A stretch of 64,000 nucleotides of DNA from Halobacteriovorax marinus. Its GTDB lineage: Bacteria > Bdellovibrionota > Bacteriovoracia > Bacteriovoracales > Bacteriovoracaceae. The stretch lies in the NCBI GenBank assembly GCA_002163155.1, contig MAAO01000002.1, positions 434,001 through 498,000 of the forward strand, in the 5' to 3' direction. This document shows, one piece after another, positions 1-64,000 of this stretch (position 1 is the stretch's first letter; every line of letters begins with the position of its first letter). The notes under the pieces are model-generated. The model ran no database searches and was not told the origin of the DNA. It worked only from the letters and a program-made list of their open reading frames with translations. The position numbers were made by a program, and so were the translations under genes.

Positions 1-709
1 CAATCTTTTCCATGAGCTCTGGACCTTCACCAACGGAAACTCCACCAATGGCGTATCCTGGAAGATCTCTCTTTACGAGTTCATCTACACATTCTTTTCT
101 ATATTCATCATAAGTAGAACCCTGAATAATTCCAAACAGTGCTTGCTTAGGATTGGTCCAAGTTTCAATACAGCGATCAAGCCATCTGTGAGTTCTATCA
201 ATAGAAGTCTTTGTATATTCTTTGGTGGCAGGATATGGGATACATTCATCAAAGGCCATCATGATGTCAGAACCAAGGTTCTGTTGAATTTCAATACTTG
301 TCTCTGGAGAGAGAAGAACTGTCTTTCCATTTTGATCTCTAAATTCAGCACCTTCTTCTTTAATCGATTTCTTTTGTAGAGAGAAAACTTGAAAACCACC
401 AGAGTCTGTAAGAATTGGTCTGGGCCAACTCATCCACTTGTGGAGTCCTCCAGCTTTCTTAATCAGATCAGAACCCGGACTTAAGTGAAGGTGGTATGTA
501 TTTGAGAGGATAACTTTCGTATCCATATCTTCTAGAACTTGTGGTTGCTGTGCTTTAACAGCTCCGTGAGTTCCAACCGGCATGAAGACAGGAGTTGGGA
601 TATCTCCGTTGGGAGTCCTAATCATTCCTGCTCTCGCCTTAGAATTTTTATCTACATGGGTAACTTCAAATTGAAAGTGTTCTTTGACTTGGTCCTGAAT
701 TCTGGACAT
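1..709 (-). CDS. tgt: Queuine tRNA-ribosyltransferase (partial)
   Basis: Exchanges guanine-34 of the GUN-anticodon tRNAs for a 7-deazaguanine base, the late step of queuosine formation. I read 236 codons from an ATG at 709; the C-terminal third, including the zinc site, lies beyond the left edge (the family is about 375 residues). Visible motifs are the base-binding segment with TDSGGFQVFSL (the Asp of DSGGFQ is the conserved active-site residue), SNTYHLHL, the central MMAFDEC, FGIIQGS and GGVSVGE near the edge. A good ribosome site, TAGGAG, lies 9 to 10 bases upstream. QueE, an early enzyme of the same pathway, is encoded at about 9.8 kb on the other strand, so the pathway is present but its genes are not in one operon. 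Identity is secure. Confidence 0.95.
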   Translation of the reverse strand, partial: MSRIQDQVKEHFQFEVTHVDKNSKARAGMIRTPNGDIPTPVFMPVGTHGAVKAQQPQVLEDMDTKVILSNTYHLHLSPGSDLIKKAGGLHKWMSWPRPILTDSGGFQVFSLQKKSIKEEGAEFRDQNGKTVLLSPETSIEIQQNLGSDIMMAFDECIPYPATKEYTKTSIDRTHRWLDRCIETWTNPKQALFGIIQGSTYDEYRKECVDELVKRDLPGYAIGGVSVGEGPELMEKI

Positions 710-804
710 AGTTTTATACTCCTAAATAGTTTTAACAGTTTATGACAGAAAAAGGCCTTAATTTCCAGTAGTAAGCAACATGTATGAAGCAATTCCATGG
801 GTAT

Positions 805-3045
805 TTATGGATTTATACTAAAAAAATCTAAATTCTTATTCTTTAGGGCCTGATTTAAACGATTTAGAGAGTCTACTAACTCCGAAACTTTGGGGAGAGT
901 CGTAAATTCAGTTAAGGATTCTAAGTAAGTCTGAATACTGACTAAGTAGATTGAGTACTTTTCTAATAGCTCTTTTCTCTTATCTAACTCTTTACCTTCA
1001 TTCATGACTTTTAGAGAATTCTCAAAAAAGAAATCATAGACGCTAGCAATTTCTAAATCAGTAATGTCTTTCTTTGTTTCACTAATTGTCTTTAGAAGGT
1101 CTAGAGTTTTGGACCAGTCCCACGAATTGGCTGTATCAGTATTCTTTAGAATTTTATAATTTTGAAAGAGATTACTTACTTGTTTTTTGGCAAAATTTGC
1201 ATGTTTAAGTTCTGAATTAGACTTATAGATTATAGCTTGTCCTTTTAGGTTGAGGACCATCACCTGAATTTTGTAATACTTAGAAGAGCGATATTCACTA
1301 AATAAAAGAAATTTCTTTGGAGTAGAGTAGTAAGAGATTTTGGACTTGGGCTGCACTTGTAATTGGCCCATTAATTGGCTTTTTAGTGCCGAAAGATCTT
1401 TAAAGAATGGACCATGGTTTATAAATAAATGGAGAGGATCGTTGAAATTTAAATTTAATGAGTTAAGAATCACTTTTTTCAATTGATCAAAAGCGGCCGG
1501 TGAGAAGTCCCTACTTTTTTTACTGTTTAAATTCTCTAAAAGATCTGGATAGTGAATTGCAAACATAGGATTTACATCTCTATTATCTTTAATTGATTTT
1601 AGAATATTAAAATCTGTAAAATATTGTACTTTTAACCATTTAAGTTTCTTCTCCATTTGATAGAAATCAACACCAGGGATAACCTTTTTCTTAAAAGGCT
1701 TTATAGTTGGCAAGATAGTAATTCTCTTATCCCACTTTCCTGAAAACTTTGCTTTCATAGAACTAGATGGCCAGATTCTCTTTATCTTATGGTCTTTCTT
1801 TATTTTGATAGGTCTTTGTTCAGTGATGTTGATTGTTTTAAATGAATCCAAATTTAAAATAATTGGAGTCACAATTGGAGTTAAGAGAAATAGTGGGAAA
1901 AAGAGAAATATTCCGACTATCTGCAGAGATTTAGAGGGGACAGAAAGTCTTGAACCCGTGAGCACTTCTTTAAGAGTTCTCTTTTTTACGATACTAGGAA
2001 GGTCGAAAATTATAAGAGGAGTTGTAACAATAGATATGAGTGTTCTCAAAACAGCTTGAACTCTACTGAGAAGGAATGATTTTTCATTTCTCACACCAAA
2101 GAGAAGTTCTGGAAGTCCCATTCCAAGAAGTAGTGAAAACAAAAGTTCCAGCACGATAAATACCAAGACAATTTGCATTAAATTATTTGTTAAATAGTGA
2201 CCGTAGGGAATAGTTTCTAAGAGTTTTGTAATCTTATTGAAATGAGGAGCCAAGAGGGCATCAATCTCAAAGAGAGGAAATACCTCCATAACAAGTGAAA
2301 TACTAATACAGACTTTCGAGATGAAAGAGAAGAATCTCGTAAAGATTCCTGGTGCTGGGCTATAAGTTCTTTTGACATTTGCTTTATCAAACTTCAATTC
2401 TCGTGGATTTGATTTTTTTTGTTTTATTTTAAAGAGAGAGGTGACTTTAGTGAGGAAATTTGATTTTTCGCCCTCAGCGTCCTCATCGAACTCTTCTTCA
2501 AAATCTTCTTCATCAGATAGTTCTTCACTACTGTAATTACTAAAATCAAACTTCTTTTCTACAGGAGCTTTATCAGATTTTAGTTCTGCTTCAACTTCTT
2601 CTTCTAAATCTTCTTCAATATCTTCTACATTAATGTTAGAGATTTCTTCAGTGGCTTCATTAGCACTTTCTTCTGATACGACTTGATCATTATTCTCAAA
2701 GAGATTCTTGTACTCATCAGAAACTTCATGACTGTCTGCTTCTGCTCTAATAATGATTTCAATATCACCAAGCTTAAGTTCGTCTCCAATATTTAATATA
2801 TACATTTTTCCGTGATTTAGGAGTTGCTCTCCCAGATGAGTTTCATTCTTTCCCCCTAAATTATGTAAAGAGAGGACAGAGTTATGAACTCTAAAACTCA
2901 AGTGCATAGGGGAGAGGCCATATTCTTCAATACTGACATCACTTTTCTCAGAACTTCCAATGACAAGTTTACCGCTTACGGAAACTCTCTGAGGAGCTTG
3001 ATCTGGAAAACGAATATCTAGCACAAAGCTGACCGGGTCACTCAA
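805..3045 (-). CDS. FHA-domain and RDD-like membrane protein
   Basis: 746 residues from a TTG start preceded by AAGGAA at 7 bases. Residues 1-105 form a forkhead-associated (FHA) domain, a phosphothreonine-binding fold: IGSS near 29-32, SPMH near 45-48 and an Asn-containing turn near 67. Residues 105-220 are a Glu/Asp-rich linker. From about 235 to 395 there are several hydrophobic helices with an RDD-like pattern (a first helix pair, LLFGVR, an Arg-rich helix, then KRTLKEVLTGSRL). The remaining 350 residues are mostly helical and Lys-rich and match nothing I recognise. The likely picture is a cytoplasmic phosphopeptide sensor tied to an inner-membrane anchor. No kinase or phosphatase gene is adjacent. 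The FHA call is firm, the RDD call moderate, and the biological role unknown. Confidence 0.75.
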   Translation of the reverse strand: MSDPVSFVLDIRFPDQAPQRVSVSGKLVIGSSEKSDVSIEEYGLSPMHLSFRVHNSVLSLHNLGGKNETHLGEQLLNHGKMYILNIGDELKLGDIEIIIRAEADSHEVSDEYKNLFENNDQVVSEESANEATEEISNINVEDIEEDLEEEVEAELKSDKAPVEKKFDFSNYSSEELSDEEDFEEEFDEDAEGEKSNFLTKVTSLFKIKQKKSNPRELKFDKANVKRTYSPAPGIFTRFFSFISKVCISISLVMEVFPLFEIDALLAPHFNKITKLLETIPYGHYLTNNLMQIVLVFIVLELLFSLLLGMGLPELLFGVRNEKSFLLSRVQAVLRTLISIVTTPLIIFDLPSIVKKRTLKEVLTGSRLSVPSKSLQIVGIFLFFPLFLLTPIVTPIILNLDSFKTINITEQRPIKIKKDHKIKRIWPSSSMKAKFSGKWDKRITILPTIKPFKKKVIPGVDFYQMEKKLKWLKVQYFTDFNILKSIKDNRDVNPMFAIHYPDLLENLNSKKSRDFSPAAFDQLKKVILNSLNLNFNDPLHLFINHGPFFKDLSALKSQLMGQLQVQPKSKISYYSTPKKFLLFSEYRSSKYYKIQVMVLNLKGQAIIYKSNSELKHANFAKKQVSNLFQNYKILKNTDTANSWDWSKTLDLLKTISETKKDITDLEIASVYDFFFENSLKVMNEGKELDKRKELLEKYSIYLVSIQTYLESLTEFTTLPKVSELVDSLNRLNQALKNKNLDFFSINP

Positions 3046-3248
3046 GAATTAGTTCCTTATTGTAATTATCTTACTAACTATTTTCGCAGAGATAGCGATT
3101 AATGCAACCCTCTTAAACATTTAAATAAAGTTATATTTCACATGTTTGTGCGGGGCAATATTTCCCCCACGTATTAAATTCCAAGGACTTTCATTATCCT
3201 AGAGGAAATAGATTTTTTTTATAAACAGGTATTTCAAGGAAGAACTAC

Positions 3249-4535
3249 ATGCGCACAATTAAAAACCGATTAAAGAGATCAGTTGGTCTCTTACTAGTGA
3301 CTGCTCTCACAACCTCTTCAGCATTTGCTGAGTATGATGTTATTGAACGTTATACGTTTCTAGAAGATAAATTTAAAACTCACGACAGTTTAAATGCTGT
3401 TGGACACGATTTCTATTTAGAACTTGGTGGTCTCTTTAATAAGAACCTCTTTGATGTGATTGATGAAGGTGAGGAAATTGACAAAACTGCTGGTGGAAGT
3501 GCTGCTAAAATCACTGCCGCCCAGGCCTTTCTTAGAAAGTACGATAAGACAGAACAAAATGTAAGGGCAAAAGTTGGTTTCGGTTTTCCTCTTCCTTCTT
3601 TTACAATTCAGGGAGTTAAACTAAAGCCAAATTTTAGAGTAGGAGCCACCTTTGGTGTTCTTATGGGAATTAGAACTAAGAACGCGGATGTTAATGCAGC
3701 TCTGGAATACGTCTCTTCTGGTTTAGATCCTGCCATTAGGGACCTGTTAAAGGTTTGTAACTTCTCTGTTCCTGGAATTGCAAATGGTGGAGACATTATT
3801 CAATACGGTGTAGATAACTGTGGTGTTCCTGCCGTAACAGCTGCTCCATTTTTAAATAAGTTCTTCTTTCCTGATGATACAACTGTTCCTGTTATTTATA
3901 ATTATGTTAAAGGTGAAGGAAAGGCCGGATTCTATATCGACTATACGTATGAAGATAATTGGTATGGATCGTTTAACCTTTACGGAATGGGTAGAGCGGA
4001 TGCGAAAGTTATCGTGACAGATACGGCCCTAGCGGGACAAGGTGAAATTGCTGAATTCGGTGATGAGTTAAATACAACAGTTACACTTTCAACAGATTTA
4101 AAGTTTGGTTATAAGAATAAAGATCTCAAGGCCTTCTTGGCACTTGAAGAAGTTAAATTGGCCACGATGAGTGATAATAAGGAAAAAGCAGGCGAAACAC
4201 TTTATGGAAATGATATGTTGATTCGCTTACAAGGTGAATATATCTATAACCTTGGTAACTTTAGACTTAACGTCTTTGGTGGATTACACCACCGTGGAGG
4301 TTATAGTTTTGGGAAGGGTTACTACTTAGGAACTGATCTCTTGGCCCACGTTTGGGAAGAGAGATTAAAGTGGAGAGTTAGAGGAATGATCGATAATGAA
4401 CATATTACTTTCTCTCCTATGATGGATCTCTGGTTCTTAAATCTGGAATATGCTCTAAAACTACCTATTCAATCTGAAGTTGATGGGGTTAAGCCTTCAA
4501 CATTACACGTTGTGAACCTCAGACTTGAGTTCTAG
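3249..4535 (+). CDS. Predicted outer-membrane beta-barrel protein
   Basis: 428 residues with a signal peptide of about 27 residues ending SSAFA. The mature part alternates polar and hydrophobic residues, is rich in Tyr, Gly and Phe, and ends in ...VNLRLEF; a terminal Phe is typical of barrels recognised by the BAM machinery. Two Cys (around 177 and 193) could form a disulphide. I recognise no specific family, so porin, transporter or structural barrel remain open. It is a single-gene unit: a 203-base divergent gap precedes it and a strong terminator follows. The upstream gap contains a small GGGG/CCCC inverted repeat (3152-3167), possibly an operator. The start has a poor ribosome site (AAGGAAGAACTAC), consistent with an ATG at 3249. 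Confidence 0.65.
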   Translation: MRTIKNRLKRSVGLLLVTALTTSSAFAEYDVIERYTFLEDKFKTHDSLNAVGHDFYLELGGLFNKNLFDVIDEGEEIDKTAGGSAAKITAAQAFLRKYDKTEQNVRAKVGFGFPLPSFTIQGVKLKPNFRVGATFGVLMGIRTKNADVNAALEYVSSGLDPAIRDLLKVCNFSVPGIANGGDIIQYGVDNCGVPAVTAAPFLNKFFFPDDTTVPVIYNYVKGEGKAGFYIDYTYEDNWYGSFNLYGMGRADAKVIVTDTALAGQGEIAEFGDELNTTVTLSTDLKFGYKNKDLKAFLALEEVKLATMSDNKEKAGETLYGNDMLIRLQGEYIYNLGNFRLNVFGGLHHRGGYSFGKGYYLGTDLLAHVWEERLKWRVRGMIDNEHITFSPMMDLWFLNLEYALKLPIQSEVDGVKPSTLHVVNLRLEF

Positions 4536-4564
4536 ATAAGTCATTTAAATTTATTGATAAGTAT

Positions 4565-4592
4565 GGGGACCTCTAATTGGTCCCCTTTTTTT
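4565..4592 (+). terminator. Intrinsic terminator after the barrel gene
   Basis: Arms GGGGACC (4565-4571) and GGTCCCC (4579-4585) pair perfectly around a 7-base loop and are followed by seven T. It separates the barrel gene from the helicase. Confidence 0.95.
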
Positions 4593-4676
4593 GTAAATAG
4601 TTTATTGGTGGATGACTTTGCGTGTAAGTTCTGTTAAAAATCGCACACTTATATTTTTAGTTACTTGAGGACACCT

Positions 4677-5954
4677 ATGGCGAATTTTAAAGACTTATTA
4701 ACAGACAAAGACTTACTAGCTTTTGTAGAAGAGCAGGGGTTTCAAGGTCCGACGCCTGTCCAAATTAAAGGTATTCCTTTATTAGCTAAGAGAGAATCAA
4801 TTTCACTTCTAGGAAAAACGGGGACAGGGAAAACTCTTTCTTACGCACTTCCTATTGTTCAAAACTTAAAAGAAGATGAAGCCAAGGGCGTTGAAGTTAA
4901 GAAAGGGTCTCCAAAGGCCGTGATTGTTCTTCCAACTAAAGAACTTGCTACTCAGGTTTTCAATGTCTTCAAGGATGTTTCTCACTTTGCAAAGCTGAGA
5001 GTCAGATTACTTCTTGGTGGAGAAAGTGGACATAAGAGTAAAGACTTAGGGGGACAGGCGATAGATATTCTAGTGACTGGTCCTGGTAGACTGGCCATTA
5101 TGGTTGAAAAGAAACAACTTTCTTTATCAGATGTTAAATACTTAGTTCTTGATGAAGCCGATACTTTATTAGATATGGGATTCTTTAAAGATATTAAAAA
5201 ACTTTGGGGTTACTGTGAGTGGGATGGAACAACTGTTGCTCTTATCTCTGCAACTATGCCTAGTGATTTTAATAAATATAAGGATGATGTTTTTTCTAAA
5301 ACAAAATTTCAAATGTTGGAAGTTGGCGGTCATGCACTAAAGCAAGAGATTGAGACTTTTAACATCGATTTAAACTTTAAAGAAAAAAATAATATGACTG
5401 TGATGTTTCTTGAGAAGCAAACTGCTGGTAGTGGTATTATTTTCTGTAACCGTAAAGAAACAACTGTTGAAGTTTATGAATTCCTAAAAGAAAAATTTAA
5501 AAGTAAGAGATTCTATATCTTAAATGGTGAAATGGAAGCTAAGGATAGATTAGCATCTTTTAAAAAATTCAAAGAGAAGGGTGGTGTTTTAATCTGTACA
5601 GATATCGCCGCTAGAGGGATTGATATTCCTGCCTTAGCTTGGGTTTTAAATTATGACCTTCCTTTTGAAGCCGTATTCTATATCCATAGATCAGGACGTG
5701 TTGGTCGTGGTGGAAGAAAAGGTTCAGTATTTAATTTTGTCACATCAAAAGACTTCAACTTAATTGCTAGAATAAATACTTCAATTAAAAACCAGTCACT
5801 TTTAAAACTAACAACTATTAACTCTAATATTCTAAAGACTATGACTAAGAAGAAAGCTTCTAAGTCTAATAAATCTGAGGAAAAAGTTGTGAAGAAAGTT
5901 TCTAAGAGACCACAGGTTGGAAGAAAGAAAACTCCAAGATATAAGAAAAGTTAG
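4677..5954 (+). CDS. DEAD-box RNA helicase
   Basis: ATP-dependent RNA helicase of the DEAD-box superfamily 2. In order: Q motif (GFQGPTPVQ), motif I GKTGTGKT, PTKEL (Ia), motif II DEAD, motif III SAT, the second RecA domain with IFCNRKE, TDIAARGID (V) and HRSGRVGRGG (VI). A Lys-rich basic tail of about 40 residues likely binds RNA. 425 residues. I chose ATG 4677 because GAGG (4667-4670) sits 6 bases upstream; an in-frame TTG at 4665 overlaps that site. Such helicases act in ribosome assembly or mRNA decay; which one cannot be told from this sequence. Motif I begins GKTGTGKT rather than the usual AxTGxGKT, a conservative change. Confidence 0.93.
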   Translation: MANFKDLLTDKDLLAFVEEQGFQGPTPVQIKGIPLLAKRESISLLGKTGTGKTLSYALPIVQNLKEDEAKGVEVKKGSPKAVIVLPTKELATQVFNVFKDVSHFAKLRVRLLLGGESGHKSKDLGGQAIDILVTGPGRLAIMVEKKQLSLSDVKYLVLDEADTLLDMGFFKDIKKLWGYCEWDGTTVALISATMPSDFNKYKDDVFSKTKFQMLEVGGHALKQEIETFNIDLNFKEKNNMTVMFLEKQTAGSGIIFCNRKETTVEVYEFLKEKFKSKRFYILNGEMEAKDRLASFKKFKEKGGVLICTDIAARGIDIPALAWVLNYDLPFEAVFYIHRSGRVGRGGRKGSVFNFVTSKDFNLIARINTSIKNQSLLKLTTINSNILKTMTKKKASKSNKSEEKVVKKVSKRPQVGRKKTPRYKKS

Positions 5955-5975
5955 ATAAATTTCCAAGAGATAGTA

Positions 5976-5981
5976 TATAAT
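5976..5981 (+). promoter_or_regulatory. Consensus -10 box for the 5988 gene (leaderless)
   Basis: A perfect TATAAT lies exactly 6 bases before the ATG at 5988. Transcription would start at or next to the start codon. No good -35 is seen at 17 bases, so the call rests on the -10 and its position. The identical arrangement occurs at 49032-49037. Confidence 0.5.
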
Positions 5982-5983
5982 AA

Positions 5984-6011
5984 GGTCATGTATAAAACAT
6001 GGCCTTTTTTT
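5984..6011 (+). terminator. Terminator of the helicase gene, overlapping the next start codon
   Basis: Arms 5984-5991 and 5997-6004 form an 8-bp stem with one G-T pair and a 5-base loop, followed by seven T. It is a good intrinsic terminator for the helicase, but the ATG of the following lipoprotein gene (5988) lies inside the left arm. Confidence 0.8.
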
Positions 6012-6380
6012 ATTCTCTTTTTACTTTTTTCTTCTTGTTCAAAAGAGCAGAAATTTACTTCGAGTGATATGTGGAAACTAGCAGTAAAAAAAGACCCCTC
6101 AATTGAATTAATACTTCTTACTGATCCAGCTAAAAGAGTACTCTGTGAAAATTATCAAGTGGATGGCTGCATTATTGGCTCAGGTAAGAGAATAAAAGTA
6201 CGCTTAATAGAACTTATGGCGATGGAATTTGACTCTGAAGAGAATGCCCGAAAAGCTGCACTTGCTTACGATCAGTACTACGCTAGAAACTGGTTCTTTG
6301 ATGAAGTCAAAGGTGAGCCTGTTTTAGAAAGTTTTATTAAAGAAGTCTACGGAGCAAAGAACCCGAAAAAATCAAAATAG
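5988..6380 (+). CDS. Small lipoprotein, unknown function
   Basis: 130 residues beginning with a short Phe/Leu-rich signal and a lipobox-like FSSC at residues 14-17, so probably lipid-anchored. The mature part has two further Cys within an 8-residue span (about 49 and 56), possibly a disulphide, then a helical region. I recognise no family. There is no ribosome site at usual spacing; AAGG lies only 2 bases upstream and a TATAAT box is 6 bases upstream, so translation is probably from a leaderless mRNA. Its first codons also form part of the preceding terminator. It converges on, and overlaps by 9 bases, the globin-like gene. Confidence 0.6.
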   Translation: MYKTWPFFILFLLFSSCSKEQKFTSSDMWKLAVKKDPSIELILLTDPAKRVLCENYQVDGCIIGSGKRIKVRLIELMAMEFDSEENARKAALAYDQYYARNWFFDEVKGEPVLESFIKEVYGAKNPKKSK

Positions 6381-6779
6381 AAAAGTGAGAAATCGCTTTT
6401 CAAATTCTTCAATTTTCTTATTCCAGTTTTTCAAAAAATCTTTATTTTCAGGATGATCCATTTCATAAGCTAATAGAGTTTGTTTAAAGAGTAATACCCA
6501 TCGGTTCACTTCACCTTTTCTAACGAGAAGATCTTTGTGAATACTCATTAAATCAAATCGCTCACCATCATTTAATTTTTCACCTAGAAGCTGCATCCGC
6601 CAAAACTTTTCAATCCTAGGTAGGTGGTTCTTAAAGGCCTCTATGGGTGGCGTTAGGGGAGAGCTCCCTTGAAACTCTTGGATCTTTCTAAATTGATAAC
6701 CAATGAGAAAATCCACAGTGGCCACCTTATAAAAAGACAAAACTACATCACTTATTACTTGAGCCTTCTTGTCAGGCAT
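6372..6779 (-). CDS. Globin-like protein, group III truncated haemoglobin type
   Basis: 135 residues. The spacing of FLIGYQF, then HLPRIEKFWRMQLLGE, then IHKDLL...EVNRWVLLFKQTL resembles group III truncated haemoglobins, in which a helix with FW is followed by a His (proximal haem ligand) and a Phe/Val-x-RW-x-x-LF segment. Here the candidate proximal His is in SIHKDL. If correct it binds haem in the cytoplasm and handles oxygen, nitric oxide or peroxide. The distal region is less clear, and I could not test the fold, so a non-haem relative remains possible. It stands alone between convergent and divergent neighbours. Confidence 0.55.
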   Translation of the reverse strand: MPDKKAQVISDVVLSFYKVATVDFLIGYQFRKIQEFQGSSPLTPPIEAFKNHLPRIEKFWRMQLLGEKLNDGERFDLMSIHKDLLVRKGEVNRWVLLFKQTLLAYEMDHPENKDFLKNWNKKIEEFEKRFLTFLF

Positions 6780-6831
6780 GGGGTGTATCCTATTAAAATA
6801 ACACTGAATAAAAATTAATGTAAAAACAGTG

Positions 6832-6858
6832 TAAAGTAGTCAAATTAATCTCCGATAA
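6832..6858 (+). promoter_or_regulatory. Sigma-28 (FliA-type) promoter
   Basis: TAAA (6832-6835), 15 bases, then TCCGATAA (6851-6858) matches the flagellar sigma consensus TAAA-N15-GCCGATAA with one mismatch. Predicted transcript start is near 6865, leaving a leader of about 26 bases with CGGAG (6877-6881) as the ribosome site for the gene at 6891. Confidence 0.7.
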
Positions 6859-6890
6859 ATTAAGTACAGCAAATATCGGAGTAAATAACT

Positions 6891-7556
6891 ATGAAGTCTA
6901 AACTTCTTTTAATGATAACACTATTTGGAATATTCGTGAACTTAACCCGTGCGGAGAGTGTGAATGTTCAATCCTTGAATCAAGGAACGTGTTGGTTTAG
7001 TGAAGAAGAAACTTCTATTAAAGTCGTCTCATTTAATGATGGCCAGGTTATGAATCTAGACGACAATTATCTAAGTCATATTCTCTCTCTCGATTTGCCA
7101 CTAACATTTGATGGTTCTTACACAGCAGAAATTTTTTGTAGCTCTCATGGAGCTAGTCTAGTCATGAATATTAAAGAGGAAAATCTAAGATATTGTCTTT
7201 GGCTAAAACTTGATAGTGAGGGACCAAAAGTTCAATCATTTGGATTGGCCGATAATGATTCAAAGTGTGATGGCCATGATCCAGGTGTTCTCATTTTATC
7301 TTTAAATGATGATGTAAATATAAATGATGAATTTATGAGAAAGTTAGAAAATAGAGAATTCGGATTTGAATATGAATCGGTTTCTAGAGTAAGTGAACGA
7401 ATAATTAAAGTTTCATTTTCCAAAGAAAGTTATGGAAGAGAGATGGAGTACGCAAGTAGATTTACTGACTTAGACGCCGTAAAATTTGCAGAGAAATCAT
7501 TTTTCTACCACCCCATTGGAGAGTGGGGGTCATTGAAGTCTCTAAAAAAAGATTAA
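6891..7556 (+). CDS. Exported protein, unknown function
   Basis: 221 residues with a signal peptide ending near residue 21 (LTRA/ES). The mature protein is acidic, with four Cys (about 34, 63, 102 and 124) that could form two disulphides, and looks beta-rich. I recognise no domain. A near-consensus sigma-28 promoter lies upstream, which would place it in the motility regulon, and a strong bidirectional terminator follows. It is alone on its transcript. Possible roles include flagellum-associated, surface or periplasmic functions; none can be shown. Confidence 0.6.
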   Translation: MKSKLLLMITLFGIFVNLTRAESVNVQSLNQGTCWFSEEETSIKVVSFNDGQVMNLDDNYLSHILSLDLPLTFDGSYTAEIFCSSHGASLVMNIKEENLRYCLWLKLDSEGPKVQSFGLADNDSKCDGHDPGVLILSLNDDVNINDEFMRKLENREFGFEYESVSRVSERIIKVSFSKESYGREMEYASRFTDLDAVKFAEKSFFYHPIGEWGSLKSLKKD

Positions 7557-7561
7557 AAAAA

Positions 7562-7581
7562 AGCTTCGCAAATGCGAAGCT
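7562..7581. terminator. Bidirectional terminator
   Basis: Perfect 9-bp arms AGCTTCGCA and TGCGAAGCT with a 2-base loop. A T run follows on both strands (CGTTTT on plus; a long A-rich tract left of it serves the minus strand). It ends both the 6891 gene and the DksA-type gene. Confidence 0.93.
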
Positions 7582-7590
7582 CGTTTTAAA

Positions 7591-8025
7591 TTATTTTCTT
7601 GAAGAAAGCTCAGACATTGTTTTACCAAGTGACTTAGATTTTCTCTGAATGAAATTATTCTTCTCAGAGAATTCTGCTTCTTCCTTACAACCAATGCAAA
7701 GTTCCGCTGTCATTCTTGCCATTAGTCTTTCAAAATTAATTTCATCATCACAATCCTGACAAAGGCCATAAGTCCCTTCTTCAATTTTCATGAGTGCTTT
7801 ATTAATTTTCTTTAGATAAAAGATATCACGGTTTCTGAATCTGATCTCTTGAGATGTCTGAACGTTAACTGAGGCTTCGTCTACGGGGTCACTAAGTTCA
7901 TTCTTATCAAGGCAATAACTTTCATTAGTTTGTGCCTTGTTGAAAATTCTTTCCTTTTCTGCAAGAAGCGTATCTTTAAGTTGGGTAATTTGCTTGTTGC
8001 TGAGGTACTTGTTTTCACGTTTCAT
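7591..8025 (-). CDS. DksA/TraR-family RNA polymerase-binding zinc-finger protein
   Basis: 144 residues. A helical hairpin (about 10-80) carries DPVDEAS at the tip, equivalent to the DxxDxA tip that enters the RNA polymerase secondary channel. The zinc finger has Cys 89, 92, 110 and 113 (CxxC-x17-CxxC). Such proteins modulate transcription, often together with ppGpp. The start has GAGAGAGGAA upstream. It may be the only gene on its transcript, since 205 bases separate it from the preceding minus-strand gene and it ends at the bidirectional hairpin. Whether it is DksA proper or a DksA-like paralogue cannot be decided here. Its leader contains a CA-repeat tract (8053-8062 on the plus strand as GT). 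Confidence 0.88.
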   Translation of the reverse strand: MKRENKYLSNKQITQLKDTLLAEKERIFNKAQTNESYCLDKNELSDPVDEASVNVQTSQEIRFRNRDIFYLKKINKALMKIEEGTYGLCQDCDDEINFERLMARMTAELCIGCKEEAEFSEKNNFIQRKSKSLGKTMSELSSRK

Positions 8026-8230
8026 GAGTTTCCTCTCTCGTTTAAAATATGTAGTGTGTGTGTTTTGTAGAACAGTTGTAACTCAATGAATACACGAATT
8101 AAAGAATTCTAGTATTGCAATTTCTTACATCTGCTTAATCTACTTTATTTAGATGTTAATGTACTTGTGACCCAGAGCACTCGTAAAACCTATTAATCTT
8201 ACAATTGTTGACATGTTTACTTGGTTTTAG

Positions 8231-8584
8231 TCACTTGACGCACTTCTTAGTAAATGTTGCTTCGCAGAAAGGGCAGAAGTGCCAGAATTGAACGTCTAGT
8301 TCACTCTTACAGCTCTCACAGTGAATAAGAAATTCGAGATCAGCAAAGACCTCAGTGGAGCCTACAAAGATGTCTTTTCTCATGGCCCTAATAGTAGTGG
8401 GGTGTGCTTTAAATCCACCGGGGATGATGGGATCGTTTAAAAACTTTCCAGGCGAGACGGACTTGTCAGGACGTATTTGAACTTTTATCTCCTCTGGAGA
8501 GTCAATGAAGTGATTTCCACCGCCAGCATTGGTGGCACTCATTAATTTCTCATAGGAATTTTGTGGATCAAACTTATTACTCAC
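8231..8584 (-). CDS. Small zinc-ribbon protein, unknown function
   Basis: 117 residues from a GTG start that overlaps the stop of the upstream gene (GTGA), so the two are translationally coupled. The C-terminal 30 residues carry CESC and CPFC separated by about 15 residues, a zinc-ribbon arrangement. The N-terminal part is Pro/Gly-rich and probably unstructured. No signal peptide. I do not recognise a family. Partner of the helical protein encoded just upstream. Confidence 0.6.
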   Translation of the reverse strand: MSNKFDPQNSYEKLMSATNAGGGNHFIDSPEEIKVQIRPDKSVSPGKFLNDPIIPGGFKAHPTTIRAMRKDIFVGSTEVFADLEFLIHCESCKSELDVQFWHFCPFCEATFTKKCVK

Positions 8585-9113
8585 GGGGTGCCCATCTCTT
8601 TTCTAGCATTTCTATAATTTGTTTTGAGGCCTTCTTATGCTTATCAAAAATAGCAAGTATTCCGGGCTTCGCATTTATTATATCATCTTTTAGAAACATT
8701 GCTTGGCTACCTAGAGTTTCAATAGTTCTAAGTGTCCATTCTAAAACTTCTGGGTCTTTATGTTTAATCAGTTTCTTTAAAACTTCTAGTAACTCAAAGG
8801 GCGTTCGCTCTCCACGTTTTTGGTGGTAGGCGATGATGTGTTTAGCAGCGGCACTTAAATTGTAAATGAGAAATTCTGCTTCATCAGTTTCTTTGAAAGT
8901 TCTATAAATATTTTCTGAGAAAACATGACTATAGTTTTGAGTATTATCTAAGAGGCAAAATACTTTAATGAGTTCATTAAAGTTCTTGTCCTCAAGAAAT
9001 CCACTCCAGAGTTCATTTAGTTCGCTGAACTCTTCTTCGGAGTACTTGATATGAGGACGCTCGTCTTTTTTTAGTTTTGAAATTACGGTGTTAAATTCTT
9101 CGTTTAAGTTCAT
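8577..9113 (-). CDS. Helical repeat-like protein, unknown function
   Basis: 178 residues, almost entirely predicted helix, with a HEAT-like stretch around 105-165 (LLEVLKKLIKHKDPEVLEWTL, then a second helix pair). Cytoplasmic, one Cys. No catalytic motif. The start ATG has no ribosome site; a TATTCT hexamer lies 6 bases upstream with GTTACA 17 bases further, matching the leaderless pattern seen elsewhere in the window. Couples to the zinc-ribbon gene by a GTGA overlap. The HEAT assignment is weak. Confidence 0.55.
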   Translation of the reverse strand: MNLNEEFNTVISKLKKDERPHIKYSEEEFSELNELWSGFLEDKNFNELIKVFCLLDNTQNYSHVFSENIYRTFKETDEAEFLIYNLSAAAKHIIAYHQKRGERTPFELLEVLKKLIKHKDPEVLEWTLRTIETLGSQAMFLKDDIINAKPGILAIFDKHKKASKQIIEMLEKRWAPRE

Positions 9114-9154
9114 GAATAAAGAATAACATGTTCAAAAAAGCTTGTAACCCAACT

Positions 9155-9619
9155 TTAGATAACTTCCCAAGTATGATCGGCCATAAGTTTTACTGAAGAT
9201 TCAAATTTCTCATAGGGCATGGAATCTCCCCACTCTTTTGGACCTATAATTGAGAGTAGGTGTTCACCATCTTTTTTTAAGTATAAGTGATAGAGCTGTC
9301 CGATGATGGGATCAAAGGAAATTTTGGAAGTGTAGATTAACTCACTAATTTCCACACGTTTTTTTAATTTTGCTGCTTGTTCAATAAGAGGTCTCATTTG
9401 ATCCATGAGCTGGTCCATCTGATTGGCCGTCTGCTGGTGCATGGCCCTTAGGGCGCGACTTTTTATCTTGCCTTCGTCTTCAGGGCGGATAAGGGCACTA
9501 GAGGAGTTTGTGGCGTATGCTACTAGTCCAGGCAGGTCCACTGAGTTCAATTTCAACCTTTCACGGTCAACATTCTTAATATCAATTTCTTGCCCTAGTA
9601 GGTCTTTTTTATCGCTCAT
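9155..9619 (-). CDS. DUF2452 (C1orf50-like) protein
   Basis: 154 residues. The C-terminal half contains YHLYLKKDG, LLSIIGPKEWG and LMADHTW, the signature of the DUF2452 family, whose best known members are eukaryotic (human C1orf50). The middle is a long amphipathic helix rich in Gln and Met (about 58-95). Function of the family is unknown. No signal peptide. Translation is probably leaderless: CTGACA and CATAAA hexamers with 18-base spacing lie upstream, the second ending 6 bases before the ATG, and no ribosome site exists. Confidence 0.72.
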   Translation of the reverse strand: MSDKKDLLGQEIDIKNVDRERLKLNSVDLPGLVAYATNSSSALIRPEDEGKIKSRALRAMHQQTANQMDQLMDQMRPLIEQAAKLKKRVEISELIYTSKISFDPIIGQLYHLYLKKDGEHLLSIIGPKEWGDSMPYEKFESSVKLMADHTWEVI

Positions 9620-9625
9620 GAAGAC

Positions 9626-9655
9626 TTTATGGCCTAAATCTTAGCTATTTGTCAG
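9626..9655 (-). promoter_or_regulatory. Sigma-70 promoter for the DUF2452 gene (leaderless)
   Basis: On the minus strand CTGACA (9655-9650), 18 bases, CATAAA (9631-9626), then 6 bases to the ATG at 9619. Both hexamers are one or two changes from consensus. The transcript would begin at the start codon. Confidence 0.5.
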
Positions 9656-9761
9656 CTTGAAGCTTGAAAAGCCTATGAATTCTGTGTAAAGACTACAGTG
9701 TTTAGTCTCGGACAAGCTCTATTTATGCTATAACGGGGTCAAACATAGGAAGGTTAACAAC

Positions 9762-10463
9762 TTGAAATCATACTTGATGAATTCTATTTACTTAGCGACG
9801 GAAGGAGAAGGGGTCCATATTGGAACACCTCAGGTCTTCGTGCGTTTTCAAGGATGTACAATTGGTTGTTTAAATTGCGACTCCAAGGACACTTGGGATT
9901 TCGAAGGAAATAGATGGACTAAGGAAGAAGTTCTCAGTGCCATTGAAGATGCCGGTGGAAAGAATTTAAAGAGAGTTTCGATTACAGGTGGTGATCCTCT
10001 ACACCCAAGTCATGTTCCAAATGTTCTAGAACTTGTCACTGAGCTCAAGAGTAGAGGTTACTATATTAACCTTGAAGCTGCCGGGACGAGAATTGTTCCT
10101 GAAATTTTTGAAAAAATTGATTACATAAGTATGGATTTTAAAACTCCTAGTACCGGAGTTAAAACTAGAGTTGAACTTCTTTCAACTCTAATTAATAATT
10201 ACCCTAGTAAGTTTCAAATCAAAGCAGTGATAGAAACTCATGAAGATATGATCGCAACTACTGATGCCTACAATCAATTGCTTTCAATGAACACAACGCT
10301 TAACTTTCCATGGAATTTAACTCCATCATATAATTTAAATGAAGAATTTCCTCTTGAGAGATTTAGAAATGTAATTAAGTGGAATGAAGAAGCAGGTGGA
10401 TTATTTAGAGTGATCGGACAACAGCACAAGTGGTTATATGGTCCAGACGAAAAGCAAGTTTAA
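9762..10463 (+). CDS. queE: 7-carboxy-7-deazaguanine synthase
   Basis: Radical-SAM enzyme converting 6-carboxytetrahydropterin to 7-carboxy-7-deazaguanine in queuosine biosynthesis. 233 residues. Shows the substrate loop near ATEGEGVHIG, the cluster motif CTIGCLNC (C-x3-C-x2-C, about residues 32-39), ITGGDPL (SAM-binding GGE-like motif) and MDFKTPS. I chose the TTG at 9762 because AGGAAGG (9747-9753) lies 8 bases upstream; the first ATG is 15 bases later. A small inverted repeat (AGACTA/TAGTCT, 9690-9708) sits before the gene. The stop overlaps the convergent gene by 4 bases. No other que genes are adjacent; Tgt is at the left edge. Confidence 0.92.
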   Translation: MKSYLMNSIYLATEGEGVHIGTPQVFVRFQGCTIGCLNCDSKDTWDFEGNRWTKEEVLSAIEDAGGKNLKRVSITGGDPLHPSHVPNVLELVTELKSRGYYINLEAAGTRIVPEIFEKIDYISMDFKTPSTGVKTRVELLSTLINNYPSKFQIKAVIETHEDMIATTDAYNQLLSMNTTLNFPWNLTPSYNLNEEFPLERFRNVIKWNEEAGGLFRVIGQQHKWLYGPDEKQV

Positions 10464-10831
10464 GCGGCCTTAGGAAGAGACATATTCATATTCTTTGCCT
10501 CCAGCATCTCGGTGCCGTATTTCTGGAGGGTTGAAATATCTACTAAAGTATAATTCAAAGTCTCTGCTTGTTCCATTTCTTCATTGGTGTAAGCATTACA
10601 AATCACAACTAAACGCGAACCTGTTGGAATTTTCTTTAAAGCAATTTTAATAATTGATTTCACTTTTGAAAGTTGAGGCGCACAGTAAACAAGATATTTA
10701 TTCTCTTGTCTCTTAGCAGTGAAGTGCCAAAGGTTGGCCTTGTTCTTAGAAATTATGACTTCATGATCATACATCTTAAAAGTTGTAGTACACGTTGTGA
10801 TGTATTTCTCAATTTTCTTCTTTGAAGTCAC
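10460..10831 (-). CDS. Conserved-looking hypothetical protein
   Basis: 123 residues from a GTG start with AAAGGGG 6 to 7 bases upstream. Basic N-terminus, central hydrophobic strands (RLVVICNAY) suggestive of a small alpha/beta fold, Cys at 14, 50 and 78. No signal peptide, membrane span or motif I recognise. Its stop codon overlaps that of queE (shared TTAA). A TAGAAT hexamer on the minus strand at 10855-10860 is a plausible -10, giving a short leader. Function unknown. Confidence 0.5.
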   Translation of the reverse strand: MTSKKKIEKYITTCTTTFKMYDHEVIISKNKANLWHFTAKRQENKYLVYCAPQLSKVKSIIKIALKKIPTGSRLVVICNAYTNEEMEQAETLNYTLVDISTLQKYGTEMLEAKNMNMSLPKAA

Positions 10832-10962
10832 TGCTACCCCTTTAAATGAAAAATATTCTATTCATTATTAATGCTCTCAAATATTCTCTTCGGAGCATTG
10901 GGGTAGGACTTGAGAAAAATATAAGATTTATTTATTGAACAGTTGTAATAACGTATTGTTTT

Positions 10963-11343
10963 TTAAGACTTCTTTAAAAAATTAAGACTTAAAAGTATCC
11001 ATCCAACGATGAATGTCACTCCGCCTATGGGGATGAGCATGGCAAAGATTTTCACGCCACTTATGGCGTAGATATAGCAATTGAAACTAAAGAAAACTAT
11101 ACCAACGAGAAAGCAGATAAATTCTCTTTTGAATTCTTTATTAAAGATCTGGGTCAAAATTCCTAGCAGTATGATGCCAAAGGAGTGAATCATTTGATAG
11201 TGAACACCAGTTATAAAAGTCGCTAAGTGTTTAGCTGATAATGTCTTCTCTAAACCGTGTGCTCCTAGAGCACCTAATGCCACACATAGGCCTAGTAGAA
11301 GTGATCCTACGAAGAGTTTTTGATTAACTTTTCTTAACTCCAT
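10963..11343 (-). CDS. DUF423 inner-membrane protein
   Basis: 126 residues with four hydrophobic spans (about 10-30, 50-68, 74-92 and 98-118). GALGAHGL near the first span, HYQMIHSFG in the second and PIGGVTFIVGW in the last match the DUF423 family of small membrane proteins of unknown function. The ATG overlaps the end of the thioesterase gene by 10 bases, with AAGGAT 8 bases upstream, so it is the last gene of a minus-strand unit with the thioesterase and the SprT-like gene. Confidence 0.85.
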   Translation of the reverse strand: MELRKVNQKLFVGSLLLGLCVALGALGAHGLEKTLSAKHLATFITGVHYQMIHSFGIILLGILTQIFNKEFKREFICFLVGIVFFSFNCYIYAISGVKIFAMLIPIGGVTFIVGWILLSLNFLKKS

Positions 11344-11774
11344 TTAGCTAAATCCTTTTTTGATAAGGGGTAGAGATTAAAAGTTCCCATTCCCTTGGCG
11401 ACCATTCTTCCATCATTTTTAGAGAGGATAGTTCCGTTACAAACGACCAATGTCTTTCCTACATAATCTAGCTGAGCCGTACCTATAAGTACATCTCCCA
11501 GTTTAGCAGGGGTGATAAAGTTTGTTTTAAACTCTACTGTAGAGCACAGCTTATCTAAAGTGACTGAGTGAGAGAGTACAGTTAATCCCAGTACACAGTC
11601 CATCATGCCTGCGAGAACAGCTCCATGACATGTTTCCGGGCTGCTGAGATGCTTGTCTGTTATTTCAAGAGTGTATTCTATTTCACCAGGTCCGATCATT
11701 TTGAATTCTAGGCCCATTGTTTGATCGTACTTAGATATTTTTTTAAATAGGATACCTAGTTCTTGTGGTGTCAT
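11334..11774 (-). CDS. PaaI-type hotdog-fold thioesterase
   Basis: 146 residues. The hotdog signature HGAVLAGMMDCVLGL (about 50-64) has the Asp that acts in catalysis or substrate binding in this family; TNFITPAKLGDVLIGTAQ and a late KGMGTFN strand follow. Family members hydrolyse acyl-CoA thioesters in the cytosol; the substrate is not predictable. The start lies only 3 bases after the upstream SprT-like gene, with AAGG overlapping that gene's stop, indicating one transcript. Confidence 0.82.
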   Translation of the reverse strand: MTPQELGILFKKISKYDQTMGLEFKMIGPGEIEYTLEITDKHLSSPETCHGAVLAGMMDCVLGLTVLSHSVTLDKLCSTVEFKTNFITPAKLGDVLIGTAQLDYVGKTLVVCNGTILSKNDGRMVAKGMGTFNLYPLSKKDLAKWS

Positions 11775-11777
11775 AAT

Positions 11778-12863
11778 TTACCTTAATAGTTTTATGATTT
11801 TAGAATTTTTAAGACTCTTTTTTATTTTTAAATTCTTTCCCATTTCTTTGCCAATTTGACTGGAAAGAGAGTGGTTTTTCACTCTGCTTGCTGTTGTGTA
11901 GGAAAGCCTAGAGTAAACATTTTCAACTCTCACTTTTAAATCTTTTTTTAAGACAATGAGATCAGTTGTGGAAAAGCTCTCTTGTTGAACATGAGTGATT
12001 TGTTCTTTATAACCTATGGCCACACCTCTAAAGAAAGAGTTCTTAGCGGTCATTCCTTTTAGTTTTGAGTTTTCCTTCTTCGCAAGTTCCCACAGGTAGT
12101 CCAACTCTTTATCTAGATAACTTGTGACATAATCAGCAAGTTCAACATTGGCCCTCGCTCCAATGACTTCCAGGTAGTAATAACCCTTGGCATGATTAAA
12201 CACTGGTTGCACATTAAAGGTGGTGAGGATTTCATAAATGGCCTTAGCTTTGGCATTCATACGTTTACCTTCCATCACTTTTAAAAGAAATGTTTCATCC
12301 TCGTCTAGATCAGCATGGCTAAGATTAAACTTTAAGAGAAGTTCATTTGCCTTTGCCGTCGCTAAGTGTGATTCATGAATATTGTCTGAATGGGAAAGAC
12401 TTAAGAGCTTTTTTACTTTCTCTTTTAATTTATCGTGACTCTTATAACACTCAGTTAGAGAGGGAAGTTTATCTTCTAAAATAATTTTTGAACTATAGAC
12501 TTCATCATTCCAATTATGAGATTTACAAACTTCTCGGTACTCAGCTCCATGGTCATCAACAGATCCTGAGTAGAGCAGAAACGTTTCTAAGTGAGCAAGC
12601 TCATGTCTGATCACATTGGCGAGAATGTTTTCATCTTTTAATAGTAGAAGTCTCTTATTAAAACCTATTTGGTAGAGATGATGATTGAAAAATCCTAAAC
12701 TCTTCTCATCTTCAAAAACGACGAAGTTTAGGGGGAGAGTATAGTTCTTCCACTTTATTCTATTTCTAGAATAATCCAGTCGCATTTCATCATTTAAAAT
12801 GATCTTAGCTTTGGCCTTACAAATTTTGAGAAATTGAATAGTGGCTTTTGAGTAGACTTGCAT
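11778..12863 (-). CDS. SprT-like metallopeptidase domain plus DUF2786
   Basis: 361 residues. The N-terminal 150 residues contain NVIRHELAHLETF (zinc HExxH-type motif) followed about 20 residues later by DDHGAEYREV, the SprT-like arrangement. Then KLLSLSHSDNIHESHLATAKANELLLKF (about 150-177, key Ser/His/Glu and Leu positions) is the DUF2786 motif. The C-terminus is basic. It could be a DNA- or protein-processing peptidase; the substrate is unknown. The ATG has no room for a ribosome site because the sdhB terminator ends only about 2 bases upstream; a start at Met-27 is an alternative. Confidence 0.7.
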   Translation of the reverse strand: MQVYSKATIQFLKICKAKAKIILNDEMRLDYSRNRIKWKNYTLPLNFVVFEDEKSLGFFNHHLYQIGFNKRLLLLKDENILANVIRHELAHLETFLLYSGSVDDHGAEYREVCKSHNWNDEVYSSKIILEDKLPSLTECYKSHDKLKEKVKKLLSLSHSDNIHESHLATAKANELLLKFNLSHADLDEDETFLLKVMEGKRMNAKAKAIYEILTTFNVQPVFNHAKGYYYLEVIGARANVELADYVTSYLDKELDYLWELAKKENSKLKGMTAKNSFFRGVAIGYKEQITHVQQESFSTTDLIVLKKDLKVRVENVYSRLSYTTASRVKNHSLSSQIGKEMGKNLKIKKSLKNSKIIKLLR

Positions 12864-12865
12864 AC

Positions 12866-12888
12866 AAAAAGGCCCTCAATTGAGGGCC
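12866..12888 (-). terminator. Terminator of the sdhCAB operon
   Basis: An 18-base perfect palindrome (12871-12888; arms GGCCCTCAA/TTGAGGGCC) followed on the minus strand by five T. It lies between sdhB and the SprT-like gene and ends two bases before the latter's ATG. Confidence 0.88.
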
Positions 12889-12898
12889 ATTAAAATTT

Positions 12899-13666
12899 TT
12901 AATCGTTTGAAGTTACAGCAGCTTTTAGAAAGTCTCTATTTAATCTTGCGATATTACTAATAGAAATTCCCTTAGGACAAGAGGCTTCACATTCAGCTTC
13001 ATTAGTACAGTTACCAAATCCGAGCTCATCCATTTTTAAAACCATATTCTTAACTCTTTCATCAGCTTCAACTTGTCCTTGAGGAAGAAGTGCAAGTTGA
13101 GAAACTTTTGCTGAGACAAAGAGCATTGCTGATGCGTTCTTACAAGAAGCTACGCATGCGGCACAACCAATACAACTAGCGGCATCCATCGCAAGCTCAG
13201 CATTCTCTTTTGGAACGAGAATAGCGTTCGCATCTTGTGGATTTCCAGTATTAACATTAACGAAACCACCGGCAGCGATGATATCGTCAAAGGCCTGTCT
13301 ATCAATCATTAAATCTTTTAGAACAGGAAATGCTCTTGCTCTGAAAGGTTCAATGACAATTGTGTCACCGTCTTTATACTTTCTCATGTGAAGCTGACAA
13401 GTTGTTGTTTCAGCTTCTGGACCATGCGCTTGACCATTGATCATCAGTGAGCACATTCCACAAATACCTTCACGGCAATCGTGGTCATAGGCCACAGGAT
13501 CTGATCCCTCTTTTATCAGCTTTTCATTTAGAATATCTAACATTTCTAAGAATGAAGCATCTGGAGAGATTCCATCAATTGTATAGTCTACAATTTCACC
13601 TTTTTCTTTATTATTTTTTTGACGCCAAATCTTAAGATTTAAAGTCATTAAATTTTCTGAACTCAT
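12899..13666 (-). CDS. sdhB: Succinate dehydrogenase / fumarate reductase iron-sulfur subunit
   Basis: 255 residues. Carries electrons from the flavin of SdhA to the membrane subunit through three clusters. 2Fe-2S ligands are in CREGICGMC and a later Cys in [17 protein letters not shown] binds the 4Fe-4S cluster and [14 protein letters not shown] the 3Fe-4S cluster. The ribosome site TAGGAG is 7 bases before the ATG. Last gene of sdhCAB, 21 bases after sdhA, with its own terminator. The long form resembles the SdhB partner of the SdhC cytochrome b558 type rather than the enterobacterial four-subunit enzyme. Confidence 0.95.
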
Positions 13667-13687
13667 TTTAAACTCCTAACCTTGACG

Positions 13688-15619
13688 TTATTTATATGAT
13701 CTTTGTGATAGTGCTACATTTTCAAAACTTAATTCTTCAATGTTTCTAATTGGCTCTTTATCAACACTAGTGAATTCCCAAGCGGCAACGTGACAGAACT
13801 CGTCATCAACTCTTCTCGCTTCGTTATCTTCTGTCTGGTATTCATCTCTAAAGTGACCACCACAAGACTCTTTACGCTCAAGAGCATCTCTCGCCATTAG
13901 TTCTCCAAGTTCTAAGAAGTCAGCAACTCTATTGGCCTTTTCAAGCTCAATATTAATTCCGTCAGCTGTTCCAGTAACTTTAACGTTCTTCCAAAAGTCA
14001 GCTCTAATATCTTTGATTTTACTAATCGCAGTTTTTAAACTTTCTTCTGTTCTCGCCATTCCCACATTGTCCCACATAACAACGCCTAGTTCTCTGTGGA
14101 ATGAATCAACTGACTTATTCCCATTGATTCCAAGCAGCTTAGTAAACCTTGCTTCAGATTCTGTCAGGGCCTCATCAAATTCTTTAGCAGACGTATCTAC
14201 TTTTTGATTAATGAGATCTTCACCAGCTAGGTAGTTACCAAGTGTGAAAGGAATCACAAAGTAACCATCAGCAAGACCTTGCATAAGAGCAGAAGCTCCA
14301 AGTCTATTGGCCCCGTGATCAGAGAAGTTAGCTTCACCAAGAGCGAAACAACCAGGGACTGTTGTCATTAAGTTATAATCAACCCAAAGACCACCCATTG
14401 TGTAATGAACGGCTGGGAAAATTCTCATAGGAACTTCGTATGGGTTTTCATCAGTAATACGTTGGTACATTTCAAAGAGGTTACCGTATTTCGCTCGAAT
14501 AGATTCAATACCATCTCTTTTAATAGCATCTGCAAAATCAAGATAAACTGCAACGCCTGTTGAACCTACACCTTTACCAAGGTCTGATTGTTGTTTGGCA
14601 TTTCTGGCCGCAACATCTCTTGGAACAAGGTTACCAAATGAAGGATATTTCTCTTCAAGATAGTAATCTCTTTCTTCTTCAGGAATATCTAGCGCTGCTC
14701 TCTTGTCAGCTTTAGCTTTTGGAACCCAAACACGGCCATCGTTTCTAAGAGACTCAGACATAAGAGTCAGCTTAGATTGGAAATCTCCGTGTTGTGGAAT
14801 ACAAGTTGGGTGAATTTGCGTGTAACAAGGGTTGGCGAACATGGCACCTTTCTTATAGGCCTTCCAAGCAGCTGAACCATTTGACGCCATAGCATTTGAA
14901 GATAGGAAGTAAGTGTTTCCGTATCCACCAGTACAAAGAAGAACAGCGTCTGCTGAGAATTTTTCGTACTCACCAGTTACAACGTTTCTTGTAATGATTC
15001 CTCTGGCCTTACCGTTAACAATAACTAGCTCAACCATTTCACGTCTTGTATAAGATTTTACTTTTCCTTTACCAACTTCTTTCATCATTGCCGAGTAGGC
15101 ACCTAGAAGAAGTTGTTGTCCTGTTTGACCTCTAGCATAGAACGTTCTAGAAACCTGAGCACCACCAAATGATCTATTTGATAATGTTCCACCGTATTCA
15201 CGGGCAAAAGGAACACCTTGGGCCGCACATTGGTCAATAATGTTATTGGAAACTTGCGCTAGTCTATAAACGTTTGCTTCACGTGATCTATAATCTCCAC
15301 CTTTAACAGTGTCGTAGAAGAGACGCCAAACTGAATCACCATCATTTGGATAGTTCTTAGCGGCGTTCACTCCACCTTGAGCTGCAATTGAGTGAGCTCT
15401 TCTTGGTGAATCTTGAATACAGAATGTACTAACTTGATAACCAAGCTCAGAAAGTGTGGCGGCAGCAGAAGCTCCCGCAAGACCAGTTCCCACAACGATT
15501 ACGTGGTACTTTCTCTTATTAGAAGGGTTCACAAGTTTCATGTTGAAACGGTGGTTATCCCACTTATCTTGAATATCACCTGCGGGAACTTTCCCGTCTA
15601 ATTTTTTGATATCGCTCAT
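13688..15619 (-). CDS. sdhA: Succinate dehydrogenase / fumarate reductase flavoprotein subunit
   Basis: 643 residues. Oxidises succinate to fumarate at the inner membrane. The N-terminal Rossmann motif ([19 protein letters not shown]) binds [16 protein letters not shown] contains the region where the His links [12 protein letters not shown] and the Arg-rich [11 protein letters not shown] belong to the active-site and FAD domains. I start at 15619 because AAGGAGG lies 8 bases upstream; an upstream in-frame extension of 41 codons lies within sdhC and is not family sequence. Only one base separates it from the sdhC stop. Confidence 0.96.
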
Positions 15620-15620
15620 C

Positions 15621-16295
15621 TTAGTTTCCTCCTTGAAGGTAACAGTAAATTGGTAGTGCTGAGTAACCAAGAGTGATGACAACAGCAAAGACTTTAGCAA
15701 GGCACTGTAGTAAGCAAGTGTATTTCGTGTGCCAGAATCCAATTGATTGGAAGGCTGACCAGAATCCGTGACTCACATGAATACCAAGAGCGATCATACA
15801 GAAGATGTACCAAAGAACAGAAAGAGGACTCTGGAAGTAATCTACAACTGTTTTGTAGATATCTCTCATTTCAACTCCGCCGTAAGTAGCAGTGTGAAGC
15901 GGGCCAAATTTAAAGTCGAGTAAATGAAGAATTAGGAATACCAGAATAATAAGTCCCGTATAAGGCATAGTAGATGAAGCAAAAGTCGCTCCATGTCCTG
16001 TTTTTTGCTTAACGAAGTACTTGTCTGGTCTAGCGTTGTTATTCTCAATCGTAAGCTTTGCTGCAAGGCCTATGTGGATTAAGAAAATAGAGGCTAGTCC
16101 TGCTTCCGCAAGGTAGATGAGTGGGTTAGTAACGAGGGCGTGAGCGTACTTGTTAAATACTTCAGGTCCTAAGTACATGAGACAGTTACCGATCAAGTGG
16201 GAAATTAAAAATCCGCACAATAGTAGACCAGTGACGCCCATCACTTGTTTTTTTACGACTGAAGAAGTCGCATACTTTAGCATTGATGAAGCCAT
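15621..16295 (-). CDS. sdhC: Succinate dehydrogenase cytochrome b558 subunit
   Basis: 224 residues with five hydrophobic helices, the single-subunit diheme anchor of the Bacillus/epsilon-type succinate:quinone reductases. Conserved His in [30 protein letters not shown] and [12 protein letters not shown] are candidate haem ligands. First gene of sdhCAB; AAAGGAG precedes the ATG by 12 bases. A TATAAT box about 57 bases upstream on the minus strand (16357-16352) likely drives the operon. Confidence 0.92.
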
Positions 16296-16668
16296 AGGAA
16301 GAATTACTCCTTTAAGGGTGAATAAAATTTTTATCAGTTTGAATTATTCGGATTATACGCTTGTAATTACGATAAATTAAGTAATTTCTTTTAGTTAAAG
16401 TGACAAAATTAATTTGGTAAATACATCTCCATGTTTAGTTGTCGAAGGGGGAGTCCTTTCTTGTAACCGTGAAACTGCCCACTAATATTGGCTTTAGTGA
16501 CTTTGAGATAAAAAATATTTACAACATTCAAGCCCTTGAAAGTATTGATGCGTATCGTCTGAAGTATTGAGATTTCCATAAAAGTTTAGTTCTTCTTAAT
16601 TCAAAGGAGATGACGCGTTAAGATGTATTAACTAAACTTTTTCTTAAAGTTGACCGAATAGGACAGGT
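16296..16668. other. 373-base divergent intergenic region
   Basis: Contains the sdhC promoter on the left. On the right side I see no good promoter for the 16669 gene; a sigma-28-like arrangement at 16633-16660 has the wrong spacing. Short TATTGA direct repeats occur near 16541 and 16565. No RNA structure is recognised. Confidence 0.5.
16352..16357 (-). promoter_or_regulatory. -10 box of the sdhCAB promoter
   Basis: Minus-strand TATAAT with a weak TTAATT at 17-base spacing. It gives a leader of about 50 bases to sdhC. Confidence 0.5.
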
Positions 16669-19600
16669 ATGAAGAACGTAACTAAACTTATTGTCGTATT
16701 ACTTTTTATGAACTCAGCAACTCTTGCTCTTTTTGAGGATACAAGAGGTAGCAAAAATTCTAAACGTGCTCAGCTGAATAAGTATCGAATCGATAGTAAA
16801 ACCTATTCAGAAGATGAAGTTAAGAAGAATGCGGAAATCAACTTTCAACTTGCCCAAGCCGTGTGCCAAGGTAAGAGGGATCCTGTTGTTAGTAATACTC
16901 TCAATGAGCTAATGGAAGTAGGGCTTTATAATTATTGTGACCAATATGAAGATCAAGAAAAGTTTTGTTCTTGCGTTTCTGAAGTCACTTATGAGCAAAA
17001 AGTTTCGGATGTAGAAATAAAAGAATTTGAAAAGAATCTTATCAAAGAAAGTAGGAAAAATATAATGCTTGAAAGTGTTCAGGCACTAGCTCTTTATAAG
17101 TATGAAACTCTTCATGCTGGTTTATCAAATGCTAACAAAGGGAAGAAGGATTATCCCAATAGTGCTCCAAGCTGTAAGCACAATGATGAATTCATGAATT
17201 CAATTAAATCTGATTGTTCTGAAGAAGATCTTGAAGAAATGAGTGACATTTTAAGCGACTATACAGCTTCCTGTAAGGATTGTTCTAAAGAATTTTCTTT
17301 AGATGTTGTGACCAATGATATTGGTCGTGGAATGAATAAGAGCAAGAGATTTCTGTCATTCGCAGGTCAAATTATGGCCAACAGAGTAAGTGACTTACAT
17401 GATAGTCTTGATTTTTTTAAAAGTAAGGAACTTTTGAAAATAAAGGGTAAGAAAGATTCCTATTCTTACAATACGACTAATGAACTATACGAGAGAGAGT
17501 TAAAGGAGAGAATTGCAGAGAAAATTTTTGCAAAGTGGCAAGGTCACTTAGAACCAACATATCGTTATTTTAATGGTGATGTAGAGAAGAGAAAAGATGT
17601 AGCTTTCATCGATATTATAGAAAATTCGAAAATTTTTAAAGGAGTTAAGGATGGACCAAAGTCAAAAATGGTTTTATCTGAGCTTTCTTTGAGCAGTGCT
17701 GTAAGAGAGCAAGTGGACTTCTTTGAAGGGAAGTTAGAGATAAGTAAAGTTTTTGTTAAAAAGAAAATTTCTAAAGCACAAATTCTTAAATCTTTGGACA
17801 AGGTTTTTAATGATTATACAAACGAAAAGTTAAGTACTACATGTGAAAATGCCATAAAGGTTTTTAAGAAATCTTGCCGAGAAATGAAAGACAATTCTAA
17901 AATTAGTTTTGATTTTAATGATAATGCTGCAAAGTTCAGAGATAAGTTTTATTCTAAGAAAGACAAGTTTAAATTTGATCAATTATATTGTGTAGCCAAT
18001 GACTTGGGAACACAGAAAATGGCAAAGACATCGAGAAGAAAAAAATCAAAATCAATGGCAAGAGCAAGAAATCACTTTAGACCTCGAATGAATATTGATA
18101 TTGCAGGAACTGGAAACATTTATCACGGTGACAGTTTAAGTTATACCTTAACAAAAGCAGACTTTAGTACGGGTAATACGAACTTAATGCATGCTTCTTT
18201 AGCGAATGGGGAAAATAATTTTGAAATTAAGCCATTAATGGAGCTTGCAACTTCTTCTTTGAGTCTAAAGCATTCCGATACTGAAAATACTGATGATAAC
18301 AATGAGACTGACACTAATTATAACTCTTACTTTAAAGCCGGTGGTAACGGTTACGAAGGTACTGATTATGGAATAAATGCTGATTACACTACAAGTTTTA
18401 CAGCAGACTGGTCAAAATTATCTCTTGGAGGATATCCTTCATCGAGTTTTCCAAAAACAGAAAGTTATTCTTGGGAGAGTTCAAAAATAAAAATGAACCC
18501 CGACTCAAATGTCGTCGATAGATTTAAAAATGATCTTGCTAATAACCCATCTGAATTTGAAGGGACTCTAGTTAATAACGAAGAATTGAATGAAAACTTA
18601 AATAAAAGTGTAAAAGCTGATATTCAAAATTCGACAGCTGAGGCGATGAAAAATATAGAAGTCGATCTTAATAACTCTCTAAATGAAGGGAATATAGCAG
18701 AATCTGCAAATCTTGATTCTGAAGCTACTGATTCAGTAGCAAGCTCCTCAGCAGAAAATACTTCAGCAAATAATGAGCTCTTAAATTCGGATAAAGAATT
18801 CAAGCAAAATGATTCAGCTCAACTTAATCAGCAGGACTTTATGGCCGATGGAATGAATTCTCAGTCAAACTATGCTGGTAATTCCAACTTTAATTCTAAT
18901 TCTAATTCCCAAAATTCCAGATTTAAAGCTCAGGGTGACTTTAAAAATAAAGCTACTGATCAATACGCTAATGACTCACAAGTTGATGGGAAATCTAATT
19001 CAAACTCAGCAAGTAACTTTAGAAGTCTTTCAAGTGTTGACACTGATTCTAATACTACTACCAGTAAACTGGAAACTTCTAGGTCTGCCCTTGAAGTTGA
19101 AAAACTAAAACTAGAATTAGAGAAAATGAAACTAGATCTTGCTAAGTCACAATCTGAACTTAAAAAAGTTTCCATTGAGAGTGAAGAAGAAGTTCCTGTT
19201 GAAGTAGTTAAAGCAAAGGCACCTATAAAGAGGACTCCAATTGCTAGCGCTAGAAAGAGTTCATCTAAAGGATTCTCAAGTAAAAGTCAAAATGATTCAC
19301 CAAGAAAGAGTGGGACATCAGTATCTAGAGGTTCATCAAGCTCAGCACCTTCAACGGTTTCGTCAACATCTAATAACTCATCATTCTCTAATCCTACGAG
19401 TTCATCTTCTGCATCTTCCTCATCATCGAGAAGAAGTAAAGACTCGCAAGCACAGTCCTCTTCTGCTAGTTCAGCTGGAGGTTCTTCCGCATTACTAACA
19501 GCGACAAAGGCCGGAGACGCTCAAATATTTTCAAGTGCCTCAAGACTTGAGGGGAATTCATTCAATTCCTATGCTGAATTACAAAGTGCTGACCAAGATC

Positions 19601-19824
19601 ATTTAGAGAAAATGTATGAAAAGTTTGGTTCAGAAGTTGTTGTTGCGGACAATGAAGGTCAAAAGTTATTTGAACTAGAGAAAGACTCAGATACAGGTGA
19701 AATTAAAATCATTAAGAAAATTGCTAAAAGAGCACCGGCGGCCTTAGAGAAACCCCTCGAAGCGCAAAAATCTAGAAAGAGATTTACTTTAGAAGAGTTT
19801 AATCAAATTTTAGATGCTCAGTAA
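16669..19824 (+). CDS. Large exported Ser/Asn-rich protein, unknown function
   Basis: 1051 residues with a signal peptide ending near residue 21 (LAL/FE). Residues 50-180 are helical and Cys-rich (about ten Cys, including a CSC and a CKDC). Residues 180-470 are Lys-rich helices. From about 480 to 950 the protein is low-complexity Asn/Ser/Asp/Thr, with a coiled-coil (EVEKLKLELEKMKLDLAKSQ near 805-825) and a Ser-run segment (about 865-940). The C-terminus is again ordered and charged. The make-up resembles a surface or periplasmic spacer protein. AGGA lies 5 bases before the ATG. Codon use matches the neighbours. No family recognised. Confidence 0.65.
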   Translation: MKNVTKLIVVLLFMNSATLALFEDTRGSKNSKRAQLNKYRIDSKTYSEDEVKKNAEINFQLAQAVCQGKRDPVVSNTLNELMEVGLYNYCDQYEDQEKFCSCVSEVTYEQKVSDVEIKEFEKNLIKESRKNIMLESVQALALYKYETLHAGLSNANKGKKDYPNSAPSCKHNDEFMNSIKSDCSEEDLEEMSDILSDYTASCKDCSKEFSLDVVTNDIGRGMNKSKRFLSFAGQIMANRVSDLHDSLDFFKSKELLKIKGKKDSYSYNTTNELYERELKERIAEKIFAKWQGHLEPTYRYFNGDVEKRKDVAFIDIIENSKIFKGVKDGPKSKMVLSELSLSSAVREQVDFFEGKLEISKVFVKKKISKAQILKSLDKVFNDYTNEKLSTTCENAIKVFKKSCREMKDNSKISFDFNDNAAKFRDKFYSKKDKFKFDQLYCVANDLGTQKMAKTSRRKKSKSMARARNHFRPRMNIDIAGTGNIYHGDSLSYTLTKADFSTGNTNLMHASLANGENNFEIKPLMELATSSLSLKHSDTENTDDNNETDTNYNSYFKAGGNGYEGTDYGINADYTTSFTADWSKLSLGGYPSSSFPKTESYSWESSKIKMNPDSNVVDRFKNDLANNPSEFEGTLVNNEELNENLNKSVKADIQNSTAEAMKNIEVDLNNSLNEGNIAESANLDSEATDSVASSSAENTSANNELLNSDKEFKQNDSAQLNQQDFMADGMNSQSNYAGNSNFNSNSNSQNSRFKAQGDFKNKATDQYANDSQVDGKSNSNSASNFRSLSSVDTDSNTTTSKLETSRSALEVEKLKLELEKMKLDLAKSQSELKKVSIESEEEVPVEVVKAKAPIKRTPIASARKSSSKGFSSKSQNDSPRKSGTSVSRGSSSSAPSTVSSTSNNSSFSNPTSSSSASSSSSRRSKDSQAQSSSASSAGGSSALLTATKAGDAQIFSSASRLEGNSFNSYAELQSADQDHLEKMYEKFGSEVVVADNEGQKLFELEKDSDTGEIKIIKKIAKRAPAALEKPLEAQKSRKRFTLEEFNQILDAQ

Positions 19825-19908
19825 GCAGCTCAATAATTCTATTCAATTGATCTCCTGACGTGGTAGCTATGAGTGAGTATATGACTTGTAACGCATCTGG
19901 AGATGTTC

Positions 19909-20151
19909 ATGAAGGAAGAATTTCCCAAAGATTACTTCATCACTATTGAAGGTGATTCTTTCCGTGAAGGCAGAATTAGCGTCAATAAATTAAATCAAGA
20001 ATATGTCGCTGAAATTGATATCGTACAAATTGAATCTCGAAAAATTTGGCAACACGTCAAAACAATCTATGGCCGCTCCACTGCCCGCGACGCTTTGGAA
20101 GATGGGTCGTACACTCTAGGTAAATATCTAAGGGGAGAGTCAGTGATTTGA
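19909..20151 (+). CDS. Small hypothetical protein
   Basis: 80 residues, acidic N-terminus, looks like a small beta-alpha fold; no Cys, signal or membrane span. Start chosen at 19909 because GGAG (19899-19902) is 6 bases upstream; the ATG at 19903 touches that site. No family recognised. It lies 84 bases after the large exported gene without a clear terminator between. Confidence 0.5.
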   Translation: MKEEFPKDYFITIEGDSFREGRISVNKLNQEYVAEIDIVQIESRKIWQHVKTIYGRSTARDALEDGSYTLGKYLRGESVI

Positions 20152-20165
20152 CTCTCAAATCAAGG

Positions 20166-20183
20166 ACTTGTCAAAAACTTGTC
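20166..20183 (+). repeat. Direct repeat ACTTGTC x2 upstream of the sigma-54 promoter
   Basis: Two copies of ACTTGTC (20166-20172, 20177-20183), 11 bases apart, i.e. one helical turn, about 65 bases upstream of the sigma-54 promoter. The position suits an activator site but this is inference. Confidence 0.35.
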
Positions 20184-20247
20184 TGGCTTTCTGCGTAAAG
20201 ATATATGTTATTTCAGTTAGTTATAGCGTGTACCCAGAAAGTGAAAG

Positions 20248-20264
20248 TTGGCACGGCACTTGCT
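20248..20264 (+). promoter_or_regulatory. Sigma-54 promoter
   Basis: TTGGCAC, five bases, TTGCT gives a perfect match to the -24/-12 consensus TGGCAC-N5-TTGC(A/T); the invariant GG (20250-20251) and GC (20262-20263) are separated by 10 bases as required. Predicted start near 20275. Nothing downstream but a short non-coding stretch and a terminator. Confidence 0.75.
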
Positions 20265-20274
20265 ATATAGTATG

Positions 20275-20369
20275 TGTGTGTGTGTAGGAGCTACGAAGAA
20301 AGGATTTTTTCATAACTCCACAAAATGTCTCTCAAAAAAAAGCTCATGGATCTCTCCATGGGCTTTTTT
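20275..20369 (+). ncRNA. Candidate sigma-54-dependent small RNA, about 95 nt
   Basis: Bounded by the sigma-54 promoter start and the strong terminator at 20341-20369. It begins with a GU run, then contains GGAG and CTCC segments that can pair around a small GAAA/TTTC hairpin, a single-stranded A-rich stretch and the terminator stem. No convincing coding frame: the only ATG frame runs straight into the terminator. No Rfam family recognised. This is inference from promoter plus terminator. Confidence 0.5.
20341..20369. terminator. Bidirectional terminator
   Basis: Ten-bp stem (arms 20341-20350 and 20355-20364, one G-T pair) with TCTC loop, T run on the plus strand and eight T on the minus strand. 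It ends the candidate small RNA and the arginase-fold gene. Confidence 0.93.
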
Positions 20370-20379
20370 CTTTTTAACC

Positions 20380-21309
20380 CTAAAGAAAAGCTTCAATCAA
20401 AGATGCAATTGACCTTGCTCCCTTACATGACAGAGAATCAAAAATAGGATTATATTCATATATCCCTACAACTTTCTTATTTTGAGATAGTGAGTAATAC
20501 CATGAGAAAATGGCCTTTACTGACTTTAAGCTTAGTCCATCGTGATTAACTGCACTCACAGCTTCCATTGTCATTGAGTCTATGGCGTCACAGTCTAGAC
20601 TGAGTACAATGAGCTCATCTTTGCTCTCAAATAGTTCTTTATCCAAGAACGAGGGAATACTTGTGAAGTTTGCTGTCTCTTTTTCCAGTTGAGCATTAGT
20701 GTAAATTTTCATTTCACCTTTGGCGAGGGCGTCATAAGTTGAGGTCGAATTGGCAAATTTATGAATTCCCAATTGTAGAAGTTTGAATTCACCCTTGCAT
20801 TCGTTAGCAAATTGTCTGAAAGGTGTACCTGAATGAAAATGACTATCTTGTCTTGTGTCGAGATGTGCGTCGATATTAATGACGGTTATATTCTTATGCT
20901 CTTTGTTAAGTGCGCTTAGGAGAGGGTAGATATGATCATGGCCACCACCTATGTGCCATAAGTTAGCATTAGGCGAATTTTCTATAAGTTTCCCTATAGA
21001 GTTTGTGTCACAGATTTGTTGCTCATTGAAAGATTCATCACTGAGTTTCCCCCTGATGCTCTCCTCTGCAAGTTTGTGTTCTTTATGGGCCGCCATTTTC
21101 TTAAGAGTCTGCACTATGGCACGAGGGCCATAGTTGCTTCCTCTGCGTCCACCATTTCTGATGACTCCAAGATCTGACTCACTAAGTAAAAAGAGGTGCT
21201 CGATACTCTTGGCCATTTGGGAATCGAGTGTAGGTATTTTTAAACGGTCACTACTTCTCGATTTTAGTTGTTCTTCAATATTGTCATAGTCTTCTTTCAT
21301 GGGAGGCAT
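20380..21309 (-). CDS. Arginase / formiminoglutamase-family hydrolase
   Basis: About 309 residues from the ATG at 21309. Binuclear manganese ureohydrolase motifs: GGGHDHIYPLL, INIDAHLDTR (DAHxDxR) and SLDCDAID. LGVIRNGGRRGSNYGPRAI and the GTPFRQF stretch resemble formiminoglutamase (HutG) rather than arginase; the substrate is not certain. The frame stays open to 21405, but that start would abut the divergent gene's ATG and add a Leu-rich stretch unlike the family; neither start has a ribosome site. No other hut or arg genes are nearby. Confidence 0.82.
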   Translation of the reverse strand: MPPMKEDYDNIEEQLKSRSSDRLKIPTLDSQMAKSIEHLFLLSESDLGVIRNGGRRGSNYGPRAIVQTLKKMAAHKEHKLAEESIRGKLSDESFNEQQICDTNSIGKLIENSPNANLWHIGGGHDHIYPLLSALNKEHKNITVINIDAHLDTRQDSHFHSGTPFRQFANECKGEFKLLQLGIHKFANSTSTYDALAKGEMKIYTNAQLEKETANFTSIPSFLDKELFESKDELIVLSLDCDAIDSMTMEAVSAVNHDGLSLKSVKAIFSWYYSLSQNKKVVGIYEYNPIFDSLSCKGARSIASLIEAFL

Positions 21310-21405
21310 AGTAGTAGAAAATTGTTTTAATGACAAAAGGCTAAGCAAATTTATTTCAATCAATAACTTGAGCAATTCCCTAGAGTTGGATACCATGTAT
21401 AACAT

Positions 21406-23010
21406 ATGGAAAAATCATGGTTTATCTTTCAACAAGACCATCATCTTGGTCCATTCTCTACATTTGAAATAGAACAAATGTTAGAAGCTGGAAAAATTGA
21501 TCGTCAAATTCCCCTTTGGAGAGAAGGGATTGATGATTGGTATCCACTTGATCAATTTGATGACTTTAATCATGAAGCTCCTGAAGTAGTGGTAGAAGAA
21601 GTCCTTCTACCAGATTTACCACAACTTCCAGACTTACCAATTGAAACTCCTGATGAAGCTCCATTAGAAGTTCTAGAAGAAGCTCCTGAAGTATTTGAAA
21701 TGGAGTCTCTACCAGAGATTCCCGATCTCCCCGAAGTTCCTATTGAAATTGAAGCTCCAGTTCTACCTGTTGCGCCTGTGGAAGAGTTCATTGAGCCCAT
21801 TGTTGAACTAGAACTAGAACCAGAACCTGAGCCAGTTAAGGTTCCTGAAGCTGTCGTTGAGCCTGAAGCAGAACCTGTTATAGGGCCTGAGCCAGAAGTT
21901 GAGCCAGCGCCAGTAATTGAAAATAAAGTTTCCGCTAAGGTAGAGGATGATTTTAGCTGGGATGATATTGAACCTAGAGAGAAGAAGCCGGGATTCAATT
22001 TTAAACTGTGGTTTGGAAGTGCAGCTTGTCTACTGGTTCTAATGCTATCAAGTTATCTTATCTTTAAGAGCACTAATTTAGAAGTTGATTTAAAGGGATT
22101 TTCGGCCTTAAAAATTGAAGAAATAGATGAAGTTAAATCGAGGGCCTTTAACGGTCAGGTTCAAGCAAAAGTTTTTATTTCAAAAGACTCAAAAGGTTTT
22201 CTACTTGCTACAAATATTCCTCACCAGGCTAAGGCCTATTTAACTTTAACATCTGTTGAAAAACGACTTTTAGGTAGAGGAAATATAGTTGTTACTGGAA
22301 AGTCGCAAATTATTAATGGTGTCGCTCGATTTAATAAACTTAGAATTGTTAAAGGAGAGAAGTTCTTCCCAGGTGAGTACTATGTACAACTCTTAACAGT
22401 TCCTGTTGGAGTTAAAGAAAGGTTGTCAAAATTTCTCACTAAGAAGTTGAAAGTAGATTTTATAAAACCTGCTGAGCAGTATCGCTACCGCGGAAAGAGT
22501 TTGATTTATAATGGAACCATAGAGGAATTCAACTCTAAATTAGCGGTATATTTTGATAAATTACTTAAGAAGAAAAAAATCTCTTATAAAGATAGGCTTG
22601 AAAAGTATAGAACTTTTGAGCAAATCTCTAGTCGTGTTTATAAAATTTATGAAGAAGTTTTAACTGCTATTCGTAGAGGTAAGGATATTGAGTCTTTTGA
22701 GTTACTCTACGCCAAGCAAGCTGGACCGATTCTTCAGAGTTTAATTTTAGACACCCATAAACTCTATAAGAAGTATGAGTTGTCTAACCCTCTTCTTTCG
22801 AAAAAGTATGAAGAAGTTCTCGAGTTAGGAAAGAGTATTGGAGAAATGGCCTCAGATATGGTGACCATGACTCAGAAGAATAAGAGACTAAGAAAGAAGA
22901 GTCGCACAAGACTGTTAAAGCTCTTCTCTAAGAGATCGAAGTTTCTCTCCGCTGACGCTAACAAGAAGGCGAAAATAGTAGAGCTCGAAATAAAGAATTT
23001 AAAACTCTAA
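21406..23010 (+). CDS. GYF_2-domain membrane protein with Pro/Glu linker
   Basis: 534 residues. Residues 1-50 form a GYF_2 (DUF4339) domain: WFIFQQDHHLGPFS, then LWREGIDDWYPL. Residues 65-185 are a Glu/Pro/Val repeat region (EPEPEPV-type units), which would be rigid and extended. One hydrophobic span at about 203-222. The 310-residue C-terminal part is Lys-rich, beta then helical, and probably extracytoplasmic given the N-terminal linker; topology is inferred. GYF_2 domains are thought to bind Pro-rich peptides, and here such a region lies in the same chain. No ribosome site precedes the ATG. Confidence 0.7.
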   Translation: MEKSWFIFQQDHHLGPFSTFEIEQMLEAGKIDRQIPLWREGIDDWYPLDQFDDFNHEAPEVVVEEVLLPDLPQLPDLPIETPDEAPLEVLEEAPEVFEMESLPEIPDLPEVPIEIEAPVLPVAPVEEFIEPIVELELEPEPEPVKVPEAVVEPEAEPVIGPEPEVEPAPVIENKVSAKVEDDFSWDDIEPREKKPGFNFKLWFGSAACLLVLMLSSYLIFKSTNLEVDLKGFSALKIEEIDEVKSRAFNGQVQAKVFISKDSKGFLLATNIPHQAKAYLTLTSVEKRLLGRGNIVVTGKSQIINGVARFNKLRIVKGEKFFPGEYYVQLLTVPVGVKERLSKFLTKKLKVDFIKPAEQYRYRGKSLIYNGTIEEFNSKLAVYFDKLLKKKKISYKDRLEKYRTFEQISSRVYKIYEEVLTAIRRGKDIESFELLYAKQAGPILQSLILDTHKLYKKYELSNPLLSKKYEEVLELGKSIGEMASDMVTMTQKNKRLRKKSRTRLLKLFSKRSKFLSADANKKAKIVELEIKNLKL

Positions 23011-23891
23011 AGTTCTATCTTGTAGGCCAGAGGTTCTTCTTGTGGAAATCCTGCTTTAGTCTTAGGTCCACGAGGCGTCATTTCAACTTGTCCTCCCCAA
23101 AACTTGGGATCGTGCTCATAAATAATTTTAAGGTCTTTTTCTATAATAAAATCTAAGAATTCTCTCTTGTCTTTTGTTGTAACGCCTGGGTTGATGTCGT
23201 AACCCATGACCCAGGGGATGTGTACATGATTAGAAGTAGGAATTAGATCCGCTAAGTAGATAAATTTGTCGTCATAGGGATGCATGAGAAACGGTGTGTG
23301 ACCATGAGAGCATTTAAACTTTATAGGGTTGTCTGCTAGGTCAATAATCACTCCTTCATTTCCTTTGTGCCAAATCATTTTACCTTGGTCTCTATACCAA
23401 TCAATGACTGGGTCAAAGTTCTGACAATGAAAGGATCCTGCATCGCGCTCGCTAGAGTTGTGGGCGTATTCATAATGTTGAGTATGAACGTGGCAGAGTG
23501 CATTTTTAAAAATAGGTTTCATCTCTCCGTCGACCATCTCTCCAATGCCTCCCGCATGATCAAAGTGCAAGTGACTTAGAATGAGATCAGTAACGTCATC
23601 AGGTGTAAGTCCTAGGACTTTGAGCGCAGCCGTTAGTGGTTTTAGATTTCCACGCACATCAAAACGAGAGTTAAACTTTTCGTCGTTAAAATCCCCAATT
23701 CCTGTGTCGATGAGAATGATTCTATTATCTTCTCTTATAAGGAGGAGTCTCAGCGCCAGGTCAATTCGGTTTTGTTCGTCAGAGGGATGAACTTTATTCC
23801 AGAGCGGTTTGGGTATAATTCCGAACATGGCGCCACCATCTAAACGAAAATTGGCGGGTTCTAGACAAAAATACTCTCTATTGCTCTGCAT
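23007..23891 (-). CDS. Metallo-beta-lactamase-fold hydrolase
   Basis: 294 residues, no signal peptide. LIDTGIGDF, then LILSHLHFDHAGG (HxHxDH zinc motif), a later HVHTQHYEY, SHGHTPFLMHPY and YLADLIPT fit the cytoplasmic MBL superfamily near quorum-quenching lactonases and related esterases; the substrate is unknown. AAGG lies 8 bases before the ATG. Convergent with the GYF_2 gene, sharing a CTAA stop overlap. Confidence 0.85.
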   Translation of the reverse strand: MQSNREYFCLEPANFRLDGGAMFGIIPKPLWNKVHPSDEQNRIDLALRLLLIREDNRIILIDTGIGDFNDEKFNSRFDVRGNLKPLTAALKVLGLTPDDVTDLILSHLHFDHAGGIGEMVDGEMKPIFKNALCHVHTQHYEYAHNSSERDAGSFHCQNFDPVIDWYRDQGKMIWHKGNEGVIIDLADNPIKFKCSHGHTPFLMHPYDDKFIYLADLIPTSNHVHIPWVMGYDINPGVTTKDKREFLDFIIEKDLKIIYEHDPKFWGGQVEMTPRGPKTKAGFPQEEPLAYKIEL

Positions 23892-24043
23892 GATTCAACC
23901 TTTTTTATGGGATTCATAATAATATTAATGATTTTCGCTATAAAACCGACAAAAATCAATCTGTTATGAAGCGTTGCTCCTAGTATCATGCACTAGCTGC
24001 GACTATTATGGGAACAATTTAAAACAATACTTAGGAGAGATTC

Positions 24044-25216
24044 ATGAATGTACATGAGTACCAAGCTAAACAACTGATGAAGAAGTACGGAATTAAAGTT
24101 CTGGGTGGTCAGGTAGCTAGGTCTGTTGACGAAGCCGTTGACGGAGCCAAGAAGCTTGGTGGAAATATTTGGGTTGTTAAAGCTCAAATCCATGCTGGTG
24201 GTAGAGGAAAAGCTGGCGGTGTTAAACTTGCCAAAAACTTAGATGAAGTTAAAGCTCACGCTGATGACATTCTAGGTAAAACTCTTATTACACATCAAAC
24301 AGGTCCAGAGGGAAAGAAAGTTCTAACTCTACTTGTAGAAGAAGGTTGTGAGATAGAGCATGAGTACTATGCTGGAATCGTTCTTGATAGAACAACTGGA
24401 AAAGTAACTTTTATGGCATCTAGTGAAGGTGGCGTAGAGATTGAAAAAGTTGCTGAAGAAACTCCTGAGAAAATTATAAAAGTTGCTGTTGATCCAGCTG
24501 CTGGTTTTACTCCATTTATTGGAAGAAAACTTTCTTACGGAATTGGAATCAAAGATAAAGATCTTGTTAAAGAAGCGACAAAATTCTTTAAAGGTTTATA
24601 CGATCTTTACATTGAGACTGATTGTTCAATTGCAGAAATTAACCCAATGGTTAAGACTAAGGGCGGAGAAATTATCGCTCTTGATGCAAAATTAAATTTT
24701 GATGATAACGCTCTTATGAGACATCCAGAAATTGAAGCTTTAAGAGATCCTACAGAAGAATCTGCAGAAGAACTTGATGCTGCTAAGTTTGGTCTTTCAT
24801 ATATTGCTCTTGACGGAACAATTGGTTGTCTAGTTAACGGTGCTGGTCTTGCGATGGGTACTATGGACATCATTCAGCTTCACGGTGGAGAGCCTGCCAA
24901 CTTCCTTGACGTAGGGGGAGGGGCGACTAAAGAAACTGTAGAGAAAGCCTTTACTATTATTCTTTCTGATAAAAAAGTTAAAGCTATTCTTGTGAATATC
25001 TTTGGTGGAATTATGAAGTGTGACATTATTGCAGAGGGTGTTGTTGCGGCAGCGAAATCTCTTGGAATAAAAGTTCCTCTTGTAGTTCGTTTAGAAGGAA
25101 CAAATGTTGCTCTTGGGAAGAAAATTCTTAATGAGTCTGACTTAACTATTATTGCTGCTGACGATCTAGCAGATGCTGCTAAGAAAGTAGTTGAAGCAGC
25201 TAAAGGGGAGGCGTAA
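24044..25216 (+). CDS. sucC: Succinyl-CoA ligase, beta subunit
   Basis: 390 residues. With SucD forms succinyl-CoA synthetase, converting succinyl-CoA to succinate with NDP phosphorylation. N-terminal ATP-grasp start [37 protein letters not shown] metal-site segment and C-terminal [11 protein letters not shown] are all present. AGGAG is 5 to 6 bases before the ATG. First gene of sucC-sucD-ndk; its stop overlaps the sucD ATG by one base. Confidence 0.97.
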
Positions 25217-26091
25217 TGGCCATTCTAATTAATAGAGATACTAAATTAATTACTGTTGGTTTCACTGGTAAACAAGGAACTTTTCACTCTCTTCAATCTC
25301 GTGACTACGGTACGAACTTTGTTGGTGGTGTAACTCCTGGTAAAGGTGGAACAGTACATGAAGGTTTCCCTGTTTTTAATACAGTGAGAGAAGCCGTTGA
25401 TAAAACTGAAGCGAATGCGGCCATGATTATGGTACCACCTCCGTTTGCAGCTGATTCAATCTTAGAATGTATTGATGCTGGAATGCCTCTTGTTATTGCT
25501 ATTACTGAAGGAATTCCTATTCTTGATATGGTAAAAGTTAAAGCGGCACTTAACGGATCAAAAACTCGTTTGATTGGGCCTAACTGTCCAGGTCTTATTA
25601 CTCCAGGTGAGTGTAAGATTGGAATTATGCCAGGTCACATTCATATGCCAGGTAAAGTTGGTGTTGTTTCTAGATCAGGAACTCTTACTTACGAAGCGGT
25701 TTTCCAATTAACTCAAAGAGATATTGGTCAATCAACTTGTGTTGGTATTGGTGGAGATCCAGTTAACGGTACAGACTTTATTGATATTTTAGAATTATTT
25801 GAAAAAGATCCAGATACTGAAGCAGTTATTATGATCGGTGAAATCGGTGGTAACGCTGAGACTGATGCTGGTAGATGGATTCAAAAGAATATGACTAAGC
25901 CTGTTGTTAGTTTCATTGCAGGAGCTTCTGCTCCAGTTGGAAAGAGAATGGGTCATGCTGGTGCAATTATCTCTGGTGGAGATGATACTGCAGAAGCAAA
26001 ATTTAAAATTCTTGAAGAGTGTGGCGTAACGATCGCAAGATCACCTGCTGAACTTGGACACAAGATGGAAGAAGTATTAGGTAAGAAGTAA
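25216..26091 (+). CDS. sucD: Succinyl-CoA ligase, alpha subunit
   Basis: 291 residues. CoA-binding N-terminus ([11 protein letters not shown]), [18 protein letters not shown], and the phosphorylated His in [10 protein letters not shown] near the C-terminus. Directly coupled to sucC (TAATG). Followed by a 39-base gap that contains a duplicated 12-base element, then ndk. Confidence 0.97.
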
Positions 26092-26119
26092 TTTCGTTTA
26101 AGAGATTATTTCGTTTAAG
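26091..26119 (+). repeat. Tandem 12-base repeat between sucD and ndk
   Basis: ATTTCGTTTAAG occurs at 26091-26102 and 26108-26119 with a 17-base period. The second copy supplies the ribosome site (AAGGAG) of ndk; the first overlaps the last base of the sucD stop. Confidence 0.6.
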
Positions 26120-26130
26120 GAGAATATATA

Positions 26131-26553
26131 ATGGAAAGAACACTAAGTATTATCAAGCCAAACTCAGTACTTGATAACAATATTGGAAATATTATCGCTC
26201 ACTTTGAAAAACAAGGACTTAAAGTTGCTGCTGCAAAATTAGTTCAACTTTCAAAAGAAAAAGCTGAAGGTTTCTACATCGAGCACAAAGAAAGACCTTT
26301 CTTTGGAGAGCTAGTATCATTTATGACTTCTGCGCCTGTTATGATTATGGCACTAGAAGGTGAAGGCGCTGTTGATAAGAACAGAGAAATCATGGGAGCA
26401 ACTAATCCTTCTGAAGCAGCTGAAGGAACTCTTAGAAAGCTTTATGCTAAGTCTATCGGTGAAAATGCTGTTCACGGATCTGATTCTCAAGCTTCTGCTG
26501 ATAGAGAAATCAACTACTTCTTCGATAAGAACGAAGTACTTTCAAGATTCTAG
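26131..26553 (+). CDS. ndk: Nucleoside diphosphate kinase
   Basis: 140 residues. Transfers the gamma phosphate of ATP to other NDPs through a phospho-His. [11 protein letters not shown] start, [28 protein letters not shown] and the catalytic ENAVHGSDS are present. AAGGAG 8 bases upstream. Third gene of the sucCD unit, ended by the terminator at 26583; the pairing fits the nucleotide product of SucCD. Confidence 0.96.
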
Positions 26554-26582
26554 TATTTAAGATTCTATTCAAATAGCTAAAG

Positions 26583-26607
26583 GGCCAGGTGTAAATCTGG
26601 CCTTTTT
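26583..26607 (+). terminator. Terminator after ndk
   Basis: GGCCAG (26583-26588) and CTGGCC (26597-26602) with an 8-base loop and five T. Confidence 0.88.
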
Positions 26608-26629
26608 ATCTTCATTTTTCTTTAAGTCA

Positions 26630-26658
26630 TTGAAATTACATAGAATAGTCGTTATAAT
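26630..26658 (+). promoter_or_regulatory. Sigma-70 promoter of the carD gene
   Basis: TTGAAA (26630-26635), 17 bases, TATAAT (26653-26658): near-perfect. The predicted leader is about 100 bases. Confidence 0.85.
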
Positions 26659-26762
26659 TAATCGTCATTAAAGTCTACACTCCTGTAAATATTTCAAGGT
26701 CCATTGAGACTCACGACGCGATGCGATATAAATGAGTGAGTATATTTTTGGAGGTTTTTATT

Positions 26763-27236
26763 ATGTTTAAAATTGGTGATTATGCAGTTTGTCCAGGCCA
26801 CGGTGTAGGACAGGTATGCGATGTCGAAGAAAGAGAAGTTGGTGAAGAGAAATTATTTTTCTACATCATTAAAATCATCGCCAATGGTATGACGGTTATG
26901 GTTCCTACAAATTCAGAAAACGGAATTAGAGGACTGGTAGGAAGTGATGAGATTTCAAAAGTCTACACGCTCTTACAAAACCATGAAGTTGAAGTTGATA
27001 ACTCAACTTGGAATCGTCGTTACCGTGATTATATGACAAAGATTAAAACTGGTTCGTTGCTTGAAATTGCAGACGTACTAAGAGCACTTTTCCTTTTAAA
27101 AGCTAAGAAGAATTTAAGCTTTGGTGAAAAGAAGATGCTTGATCAGTGTCGTGACCTATTAGTTCAAGAGATTGCACTATCGAATGGTGATGATAAGAAA
27201 GAAATTAAAACTTCAATTAACGATTACTTTGCATAG
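26763..27236 (+). CDS. CarD/CdnL-family RNA polymerase-binding regulator
   Basis: 157 residues. N-terminal Tudor-like RNA polymerase-interacting domain: KIGDYAVCPGHGVGQV, followed by a helical DNA-binding half with WNRRYRDYMTKIKTG and EIADVLRAL, as in CarD/CdnL proteins that stabilise open promoter complexes. Start set at 26763 because GGAGG (26750-26754) is 8 bases upstream; an upstream GTG frame extension overlaps that site. Single gene with its own strong promoter, a terminator before it, and an 11-bp hairpin after it. Confidence 0.92.
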   Translation: MFKIGDYAVCPGHGVGQVCDVEEREVGEEKLFFYIIKIIANGMTVMVPTNSENGIRGLVGSDEISKVYTLLQNHEVEVDNSTWNRRYRDYMTKIKTGSLLEIADVLRALFLLKAKKNLSFGEKKMLDQCRDLLVQEIALSNGDDKKEIKTSINDYFA

Positions 27237-27237
27237 G

Positions 27238-27264
27238 TAGATCAGTTTAAAAAAAACTGATCTA
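27238..27264 (+). terminator. Hairpin after the carD gene
   Basis: Perfect 11-bp arms TAGATCAGTTT/AAACTGATCTA, 5-base A loop, short TTT tail. Weak as an intrinsic terminator; it overlaps the lysA stop codon on the other strand and could serve both genes. Confidence 0.6.
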
Positions 27265-28521
27265 TTTATGACTTATTAGTACGCCTTCTTTGTCGATGAC
27301 GTATTCCTTTATTTTCTCTCTCATATTATAAATTGAACTCATACTAAAGCCGTAAGCACCGACGTCACCAATACAGATTCGGTCATTGGTCTTTATGGGC
27401 GGTAACTCTCTATTGCTCGCAAAACTGTCCGCAGTTTCACAGATGGGTCCCACTACATGACTAGCTTTTAATACACCTGATCTCTTATTTAGAGGAAGAA
27501 CATGATGATAAGCTCCGTAGAGAGAAGAGCGGACAAAGTCATTCATCCCACCGTCAACGATAATAAACTTATTTTCTTCAGAGCTCTTTGTTCTAATAAC
27601 TGATGTGACTAGAACGCCAGTGTTGGCGACAATATATCTGCCTGGCTCAAAAACAATTCTTGGTTGTCTTTGATGGGAACCTTTTTTGGAAGTGTAATAC
27701 TTTTCAATAGTAGTAGAAACAAGAGACATGTACTCATCAATGGAGCTTAGCGGTTCATCCGGATGATAGGGAACTCCTAAGCCTCCTCCTACATCTAAGA
27801 ACTCCAAGTCCTGATCACAAGCAAGGGCGAGATTTGAAAGCTCCTTTAAGGCTTTTTCAGTGGCCTTCAAGCAAGTGAGTTGGGAACCTATGTGAATGGA
27901 GAGTCCTACCAGTAATACATTTTTTAAAAGTTTCTTGTTTTTGAGAATACCTTCAATGTCACTTTTTAGAATGCCAAATTTGTGACTCTTACCACCAGTA
28001 GAAATGTGTTTATGAGTTTTTACGTTGACCTGTGGGTTAAGCCTAAGGGCAACTCGCGCCACCTTATTTAATTTCTTAGAGACTTTAGCAATCATTTCTA
28101 ACTCTTCAACACTCTCAACATTGAAGGAGTAAATTCCCTGTGGATGAGAGTTTAGAGCGAGAGTGATTTCTTCTTCTGTTTTCCCAACACCTGAGAAAAC
28201 AATTTTCATGGGAGATATTTTTGCTTTCAAGGCCTGTTTAAGTTCTCCGCCTGAGACGATATCTGCACCAGCTCCCAGACGTTTTAAAGACTTTAAGAGA
28301 TTTAGATTTGGGTTGGACTTAAGAGCAAAACATACAAGTGGCTCAAATATATTGTGATCATTTGCACAATTAGAGAAATTTAGAAAATTCCTCTCTAGGG
28401 CCTCTACATTATAGAGATAAAATGGTGTTTTCAATTCTTTGGTTATAGAATGAATGCAAGTACCACTTAAATGAAGTTTGTTTTTCTTATAACTTAATGT
28501 TGGGTGTTGTTTAATATCCAT
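27262..28521 (-). CDS. lysA: Diaminopimelate decarboxylase
   Basis: 419 residues. PLP enzyme for the last step of lysine biosynthesis. PLP lysine at K68 in CFALKSN; GAGADIVSGGE, HIGSQ, GGGLGVPY (phosphate loop), EPGRYIVANTG, GPICETADSFA with the catalytic Cys and GAYGFSMSSIYN are present. There is no ribosome site; minus-strand TAAAAT ends 6 bases before the ATG, so the message may be leaderless. Divergent from uvrB with only 28 bases between the start codons. Confidence 0.94.
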   Translation of the reverse strand: MDIKQHPTLSYKKNKLHLSGTCIHSITKELKTPFYLYNVEALERNFLNFSNCANDHNIFEPLVCFALKSNPNLNLLKSLKRLGAGADIVSGGELKQALKAKISPMKIVFSGVGKTEEEITLALNSHPQGIYSFNVESVEELEMIAKVSKKLNKVARVALRLNPQVNVKTHKHISTGGKSHKFGILKSDIEGILKNKKLLKNVLLVGLSIHIGSQLTCLKATEKALKELSNLALACDQDLEFLDVGGGLGVPYHPDEPLSSIDEYMSLVSTTIEKYYTSKKGSHQRQPRIVFEPGRYIVANTGVLVTSVIRTKSSEENKFIIVDGGMNDFVRSSLYGAYHHVLPLNKRSGVLKASHVVGPICETADSFASNRELPPIKTNDRICIGDVGAYGFSMSSIYNMREKIKEYVIDKEGVLISHK

Positions 28522-28527
28522 AGATTA

Positions 28528-28533
28528 ATTTTA
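28528..28533 (-). promoter_or_regulatory. -10 box for lysA (leaderless)
   Basis: Minus-strand TAAAAT, then TAATCT, then the ATG. The same AATCT-ATG context occurs before the DUF523 gene at 49 kb. A -35 is weak. Confidence 0.4.
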
Positions 28534-28549
28534 ACCAAATATAGAAAAC

Positions 28550-30559
28550 ATGAAAGAAAAAAATAAGTTGTTTGATTTAGTTTCTGAATTTTCTCCCTGC
28601 GGAGATCAACCCCAAGCTATAAAGCTGCTCACTAGTAACTATCTTGAGGGTAAGAGAGAACAGACACTTCTCGGAGTTACGGGATCTGGTAAAACTTTCT
28701 CCATGGCCCATGTGATAAAGAATCTGGGAAAGAAAACACTTGTTTTAGCACATAATAAAACTCTGGCCGCTCAGCTCTACGCTGAATTTAAAGAGTTCTT
28801 TCCAACCAGTGCAGTTGAGTACTTTGTTTCTTATTATGATTACTACCAACCGGAAGCTTACGTTCCTGGTTCGGATACTTTCATTGAAAAAGATGCCAGC
28901 GTAAATGATGAAATAGATAAACTGCGCCATAGTGCCACCAAGAGTCTCTTAGAAAGAGATGACGTTATTGTTGTGGCCAGCGTGAGTTGTATATATGGGA
29001 TTGGTTCTCCTGATGAATATGAATCGCAAAAGTTAAATCTCTTTGTAGATGATGAAATTGATAGAGATGAATTTCTTAGAGATCTAGTGTCGATTCAATT
29101 TCAAAGAAATGACGTTGATTTCTCAAGAGGGTGTTTCCGTGTGAGGGGAGATCTGGTTGAAGTTTTTCCGGCCGATGAAGATAGTAATGTTATTCGCATA
29201 GAATTCTTTGACGATGTGATTGAATCCATTTCCATTGTTGATCCCCTTAGAGGAAAAGTTCTACAAACTTTAAAGAGAGTTGTGATCTATCCTAAGTCTC
29301 ACTACGTAGTGAGTGAGCAAAAACTTGAAGGAGCGCTTGAGACTATAAAGCTTGAGTTGCGAGAAAGGCTACAAGAGTTACAACAGCAAGAGAAATTAGT
29401 TGAGAAACAAAGACTCGAGCAACGTACCTTATTAGATATTGAAATGATGGAAGAGATGGGATTTTGTTCTGGGATTGAAAACTACTCGCGCCATCTCACT
29501 GGTAGTAATGTGGGTGATCCACCTCCAACACTAATTGATTTCTTTAAAGGTGAATTTCTTATGATCATCGATGAGTCTCATATCACTTGTTCGCAAGTAG
29601 GTGGGATGTACCGTGGTGATAGGGCAAGAAAACAAAACCTCGTGGACTTTGGTTTTAGACTTCCATCTGCACTTGATAATAGGCCTCTTAACTTTACAGA
29701 GTTTGAAGGGAAGCTTGATCAAGTCATGTATGTTTCAGCGACTCCTGGTAACTATGAACTTGAACAAACAAACGGAGAGTATGTTGAGCAAGTGATTAGA
29801 CCTACGGGACTTTTAGATCCTAGGGTTGAAATCAGAGACGCAACAACTCAGGTGGATGACCTTCTTATTGAAGTGCGAGCTAGAGTTAAAAAGAAAGAAA
29901 GAGTTCTCATTACGACTCTTACCAAGAAGTTAGCAGAAGAGCTGACAAGTTATTATCAAGGAGTGGGAGTAAAGGTTCGCTACCTTCATTCTGATATTGA
30001 TACGCTGGAGAGAATGGAAATTATCCGTGATCTACGCCTTGGAGTGTTCGATATTCTTGTAGGGATTAACCTTCTAAGAGAAGGACTAGATATTCCTGAA
30101 GTTTCACTCGTCGCTATATTAGATGCATGTAAAGAAGGATTTCTTCGTTCTGAGAGATCGCTCATCCAGACAATGGGCCGCGCCGCTAGAAATGAAAATG
30201 GTTTAGCAATCCTCTACGCCTATAAGAATACTAAGAGTATGGAGAAGGCGATAGGGGAAACGGCCAGAAGAAGAAAGATCCAGCACGAGTACAATTTAGT
30301 TCATGATATTACTCCCATGACTATAAAGAAGAAAGTTTCTGGGGGAATCATTGAAACCCTTAGAGGTACTCGTTCTAAGAAACGTGGAGCTGAAGACAAG
30401 CTGACCTTTGATGCTCACTTAGACCCAAAATCTATTGATAAACAAATTATAGACCTAACTAAGAAGATGAAATTAGAGGCGAAAGAGCTTAATTTTGAAT
30501 CAGCGGCATCTATTCGTGACGAAATACACGCATTGAAGGAATTGAAGCTTCTAATTTGA
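28550..30559 (+). CDS. uvrB: Excinuclease ABC subunit B
   Basis: 669 residues. DNA damage verification in nucleotide excision repair. Walker A GVTGSGKT, the beta-hairpin segment [21 protein letters not shown] (motif II), SATPG, helicase motifs with TMGRAARN, and a C-terminal UVR domain (about 630-665) that binds UvrC. Full family length. No ribosome site; the 28-base gap to lysA must hold both promoters. No uvrA or uvrC nearby. Confidence 0.97.
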
Positions 30560-30695
30560 GGTAAAAATAATTACTTTAATTCAACTTAAAGTATTTATAG
30601 TTCGAATAAACTAAGCTTTATCATTCCTATCTTAATATAATAATAATATTACTGTGTTGAACCGTGTTTATTTTTCACACAGGTCTAAATCTTTA

Positions 30696-30724
30696 TTGAC
30701 GTAGTACTAAATTACTTCTATTAA
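30696..30724 (+). promoter_or_regulatory. Sigma-70 promoter of the exported-protein cluster
   Basis: TTGACG (30696-30701), 17 bases, TATTAA (30719-30724). Leader of about 60 bases before an AAGGAG ribosome site; the leader contains CAAATTT repeats. Confidence 0.6.
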
Positions 30725-30792
30725 CTCCCCATAACAAAATTTTGTAATTCAAATTTCAAATTTGATATAAACCGCTTTTTAAGGAGAACTAA

Positions 30793-31686
30793 ATGAACGT
30801 AGTTAAAAAAGCCCTAATTGGTGCAGCAGTTGTTGCAACATCTTTTTCTGCTCAAGCAATTGAGAACACTTTTTCTTTCAAAGTCTTTTCATCAGGACCA
30901 AACATCTATGCATGTAATGCTGGTATTAAGCACATTGCTGCTGGAGACACTCTAGGTTATAACGCCGGTAACGGTTCTACTACAGCGACTACTCCAGGAA
31001 CTTTCACTAAAAGTGGTTTCTACTACGGTCTTGTACAATTAAATGAAGACAATAACTATGCTTACGTTTCTGGATCTTCTGAAACTGGACACAGAGCTGC
31101 TGATGGTGGTTTAAAGTATGTTGTTGCTGCTGGTGAAGGATTTGCTAATGGACTACATAAAATAGAGAACGCACTTGGCCTAACTGCTCACAAAGCAGAA
31201 AATGGTAACCCTATTGCTCTTAAGTCTCTTCACTTTGAATTAAGTTCTGAACTTTACGGTGCAGAGTACTTTGTTGACATCTGTTACGATGGTCCAAAAG
31301 AAAATGTATGGGGCGGTCACTACGGTTCTGTAACTGAAGTTCTTGCTAGCGCTAATGCAACTTTCACTGACATTTCTGCACGTGGTACAAATGGTTTAAA
31401 AGATTATAAACTTCTTTCAGGACTTAAAACTAAAGTTGAACTTGTATGTACTGACGGTACAACACAAAAACTTGAAGCATCTACTGGTTATGCATCAATT
31501 GAAAATGATGCTGCTGCTTACTATTCAGATGTTTCTATCCAAACTGAAGCTGGAAACGTTGGTCCTAAGAAATGTGTTGTTAGATACTCTTTCATCGAAA
31601 CTAATACGACAAAACTAAGAATTAATTCTGCGCACAACATGCAAGTTATTCTTAACACTGAGCTTACTCAAACATTTAACGATTAA
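30793..31686 (+). CDS. Exported protein, first gene of the six-gene cluster (paralogue of the 37397 gene)
   Basis: 297 residues with a clean signal peptide (cleavage after AQA at 20-22). The mature protein is Gly/Ala/Thr/Asn-rich and beta-like, with four Cys. It shares with the 383-residue protein at 37397: CNAGIKH (here at 41-47), a SEL/SER-x-G-(A/S)-EYFVDIC stretch, a later single Cys in a strand (VELVC against FHIKC), and KCVVRY against NCVIRQ. The four cysteines align. Strong AAGGAG site, sigma-70 promoter and a following hairpin suggest the most abundant product of the cluster. I recognise no family; a structural surface subunit is a hypothesis only. Confidence 0.7.
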   Translation: MNVVKKALIGAAVVATSFSAQAIENTFSFKVFSSGPNIYACNAGIKHIAAGDTLGYNAGNGSTTATTPGTFTKSGFYYGLVQLNEDNNYAYVSGSSETGHRAADGGLKYVVAAGEGFANGLHKIENALGLTAHKAENGNPIALKSLHFELSSELYGAEYFVDICYDGPKENVWGGHYGSVTEVLASANATFTDISARGTNGLKDYKLLSGLKTKVELVCTDGTTQKLEASTGYASIENDAAAYYSDVSIQTEAGNVGPKKCVVRYSFIETNTTKLRINSAHNMQVILNTELTQTFND

Positions 31687-31703
31687 TAATTAATTTTAAA
31701 AAT

Positions 31704-31727
31704 GAACCTGTGATTTATCACAGGTTC
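31704..31727 (+). terminator. Hairpin between first and second genes of the exported cluster
   Basis: Perfect 10-bp stem (GAACCTGTGA/TCACAGGTTC) with a TTTA loop, then TATTTATT. The T tail is imperfect, so partial termination or 3'-end protection of the first cistron is likely. Confidence 0.75.
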
Positions 31728-31745
31728 TATTTATTAGGATTTGAA

Positions 31746-33323
31746 ATGAAAAACACTTACTTGCTTTCTCTATTTTTAGTTTTTTTATCAATAAATAGCT
31801 ACGCTAGACCTCAACTTTGTAAAGTTAATGCTTATAGAGCTCTTAACCATTCTGCATCTATTGATAAAAAAATTACTTACGCATACCAAAGCGAAGGTGA
31901 AATTAACGGTAAAACTCCTGGCCTCCTTATTAATAAGTGTAAAGATGCGGGACTTAGAAGAAAGTATTTACTGCTAGGGAACGGTCCTACAGTTCATGGA
32001 ATAAAGTCTTCTCATGTTTCTGTTTCTTACAATGATGTAGTCAACTCCCCATCATGTAAAATTGAAAATACTGGCTTTCCTACATTTGATCTTAAGACAA
32101 GAAGATCATTCTTTAAAAATAAAAAGACTTTCATGAATGAATGTGTCACTGGAAAAATTCGCCAATGGAGTCGAAAAAAATTAACATATACAGAATCACA
32201 AGATAACTGTCAGTTAACAAAGATCGATGATCAAACTTCAACTTTTAAAGGTGGAACTTGTTTTTTCAGAATTTTTCCAGATAGTGAATTTGTTGTTACT
32301 TATAGTATCGATAAGAAATGTACTGATGAAAACTTCTTAAAAACTCGTGGAATTGAGCCACAAGAAATTAATACAATGACTACGGTAAATATTGCTGGAG
32401 ACGATTCAGGCTCAACTTATGATCTAACTCTTATCGGATCTAGAGTCGTTAACTTTCAAATAGAACCTAGTAAGAAGATGATTTCTTTATCTGATGATTG
32501 GGGAATAAATGTTCCTCAAGTTCCTGCTCGATTTGAGTTACCAGATGTTCAAATGGCTGGACTTGAAATTACTGAGTTTGGTAAGAGATTTGGTTTAAAA
32601 CCTTCATGGGCCGTTAGTAACTTATGTGAAAAAAAATCGTGCTTTAATGGACTATGTACTAGTACTTGTAATTATTCGAAACCACTCTTTGGTGAAATCT
32701 CTTTATATGAAGTAGAGAATGGTAAAAAATATTATCTCTCTTCTTGGTTTGAGGGGGGAATTATTCCGGCCAATTGGCAGGGAACTTTTGAGCCTCAGTT
32801 AAAAAACTTTAATCAGCTTTCTTTTGTCGCTGGGAAAAAATATATACTAGAAGTTGAGTTCAAGGATCCTAAGTTTGACTATGATCATTTTGGAAAAACA
32901 GTATCTTCTTTCTTTAAACCTATTCTTGGAATTCCAAATGTTGATTTCGCCATTAGTTTAGCATCAGGTATTCCTTTATTAAGAAATGTTACTGGAATAA
33001 CAACTATCGGAACTATAAATACAATTAATATGTATAACGGTAGTGGAAATTTAGGGCGATTCATTGAAGGTGAAGGAATCGATACTCTATCCAACTTTAA
33101 CTACTGGCCACCAATATACAAGGAAGTATGTCTAATTGGATCACCTAAATGTGCTGAAGTTTCAAATCGTCCTTATTTAACACTTGGAATGTCATTTGAG
33201 GTTGGTGAAAAGCAAGCAGATAGTTATGAAGTACCTGTAATCAAAGTTAAAACTTTTAGAAAATCAAGAATATTAGGAAATATAAACTATACAGAACAAA
33301 TTCCACACACTGTGTGCGAATAA
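31746..33323 (+). CDS. Exported protein, second gene of the cluster
   Basis: 525 residues from the ATG at 31746 (AGGA six bases upstream; an in-frame GTG earlier lies in the hairpin and is rejected). Signal peptide ends near residue 21 (SYA/RP). The mature part is about 60 percent beta-like with twelve or so Cys, including a CNYSK and a CEKKSCFNGLCTSTC cluster (about residues 298-315) resembling a small disulphide knot. No domain family recognised. A large exported accessory component is the inference from context. Confidence 0.6.
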   Translation: MKNTYLLSLFLVFLSINSYARPQLCKVNAYRALNHSASIDKKITYAYQSEGEINGKTPGLLINKCKDAGLRRKYLLLGNGPTVHGIKSSHVSVSYNDVVNSPSCKIENTGFPTFDLKTRRSFFKNKKTFMNECVTGKIRQWSRKKLTYTESQDNCQLTKIDDQTSTFKGGTCFFRIFPDSEFVVTYSIDKKCTDENFLKTRGIEPQEINTMTTVNIAGDDSGSTYDLTLIGSRVVNFQIEPSKKMISLSDDWGINVPQVPARFELPDVQMAGLEITEFGKRFGLKPSWAVSNLCEKKSCFNGLCTSTCNYSKPLFGEISLYEVENGKKYYLSSWFEGGIIPANWQGTFEPQLKNFNQLSFVAGKKYILEVEFKDPKFDYDHFGKTVSSFFKPILGIPNVDFAISLASGIPLLRNVTGITTIGTINTINMYNGSGNLGRFIEGEGIDTLSNFNYWPPIYKEVCLIGSPKCAEVSNRPYLTLGMSFEVGEKQADSYEVPVIKVKTFRKSRILGNINYTEQIPHTVCE

Positions 33324-33337
33324 TTTAGGAGAAATGA

Positions 33338-33862
33338 ATGAAAAAGTTAATTGCATTAATGACATTAGCGCTTGCACTAAACGTATCTGCTACTAACGTA
33401 GACGATCTTTTTGCTGGTGGAGAAAGAGAATTTGAATTTGATAGATTCGCTGACAACTCAATCCTTTTAGCAATCGATGAAGAAGCTGAAATGGCTTGTT
33501 CAAATGGTGTTTGTACTCTTCACGCAGTAACAAATAACTACGGTGGATTTGAAGTTGCTTTTAACGTAGGTGAAGGAAATTCTAACAGTAACGGTGGTGG
33601 AACAAATATCTATACTGGTAACGGTGGTTACAACACTAACGGTGACTCTGAACATTGGGGATTTACTGTAAAGTATAGAAGAGGTGCATGTACTCAAAGA
33701 ATTAAAGTACCTAAGTCTGTTTACTATGCGATCAACAGATACATGTTTGGTCTAATGACAGAAGAAGGCGGAACTAGAAGAGGTTTCACTCCTGCTGACG
33801 AAGCAATGATCATGTTCTACACAACTATCATGAGTAGAGCTAACGGTTGTACAATGCAATAA
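33338..33862 (+). CDS. Small exported protein, third gene of the cluster
   Basis: 174 residues, signal peptide ending near residue 18 (VSA/TN). Acidic start, a Gly/Asn-rich stretch (about 83-107), four Cys (two near 52-57, one near 120, one near 171) and a helical C-terminus. AGGAG lies 7 to 8 bases before the ATG. No family recognised. Followed by a hairpin, so the downstream part of the cluster may have its own promoter. Confidence 0.6.
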   Translation: MKKLIALMTLALALNVSATNVDDLFAGGEREFEFDRFADNSILLAIDEEAEMACSNGVCTLHAVTNNYGGFEVAFNVGEGNSNSNGGGTNIYTGNGGYNTNGDSEHWGFTVKYRRGACTQRIKVPKSVYYAINRYMFGLMTEEGGTRRGFTPADEAMIMFYTTIMSRANGCTMQ

Positions 33863-33876
33863 TTTTTATATATAGA

Positions 33877-33900
33877 TTGGCCTTCCTTAGGGAAGGTCAA
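33877..33900 (+). terminator. Hairpin after the third gene of the cluster
   Basis: Arms TTGGCCTTCC/GGAAGGTCAA (one G-T pair) with a TTAG loop. The downstream T run is poor, so termination is uncertain. Confidence 0.6.
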
Positions 33901-34020
33901 TTATGTGTAAGGCATTGAAAACAAAGCATAAAAGACTAAATAAAATACCAAGAAAATATTTCATAAAATAACTACTCAACCTCGAGTTCTGCTATTATCG
34001 GCAAGAATTTGGAGACTAAC

Positions 34021-36789
34021 ATGCAAAAAATATTACTAATAGCTACGCTATTTATCGGATTTATAGGTTCATCAACTGCAGCACCTCGCGAGTGGATGAG
34101 TGTCGATTCTAGCTCAACAAAGTTTGAACTGAATAATATGAGATTTTCGAATCGTGCTAGATGTGCACTGGATTCAAAAGTTCCAACTGATTCAGCTTTT
34201 CTTTTAGTAACAAATACTGATGTGGCCAAGGCCGTATACAGACTTGCTAAGCTCAGAGGTGAAGACACAAACACTCTTACAAAATACGGAATTGAAGTTT
34301 TTAGATATTCTGTAGTTCAAATGATTCAACTTATTCATGAAAAAATAATGAATAGGGAACTTCCTTTGTTGTCTGCTGACACAACAAATGATGATCTGCA
34401 TATCCCTGCAGAATATAAAAATGTAATGCTCTCATGTAAGAATGATGAGTACTGTTCAGGCCTAGATGATTATATCGCAAAACTTTGGAAGATTGGTTCT
34501 AGAAAAGTTCCTGCTGCAACGAAAGTAGTAAACTTCTACGACGTAGATAACTTCCATTCAAAAGATAGTTACATATTAGAAAAAAACTTCAAAAAACATC
34601 AGTACAATACAGAACTTAAGTGTCACTACTTAAAGAAGTTCTCTCCTCTACAAGCACACCTTTATGGGACAAAGCCTGATAAGGCAGCGCTAGAGTCAAT
34701 CGCAAGAGCAGCGCTCGATTCAAGTACATTCTTAGCTGAGTGTAATGACGTCGAAGCACAGAAGAACTTACAAGTGGCAGCTTACCAATTAGAAATTACA
34801 AATCTTCACGATAGAAGATGGAAGAAGAAAGGTTTTGATTACTGGAACTCGGTAAAATTATATTTCTCATGGGCCTTTAGAAATGCTCCAGAGATGAAGC
34901 AAATCGCAAGTCCTTTTGCTAGCGTATTTAAAGGTGTAGCAGTTGAAGATGCTGTGATGATCGTTCCTAATGGTTGTAAGTCAATTACAGCTCCTAAGTG
35001 TGACGGTGATTATCTTGCTCAACAAGCAATGAGAGAATTTGCTAAAGAAGACTTTAGAGAAAATGCTCTTGATTTAGATGTCCTTTCTTCTGTACCAGAA
35101 GGACCACAGGATGATCTACTTGCTGATCCGTTTACTTCTGTAAATATTGATGAGTTAGACCTTGGTGGATTTGCTAACGCAGAATCTTGGTTAGCAAACT
35201 TCAGAGAAAACTTTGCTGGTACTCGTGCCCTCATGAAGAAGAAGCTTATTCATGCAGTTTCAACATTAAATATTGCAAAAGCTAAATTAGATCCTAAGAA
35301 AGTAACTGACCTTCTAGAGAAGAGATTTTCAGTTCTAATAAATTCTGTAGGGACAACTAGTCCTGAGTTAGATCAATTAAAGAATGAACTCTACTACTTA
35401 TGTGCTGAGTATAGTTTTGCAGATCACAATGAATTTAGTTTCTTAAAAGGTAAACTTAAATTACTCAGAGAGACTACTCTTATTGATGGTCTCGCTGGTG
35501 AGATCTCTGTAGAGAAGACAAAAGTTCTCTTTGATTACTATAGTAAGATTGCTGATAAAGTTATGAGTGGTTGTGCGGCCCTTGATCAAAAACAGATTTG
35601 GAATGATTCATTTACTCTAGATAAAACTGGTTTTTCTACTTGGTATATTTCTAAAGTATATGAGAGTAAGTTTAAATCTACTCTTAAAGAAAAAAATCTT
35701 GAATACTTAAAGACTAACAAGCCTTTAATTGCTTGGAAGGCCTATGCTGATACAGCTGCTCTTGAAGATGTTATTTGTACAAACGCTAGTGACTGTTCAA
35801 GAAATATTTTAAAGTCAATTGTTGATCTTTATTCAGTAACTCAATACGCTGCTACTTTTTGGAGTATGCAACAAGAAATAAATACTCCAGCATTGTTTAA
35901 CCCATATGCTGAAAGAACGGCCTGTAAGGTATACGATCCTTGGTATAAAACAAAGTCGGTTCTGTTTAACCTCTTCTCTGATATGTCTCAAGCGGCACTT
36001 TCAGTTGCAGCTCCAGGAATGATCTACGGAAGATTTGATCTTAAGCCAGGACAAGTTGTTTCATTTAATCAATTAGTAAAAGACGGAAGAATTTCTTACG
36101 ATACAAATTATGAAAGAACGAGAGTGACAACTTCTCTAGTCGCTGACTTTGGACCTCTTCTAGGTGTTCCTTGTGCAGTGTCTCTTTCAAGAACTAACTT
36201 CAATCCTTACGACTCTTATAGATTTGCAGGAATTAGTGTTGGAGCTTGTCATTCAAATGAAGATAATAACTTAAATGTAAGAACAGCTTCGGATATTGAT
36301 CCAAATGCTAGTACAACACATTCAGAGTGTATTGCTTGTAAGTTAAACTTTGAAACAGTGACAAACTCACTTGTTCATCTTTCAACTGATGTAGGTCCAA
36401 CATTCTTCTTATTTAGAGCAGTTTTTAGACTCTATAAGGGATTAAAAGATCCTCATAATATTCCAAGATCATGGGAAGCCAATCCTAACTTTATTTCTGA
36501 AACTTATAGAAGGTTTGGAGAGATTCCAAAGAGGTGTGTTAGATCTCTTAGAAAAGGGAAGCGTTGTCTTGCTAACTCTTGTGAAACGAATGTAGCAGAA
36601 GCGATTACTGATAAGTTAAAAGGTGTGATTGAGAAAATGTATGCTCCAAAGAATGGAACAGCTACAGTTAAGCTTTCAACTTGTAATAAAGAAATTAAAC
36701 TAAGAACAAATAGTCGTAACAATACAAATGGTTGCCGAATTGGAAAAATTAAAGTTCCAGTTAGCTGTAGCTCAATCATTAAGGAATAA
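34021..36789 (+). CDS. Large exported protein, fourth gene of the cluster
   Basis: 922 residues from the ATG at 34021; GGAG (34011-34014) lies 6 bases upstream, and an in-frame TTG there is not the start. Signal peptide ends near residue 21 (STA/AP). Mostly helical and Lys-rich with over twenty Cys, among them a C-x2-C in ECIACKL near 765. No repeats and no known domain. The length and helical build differ from the other cluster members, so it may be a scaffold or assembly factor; this is inference. Two bases separate its stop from the next ATG. Confidence 0.6.
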   Translation: MQKILLIATLFIGFIGSSTAAPREWMSVDSSSTKFELNNMRFSNRARCALDSKVPTDSAFLLVTNTDVAKAVYRLAKLRGEDTNTLTKYGIEVFRYSVVQMIQLIHEKIMNRELPLLSADTTNDDLHIPAEYKNVMLSCKNDEYCSGLDDYIAKLWKIGSRKVPAATKVVNFYDVDNFHSKDSYILEKNFKKHQYNTELKCHYLKKFSPLQAHLYGTKPDKAALESIARAALDSSTFLAECNDVEAQKNLQVAAYQLEITNLHDRRWKKKGFDYWNSVKLYFSWAFRNAPEMKQIASPFASVFKGVAVEDAVMIVPNGCKSITAPKCDGDYLAQQAMREFAKEDFRENALDLDVLSSVPEGPQDDLLADPFTSVNIDELDLGGFANAESWLANFRENFAGTRALMKKKLIHAVSTLNIAKAKLDPKKVTDLLEKRFSVLINSVGTTSPELDQLKNELYYLCAEYSFADHNEFSFLKGKLKLLRETTLIDGLAGEISVEKTKVLFDYYSKIADKVMSGCAALDQKQIWNDSFTLDKTGFSTWYISKVYESKFKSTLKEKNLEYLKTNKPLIAWKAYADTAALEDVICTNASDCSRNILKSIVDLYSVTQYAATFWSMQQEINTPALFNPYAERTACKVYDPWYKTKSVLFNLFSDMSQAALSVAAPGMIYGRFDLKPGQVVSFNQLVKDGRISYDTNYERTRVTTSLVADFGPLLGVPCAVSLSRTNFNPYDSYRFAGISVGACHSNEDNNLNVRTASDIDPNASTTHSECIACKLNFETVTNSLVHLSTDVGPTFFLFRAVFRLYKGLKDPHNIPRSWEANPNFISETYRRFGEIPKRCVRSLRKGKRCLANSCETNVAEAITDKLKGVIEKMYAPKNGTATVKLSTCNKEIKLRTNSRNNTNGCRIGKIKVPVSCSSIIKE

Positions 36790-36791
36790 TA

Positions 36792-37346
36792 ATGAAGAAC
36801 TTATTACTATCTATAATTCTCTTCTCTATTTCATCTCTAAGCTCTGCTTACACAGTAGAGTCAAGTTGGAATGATAAGTATGAAAAAGAATTATCATTTT
36901 ACTGTTCTTCTGAAGACACAATGTGCTTAGACCTTTGCGGTGAAGCTACAATGTGTAAAGTAAAAGAAGAGACTTGTCATAACTGTATTGGAACTTCAAT
37001 TACTCTAACTTACATCTTTAATTATATGGGTAAAGCCTACACTAATACAGGAGTAGAAACTCTTGATGGTGAAGTCCTAAGCTCACTTAAGGGAAGTGAA
37101 TTTGTTTCCTTCTCTTCAAGAAGTATTTATAACCACGTTGATAGATTCAATAGTTCATCTTTAAAAAGAAATTTTAGAAGTCTTTGTACAGATGGAACAC
37201 GTTACCCAATTGTTCTTTTTAAGAAAAACCGAGGATCACAAAGAGTCGCTGATGTTCAGTTTGTTTTCTGTGACAATGGAGTATTTGAAATGGAATTTGG
37301 TGCAGACGTTATTATAAATATGGAAGAGAATAAAACTCTTTTCTAG
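36792..37346 (+). CDS. Small Cys-rich exported protein, fifth gene of the cluster
   Basis: 184 residues; signal peptide ends near residue 19 (SSA/YT). Ten Cys, eight of them between residues 38 and 66 (several C-x3-4-C pairs such as CLDLCGEATMC and CHNC). The rest is beta-like. AAGGAA just before the previous stop acts as ribosome site, so it is coupled to the 922-residue gene. No family recognised. Confidence 0.6.
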   Translation: MKNLLLSIILFSISSLSSAYTVESSWNDKYEKELSFYCSSEDTMCLDLCGEATMCKVKEETCHNCIGTSITLTYIFNYMGKAYTNTGVETLDGEVLSSLKGSEFVSFSSRSIYNHVDRFNSSSLKRNFRSLCTDGTRYPIVLFKKNRGSQRVADVQFVFCDNGVFEMEFGADVIINMEENKTLF

Positions 37347-37396
37347 CAATTAAAGAACTAGGTCTTAACAAGATATAATCATTAAGGGTTTTAATA

Positions 37397-38548
37397 ATGT
37401 TAAAAATAATAATTGTAACTTTAAGTGTAATGTCTTCCGTATATGGTAATGGGGTAGATACATTTTGCACAGATTATCAAAAAAACTTTGAGCATAAAGT
37501 TGAAATATGTCACGTACCTGGTGGAGATGATAGTCAATCATTTGTTAAATGTGTGGACTATGATGGAGCAAAAACTCATTTAGGAATTACTATTGCTAAT
37601 ACAAATCCTAACTCACATAGCCATAAGCATCACGATTACTTAGGTAGATGTTCAAGTGATGAAGTTGATGAAGTTTGGATGTGTAATGCTGGAATTAAGC
37701 ATGAAAAGCACAACTCTGAGCATGAGGTTTGTATTGGTAACAACTGTACCAGTACGATAGATACAAATCATAACTTTGAATTTTTAAACTTTGATATTGC
37801 TGACTATTTTGGAGAAGATTCAAGCGGCTTTTCAAACGTAACTGTAAGAGCTTCAGGGTCTGTTGATTTCAATACAGCTTCAGCTAGTTTAGGTGATCAT
37901 GTTTTATCAAATGTTGAGTTTCAATTGGCGTCAGAAAGAATTGGTAGTGAGTACTTTGTAGATATTTGCTGGGAAAATAAGAAAAATAATAATGAAGCTG
38001 TAACTCTTCAAATCTCGAATAATATTTATGGAACTCAACAGGGAAGTTCGTACCTTGAAATGACTTCTTTAGAGAAGAGGTTTCATATAAAGTGCTCAAC
38101 GACTGATAGCTTTTCTGATCTTTCCTATGTGTCTAATACTACTTATGCGAGGCAAGAGAGTTTTTCAATGTTAGGTCCTGTGGGTTTAAACAATGTAGAC
38201 ATTACAAATTGTGTTATAAGGCAATTTTTTAGAGAGAGTAGAATTGCAGGTAGAGAGCAACGCTCTAACATGTTAAAAGCAATAAGAGTTTCTTCAAATG
38301 TTAAATCAAATGTTCAGGAAGATCCAGAAGTAGATGTTAAACTTAGATTTTGTCAAGTTGAGAAGATTCCTTCACGAAGAGGACCTCCTAAGTTTAAATG
38401 CTTCAATCACAACATGAATAACGATAGTTTAAGGAACTTTCTTGGTACGAGAAAACAAAGAAACAAAGACTATCCAGGATATTGCCTTACTCAGAGACAA
38501 GGGCAAAATGTTGCTTGTAAAGAAATTTATATGGGAACTAACGACTAA
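37397..38548 (+). CDS. Exported protein, last gene of the cluster (paralogue of the 30793 gene)
   Basis: 383 residues with a signal peptide ending near residue 17 (VYG/NG). Residues 33-85 look like the exported ICH-P-G module (ICHVPGGDD, then KCVDYDGAKTHL, a His cluster, HHDYLGRC). Residues 94-300 match the first cluster protein: CNAGIKH at 96-102, SERIGSEYFVDIC, then a Cys in a strand, then NCVIRQFF. The C-terminal 80 residues are unique, basic and contain three Cys. So it is the first-gene product plus an N-terminal module and a C-terminal extension, as expected of a minor or tip subunit; that role is inference. Confidence 0.7.
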   Translation: MLKIIIVTLSVMSSVYGNGVDTFCTDYQKNFEHKVEICHVPGGDDSQSFVKCVDYDGAKTHLGITIANTNPNSHSHKHHDYLGRCSSDEVDEVWMCNAGIKHEKHNSEHEVCIGNNCTSTIDTNHNFEFLNFDIADYFGEDSSGFSNVTVRASGSVDFNTASASLGDHVLSNVEFQLASERIGSEYFVDICWENKKNNNEAVTLQISNNIYGTQQGSSYLEMTSLEKRFHIKCSTTDSFSDLSYVSNTTYARQESFSMLGPVGLNNVDITNCVIRQFFRESRIAGREQRSNMLKAIRVSSNVKSNVQEDPEVDVKLRFCQVEKIPSRRGPPKFKCFNHNMNNDSLRNFLGTRKQRNKDYPGYCLTQRQGQNVACKEIYMGTND

Positions 38549-38565
38549 CAGTTTCTGAATATCAG

Positions 38566-38594
38566 TTAACGCTGCCATATCTTGGTAGCGTTAA
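38566..38594. terminator. Terminator at the end of the exported cluster
   Basis: A 12-bp stem with one G-T pair (TTAACGCTGCCA/TGGTAGCGTTAA, loop TATCT). The tail is AT-rich on both strands and the minus-strand gene's stop codon lies in the right arm. Confidence 0.7.
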
Positions 38595-39121
38595 AATAAA
38601 GCTGACTTTTTTAGAACATGTTTTAGTGCCTGTAATCTCTTCTGAATTTGTGGGCCCTGATTTCTCTCATTTAAAAAATCAAATAAGTATTCACCGTATC
38701 CTAACTCACTTGAAAAGAGATCTGCCTCAATTTGTGCCATGGTATTTGTAATATCTCTTTGTTGATGGTCCAAAATAATATGTCCTACTTCGTGGAGTAG
38801 AACTGCTACGGCTTGTTTATAATTATTCGATTTCATAATGGAGATTAGTTCAGGATAAATTAATATCACAATCTTCTTACCTGTTATGGCGCAGGCATAA
38901 CTCCCATTAGTTCTAATGAAGAGAGAGTTCTTTAAGAAGCTTTGCATTCTTTTATTCTTATTTAGTGTCTCAAGAACCAATTTGAAACACTCAAGTATTC
39001 TCTGGTCACTCAATATCCATTGGTGCTCTGAGTTTTCATAGAACTGTTTTGCAATATTTGAATGTGTTCCTCGTAGAAAAATCTTAGGCATTCTCATATA
39101 TGACTTATCGGCATGATCCAC
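38591..39121 (-). CDS. Zinc metallopeptidase-like protein
   Basis: About 176 residues from a GTG at 39121, or 168 from the ATG at 39097. LLHEVGHIIL is a canonical HExxH zinc motif, followed by QIEADLFSSELG, where the Glu-Ala-Asp pattern supplies the third ligand as in ImmA/M78- and M48-like peptidases. No signal peptide or membrane span, so cytoplasmic. Neither start has a ribosome site; GCCGATAA ends 7 bases before the ATG at 39097, which favours a leaderless start there under a sigma-28-like promoter. Target unknown; no toxin-antitoxin or phage gene is adjacent. Confidence 0.7.
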   Translation of the reverse strand: MDHADKSYMRMPKIFLRGTHSNIAKQFYENSEHQWILSDQRILECFKLVLETLNKNKRMQSFLKNSLFIRTNGSYACAITGKKIVILIYPELISIMKSNNYKQAVAVLLHEVGHIILDHQQRDITNTMAQIEADLFSSELGYGEYLFDFLNERNQGPQIQKRLQALKHVLKKSALF

Positions 39122-39132
39122 TTTTAAGTAAG
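39105..39132 (-). promoter_or_regulatory. Possible sigma-28 promoter of the metallopeptidase gene
   Basis: Minus-strand GCCGATAA (39112-39105) is a perfect sigma-28 -10; a weak CTTAC (39132-39128) lies 15 bases upstream. The ATG at 39097 follows 7 bases later. Confidence 0.35.
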
Positions 39133-39196
39133 TCGCTTAATTTGCCGGAAAAATGTTCCGTTCAAAATAATTTCAATAACTTGGTAAGATAGTCCT

Positions 39197-39556
39197 ATGA
39201 GATTTATCTTATTATTTTTACTTTTATTCTCGCAAACTTCTTTCTCTCTCGAGAGGGCAGATGCTTTTATTGTGACTGCCTATAATAAGCAGTTCAAAGT
39301 CTTATCTCCTGCTAAGAGAACCAAGAAAATTAGTGTCATTATTGAAAATAAGACTCTAGTTAAACTCATTGGTGAAGTTGTTAATGAAAATGGTACTGAT
39401 CGCGAGATTGTAACCATAAAACCTGGAAAGTATAAATCAGTTGAACTCGTGTTTGAAAAGAATACCAAATATTACTTCATCCCTTTATCGCCAGCTTTTC
39501 AAAAAGTTGTCTTAGATTTTGGAAAAAAGGCCTATGAGATTCCTTCGAAAAAATAA
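39197..39556 (+). CDS. Small exported protein, unknown function
   Basis: 119 residues with a Leu/Phe-rich signal peptide (about 1-17). The mature part is a Lys-rich beta-like domain (about 80 residues) with no Cys. No family recognised. The last 23 bases overlap the phosphoesterase gene, whose ribosome site AAGG lies inside it, so the two are co-translated. Confidence 0.6.
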   Translation: MRFILLFLLLFSQTSFSLERADAFIVTAYNKQFKVLSPAKRTKKISVIIENKTLVKLIGEVVNENGTDREIVTIKPGKYKSVELVFEKNTKYYFIPLSPAFQKVVLDFGKKAYEIPSKK

Positions 39557-40667
39557 AGCATCAAAATCCATATTAGTGATTTCTGATATTCACCTGGGTG
39601 CAGGTGTTCTTGTTAATGGTAAGAGAAACTATCTGGAAGATTTTCACTTTGATAAAGAGCTTGTGGATTTCTTAGATTATTATTCAACTGGAGATTATCA
39701 TAATAAAGAAGTTGAATTAATTATTAATGGAGATCTCTTTGACCTACTTGCCGTACCTTTCGTTAATTTCTTTGATGATGAATTTTGGAGTGAAGATGCG
39801 GCCCTTTGCAAGTTAGATATGATCATTAAGGCGCACCCTGAAGTTCTTGAGGCGCTGAATAGGTTTGTTTCTGTTAAGAATAAAAAGCTTGTTTATATAA
39901 TTGGTAATCACGATGCTGAATTTGTTTTTGAGTCTCTTCGTCAGAGATTCTATTCTCTCTTTGATGAAAAGATTAAGAGTAGGGTAGAAGTCGTTCTAAA
40001 TAATAATGGAGAGTATTCTCCTGTTGGTGGTGTTGTCCTAAAGCATGGGCATGAGTATGAGCTGGCCCATCACTTTCATCCTGAGGATTCTATTGTTGAA
40101 AGTGATGAGGGAAAGAAGTACTTTCTTCCTCCGTGGGGATCATATTTTGTCACGCGAGTGATCAATAAGTTTAAGGAAGAGAGAGATCATGTTAATGCAG
40201 TAAGGCCTATCAAGAAGTTTCTAATTAATGGTTTTATATACGATACTTTCTTCACTTTAAGATTTCTTTTCTCAGTTGTTTTCTATTTCATTATGGTGAG
40301 ATCCATTTACCTCTTTAAGCAAGAGAAGAGTTTTAAAAAAATGATTAAACATTGTATGAGTGAGCTCGAATTATTTAAAGATTACGAAACAATGACCCAA
40401 GATTTCTTTAAAGAGTGTCCTGAGGTGCAATGTTTGATCGTGGGACATACTCATGATCCTAGTATTAGATCATTTTCAGATGGGAAAATATTTATAAATA
40501 CGGGAACGTGGACTAGGATGTTTCATTTAGATTTTGGAAAAAATTCTTACGGTGAGCAACTTTCATTTGCTCAAGTTGATGTCATAGATGAAGAAAAGAA
40601 GAGTTATGATATTAATCTCAATGTATGGAAAGGGAGATCTAATCTCCCTTTTGAAGAATTTTCTTAA
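39534..40667 (+). CDS. Calcineurin-like metallophosphoesterase with a membrane-associated helix
   Basis: 377 residues. The five dimetal motifs are present: SDIHLG, NGDLFD, GNHDAEF, LKHGHEYE and GHTHDP. Around residues 230-265 there is a hydrophobic helical stretch (FFTLRFLFSVVFYFIMV), so it may sit at the membrane. The build is near the LpxH-like group, but a lipid A role is not proved. Start at ATG 39534 with AAGG 3 to 4 bases upstream; an in-frame TTG at 39519 is the alternative. Its stop overlaps the convergent cheX gene by 4 bases. Confidence 0.8.
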   Translation: MRFLRKNKASKSILVISDIHLGAGVLVNGKRNYLEDFHFDKELVDFLDYYSTGDYHNKEVELIINGDLFDLLAVPFVNFFDDEFWSEDAALCKLDMIIKAHPEVLEALNRFVSVKNKKLVYIIGNHDAEFVFESLRQRFYSLFDEKIKSRVEVVLNNNGEYSPVGGVVLKHGHEYELAHHFHPEDSIVESDEGKKYFLPPWGSYFVTRVINKFKEERDHVNAVRPIKKFLINGFIYDTFFTLRFLFSVVFYFIMVRSIYLFKQEKSFKKMIKHCMSELELFKDYETMTQDFFKECPEVQCLIVGHTHDPSIRSFSDGKIFINTGTWTRMFHLDFGKNSYGEQLSFAQVDVIDEEKKSYDINLNVWKGRSNLPFEEFS

Positions 40668-41173
40668 TCACCTTCTGTATAACATATCTCTATGTACATA
40701 TCTCCATGGGCAGAAGTGATAGGGATGAGAATGACAACAGTTCCGTTTGGATATTTAATGTTGTGCGCAGCTCCTTCTATCATTGAGGGGATGGCCATAT
40801 TTGAAGAATAACCCATTCCATTTAATTCTCTTTTGGCATTACCCATAATCATATTACAGATCTCTCCACCAACATCGGCAATTTCATCGTTAAATTCTGT
40901 GAAAGTATCCATGAGCATGGCACTGGATACTTTGAAGTAAGTCTCATAGGGCCAAGATATGACAAGCATCGCTCTATAGGGGATAGCGGTACCATCTTTA
41001 GTCATTTCGCCACTAAGTCCTAGCACTGCCGATACATCTCCTTTTGAGACATTATCTTTCTTAATCATTGGTTTTTGGGGACTCAGTTTAGTAAAAACCA
41101 TAGTCTCAAAAACATTTTTCGCTGCATCTATGAAGGGCTTCGAAAACTCTATGAAATTCTTTTCCTTACTCAT
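40664..41173 (-). CDS. cheX: CheX-type CheY phosphatase
   Basis: 169 residues. DVGGEICNMIMGNAKRELN (about 105-120) holds the E-x-x-N motif of CheX/CheC/FliY phosphatases, which dephosphorylate CheY-P. GDVSAVLGLSGE and the C-terminal Gly-rich strands complete the CheX fold. It closes a minus-strand operon that includes cheY. GGAG lies 6 bases before the ATG. The pairing with CheY and the CheZ-tailed protein suggests a local CheY-P control module. The family call is good, the exact partner inferred. Confidence 0.82.
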   Translation of the reverse strand: MSKEKNFIEFSKPFIDAAKNVFETMVFTKLSPQKPMIKKDNVSKGDVSAVLGLSGEMTKDGTAIPYRAMLVISWPYETYFKVSSAMLMDTFTEFNDEIADVGGEICNMIMGNAKRELNGMGYSSNMAIPSMIEGAAHNIKYPNGTVVILIPITSAHGDMYIEICYTEGD

Positions 41174-41185
41174 TCTTTCTCCAGT

Positions 41186-41689
41186 TTACAGGCCTAAGCT
41201 CGACATTAAGTCATCAATTGATGTTTGTGACATATTGCCGGAAGGGTCTGGTGCACAGGATGCCCTTTCAATGTCGTTAAATTTATCTTTTAACCAATTT
41301 AATCTTGTGACAAATGCTTTTGAACTTAAACTCTTAACTTCAGAGTCACAGCCACTTTTTATACTATTGATCATTTTCTTTAAAAGTTCTAGGGCATCAA
41401 ACATAATCGCTGCCACAACTTCTAGTAGGGCATGATCATCAATCTGGCTTGCTTTATAACCAATGACTTTTCCTAGTTCACAAAAAATCGCAATTTCATC
41501 TGCCCCAATTGTTTTAGCTGAACCCATGACTCTATCAATGATTTGTCCAAACTCTTCAAGCTTGGCGACATTTGTAGTGTCGTCTTCAAAGTCTTCTAGG
41601 ATCGATTCTAATTGGTTGAAGAGCTCCATTGATTCATTACAGAACTCAACGACAACTTCCTTCATTGTGGGGTCATTTAATAAACTCAT
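41186..41689 (-). CDS. HPt-like protein with a CheZ-like CheY-binding tail
   Basis: 167 residues, helical. Residues 45-80 follow an HPt pattern (FGQIIDRVMGSAKTIGA), but the phosphorylatable His position is Asp-52, so it cannot act as a normal phosphotransfer domain. The last 15 residues, MSQTSIDDLMSSLGL, closely resemble the C-terminal CheY-binding peptide of CheZ (QDQVDDLLDSLGF in E. coli). A flexible linker (about 140-152) joins them. It sits between cheY and cheX. Inference: a CheY-binding adaptor or sink. It lacks the body of CheZ. Confidence 0.65.
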   Translation of the reverse strand: MSLLNDPTMKEVVVEFCNESMELFNQLESILEDFEDDTTNVAKLEEFGQIIDRVMGSAKTIGADEIAIFCELGKVIGYKASQIDDHALLEVVAAIMFDALELLKKMINSIKSGCDSEVKSLSSKAFVTRLNWLKDKFNDIERASCAPDPSGNMSQTSIDDLMSSLGL

Positions 41690-41697
41690 TCTCTAAC

Positions 41698-42093
41698 CTA
41701 GTTAAAAATCTTTTCGATTTTCTCTTTGAGTACTGCCGCAGAAAATGGCTTAACAATAAAATTACTGACGCCAGCTTTCACTGCGATCACTACATTTCCT
41801 TGTTCAGCTTCTGCTGTAATCATGAGAAAGGGAAGTTTCTTTAACTCTTCAGTATCTCGCACATTCTTAAGTAGATCTAATCCACTCATTTGAGGCATGT
41901 TCCAATCTGAAACAATGAACTCGTAGGGCTCGGGACTTTTTAGAGCATCCTGAATCATTGGCCACGCTGTGGATCCATCATCGGCTTCAGTAATATTTTT
42001 AAAACCAATTTGAGTTAACATGTTCTTAATAATTTTTCTCATTGTTGCCATGTCATCAATAACAAGAATTTTCATGTTGGCTTTTAAACTCAT
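41698..42093 (-). CDS. cheY: CheY-type response regulator
   Basis: 131 residues, receiver domain only. D13/D14, phosphoacceptor D63 in VSDWNMPQMSG, T93 (ITAEA) and K115 (VKPF) are intact; DWNMP is exactly the E. coli CheY context. AGGAG is 7 bases before the ATG. Downstream genes on the same operon encode a CheZ-tailed protein and CheX. It likely signals to the flagellar switch. Confidence 0.92.
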   Translation of the reverse strand: MSLKANMKILVIDDMATMRKIIKNMLTQIGFKNITEADDGSTAWPMIQDALKSPEPYEFIVSDWNMPQMSGLDLLKNVRDTEELKKLPFLMITAEAEQGNVVIAVKAGVSNFIVKPFSAAVLKEKIEKIFN

Positions 42094-42102
42094 CTATTTC
42101 TC

Positions 42103-43140
42103 CTAAGCGGCTTCTTCAATTGTATCTGTACTTAATAAATTTATAATGTTCTCGTATATTTTATCTCCAAACTCGAATTCAAGTCCAGCAGTGAATGTCT
42201 TATTTTTTAAATTTCTTATCACTGTAATCATGTCAGTCTTTGATCCTGTAGTAAATCCACCTGAATACTCAAATATATGAGTGACAGCTCCAAGTATTAA
42301 AGAAAGTTGATCAATATGATCGCCGGTCTTTTCCATTGGGTATCCAGAACCATCATTTCTTTCATGGTGTTGAAAGATAACATTCTTGCACCTTTCACTT
42401 AACTCTACTCCGCATTTATTTAGCAAATGATGAGAAAGGTTAGGGTGCTTTTTATATTGTTTCTTTTCTTCATTAGTATACTCTAAGTGGGCCTTATGAG
42501 TAAGCTTGTAATCCATTTGTGTCATACCAAGGTGACAAAAGAAGGCTCCACAAATAATATCTGCTAACGCCTCTTCATCTTTCATGTCACAGTTCTTTGC
42601 CATGAAGTAGGAAACGGCTACAATTCTATTGATAAAGCTATCTTCTGTTAAGAGTATTTCACTAAGGTAACTCGCAAGACTTACAGTGTGTGATTTTCTC
42701 ACACTAAAAGTTAACGTCTCATGTTTTACTCTTTCTATCATTGCCATAAAGTCATCTTCTGCTAATGAGTTTTTGAGATCTTCCTTAAACTTGACCGTAC
42801 CATTGGTAGAGCTTTGTTCTTCGAGGTTTTTAAGATGAGCTTCACGAGCTACTTCTAGATCGTGAACTTCCTCTTCTTTAAGACCTGGGACTTCTTCTTC
42901 TTTAAGTCCACTACTTGTTAGGAAAGTTCTCTTTTGATTCATATCGACAGCTAAGCGCCCACCTTTATTTAAAATAAACTCAAGAAAATCTATCTTGTCT
43001 TCTGTGAGTGGACTATTGGCGTGTAGAAAGGCGCTATAGCTGTTGTTAGTAGGGTTAAAGATATAAAGGTGGAAAGGAAAAATCTTTGTTTCTCCTAAGG
43101 CCTCTAGTTCAATGTAGAAATAATTTGTAGGTAATTTCAT
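42103..43140 (-). CDS. HD-GYP-like domain protein with a degenerate HD motif
   Basis: 345 residues. The N-terminal 150 residues are not recognised; a short internal duplication GLKEEEV-x-(G/D)LKEEEV lies near 74-92. From about 155 the HD-GYP pattern appears: HTVSLASYL, then FFCHLGM where HDIG is expected, HPNLSHHLL, and HHERNDGSGYP, which is intact. The metal-binding HD pair is replaced by Cys-His, so cyclic-di-GMP hydrolysis is doubtful and a binding role is possible. The ATG directly abuts the stop of the 912-residue gene, with AGGA 4 bases upstream. Confidence 0.75.
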   Translation of the reverse strand: MKLPTNYFYIELEALGETKIFPFHLYIFNPTNNSYSAFLHANSPLTEDKIDFLEFILNKGGRLAVDMNQKRTFLTSSGLKEEEVPGLKEEEVHDLEVAREAHLKNLEEQSSTNGTVKFKEDLKNSLAEDDFMAMIERVKHETLTFSVRKSHTVSLASYLSEILLTEDSFINRIVAVSYFMAKNCDMKDEEALADIICGAFFCHLGMTQMDYKLTHKAHLEYTNEEKKQYKKHPNLSHHLLNKCGVELSERCKNVIFQHHERNDGSGYPMEKTGDHIDQLSLILGAVTHIFEYSGGFTTGSKTDMITVIRNLKNKTFTAGLEFEFGDKIYENIINLLSTDTIEEAA

Positions 43141-45879
43141 TTATCCTGCCTTCTTTCCAAAGAGACCACCAAAGAAACTCTTTAATTTTCCTTCTTTCTT
43201 TTCACTGGTTTTCTTTCCATTGTAGGATCCTGTATTTCCAGCTTCATGAAATTTATTCAAATAGAATCCTCTTAATGTTTCTAAATAGACTTCTAGAATC
43301 TTTTGTTTATCTTCCTTAAAACCATTTTCAAGCCAGGTCACTGCATATCCCATTGAAGTGGCACCTTCATAAAAAGGATAGATGAATTGGATTTTATCAG
43401 CTTGAAATGTTTCATCTGTCCAAGTAGGCAGCATTGTTTTATTCCAAGTTTCATATTGTTCTTTTTCTAACTCATTCCACTTAGTTTGAACTTCTTCGAG
43501 TTGTGCTTCTTCATTTTCTGTGAAAAGGCTAAGTGAGCTAAAGCTTTCTATAAATTTTCCCTTTGCTCTATCAAATAGAAATAGACTAGTGTGACCTTTG
43601 AACTCTTCTTTAATTTTACTCGTAATAAAATTATAGGCCTCTTCAGGTTTAGAGTCCTTCTTATAGTAGAGAGCTAGAACTTTTACAGCATTGTGAAGAC
43701 CCACATCATTTGGTTCGAAAATTTGATTTTTCTTCTTATCTTCTTCAGCTTGTTCTTCTTCTGTAAGTTGATCGGATTCTACCAGATCACTGCCATAGTA
43801 GGAGGCTGTCTTTGAATCATCTGCCTTTTCTCCTCCGTAATACTTAGGTCCTGTTCTCTTTTCTTTATTCCCCTCTCGGTCCATGGTGATGCCACCAAAT
43901 TCTTCGCGAAGTTTTCTATAGTCAATTGTTTGCTCACCCAGATCAACTTTTTGTTTAAAGGAAATCTCCATTTCAGACTTCTTCTTTTTTTCATCTTCTT
44001 GGAGCTGATCTTTCTTATTTTTGGCAAAATCCCAATCATCATCCACATGGGAGACACTCTTTTTACTACTGTAATGAGATTCTATTTTATCTGTTTTACT
44101 ATTGGCCTTAAGAGCACCTTTATCATGTTCAAAATCAAGATCAGTATCTAATTTCTTACGGGCAAAATCACCACCCTCTAGCTCTTCTTTTGAGAACTCT
44201 TTATCTTTACCATCATCATCTATCAAAAGTTCTGAATTGTTTTTTTTCTTTCTTCCATTCTCATCAAAGTCATCATCTTCTTCTTCATTCAGGAGATCTT
44301 TTGCCCCTGTATCATCTTCAAGATCTAGTTCTTTTGAGACACTTCCTCTCATATTTCCAGATTCGTCTTCCTCTAGTCTCTCTCTATCTTTAGCTGCTTC
44401 ATCTTCATCTTCAAGTTGAAGAGCTTTCTTTTTCTTATCTTCGTAGTCAGCGATATCGTCGTCGTCTTCTTTTTCATCTTTTAAATCATCACTGCCGTCA
44501 TCTAGAGTGATTTCTTTATCTAGATGAAGATCTTTGCTCTCACCATCTTCTTCGTCTTCTTCATCTTTCTTTGCGACACCACCACGGTAGTACTTATCTA
44601 TTTCATCTGCTTTTTCTTTCTTTCTTGCGTCTTTGTCTTCTTCATCTATGAGTTCTTCTTTCTTTGTTTTGTCATTAGGGGAGAAGTCACTCTCTTCAAC
44701 TTCAAGCTTTACATCTTTTGAGTTGTCCTCTTCCTCTTCATCATCTTCTCTTAAGAGGTCTTTTGCTGCTTCTTCCTCTTCGAGCTCTAATTTAAGATCT
44801 TTCTTCTTTTCGTTTTCTTCTTCGTCATCTTCTTCTCTTTCTTGTTTTATCTCAGGCTCATCATCTTCTTCGAGAAGAGATTTCTTCTTTTTCTCTTTCT
44901 CTTCTTCTTCTTCCTCAACTTCACCTCTTTTAACTTTACCTTTATAGTAGGCACTTTGAGCTATCTCATCATTTATTCTGTCTTGGCGTAAATCTTCTTC
45001 AAGATTTTCCTCTTCTTTTCTCTTCCTCTCGAATTCAGACTCTTCTTCTAGGTCAAATTTTGATCTTTCTTTTAAATCATCGTAGAGATCTTCTTCATCT
45101 TCTTCTAAGAGAGCTTTCTTCTTTCTCTCTTCTTCCTCTTCTTCAAGATCTTCTGCTGTACTTGTCTCTCCACGTAAGAAGCCATCGATTTCATTTTCAT
45201 CTTTAGAAGTCTTCTTTGTTAGATTTTCCCCTTCTTCTTCATCTTCACCTAATTTACCACCCCAGTGAGTCCCTATGGCCTCTTCTTGGTAGTTGCTCTT
45301 CTTCTTCTCTTTTTCTTCTTCTTCTGCTATTTCAATGTTACTTTTTTTCTTACCTTTTTGATAACCGTACTCATCTTCTTCACCAAATTCTGATTTCTTG
45401 GTTAGAGTATTATATTCACTCTCATCAACCCCATCTTCGGTCTCTCCTGTATCGAGTGACTTTACTCCTTCCTCTTCTTCTTCTTCCTCATCTTGAATGA
45501 TGATAGATTTAAGTTGTAATTTTACTTTGTAGAGGAGTGTTTTAGGAGCAACAGGCTCATGAATAAATTCAGTCAAACCAATTTTAGAAAACTTGTCTAA
45601 AGTCTTTCTTGGTATTTTCTTTTCATTTATCAAGAGTATTTTTGAATTAAGTTTCGCGTTCACCTTTCGAAGTTGTTTTAGTGCACCTGCACATTTCTTA
45701 GGATTTCCATAAATAGAAAGGGATTGACCAATAGTAGGGACGAGTTGAGCAACTTCAACTAGATCATCTACTTCGTAAATTTCGTATCCTTCGTCTTGTG
45801 CAATACCTTCTACTGACTCTTTGAGTTTCTTCATAGTTTCAGTTAATGGATAGACGAATATTAGGGGCTTAGTACTCAT
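43141..45879 (-). CDS. Pseudo-receiver, acidic linker and GAF-like protein
   Basis: 912 residues. Residues 1-125 look like a receiver fold (strands PLIFVYP, LSIYG, KILLINE, EFIHEPVAPKTLLYKV), but the phosphoacceptor Asp is missing. Residues 130-690 are extremely Glu/Asp/Lys-rich, with KKKSLLEEDD-type units, and probably extended or disordered. Residues 725-885 are ordered and resemble a GAF/PAS-like sensory domain. First gene of the HD/CheY/CheX operon. No ribosome site; GACGATAA, a sigma-28-like -10, ends 6 bases before the ATG. Function unknown. Confidence 0.65.
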   Translation of the reverse strand: MSTKPLIFVYPLTETMKKLKESVEGIAQDEGYEIYEVDDLVEVAQLVPTIGQSLSIYGNPKKCAGALKQLRKVNAKLNSKILLINEKKIPRKTLDKFSKIGLTEFIHEPVAPKTLLYKVKLQLKSIIIQDEEEEEEEGVKSLDTGETEDGVDESEYNTLTKKSEFGEEDEYGYQKGKKKSNIEIAEEEEKEKKKSNYQEEAIGTHWGGKLGEDEEEGENLTKKTSKDENEIDGFLRGETSTAEDLEEEEEERKKKALLEEDEEDLYDDLKERSKFDLEEESEFERKRKEEENLEEDLRQDRINDEIAQSAYYKGKVKRGEVEEEEEEKEKKKKSLLEEDDEPEIKQEREEDDEEENEKKKDLKLELEEEEAAKDLLREDDEEEEDNSKDVKLEVEESDFSPNDKTKKEELIDEEDKDARKKEKADEIDKYYRGGVAKKDEEDEEDGESKDLHLDKEITLDDGSDDLKDEKEDDDDIADYEDKKKKALQLEDEDEAAKDRERLEEDESGNMRGSVSKELDLEDDTGAKDLLNEEEDDDFDENGRKKKNNSELLIDDDGKDKEFSKEELEGGDFARKKLDTDLDFEHDKGALKANSKTDKIESHYSSKKSVSHVDDDWDFAKNKKDQLQEDEKKKKSEMEISFKQKVDLGEQTIDYRKLREEFGGITMDREGNKEKRTGPKYYGGEKADDSKTASYYGSDLVESDQLTEEEQAEEDKKKNQIFEPNDVGLHNAVKVLALYYKKDSKPEEAYNFITSKIKEEFKGHTSLFLFDRAKGKFIESFSSLSLFTENEEAQLEEVQTKWNELEKEQYETWNKTMLPTWTDETFQADKIQFIYPFYEGATSMGYAVTWLENGFKEDKQKILEVYLETLRGFYLNKFHEAGNTGSYNGKKTSEKKEGKLKSFFGGLFGKKAG

Positions 45880-45885
45880 GCATAT

Positions 45886-45893
45886 TTATCGTC
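45886..45893 (-). promoter_or_regulatory. Sigma-28-like -10 of the chemotaxis-type operon
   Basis: Minus-strand GACGATAA, with CTAAC 16 bases upstream (one base longer than consensus). The transcript would start at the ATG. Confidence 0.35.
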
Positions 45894-46010
45894 TTATTGA
45901 AGAGAAAAGGTTAGTAATCTTTATCCTTTATAGTAAAAAAAATAAGCCAGATTGAAGTAAAAAGCTCGGTTATTTACTTTACAAAAAAAATACCTTTTTC
46001 TCATTTTTTT

Positions 46011-46038
46011 CTTAAGTTTCTCTGGGGAGCGCCGAAAT
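46011..46038 (+). promoter_or_regulatory. Sigma-28 promoter of flagellin
   Basis: CTTAAGTTT region (46011-46019) and GCCGAAAT (46031-46038) match TAAAGTTT-N11-GCCGATAA with correct spacing. The predicted leader is about 120 bases. Confidence 0.8.
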
Positions 46039-46166
46039 GCTAATTGAAACAAGGGTCATCATTGACAGTTTCAGACATTAACATATCTATAGCAGTATGC
46101 TTATTGATCCTCACGGTATTAGGTGATCAAGTCTTTGGAAGGGACGGACTAACAAGGAGGAATCAT

Positions 46167-47000
46167 ATGGGTTTGCGTATTGCAACTAACACAACTTCAC
46201 TAGCGGCTCAAAGAACGCTAGGTGCAAACAACACAGAACAAGCAAAAACATTAAACAAGTTATCTTCAGGTACGAGAATTGTTCGTGCTGCTGATGATGC
46301 TGCCGGTTTAGCTATTTCTGAAAAAATGAAAGCTAATATCAGGTCTACTAATCAAGCGGAAAGAAACGCTAACGATGGTATCTCAATGATTCAAACTGCT
46401 GAAGGTGGTTTATCAGAAATAGGTAGTATCTTAATAAGAATGAGAGAACTTTCGGTTCAATCTTCTTCTGATACAGTAGGTGATTCTGAGAGAAAATTTA
46501 CTGATCTTGAATATCAAAACTTAAAGCAAGAAATTGAGCGTATCTCACAAGTGACTGAGTTCAACGGAAAAAAGCTTTTAAGTGGTGCTGGAGATAAGTA
46601 CGATTTTCAAATTGGTATTAATAATGACGAATTCCAAGATAGAATTTCATTTAATACAGATCAGTTAAATGCTGGAATAGGCAGTTTATCAGTTGATAGT
46701 CTTACAGTTTCATCTAAGGATGATGCTCAAACAGGACTTCAATCTCTTGATAATGCTATAGAGCAGGTATCTGGACAAAGAGCAGAGCTTGGAGCCAAGC
46801 AAAACAGACTAACTTCTACAGTAAATAACCTACAGGTTACTTCTGAGAACTTAAGTGCTGCAAATTCTCGAATTAGAGATACTGACTTTGCTGCAGAGAC
46901 AGCTAAGAATACTAAACTTAATATTCTTACAAATGCTGGTACTTCAGTGTTAGCTCAGTCTAACTCTCAAGGACAAGCAGCTCTTAAGCTTATCGGTTAA
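46167..47000 (+). CDS. fliC: Flagellin
   Basis: 277 residues. Filament subunit. The N-terminal D0/D1 region ([41 protein letters not shown]) and C-terminal D1/D0 region ([34 protein letters not shown]) are complete; the central variable domain is very short, so this is a minimal flagellin. Start set at 46167 because AAGGAGG (46154-46160) lies 6 bases upstream; the frame extends 41 codons further upstream, through the leader, without family sequence. Sigma-28 promoter upstream and terminator downstream. Confidence 0.95.
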
Positions 47001-47024
47001 TAAAGTTTACAATGAATTATCTGC

Positions 47025-47053
47025 AAAGCCTCACGAATGTGAGGCTTTTTTTG
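47025..47053 (+). terminator. Terminator of flagellin
   Basis: Stem AAAGCCTCAC/GTGAGGCTTT with a GAAT loop and seven T. Confidence 0.93.
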
Positions 47054-47108
47054 TTTTAATTCAGTCGGTTAGCGGTGTTTTCTTAGCTTAGCCTAAATAT
47101 ATTTCTGC

Positions 47109-47137
47109 TAGACAAAAGTGTAGTCAAACGGTATGTT
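47109..47137 (+). promoter_or_regulatory. Sigma-70 promoter of the sensor kinase
   Basis: TAGACA (47109-47114), 17 bases, TATGTT (47132-47137). The start would leave only about 5 bases before the ATG at 47149, which has no ribosome site. Confidence 0.45.
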
Positions 47138-47148
47138 TTCACTCACTT

Positions 47149-48612
47149 ATGAACGATTTTAATACAAGCGAAGTTAAGAAATTCTTGTCCCTGCGAAAGA
47201 AGCTAATGGTGGCCATTCTCTTCGCGTCTTCGTTTATTACTTCTTTAACAACTGCCTTTCATTATTACTTTGAATATAAGAAAGATATCACTTATTTAAA
47301 TAAGTCTCTGAATCAAATTGGAAATTCAAATTCGTCTTCACTCACGAGATCTCTGTGGAACTTAGATGATCTACAAATACAAGTTCAGCTCGATTCTATT
47401 TTAAAGGTGAGAGATATTGTGGGAGTTGCTGTAACTGATGAAGATCAAAATGTGTTCTATGAGAATAAGAAGACTGAGATTGAGGAGATCGTTAGCTTTT
47501 CTAGAACTTTTCCCTTATTTCTGAATCCAGATAAGAAGGTGAATAAGATTGGAGAGTTGGTTATCTGGTCGACTAAGGCGCATATTAACGAGAATTTAAT
47601 TTCTAGGCTTACAGTATTCTTCCTTTCACAATTTGTTAAAACTCTTATTGTGAGTTTTACCATGCTTTATCTATTTCGCTTTCTTGTGACTAGACATCTC
47701 GATAGGATTGTTCGATTTCTGCGAGGAGTTGATTTAAACTCTTTAAATATTGAAAGACTGAGTCTCGATAGACCTGCAAAAACTGTTGATGAGCTTGATT
47801 ATGTAAATGATTCAATCAATCTCATATTGAGAAGAGTTGAAAGGGCGAATCTAGAGACGAATGAGAAGATTAAAAGACAAGAAAAAGAAATTCAAATGCA
47901 AAAAGCCGCTTCAATTAACTCTGCTAGATTGGCAAGTTTAGGGGAGATGGCCGCTAATATTGCCCACGAGATAAATAATCCTCTGACGGTTCTGGCCTTT
48001 AGTGGAAAGAAAATAAAGTCATTATCTGAGCAAGAAGAAGTGAATAAGGACAGACTTGTTCACTTTGCTAATATGATCAATAGAACTATTGATAGAATGT
48101 GTAAGACTATTAATTCTCTTAAAACCTTGGCGCGTGATGCTGAAGATGATGTTTACGAAATGGTAAACATCTACGATATAATCGAAAGAGTTCTTGATTT
48201 ATGTCAAATATCTATTGCTCAAAAAGGCGTGGAAATTACAACTGAGTTTAATGATCTTCCAAAGAGTTTCTATATACGTTGCAAGGAAGTCCAAATTACC
48301 CAAGTTATTATTAATCTCATCAACAACTCTACAGATGCTATTAAAAATCTTTCGGAGCCCTGGATTAAGATTGATGTTAAAGAGAGAAATGGAAATATTT
48401 GTTTCTCAATCATTGATTGTGGTAGTGGAATTCCTGAAGATATACAATCTAGAGTGTTTGAACCCTTTTTTACAACTAAAGATATTGGAGAAGGGACTGG
48501 GCTTGGTCTAAGTATTTCAGCTAAATCGGCCAAAAATCATAACGGCTCTTTACTGATAGATAACGAGTGCAAAAATACAACTATAAGATTAGAGTTTCCT
48601 CTAGGTTGTTAA
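47149..48612 (+). CDS. Membrane sensor histidine kinase
   Basis: 487 residues. Two membrane spans (about 20-42 and 160-182) flank a periplasmic sensor of about 115 residues. Then a HAMP-like linker and coiled coil, the H box (ANIAHEINNPL, His near 273), N box (INLINNSTDAI), G1 (DCGSGIP), F box (FEPFFTTK) and G2 (GTGLGLSIS). It autophosphorylates and passes the phosphate to a response regulator, but none is encoded next to it, so it is an orphan. The cognate regulator might be CheY-like or distant; this cannot be settled here. Confidence 0.9.
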   Translation: MNDFNTSEVKKFLSLRKKLMVAILFASSFITSLTTAFHYYFEYKKDITYLNKSLNQIGNSNSSSLTRSLWNLDDLQIQVQLDSILKVRDIVGVAVTDEDQNVFYENKKTEIEEIVSFSRTFPLFLNPDKKVNKIGELVIWSTKAHINENLISRLTVFFLSQFVKTLIVSFTMLYLFRFLVTRHLDRIVRFLRGVDLNSLNIERLSLDRPAKTVDELDYVNDSINLILRRVERANLETNEKIKRQEKEIQMQKAASINSARLASLGEMAANIAHEINNPLTVLAFSGKKIKSLSEQEEVNKDRLVHFANMINRTIDRMCKTINSLKTLARDAEDDVYEMVNIYDIIERVLDLCQISIAQKGVEITTEFNDLPKSFYIRCKEVQITQVIINLINNSTDAIKNLSEPWIKIDVKERNGNICFSIIDCGSGIPEDIQSRVFEPFFTTKDIGEGTGLGLSISAKSAKNHNGSLLIDNECKNTTIRLEFPLGC

Positions 48613-49025
48613 TCGATTGATTCCACTTCTATTGAATTTAATTTTAAGAGCTTTGTAAAAACTCCATCACCGCTTTTTATTTGTCCAGAATAACTTCCAT
48701 CATAGATCAAATCACAGCCACACATGGGAGATTTACTCTTTAAAATAGCTTTCTTAGCACCAATGATTTGTGCCATTTTTAAGGCCTCGTTGGCCCCTCT
48801 TTCATATTCTGCGGAGACATCTGCTCCCGATTTGGTAATGACCTTATCTCCCTGGACTTCAGCGGGCTCTCTAGGCGTAGGAAGGCCTCCTAATTGCTCA
48901 GGACAGACTGGGATGGCAAGACCTTCTTGTACCATCTTAACAATGTCTAAACGCTCTTTATGGTCTCCGTCGTAGCGACAGCAGAAACCAGCTAAACAAG
49001 AGCTGACTATTATCTTCTCACTCAT
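48609..49025 (-). CDS. DUF523 family protein
   Basis: 138 residues. SSCLAGFCCRYDG at the N-terminus, VCPEQLGGLPTPR and SPMCGCDLIYDG match the Cys-rich DUF523 family, whose function is uncharacterised (possibly metal or cluster binding). No ribosome site; minus-strand TATAAT (49037-49032) lies exactly 6 bases before the ATG. Its stop codon overlaps the sensor kinase stop (TTAA). Confidence 0.88.
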   Translation of the reverse strand: MSEKIIVSSCLAGFCCRYDGDHKERLDIVKMVQEGLAIPVCPEQLGGLPTPREPAEVQGDKVITKSGADVSAEYERGANEALKMAQIIGAKKAILKSKSPMCGCDLIYDGSYSGQIKSGDGVFTKLLKLNSIEVESID

Positions 49026-49031
49026 AGATTT

Positions 49032-49037
49032 ATTATA
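49032..49037 (-). promoter_or_regulatory. Consensus -10 box for DUF523 (leaderless)
   Basis: Minus-strand TATAAT, then AAATCT, then ATG. No good -35. Transcription would begin at the start codon. Confidence 0.5.
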
Positions 49038-49048
49038 ACATAGGTAAA

Positions 49049-49073
49049 GAAAAAGGCCCTAGAGTAGGACCTT
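49049..49073 (-). terminator. Terminator after the lipoprotein gene
   Basis: Minus-strand arms AAGGTCCTA/TAGGGCCTT (one G-T pair), 3-base loop and a T-rich tail. Confidence 0.85.
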
Positions 49074-49080
49074 GTATGAA

Positions 49081-49983
49081 TTATTTACTGTGGAAGTAGC
49101 TCTCTACCCAAGGGACTTCGAGCCTTTTCATGACTTCTTTATCGTAGCTTTGTTTCTTAGCGAAAGAGGCGATTGATCTGGACTTTACCTTTTGACTCTT
49201 CTTTAAAGAATTGGTCAAGGCCATGTTTGAAAATAGAGTTGTTTTAAAGAGTGTTTTCAAACCAATACTATTGGGAGAAATTTTCTTCTTAGTTTTAATA
49301 TGTGTAATAAGGTTTTCGTAAACATAGTAATTAGAGCTTGAACCCGTATCGCATAGTTCACTGAGTTCACTATAAGTTTTAGAGAGGTGAACACTAATGG
49401 CATTTTTAACAATTCCTGCGACTTCACTTTTTGAGTAATTCTTCTTTGCAACATAATCTATGACTCTAGGTCTTAAATTATCTTTTGTCACAGGCAACAA
49501 GAATTCAGGATAGTTTGATAGAAACTTTTGGTCATTAAGTTTTTCTGAACTTGAATAGGGGACTTTATACTGAACTTTACTAACCTTAGCTTGATTCATT
49601 TCTTTATAGTTTAAAAAACTCGTATGAAAACTAGGGCAGTGATTCAGCTTTGGAGAACTAGAGTTATCTGAGTACTTACTCATTGTCTGATACTGAGAAA
49701 AGAGGGTTAAGAAATATAATCTCTTATTATTATATTGATTTAAACCTTCGTCTTTTTCTGATGACGAAACTGAAGCAGGACCTCTGGTTTTTCTCTTATA
49801 GGAGAAATCTCTAAGGGCCATTTCTGGAACGACATTAGAATTTATACTTCTAGATTGGTAACGACTAATTTTATCGTTAATTGATTCGGGTCTTCTATAT
49901 GAGTAACCTGAAGAACAGGCTGTTAGAAAAACAGCACTCGTAGATAGTCCCACAAGAAATGTAAATTTTTTCGTCATAGACAT
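49081..49983 (-). CDS. Lipoprotein, unknown function
   Basis: 300 residues with a signal peptide and the lipobox LTAC (about 20-23) followed by SSG, so a lipid-anchored envelope protein. The mature part is basic and Ser/Lys/Tyr-rich and mostly helical in its second half, with two further Cys. No family recognised. AAGGAG lies 9 bases before the ATG. Single gene with its own terminator. Confidence 0.65.
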   Translation of the reverse strand: MSMTKKFTFLVGLSTSAVFLTACSSGYSYRRPESINDKISRYQSRSINSNVVPEMALRDFSYKRKTRGPASVSSSEKDEGLNQYNNKRLYFLTLFSQYQTMSKYSDNSSSPKLNHCPSFHTSFLNYKEMNQAKVSKVQYKVPYSSSEKLNDQKFLSNYPEFLLPVTKDNLRPRVIDYVAKKNYSKSEVAGIVKNAISVHLSKTYSELSELCDTGSSSNYYVYENLITHIKTKKKISPNSIGLKTLFKTTLFSNMALTNSLKKSQKVKSRSIASFAKKQSYDKEVMKRLEVPWVESYFHSK

Positions 49984-50122
49984 GGATTCAATCTCCTTTT
50001 ACAAGATATTCCTGTCTAACTCATCGGGTATTTGAATATGATATTGAATTAAAGAATTTAAAAGATTGGCCAAAGAAGAATTTTCCTTGGCAATTGAATT
50101 TACCAGTTGATTAAGTAAATAA

Positions 50123-51490
50123 CTAATTGATTTCTGGAAGCTCCATCAAGAAGCCGTCTTCAACTTTTAGTGACTTGTTGATTACAATAGTAGGGTATTT
50201 CTTAATGGCCAGAGCTATGGCCTTTAGCCTCTTGTGATCACGTAGAAAGCGAATGGCAGAATAGATTCTATTTGGATAAACGATACCTGAAGATACTGAC
50301 TTGTCTTTAAGTTCAGTTCTTACTTGTACGGTATCCATAATGATTTGCTTTAGTGTCTTAGCAGTTAACCTAACACCAATTTTAGTGGCCAAGGTAAAGG
50401 CCTTTAGTGCCACATTAGTAATAAATGGAGCCGCTTGGCTTGTGCCATTGATCTTTAAATATTCTTGTTTTGGTATGGCACTTTTAATGGCCACACCAGG
50501 AGCGAATAGGTCTACTGTCTTTTTACCAAAATTAGAAAAATACGCCATCGTTTGAAAATCAAATGAAGCTCCTACAGACAATAGGTTTGGTAGTCTAATA
50601 GAACTTGGAAAGTGAAGGAATTCATCCGTATCGGACTTCTTATTTCCGGCAGAGAAAACAAAGAGCATCTTAGGATAGCGCTTAATGAGAATCGTAGACT
50701 TTTCAATGAGAGAAGTCATAAAGACTCTCGCTTGAATAACCGCTTCTTCGTCTGATAATTCCTTATCATATTGTTCTTTATAAACAGCGCTCACCATTTT
50801 CTTGGCGCCTTTAAAACTTTGTCCAAATGAGCCATTGATGACAACAGCTTTACTGGCAGCATACTCCACAGCAAGACCGAGTTTCTTCACTTGCCAAGAG
50901 ATGTACTTCTTCCAGTGAGAAGCAATATGTTTCTTCTTTTGCAGTTCTGTTCCAGATTTTAAAGGAGTAAACTCTGGTGCTTTAGCTGGACCTTCAGTGG
51001 CCTTACCTAGATAGGTAATAATAAGAGCTTTAAGGTCTCTAGAAGTTAATTCTCTAGGGAGGTCTTTAGTGCTTACAGCAATCGCGCCAACGTGAGTTCC
51101 ATGAATCCATGAAGTGAGCTCTTTTCTCTTCTTTTTAAGTTCTTTGTCTTTTTTAAGTTCTTCATAAGTCGCAAGTTCAGTATCAGTTATAGTTTCGAGA
51201 GAGAACTTGGCCTTAAGGGCGTAGTAGAGTTTGATTTCATCAGTAATTTCTATATCTCTGTGAAGATCAAAAACCTTATTAGACATATTAATGAAGTTCC
51301 ATCCTCTTATATCATCACGGTAACCATTATGATCATCGTCTCTAGAGTTTAGAACTTCTCGTTCATTGATTTTGATTTTATATTTGAGCTCTTTATGAGT
51401 GTAGTCCATTCCATTGTCTAAAATGGCGGCAACGTGAGCGAAAGAGCTTACTTGGAAAGATACAATAAGTGTGAGGATAATATTTTTCAT
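50123..51490 (-). CDS. Subtilisin-like serine protease (S8), exported
   Basis: 455 residues. Signal peptide ends about residue 18 (SSFA), and the catalytic domain starts at once: ILDNGMDYTH (Asp), WIHGTHVGAIA (His), FVFSAGN (oxyanion Asn) and NGTSQAAPF (Ser). There is no N-terminal prodomain, which most secreted subtilases need for folding. Between the Asp and His there is an unusually long Lys/Glu-rich insert (about 60 residues), and a second insert lies between His and the oxyanion Asn. No ribosome site; TATTCT ends 6 bases before the ATG. An exported protease fits a predatory or scavenging lifestyle, but the substrate is unknown. Confidence 0.88.
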   Translation of the reverse strand: MKNIILTLIVSFQVSSFAHVAAILDNGMDYTHKELKYKIKINEREVLNSRDDDHNGYRDDIRGWNFINMSNKVFDLHRDIEITDEIKLYYALKAKFSLETITDTELATYEELKKDKELKKKRKELTSWIHGTHVGAIAVSTKDLPRELTSRDLKALIITYLGKATEGPAKAPEFTPLKSGTELQKKKHIASHWKKYISWQVKKLGLAVEYAASKAVVINGSFGQSFKGAKKMVSAVYKEQYDKELSDEEAVIQARVFMTSLIEKSTILIKRYPKMLFVFSAGNKKSDTDEFLHFPSSIRLPNLLSVGASFDFQTMAYFSNFGKKTVDLFAPGVAIKSAIPKQEYLKINGTSQAAPFITNVALKAFTLATKIGVRLTAKTLKQIIMDTVQVRTELKDKSVSSGIVYPNRIYSAIRFLRDHKRLKAIALAIKKYPTIVINKSLKVEDGFLMELPEIN

Positions 51491-51514
51491 AGGGAGAGAA
51501 TATGTCTCTCTTTA

Positions 51515-51533
51515 CACACATTGTCATTGTGTG
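51515..51533. promoter_or_regulatory. Inverted repeat upstream of the subtilase
   Basis: CACACA (51515-51520) and TGTGTG (51528-51533) around a 7-base centre, at the -35 position of the subtilase promoter. Possible operator; unproved. Confidence 0.35.
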
Positions 51534-51563
51534 GAGCATTAAGTGCTTGTAAATAGGTAGACT

Positions 51564-52547
51564 TTAAAGCTCTAGGTTCTTAAGGGTACAAACTACCGGG
51601 AAGTGATCCGATGGTTGTTGGTAGCGTTCATAGAGGGTGGTAGGTCTAGGATAGGGAGCACCTTCCTCATTCTTATAGAGATAAATGCCACTTTCTTTGC
51701 TGATAATTTGAGAATGAAGTTTAGGCGGTATAAAGATATAATCTAATTGATGGCCAAGGTCCTTACCCGATTTATCGAAAATATGGATCGTGACTCTTCT
51801 TTCCATAGGTTCTTTAATAATTTCTAGAATATCTTGGAGAGAAGTGTGATCGTAAATATCGTTAAACTCATTATCTCGAGCTGTGAGCGTTGCTCTACCA
51901 TTGAAGTCTCCCAAGAGAAGTATTGGAATCTTTCCTTTATATCTCTTCTCAAGAATATTATGCGTCGCCACGAGTTGTTTCAGTTCTGCGCCTCTTCTTA
52001 ATCTTCCGCTAAAATCAATCCCTTCTTTGTCGAGATGACTTTTAAGATGAACACCCAGCAGTATCAGTGAAGGTGTTTCACTACCTTTTTTAAAGACTCG
52101 GAGTTCTGCGATATCTCGCGAGGGAAGGTGAGAGTCATGCACCGCCTTCTTGCCCATACTTGTTTGGTGAAAATTCTCTTTTTCTTCGTGGGGATAATTA
52201 AAGTTTAGAGGACGATTTCTATGGGTAAAATGTTTAAAATCAAGTTCAAGCCCCTTTTTGACTAGGTAGGCCAGCTCAATTCCTCTTTCTGAATTTCCGG
52301 GAATGAGTGAGTAGTCATATGAGTCGTTCAAGTGAGAGACAACAAAGTTTTTTAGGGAATCTATGCCACCCACTTCACAGAGAAAGCATATATCTGGGTC
52401 AATATCTAAAATGGCCGCTGCGACTTTCTTCACTTTCGCGGGAGATTTCTCATACTTGTAGAGAGTGTAATTCTCTTTTTCACTATACGGAGGGAGAAAT
52501 AGGTTCTCAATATTAAATGAACAAATGGTGAATTTTTTAAATTTCAA
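51564..52547 (-). CDS. Endonuclease/exonuclease/phosphatase-family protein
   Basis: 327 residues from the TTG at 52547; GGAG lies 6 bases upstream, and the earlier TTG at 52553 touches it. EEP fold motifs: SFNIENL, FLCEVGG (metal Glu), LLGDFNGRA, LDYIFIPP and SDHFPVV. It may hydrolyse DNA, RNA or phosphoesters. No signal peptide, so probably cytoplasmic. The TTG overlaps the upstream gene's TGA stop by two bases, so both are translated together. Confidence 0.83.
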   Translation of the reverse strand: MKFKKFTICSFNIENLFLPPYSEKENYTLYKYEKSPAKVKKVAAAILDIDPDICFLCEVGGIDSLKNFVVSHLNDSYDYSLIPGNSERGIELAYLVKKGLELDFKHFTHRNRPLNFNYPHEEKENFHQTSMGKKAVHDSHLPSRDIAELRVFKKGSETPSLILLGVHLKSHLDKEGIDFSGRLRRGAELKQLVATHNILEKRYKGKIPILLLGDFNGRATLTARDNEFNDIYDHTSLQDILEIIKEPMERRVTIHIFDKSGKDLGHQLDYIFIPPKLHSQIISKESGIYLYKNEEGAPYPRPTTLYERYQQPSDHFPVVCTLKNLEL

Positions 52548-53266
52548 TGGCAACTCCAGCCGAAGGCCATAGTGCTATAACTAGAAGTATTGAGATCCCA
52601 GATATTCTTACAATAAATTCCCTTGTGGAGATTTGCATGTTTCTGCAGAGGTTTCATTTGCTCTAAAATTTCTTTTGAGCAAGTCACTTCGTGGGGGTAG
52701 TTACTTATTTTAGGAACCTTTACCACGCGCAATTGACCTGAGGTTTTAAGCTCTAGGCCGTAGTAGAGGCCTTCAACTTCTTTTATGTAGTAGAGGATAT
52801 CTCCCCTTAAAGCGATGGGGGCATCTCCGCGCAGGACATTTAAGGCCCTTGTGTGTGTGCGATTTTTTAGGATGGACTTAGGAATAATTAAATCACTTTT
52901 TCCCTCGAGGCTCTTTAAATTCTTTGAGAAGATATTTACAATGGAGAATCTTTCGAGTTCCTCGTTATTGTGATTGGAGCAGGGCGAGTCCCAGATAATT
53001 AAGTCTTTATTCTTTTCAGCTCCTGATTTCCCCCACAGAGGAATAGGTACACCATAGGAAGAGGCAAAGGACTTAAGTTTATTAAGTGGTTTCTTTGTTC
53101 CAGCTTTCGCAATAGAGACCCATTGCTGCCTGATAATTCCCATTTTCTTGGAACACTTTGCATTAGTTGGGCAGCCTATATTTTGATGCTCAACCATATG
53201 AGGCAGAAACTTTACTTCCGCCGCACCGAGGGTAAATGAAAATAAAAAGAATAAAAGTTTCATCAT
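52544..53266 (-). CDS. Exported protein, unknown function
   Basis: About 240 residues with a short signal peptide (cleavage near GAA/EV, residue 16). Seven Cys (for example GCPTNAKC near 32-38, SPCSNH and a C-terminal SCH) suggest disulphides in the periplasm. No family recognised. The second ATG (53263) has TAGAAT 6 bases upstream and no ribosome site, so it may be leaderless. Coupled to the nuclease-fold gene downstream. Confidence 0.6.
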   Translation of the reverse strand: MMKLLFFLFSFTLGAAEVKFLPHMVEHQNIGCPTNAKCSKKMGIIRQQWVSIAKAGTKKPLNKLKSFASSYGVPIPLWGKSGAEKNKDLIIWDSPCSNHNNEELERFSIVNIFSKNLKSLEGKSDLIIPKSILKNRTHTRALNVLRGDAPIALRGDILYYIKEVEGLYYGLELKTSGQLRVVKVPKISNYPHEVTCSKEILEQMKPLQKHANLHKGIYCKNIWDLNTSSYSTMAFGWSCH

Positions 53267-53278
53267 AAAATTCTATCT

Positions 53279-53297
53279 AGACTCTTATTCAGAGTCT
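53279..53297. promoter_or_regulatory. Inverted repeat between the giant lipoprotein gene and its downstream neighbour
   Basis: Arms AGACTCT/AGAGTCT around TATTC. It overlaps the spacer of the TAGACT-N17-TAGAAT promoter for the 53266 gene and could be an operator or a weak terminator. Confidence 0.4.
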
Positions 53298-53322
53298 ATA
53301 AGAAAGAGTAGGGAAAGTGAGA

Positions 53323-56300
53323 TTAATTACAATATTGGTGATGATTCCATCTAAATCCATCGAGGAATCTTACAAATCCCGTATCATTAGCATCGTCATA
53401 ATCTAGATTAGAATCATTTATAGACCACATCTTACTATCGTCCAGTGCACCATTTTGGAAGTAGTTCCCAGTATTAGGCTCTGCGAAGAAGTAACCAAAG
53501 GCAGCTCCTCCACGAGTCGTTGCAGAGTCACAGTAAGCGACTCCAAGCGCCTTTATTTTATTGTAAGAAGCTGATTCAAGTTTAACTTCACCAGTCTCAG
53601 GTACAAAGTCAGTGTCTTCTAAACCACCACCAGGTTGAGTAGAGCCCATTCCATCACCAGAAACAAATTTATTAAAATACACATTTAAATTTGTTCCCGG
53701 GGGAAGTTTACATGTCCTTGCTGGTACTGCGCTTCCAGTTCCACCACCGCTAGGTGCCGGAGCAAAACCACTACAGCAGAGTCCTGGATCATCTGTTTCT
53801 TCACCTAAGTTCTTACAACACATGAATTCATTATCAGACCATATGGTTGTTTGATCAATTTCAGTTCCATTTACAACACGAGGATTAGGGTTGGCTTCAG
53901 ATAGAGCTGGAGCTGCACTTCCATAAATTTCATTAATATCTCTTCCGTTTGGATTTGAGGCATTGTCGTACTCAAATGAAGCAGCATTAAAAGTTGTTCT
54001 AGTTGTTTGTTTATAAATACCACCAATGAGTTGCTCTTTATCAGAGTTACAATAGAGTGGTTCGTAGACGATTTGCGGAATACCTAGTAATTCCAGACGT
54101 CCTAACTTTGTTAAGTAGTAGAGGTCGTTTCCTGCAATCATAGGATCATTTTCAGGGTTCGCTGCGATTTTATTTTGGTTTTCAAAAGTTATCTCTAGTC
54201 CTGCATAAGAAAAATTATTTGTAGGGTCAACATCAGTAGTACTATCACTATTTTCACTGACTCTAGCATCAATAACAACTTTGCCATTAACGAGTCTATA
54301 ACACCATTCATTGATGCCCTGGGCACCAGCACATGTTCCTGTATAAGTTAATGTATAATTCGAAGTTTCCACAGAGTCCGTCATTTTTACTACATTCACT
54401 CCAGTTGGAGTTATCGCTGTTCCAAGACCCGTATCATCTACTACCGAAATATAAGCGGGCACTATCACTCTAATTGCAAGATGAAAGTCACTATTATGGA
54501 AGTAGTTAAATGGTCCCTCACTAGAGAGGTTCGCTACATGACGTAGTGGAGTTGGCATATAGGGAACATCTGAACTTAAACCATTTACTTGTAACAGAGT
54601 TCCTCCGCTTGGATCTTCATCGGGAAGTGTACTTAGAACAAAAGTAGTCGTTGCATCATCAGTCGGTTCAAGAACTTCAAAAGCACTTGATTTAGTTATT
54701 GGAGCTTGAATACAACCACCATTATCCGCAGGTGATTGGCATACTTTTGAAAATTCACCAAAGTAATTCTGAGTTCGCACAGCAAGGTCCGCTTGCGGAG
54801 AAGTGGTGAACTGTAATTTTGATCTAGTATTTAAACATGAAAATTCAGTAGGACTAATACTAAGTCTATTTCTATTGGACCAGTCATTTGTTCCGTCTGC
54901 AAATTTTCTTACCCAACCACGTCCACAACAAGTTCTCTGCGCAGTCTCATCAATGGTCTTCCACTGATAGGCGGCTGGAGCTTCACTTGCTGCTACAATT
55001 GGCGCTTGAAACACAGGAGTATTTCCAGAGATAAAGGCGTTTATAGCTCCTGGGAATAGTCCGTGATTTTGCGCTGTCACGATAGAGTAGCGAGAGTATC
55101 GACCTTCAGCTGAAGGACCATTTTGTGGGTATCTTGTCGTTGTTAAGTATTTGGTAGGATCTCCACCTAAATTACTACTTGTATTGCTAGGGATGATTGA
55201 ATCTGGACCCTGAGTAAACATTGTTATTTCTTTACCAACTTCTCGGCAACAATTATTCTTTGTTACGTCGTAAGAGGCGTAGTCGGGATCAGTGAAATTT
55301 GGTTGTTTCTGCGCCTGGCTACAGATAAGTTCTTCTTGCCAGAATTTGTGTTCAGCCTCTGTATTACCAAAGTGAGACTGGTCGTAGAAGAGTGCTTGTT
55401 GCGAGTGTAATCTACCAGGACCACATTCAAGGTCTGTCTGACAAGCGGCACCGGCTTTTCTTAAACAGGCATCGGCCACAATTTTTGGCTCTATAAGGTT
55501 TGTTATAACAGAGAGGGTTTCAGCTTCTATCTCAAAGAATACTGATTTCTGTGTACTATTAATTGTTGAGATTGAAGAAGCACCACACATATTTTGCTCT
55601 TGCGCAAAAACTGCAAAGTCTGCACTAGTATTATCTATATAGTCTCCATCGACATCAAGAACTGGACAGGCCTTGACTCTGCTAAATCCTGTAGTCAAAG
55701 TAGAGTCACATGAAGAAATTTGATTAATATAATCAGTTCTTCCACTAGAGTCTTTATTACCTTGCATACTTTCTTGACTGGCCTGGGCAATATCTTTTCC
55801 GGGACGACAAATTCCTACGTCTCCTAATCTAGTATCTAGTTCATTATCAGAAAAGTAACCTGCAATATTGTGTTTAATTTGATCACTCGCTGTTTTTATA
55901 GGAGCAGCAGAAGCATCATAAGTTTGAGTTCCATCTGCATTTGTGACGAGATTTGTTTCAAGAGAAAATGTCGTAGCCCCTCCTAGATAATATCTAGGTC
56001 TTCCGAGGACATCAGCTTCCTGACCAAAGAGAATATTTGAAAGTTGGTTAGGGGAGCGAATAACTTCAATGTTAAATTCTGTTTCATCAAGTTTTGCACA
56101 GTAGAAGTTAGGCGCACACTGAAAGAGTTTACTTGCCGTTCCAAGATCAGTTCTTGAAACAGAACATACAGCACCTGCTCCTCTATATACACATCTCTTA
56201 GGGCTAACAGCTGGCTGCGTTCCAAAAATAATATTTCCAAAAGCTAGCGAGACCACTTCTTCATTAACAATTTCATCACCATTGATATCAAAATTTGGCC

Positions 56301-58443
56301 ACTTAGACTTATGTTGATTTACATCTGCACAAGTATATTCCCAACCAAGTTTCTTGATACAATCACTATCTACTGCACATTGATGATTCTCTTGGCAAGA
56401 GCCCCCTTGATTTTGTCTCGCATCTGTTAGGGCCAAGTTAGGGTCATAATCAAAGTCTGAAGCTGTAGCGCTTCCTGTATCAGTAACTACGTTAACGAGA
56501 AAGTCAGTCTTATCAGATAAGTCAGCAAATGAAGCATTGATGGCCAAGAAGAGTTTAGTTGAAGTTGAAGTGACTCTTCTTCCTTTTCCAATGGCAAACC
56601 AATTGACACCATTAAATGATCCAATGAGTGCACCTTGATTAAATCCATACCAATCTCTTTGGTAACCATTTACATAGAGAGCCGATTGAGCTGTTAGACG
56701 ATTTCTTCTTTGAGCAATTAAGTCTAAACTTTTTTCATGAGTGAAAGGAATCATAGTTGGAGGTATCCAACAGGCACGACCAAATATGGTATCTTCGTAG
56801 TTTCCGATTGTTGTGTTATTTCCGTATTCACTTCTGCTAGTAGTGTACCCAACAGATTGAAGTCCCGTACCATTATAAGAAGATGGTTTTGATTTGAAAG
56901 TAGCAAACCATGCGTCGTCAGCACATTGAGGACAAGGAGTATAGAAGCCACTACTAATCGAGATGACATAAGTTTGATCAAATTCTAAATCTAGTGTCTT
57001 TGCAGGCATGGCATCACTGAGTGTCACTGACATGGCACCAAGAATAGCATTCATACTAAATTGTGTTGTTGTTGGATCTGATTTACTAATTGTATCTGTA
57101 TAAGTAAATTGTTGTCCTTCTTGAATAACAGTAGGGTCTGATATTTTTGTAATATCATCCCAGACTACACCTGTAGTATCGAAGAACCTATGAGGTACTG
57201 AGCGTACAGGAACTGCTTCATTGAGATACTGTGAAGGAGTTGGACCTGATGGAGCAGGGGGGACATCACAGAGAATTTCAATAATATTATCGTTGATATC
57301 TTTAACCGATTTTAATCCATAGTCAGGGCATTTTATATTTCTAAGCGCTCCCGTGGCTTCACAACCACACTTATCCCAAACATTATTTTTAATGATATCG
57401 TAGGCAGCAAGATCAAAAGTCGTCTCACAAGCTGTATAGTCTGGTGTCGCCAACTTTCCACCTTCAAGACAGTTATACTCTTTCAGTAGTCCTTGAAAGA
57501 GAGCATCTGCTGCTGGAATCGGACTCGGGGGAGTCGTTGGAGTAGGTGTTGGGTGAACAATATTAGGACAAATAAAGTAAACTTCTGGCCACTTTAAAAA
57601 GTTTAAAGGATCCAGCGCTACCTCAGCTTCTGCTTGAATGTATTCAGTACTAGAAGTACTTACGTCAGGTCTAACTGCAGTATCATTTACACATTGTCCT
57701 TCTAGACAACAGTCAAAACCTTTGGCATTACATTCTGTATTTGTACAAGAGCCAACGGGATTAGTTGAAGTATTGGCTGGATTAATTAAAACATTTAAAG
57801 CATCTAGTCCTGTTACAGAAGGACTATTAATTGTTCCATTACTAATCATTAAACTTTGATAAGTGTAGAGTGAAATATTCTTTGATACAAAGGGAGCCGT
57901 ACAAGTGGCACACATATCCGCTGGTGAAGATCCAGGATTTGGAATTTGCACGGGATCAACTACACCGTTAGCATCAAGTACATCAACAGCTCCATTACAC
58001 ATGGAAGAGTTGACGGCGTCGTTTATAAAATCAACTCTTAAAAGTCTTTCAATTGAATTCGTAGCAAAGTTTGTGATGACAATAGGGACGGCCCTAACAT
58101 TCATCGTATTTTTCGTAAGAGCTCCGTCATTAAAACTTGCGACTAAGCAATATTGTTTTGTGTAGTTATCATTTAATTCTAAGAAATTGTGAATCGTTGT
58201 TCCACGAAGGTAGGCGACTGTTTGAATATCTTGGTTGATACTCATAGTTCCGGTGATTTCTTGTCCGTTATAATACCAATAGGTGTCTAGCGCTTGAGGA
58301 GTGCTGCCTGTATCAGATGGAGAACTAGTAGAACCACTGGCCGAAGAAGTCTTTCTCTTTCCACCACTACCCGCATCTACACAAGACACTAAGGTAAGTG
58401 TAAAAAGGATAACTAAAATATTTAAAACTTTATTCTTAATCAT
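53323..58443 (-). CDS. Giant Cys-rich lipoprotein
   Basis: 1706 residues with a signal and lipobox LVSC (about 18-21), then a Ser/Gly/Thr linker. The mature region has about 60 Cys, including several CC pairs (CCLEGQC near 235, CCREVGKE near 1070, CCGRGW near 1170, CCKNLG and CCSGF near 1560). Two segments (DINGDEIVNE near 720 and DVDGDYIDN near 930) look like EF-hand/dockerin Ca sites. Codon use matches the neighbours. No domain family is certain. It is likely a large surface protein held by a lipid anchor. GAGGAG lies upstream, though spaced 12 bases. Confidence 0.65.
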   Translation of the reverse strand: MIKNKVLNILVILFTLTLVSCVDAGSGGKRKTSSASGSTSSPSDTGSTPQALDTYWYYNGQEITGTMSINQDIQTVAYLRGTTIHNFLELNDNYTKQYCLVASFNDGALTKNTMNVRAVPIVITNFATNSIERLLRVDFINDAVNSSMCNGAVDVLDANGVVDPVQIPNPGSSPADMCATCTAPFVSKNISLYTYQSLMISNGTINSPSVTGLDALNVLINPANTSTNPVGSCTNTECNAKGFDCCLEGQCVNDTAVRPDVSTSSTEYIQAEAEVALDPLNFLKWPEVYFICPNIVHPTPTPTTPPSPIPAADALFQGLLKEYNCLEGGKLATPDYTACETTFDLAAYDIIKNNVWDKCGCEATGALRNIKCPDYGLKSVKDINDNIIEILCDVPPAPSGPTPSQYLNEAVPVRSVPHRFFDTTGVVWDDITKISDPTVIQEGQQFTYTDTISKSDPTTTQFSMNAILGAMSVTLSDAMPAKTLDLEFDQTYVISISSGFYTPCPQCADDAWFATFKSKPSSYNGTGLQSVGYTTSRSEYGNNTTIGNYEDTIFGRACWIPPTMIPFTHEKSLDLIAQRRNRLTAQSALYVNGYQRDWYGFNQGALIGSFNGVNWFAIGKGRRVTSTSTKLFLAINASFADLSDKTDFLVNVVTDTGSATASDFDYDPNLALTDARQNQGGSCQENHQCAVDSDCIKKLGWEYTCADVNQHKSKWPNFDINGDEIVNEEVVSLAFGNIIFGTQPAVSPKRCVYRGAGAVCSVSRTDLGTASKLFQCAPNFYCAKLDETEFNIEVIRSPNQLSNILFGQEADVLGRPRYYLGGATTFSLETNLVTNADGTQTYDASAAPIKTASDQIKHNIAGYFSDNELDTRLGDVGICRPGKDIAQASQESMQGNKDSSGRTDYINQISSCDSTLTTGFSRVKACPVLDVDGDYIDNTSADFAVFAQEQNMCGASSISTINSTQKSVFFEIEAETLSVITNLIEPKIVADACLRKAGAACQTDLECGPGRLHSQQALFYDQSHFGNTEAEHKFWQEELICSQAQKQPNFTDPDYASYDVTKNNCCREVGKEITMFTQGPDSIIPSNTSSNLGGDPTKYLTTTRYPQNGPSAEGRYSRYSIVTAQNHGLFPGAINAFISGNTPVFQAPIVAASEAPAAYQWKTIDETAQRTCCGRGWVRKFADGTNDWSNRNRLSISPTEFSCLNTRSKLQFTTSPQADLAVRTQNYFGEFSKVCQSPADNGGCIQAPITKSSAFEVLEPTDDATTTFVLSTLPDEDPSGGTLLQVNGLSSDVPYMPTPLRHVANLSSEGPFNYFHNSDFHLAIRVIVPAYISVVDDTGLGTAITPTGVNVVKMTDSVETSNYTLTYTGTCAGAQGINEWCYRLVNGKVVIDARVSENSDSTTDVDPTNNFSYAGLEITFENQNKIAANPENDPMIAGNDLYYLTKLGRLELLGIPQIVYEPLYCNSDKEQLIGGIYKQTTRTTFNAASFEYDNASNPNGRDINEIYGSAAPALSEANPNPRVVNGTEIDQTTIWSDNEFMCCKNLGEETDDPGLCCSGFAPAPSGGGTGSAVPARTCKLPPGTNLNVYFNKFVSGDGMGSTQPGGGLEDTDFVPETGEVKLESASYNKIKALGVAYCDSATTRGGAAFGYFFAEPNTGNYFQNGALDDSKMWSINDSNLDYDDANDTGFVRFLDGFRWNHHQYCN

Positions 58444-58641
58444 GAATGTATTCGACTCCTCATAAACTATTCGGGTATTTAGGGGTCAGTATTAAGAAAA
58501 CCCTAAATTTTTCTCCAGCCGGAAAAATTGTTTCTTTGTCTATTTTAAAGGAAAGCTAGAGGTAAAAGGTCGGTATTTTAAGGGTTTTATGACGTGGGAT
58601 AAGTTAAAGAAATCATTAAGGAAATTCTTATTAAAATTGGG

Positions 58642-58667
58642 CCGCAAAAATGAGCTCATTTTTGCGG
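58642..58667 (-). terminator. Palindrome after the 758-residue gene
   Basis: A 26-base perfect palindrome (arms of 13: CCGCAAAAATGAG/CTCATTTTTGCGG). The downstream T run is weak (CCCAATTTT), so it is a probable but not proved terminator. Confidence 0.5.
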
Positions 58668-58706
58668 TAAAAAGGTGACAGATTTAGTAGGCGAAAAGCG
58701 AGTGAA

Positions 58707-60983
58707 CTACTGAGAAAGGTCGTAATAAGCTGGAGATCCAGTGAGACCATATCCACCTTGGCTGAATAGATCGTTGGTTCCAAACCAGAATTCCGGATTA
58801 TTCATAGTGTACATATAGTTCTTTTTATAAATAGCTTGTTGCTGCTGAATAGGAACCATTCTCCTGTGGCCCATTTCTGAAATCCCAAGGCCTATGGCAG
58901 TAGGGAGGGCAGTTCTTAGAAAAGATTTACCTATCATAGAAGTCTTGCTTGTTCTCTCCTGTGAGTCCATGTTTCCTGTAGAAGTATTGTACTTGAATTT
59001 ATACTTACTAAGCAGTGCTTTTTGTTTAGGACTTGGCACAGAGGCAATCACACTTCTTAAATCACCTTTAATTAGGCTACAAATTGATTGGATAGTTTCT
59101 AGATTCTCTGAGGGCATAGGAACTTTGGAAGCTTTTTGAGAAGCCGCACTTTTTTGTTTACGGTATTTTTCATTTGCAGCACCACATTCTTGACTTATAG
59201 GAGTTAAAAATTCTTCTGTTCTTTCTTTTCCTTGCATGGCCCAGTCTAACTGATTAAGGTTAGTCACAAAGCTCTCTCCGGGGACACCTAAAGTTAGTTT
59301 TGAGAGATTATGATTCTCTCCCTCGCAAGTGGCAAAATTCTGTTTTGATTCTTTACTACATTCTTTGCTTGCTATTAGAGCTGCGTATTTGAAAATACCA
59401 TTGTACTTGTTGGATTCGGGGGAATTTGTGTAGGCTTCGATTGATTTCGCGTTGGCCTTTAGGCCTTCATCAATTTTCGCAATCTTTTTATTTGTTCCCT
59501 CGTAGTTCTCATCATCATTTAAATTATCAAGGCAATTCCAGAGTTCTTCAGTATTTTCGTACTTTCCAGCAGAGCTTTCTACGAAAGGATTAACTTTTGA
59601 TCCCTCAGGTTTACAAACTTTATCAAAAAGAAAGTTCATCTTGTCTTTGGATTCTTGATCATTTAAATTTAGGGAGAGTGCCTCAAGTGCACAGGCAATA
59701 TCGTGCTTATTATTTGCCATTAAGTTTTTTATATTGAATTTTTTAAGGTCTTTGTTTTCTTTCAGCTGTTTAATAATCTCATCACCAGATTTTAAATTTC
59801 CTGCTTGAAGGTTTTTGATTCCGTCAAAATACTTCTCTAGAGGTTTAGTCTTATCTTTGCAACTATCAGAAGGGGGAATACTTAATAATTCCCTAGTAAA
59901 ACATTTAGTGGCTGAAGCATAGTCTTTTTCTAGCTTTCGAAGTTTGTGGGGTTCTGCTTCATCTCTCATTAAAGTCTTCGAATCTTTTGCATTTGTTACA
60001 TTGAATTTACTATAAAGACTTTCTTGCTCTGTTCTATTCGAGTAGCCATCTCCGGAGTATTCATCTAAACCATTTAGTGCCTTGGAAAGATAAACTCGTT
60101 CAGTATTAAGCGTTGGTAAATCTATGTGATGGGGTTTAATTTCCTCTTTTAATATTTTTTCTAAGGTAACGTTTTGAACTTGTTTTTCGCCTCTACTTCT
60201 TCCGGAGCTAAGATACTGACCTTTCTTATTGATTTCGTAACCATTGGCATCAGTAAACGCTTTGAAAAATCTATTGGTAACTTTTTCTACCACTTCTTGA
60301 GGATCATTTTTCCAGGCCAAACCAAAAGTAGATTTTTTTATTTTAATAAAATTATCACACCCTTGAGTATACTTTCTTCCATCATCCGATACATCACTAG
60401 CAAGTTCTTTACATCTTCTTTGAAAAAAGCTGTAAGGGTTATCTCCCGCTAAAATAAAAAGTTTTTCATCAGGGTGAAGGGAGTTCCAGTCCTCTTCATC
60501 TTTATTACCTTCGTAAAATTCTTTAATAACAGCTAGGTCTTTAGTCTTTAATTTATCTTTATCAAATAGCATCTCATTGCTTAAAACAACGTCGATTCCT
60601 GCTGTAATTGATGCGAGAATATTATTGCTCATTAATTGTTTTTGAATGGCAGTGTAGCTTTCTTTAATGTCTTTATTATAAAAAGAATCTTTATGTCTAG
60701 GATTTAACTTCTTGTAGAACTCTCTTCTTTCTTTGTGCATTTTTTGAAGTGATTCAATTATTGATTTCTCAGCTTTGAGAGCAGCTTGCTTCTTATGAAG
60801 ATCTTCTAAAGTAGATTGTCCTTCTGTTATTGGAGTTTTAAAAACGAGAGTATCTAAAGCGGTCAGCGCTTCTTTTGCTTTTACACATTTTAGTGATAGT
60901 TCTTCTGCTCCAAGGATATTTGGAGTGGCCGTCATAATGACAGTCGCGATTAAGAATTGTTTAATTTTGGACTTCTCTCTCAT
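58707..60983 (-). CDS. Large exported protein, unknown function
   Basis: 758 residues from the ATG at 60983 (AGGG 7 bases upstream; an in-frame ATG at 61025 has no ribosome site and would bury the signal). Signal peptide ends near residue 26 (ILG/AE). The mature chain is Lys-rich and helical, with a dozen or so Cys and a C-terminal Gln/Tyr/Asn-rich tail (about 705-758). No known domain. Single gene; a palindrome follows. Like the 1051- and 922-residue proteins, it belongs to a class of large helical exported proteins of this genome. Confidence 0.62.
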   Translation of the reverse strand: MREKSKIKQFLIATVIMTATPNILGAEELSLKCVKAKEALTALDTLVFKTPITEGQSTLEDLHKKQAALKAEKSIIESLQKMHKERREFYKKLNPRHKDSFYNKDIKESYTAIQKQLMSNNILASITAGIDVVLSNEMLFDKDKLKTKDLAVIKEFYEGNKDEEDWNSLHPDEKLFILAGDNPYSFFQRRCKELASDVSDDGRKYTQGCDNFIKIKKSTFGLAWKNDPQEVVEKVTNRFFKAFTDANGYEINKKGQYLSSGRSRGEKQVQNVTLEKILKEEIKPHHIDLPTLNTERVYLSKALNGLDEYSGDGYSNRTEQESLYSKFNVTNAKDSKTLMRDEAEPHKLRKLEKDYASATKCFTRELLSIPPSDSCKDKTKPLEKYFDGIKNLQAGNLKSGDEIIKQLKENKDLKKFNIKNLMANNKHDIACALEALSLNLNDQESKDKMNFLFDKVCKPEGSKVNPFVESSAGKYENTEELWNCLDNLNDDENYEGTNKKIAKIDEGLKANAKSIEAYTNSPESNKYNGIFKYAALIASKECSKESKQNFATCEGENHNLSKLTLGVPGESFVTNLNQLDWAMQGKERTEEFLTPISQECGAANEKYRKQKSAASQKASKVPMPSENLETIQSICSLIKGDLRSVIASVPSPKQKALLSKYKFKYNTSTGNMDSQERTSKTSMIGKSFLRTALPTAIGLGISEMGHRRMVPIQQQQAIYKKNYMYTMNNPEFWFGTNDLFSQGGYGLTGSPAYYDLSQ

Positions 60984-61132
60984 GTTCAACCCTAATAAAG
61001 ATAACTTAAATCTATTATCACTCATCGGTTAGTAAATGGAGAAGCTTTAGTTTGATACTCGGGTATAGCTCTAAGTAATTAATAACTTAGAGTTATTAAC
61101 AAAAAATAGTTAGTGCCAAGAATTTGTGGATT

Positions 61133-62227
61133 TTAACCATGTCCGGAGGTCATAAAGGCCTCATCTGGATTGAGTTGTTTCTTCGCTGTCGTGAGAGACA
61201 GGAAGAAGTCTTTAGTTAAATTCATCGTATCGTCGAGCTCTGGACATTTGAAAAGAGTATTTCTAAATTGCCCGGCATTATTAAGGCCCGCGGCAAACCA
61301 CATAATATGTTTTCTCATCATCACAAGAAGTGTTCTCTCTCTATCTGTGTACATTTGATTGTACTCAAATAAACGACTTGTAATTTCCCAGTAATCACCT
61401 GGCGTGAAGTTTACTTCTTCTCCGTCTTCTAGGTAACTCTCTAGGAAGATAAAAGGATTTCTAAGCGGTCCACGTCCGAGCATGAAAGCTTTGCAATTTG
61501 AATTTGCCATTCTCTTTCTTACTAATGTGGGCGAGTGTAGATCTCCATTTCCAATAATGGGAAGAACAGATTCTTTAGAAACTTGTTCTAGGAGATCCCA
61601 GTTGGCGAGACCTTTATATTGTTGCGTTCTCGTTCGACCGTGAATCGCTACAAACTCAACGCCTTCTTCTCTGGCAATTCTTATAACTTCAGGAGAGTTG
61701 AGCGAATCATCATCCCAACCCGTTCTAATTTTTATCGTAAGAGGAACATCGATGGCATCTTTAATCGTTTTAAAGAAGTGTCCCAGTTTACTAGTGTCTT
61801 TTAAAAGAGCGGAGCCCGATCCTTTAGTGACAACTTTTCTAACCGGACAACCCATATTGATGTCGATGAATTTTGGTTGGCAGTGATCCAGAACTACTTT
61901 TGCGGATACGGCCATGCTCTCAGCACTTTCGCCAAAGAGTTGGATTCCAATATTTTTCTCACTGGGATGAATCGAGAGCATGCGAAGAGTCTTCTCATTC
62001 TTGTAGTTAATTCCGTGACAAGAGATCAACTCACTCACAGTTCCACCAGCACCTAGTTCTTCCATGAGAAGACGAAAGGGAAAGGCGCAAATATTAGACA
62101 TAGGCGCTAAGAGTAGAGGCGAGTCAAATGACACGTTGCCAAGTTTTATAGCGGTACGTCTTTTGATCAACAGGTCGATTTTTTCCTGCAGATCCTTAGA
62201 AAATGGTGTAACTTGAGTAATATTCAT
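61133..62227 (-). CDS. dus: tRNA-dihydrouridine synthase
   Basis: 364 residues. Reduces uridine to dihydrouridine in tRNA with FMN/NADPH. LLLAPMSNICAFPFR, IDINMGCPVRKVVTKGSGSAL (the active-site Cys in NMGCP), KIRTGWDD, HGRTRTQQY, GNGDL and GRGPLRNPF match the Dus family, closest to DusB. No ribosome site; a TAAAAA hexamer ends 6 bases before the ATG. It overlaps nothing and is divergent from the HAD gene. Confidence 0.93.
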   Translation of the reverse strand: MNITQVTPFSKDLQEKIDLLIKRRTAIKLGNVSFDSPLLLAPMSNICAFPFRLLMEELGAGGTVSELISCHGINYKNEKTLRMLSIHPSEKNIGIQLFGESAESMAVSAKVVLDHCQPKFIDINMGCPVRKVVTKGSGSALLKDTSKLGHFFKTIKDAIDVPLTIKIRTGWDDDSLNSPEVIRIAREEGVEFVAIHGRTRTQQYKGLANWDLLEQVSKESVLPIIGNGDLHSPTLVRKRMANSNCKAFMLGRGPLRNPFIFLESYLEDGEEVNFTPGDYWEITSRLFEYNQMYTDRERTLLVMMRKHIMWFAAGLNNAGQFRNTLFKCPELDDTMNLTKDFFLSLTTAKKQLNPDEAFMTSGHG

Positions 62228-62281
62228 GGCGAATTTTTAACAGAAAGTAACACAATCGAAAAGGTGGACGGGAGTTTTTTT

Positions 62282-62950
62282 ATGCCTAAAGATCCTAGTA
62301 TTAAGGGACACATTGTTTTTGATTGTGATGGAACGCTAATTTCTAGCCAAGAGGCTATTTTTAAAGCAATTCAGGTACTTATGAGCGAAACTCTCGAGCG
62401 TCCAGTGGATCGCGCTGAAGTTTTAGAGAAGTACACCGCGGATATGGCGCAATTGGCCGCCAGATTTGGACTAGATGTTGAAAATGAAGAGGTGAGAAAT
62501 CATCTAATTAAGCGCTGGACTGAGCTTTCTAATCAAAATGAGTTTAGATATGCCCTATTTGAGGGAATTGAAGAGCTTATTTTAAAATTAAGTGAAATGG
62601 GGTATAGATTATATGTCTGGACTGCCAGAGACCGTATGAGCACGTTGGCGATTCTTAAATCACTCAATGTGGCCAAGCACTTCTATGAGTTTCGCTGCTT
62701 TGATGACACGACTCCAAAACCTCATCCTATGGGATTAGAGGAAATGGTAGGAGAGTTTGATAGATCAAAAACACTTATGATCGGAGACAGCACAACTGAT
62801 ATTCAAGGGGCCAAGTCTTTTGGATGTGTTTCTGTGGGAGCGCTTTGGTGTAGCTTTGCTAATGAAGCCTACATGGATGAATTAAATGTTGATTACAAGG
62901 CGAGAACGCCTGATGAAATTATAAAAATAGTAGAACAAGTCTATAGTTAG
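62282..62950 (+). CDS. HAD-family phosphatase, phosphoglycolate phosphatase type
   Basis: 222 residues. FDCDGTL (nucleophile Asp), VWTARDR (motif II Thr), the Lys in TPKPHP and GDSTTDIQGAKSFG (metal Asp) form the HAD active site; the helical cap lies between motifs I and II, as in Gph-like enzymes. The substrate is not certain. Start at ATG 62282 with GGGAG 7 bases upstream; an in-frame upstream TTG would extend into the dus start region. Eleven bases separate it from ffh. Confidence 0.85.
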   Translation: MPKDPSIKGHIVFDCDGTLISSQEAIFKAIQVLMSETLERPVDRAEVLEKYTADMAQLAARFGLDVENEEVRNHLIKRWTELSNQNEFRYALFEGIEELILKLSEMGYRLYVWTARDRMSTLAILKSLNVAKHFYEFRCFDDTTPKPHPMGLEEMVGEFDRSKTLMIGDSTTDIQGAKSFGCVSVGALWCSFANEAYMDELNVDYKARTPDEIIKIVEQVYS

Positions 62951-62961
62951 AGGATCAAGAG

Positions 62962-64000
62962 ATGTTTGACAATTTAAGTGAGAAATTTGCAGATGCTTTC
63001 AAGAATATCCAAGGTAAAGGAAAAATTTCTGAAAGCAATATTGAAGACGCCCTAAAGCAAGTGCGAACTGCTCTTTTAGAAGCAGATGTGAACTTTAAGG
63101 TTGTTAAGCAATTCATTAATGCAGTTAAAGAAAAGTCTCTTGGTGAAAAAGTTATTACTGGTGTTAATCCAGAAGAACAATTCATAAAGATTGTTAACGA
63201 CGAACTTGCCACCATTATGGGAACGGCAAATGAAGAAGTTAACTTAGATAGAACTGGAGTGGTTCCGATTTTAATTGTCGGTCTTAACGGACAAGGTAAG
63301 ACAACTTTCTCTGGTAAACTTTCTCTACATTTAACTAAGAAGAAAAATAAGAAAGTTCTCCTTGTGCCTGCCGATACTTTTAGACCAGCCGCCAAGGATC
63401 AACTGATCACTCTTGCAAAGAGTATGGAAATGGACTGGTTTGATTCGGACCTCTCTACTCATCCAAAAACTATTGCTACTGATGCCATGGCCTTTGCCAA
63501 AGAAAATGGTTTTGATGTTGTGATCATCGATACGGCTGGACGTTTACATGTTGACGTTGAGCTGATGGAGCAGATTAAAGAAGTTAGAGAATCTCTTGCT
63601 TCTTTTGATCCTGAAGTTCTCATGGTTGCCGATGCCATGACTGGGCAAGAAGCCGTTAATGTAGCGAAGAGTTTCCATGAAACTGTAAACCTAACAGGTG
63701 TTGTGCTTTCAAAAATGGATTCAGATGCTAGAGGTGGTGCCGCACTTTCAATTAGACACGTAACTGGCGTACCAATTAAATATATCTCTACTGGTGAGAA
63801 GATGAAAGACCTTGAGCTCTTTCACCCTGATCGTCTTGCGGGAAGAATTTTAGATATGGGAGACGTTGTTTCTCTTGTAGAAAAAGCCGAAGAAGTCATT
63901 GATCAAAAAGATGCCGAAGACATGATGAAGAACCTTGAAAAAGGAAAATTCACAGTTGAGGATTTCTTAAAGCAAATGGATATGATGAAGAACTTAGGTT
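62962..64000 (+). CDS. ffh: Signal recognition particle protein Ffh (partial)
   Basis: 346 codons to the right edge, of about 450 expected. SRP GTPase that delivers membrane and exported proteins to the translocon. N domain (helical, LLEADVNFKVV), G1 GLNGQGKTT, DTFRPAA, G3 DTAGRL, DAMTGQ, LSKMDSDARGGAAL and GEKMKDLELF are present; the Met-rich M domain that binds 4.5S RNA and signal peptides has just begun. AGAGG lies upstream of the ATG. The abundance of exported proteins here makes this a busy pathway. Confidence 0.97.
   Translation, partial: MFDNLSEKFADAFKNIQGKGKISESNIEDALKQVRTALLEADVNFKVVKQFINAVKEKSLGEKVITGVNPEEQFIKIVNDELATIMGTANEEVNLDRTGVVPILIVGLNGQGKTTFSGKLSLHLTKKKNKKVLLVPADTFRPAAKDQLITLAKSMEMDWFDSDLSTHPKTIATDAMAFAKENGFDVVIIDTAGRLHVDVELMEQIKEVRESLASFDPEVLMVADAMTGQEAVNVAKSFHETVNLTGVVLSKMDSDARGGAALSIRHVTGVPIKYISTGEKMKDLELFHPDRLAGRILDMGDVVSLVEKAEEVIDQKDAEDMMKNLEKGKFTVEDFLKQMDMMKNLG

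Follow-up and report, generated by a model that had tools for sequence, protein, structure and literature searches.

A predicted sigma-54-dependent small RNA with a GGA-loop hairpin conserved in Bacteriovoracia

When following up a sequence-only reading of a 64,000-nucleotide stretch of the Halobacteriovorax marinus genome (contig MAAO01000002.1; hereafter the window), we found a small RNA gene with a predicted length of about 95 nt, a complete putative control region, and homologues in most genomes of the class. The earlier reading had proposed a sigma-54-controlled small RNA at this place, and comparative sequence analysis makes this almost certain: the promoter is retained in every copy with upstream DNA, the hairpin covaries, terminators are always present, and paired dyads lie upstream. 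The coordinates of the features are collected in the table.

Table. Features of the small RNA locus and of its candidate target in the window
Feature	Coordinates	Strand	Remarks
dksA-like gene, candidate target	7591-8025	-	DksA_N and zf-dskA_traR domains
CA run ACACACACAC, candidate site for the GU run	8054-8063	-	29-38 nt before the dksA-like start codon
Putative upstream activating dyad 1, GTCAGTGATTTGAC	20139-20152	+	perfect GTCA-N6-TGAC; overlaps the end of the upstream 82-aa ORF
Putative upstream activating dyad 2, GTCAAAAACTTGTC	20170-20183	+	one mismatch; 31 bp after dyad 1; overlaps the ACTTGTC repeat
IHF-like site TTTCAGTTAGTTA	20211-20223	+	37 nt before the -24 box
Sigma-54 -24/-12 promoter TTGGCACGGCACTTGCT	20248-20264	+	GG-N10-GC spacing
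Small RNA gene	20274-20369	+	predicted 5' end at about 20274; 3' end is the terminator U run
5' GU run	20274-20285	+	putative pairing region, predicted mostly single-stranded
Covarying hairpin GGAG...CUCC	20287-20319	+	apical AAGGAU, GGA at 20302-20304; CsrA-type motif
AUGUCUCUC	20325-20333	+	conserved, single-stranded
Intrinsic terminator	20336-20369	+	structure kept and sequence variable in homologues; usable also by the convergent minus-strand gene

The -24/-12 element is the perfect sigma-54 promoter that the earlier reading had described, including the spacing between its GG and GC, and it is the single exact match to TGGCAC-N5-TTGCW in the window. At least 10 of the 12 positions of the element are matched in all 70 distinct copies for which upstream DNA was available, and 45 of these are perfect. 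The GU run starts 10 to 13 nt past the GC of the promoter in the 70 copies. RpoN is present in 121 of the 129 class genomes, that of the window included.

Farther upstream, an enhancer had been suggested at an 11-bp direct repeat of ACTTGTC. Two copies of the motif are present at 20166-20183, as described, but what the homologues conserve is not a direct repeat. It is a pair of inverted dyads, GTCA-N6-TGAC, about 31 bp apart; the ACTTGTC repeat is a degenerate copy of this dyad, and the direct repeat was replaced accordingly. In the window copy, the distances from the dyad starts to the -24 box are about 109 and 78 bp; family-wide, the dyads lie most often 70 to 120 bp before the box. Of the 70 upstream regions, 48 contain at least one exact dyad (shuffle mean, 0.05) and 40 contain two dyads with no more than one mismatch (shuffle mean, 0.2); the dyad-dyad spacing is 31 to 33 bp, about three helical turns, in 35 of 43 cases. 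Alternative spacer lengths between the half-sites gave almost nothing, except for a 10-nt spacer in 9 regions. Exact IHF consensus sites were found in 14 of the 70 regions (1.5 in shuffles), and sites with one mismatch allowed in 45 (16.6 in shuffles), with position -37 recurring. Among the 129 genomes searched, 43 have an exact double dyad, almost always at the small RNA locus, and no GTCA-N6-TGAC dyads were found at the other 16 perfect sigma-54 promoters of genome G000. As the double dyad is nearly exclusive to this locus, the enhancer-binding activator may be nearly dedicated to the small RNA. The genome has 15 matches to the sigma-54 activator domain, 12 of them strong enough to be examined, and none of the 12 has a paired perfect dyad nearby; no regulator gene was recognized beside the small RNA in the copies examined.

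The RNA is built from a GU run (7 to 13 nt), a hairpin with a GGA loop, the single-stranded segment UGUCUCUC, and the terminator, in this order, and the window copy has a folding z score of -4.1. Comparison of homologues shows that the hairpin is closed by GGAG/CUCC-type pairs and holds GGA in its apical loop. Ninety-three percent of the cells in the hairpin alignment are paired and changes on both sides occur at 7 of 11 pairs, although the alignment was fitted to the covariance model, which favors the hairpin structure somewhat. None of 500 shuffles was equally good by any measure, and slid structures were worse on nearly all measures. The apical GGA is invariant, usually as AAGGA, while the stem around it covaries. 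Almost none of the 71 distinct copies of the main lineage has lost the GU run or GUCUCU. The strong bidirectional terminator noticed earlier consists of 15 pairs, and a weaker one on the opposite strand serves the convergent gene, whose end is at 20380; the stem of the former is retained while its sequence changes freely, and a terminator is present in all homologues compared.

A nucleotide search with 20150-20380 gave matches in 25 of 59 genomes, a number that includes the genome of the window itself and one short match to the promoter only; the homologues can be aligned from the -24 box as far as the terminator. Twenty-two copies served to build a covariance model, which detected the RNA in 97 of the 129 Bacteriovoracia genomes (62 of the 73 high-quality ones), nearly always as a single copy, and gave no match in 240 genomes from the rest of the phylum. 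Promoter, stem, and GU run, for which the sequence-only reading had proposed a conservation check, are kept across the homologues, with the divergent genus g32 lacking the GU run. Scanning 84,980 species for an exact pattern gave 48 stretches, titled mostly Bacteriovorax, Halobacteriovorax, or Bacteriovoracaceae and in a few cases, more broadly or after neighboring groups, Oligoflexia, Bdellovibrionales, Bdellovibrio sp., or Proteobacteria. No clearly unrelated group appears among the 48 titles, and several of the loosely titled contigs are the same contigs as in the class search. The Rfam covariance search that had likewise been suggested gave no match at the gathering level of Rfam 15, and a known Rfam family was rejected as the identity of the RNA; a permissive threshold gave weak matches, mainly to terminator hairpins. 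No published report of the RNA was found in the literature searched, whose coverage was incomplete. By these sequence comparisons it is a previously uncatalogued regulatory RNA that represents a new sRNA family.

On one flank, the RNA is usually followed by a convergent arginase-family gene and a GYF-domain gene. The opposite flank varies: it encodes an 80-aa protein that belongs to no known family, or it holds a series of divergent genes, the first of which, from a reading of its sequence, resembles a Pal-type lipoprotein. RNA and control region stay together when the neighbors change, which argues that the RNA is a gene of its own.

Two divergent forms were recovered by other means. Genus g32 was missed by the covariance model and found through the double dyad: its four genomes (L167-L170) have the dyads, the sigma-54 promoter, and an RNA without the GU run or UGUCUCUC. 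This RNA has two potential hairpins with loops of A-N-GGA, where N is G, C, or U, and they are not always the lowest-energy structure when a longer stretch is folded. A search for the promoter plus GGATTTT led to genus g54, which retains both dyads, one of them with a mismatch, together with one AAGGA hairpin and a GU run that is short; UGUCUCUC is absent. The main lineage, g32, and g54 thus all share one RNA element, the GGA hairpin.

Both CsrA and FliW are present in 119 of the 129 class genomes. The CsrA of the genome of the window has a canonical sequence, and its gene follows a flagellin-hook-like gene and immediately precedes fliW. FliW antagonizes CsrA in other bacteria, and its presence weakens the idea of the RNA as the sole CsrA antagonist; to argue for a CsrA sponge from an absence of FliW would be wrong. 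Hfq (PF17209) was found in none of the 129 Bacteriovoracia genomes, and the positive controls were detected. The small RNA carries the CsrA motif, A-N-GGA in a hairpin loop, with one clear loop in the main lineage and two in g32. Of 328 sites obtained by coimmunoprecipitation of CsrA in Campylobacter jejuni, a species with FliW, 276 had AAGGA in a hairpin loop (PMC4894983). That CsrA binds the hairpin of the small RNA has, in our view, a slightly better than even chance. The RNA might do nothing else than titrate CsrA, as a reduced analogue of RsmY/CsrB, with the GU run and UGUCUCUC acting as spacers, stability elements, or additional sites for proteins. Such a role would suit the near-universal CsrA, the persistence of the GGA loop, alone among the RNA elements, in every lineage, and the g32 form, which has duplicated the loop with a free N in A-N-GGA and lost the other two elements. 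We consider it unlikely, however, because the near-complete conservation of the GU run and GUCUCU in the 71 copies is unlike that of spacers, most of the RNAs have a single clear site, and FliW is present.

The conserved GU run would instead be a pairing segment. The best dksA-like homologue was located in 20 genomes, mostly on the same contig as the RNA and 3 to 80 kb apart from it. A CA run of at least 7 nt lies within the 70-nt dksA-like leader in 14 of the 20, at -41 to -22 in 13 of these, against a background of 5 in 793 leaders of G000 and 5 in 1,330 of other samples (0.3 to 0.8% of genes). Ranked by duplex energy with the GU run, the dksA-like leader of the window comes first, at -18.5 kcal/mol, among the 793 G000 leaders, a sample from 864 kb or about a fifth of the genome, with two other leaders close behind at -18.3 kcal/mol. 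By our own count, the CA run is found in the dksA-like leader in 8 of the 16 genera examined; it is weak or missing in the rest. The leaders of g14, g29, g23, g12, g58, and g63 lack it, and g14, g29, g23, g12, and g58 keep the GU run nonetheless; no dksA-like orthologue was found in the stretches of the g32 genomes examined. The GU and CA repeats are invariant, so compensatory change cannot prove pairing, and an enhancer role alone may explain why the CA run is retained. The earlier reading had seen this run, which exists one base away from the 8053-8062 given there, and had called its pairing with the GU run weak. Retention of the CA run in about half of the genera lends the idea support, and in this genus we regard pairing with the dksA-like mRNA as somewhat more likely than not.

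GAGAGAC, the complement to UGUCUCUC, is enriched near start codons in G000, an enrichment that was not reproduced in G001 or in other, smaller samples. The window also encodes, on the minus strand at 50123-51490, a secreted subtilase-family protease with the leader AAAGAGAGACATATTCTCTCCCTATG, which contains an exact 9-nt complement of AUGUCUCUC.

Base pairing without CsrA would make the GU run and UGUCUCUC the seeds of the RNA and leave the hairpin to protect it or to present a third seed. The conserved single-stranded seeds, the conserved CA run in dksA-like leaders, and the match of AUGUCUCUC to the subtilase leader are what one would expect of such an RNA. It offers no explanation, however, for a GGA loop kept amid a covarying stem or for the duplicated A-N-GGA hairpins of g32 that lack the seeds, and we hold it to be improbable, no less than titration alone.

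We lean slightly toward the mechanism as a whole, a sigma-54 small RNA that combines GU-CA pairing with a CsrA-binding hairpin. An enhancer-binding protein would bind the two GTCA-N6-TGAC dyads and, helped by a bend at the IHF-like site, contact RNA polymerase with sigma-54 at the -24/-12 site. Transcription would run to the intrinsic terminator and yield a trans-acting small RNA, in which the GU run and UGUCUCUC, both single-stranded, flank the hairpin with its ANGGA loop. In target mRNAs, for which the dksA-like gene is the leading candidate in this genus, the GU run would pair with CA-rich translation enhancers that precede the ribosome site, and pairing would presumably lower their translation. 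The GGA hairpin would bind CsrA, either recruiting it as a partner protein or titrating it. A tentative extension, which we doubt more than the mechanism itself, is that CsrA, with no Hfq detectable, serves as the partner of a base-pairing RNA and links sigma-54 signaling to the dksA-like and other mRNAs. If true, this would place a CsrA hairpin between two seeds, under an enhancer element that has almost no other use in the genome.

Almost all small RNAs known from predatory bacteria come from Bdellovibrio; the RNA described here is kept in most genomes of a class, has a complete predicted control region, and has partners that can be tested. In organisms with CsrA and FliW and no detectable Hfq, a GGA-loop RNA would make RNA control of CsrA outside Gammaproteobacteria testable, and likewise the question of what replaces Hfq. 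The activator may have the small RNA as its main target, and its signal would then reveal what these predators sense through the RNA.

Two other readings would deny the locus a small RNA altogether. The first is a short translated frame, either a 54-aa frame starting with TTG or one opened by ATGTCTCT, whose ATG is present in 55 of the 71 copies. None of these 55 has a Shine-Dalgarno sequence before it, the frames are 6 to 24 codons long and end at variable points, the sequence varies through the terminator stem, indels in the stem ignore codons, and the 54-aa frame has no Pfam match. A gene is thus very unlikely, and we rejected the coding reading as highly improbable, in line with the earlier claim that no credible gene lies between promoter and terminator. 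Least credible of all, to the point of being negligible, is that the promoter match upstream of the terminator arose by chance, the terminator being that of the convergent arginase-family gene, which shares it with the RNA; this reading is contradicted by the conservation in all 70 copies, by the 17 genome-wide occurrences of the perfect motif TTGGCAC-N5-TTGCW against 1 for the reversed control, which puts perfect sites far above chance and marks them as real promoters as a class, by the absence of any reversed-control match to the promoter plus GGATTTT across the genomes listed, and by promoter, RNA, and dyads staying together where neighbor genes differ. The 16 further perfect promoters in G000 (loci L128-L144) lie mostly 45 to 90 nt before genes, and a reading of the translations suggests that most of these genes encode lipoproteins, secreted proteins, and flagellar rod proteins (flgF/flgG-like).

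The RNA resembles GlmY in its control, GcvB in its pairing segment, and the Csr RNAs in its loop, and it is a member of none of these by the tests applied. GlmY, controlled by QseF/GlrR in Enterobacteria, likewise has a sigma-54 promoter, several upstream activator dyads, and IHF sites, and its half-sites TGTC...GACA are similar (PMC8745638, PMC6075780). The QseF consensus is TGTC-N10-GACA, whereas the present RNA has GTC-N8-GAC: the conserved element here is not TGTC-N10-GACA but GTCA-N6-TGAC, two bases shorter between the half-sites. GlmY also differs in adjoining its own kinase-regulator genes and in acting by sequestering RapZ, and it is found neither at the gathering level nor among the weak Rfam matches of the small RNA. 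GcvB is larger, Hfq-dependent, and not sigma-54 driven. It shares a GU-rich segment, for which the candidate partners in the present case are CA- or ACA-rich enhancers that immediately precede the Shine-Dalgarno sequence; GcvB represses translation by pairing with ACA enhancers at such sites (PMC3879156). CsrB/CsrC and RsmX/Y/Z also carry GGA in hairpin loops, of which the g32 form has two, but they have multiple GGA stem-loops and were described in Gammaproteobacteria (PMC4894983), whereas the present RNA usually has one loop, has conserved seeds, and coexists with FliW. The attack-phase sRNAs and merRNA of Bdellovibrio are small RNAs of related predators; three of the sRNAs are preceded by FliA promoters, and merRNA is a riboswitch RNA for c-di-GMP (PMC3627812). 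The present RNA, in contrast, was not found outside its class.

Two proteins encoded upstream of the locus were noted in passing. The 82-aa protein at 19903-20151 (plus strand) belongs to no family and is conserved upstream of the RNA in about 30 loci, and its last codons overlap the first activator dyad. Before it, at 16669-19824 (plus strand), the window encodes a secreted-looking protein of 1,051 aa without a Pfam match, the second half of which is rich in Ser and Asn.
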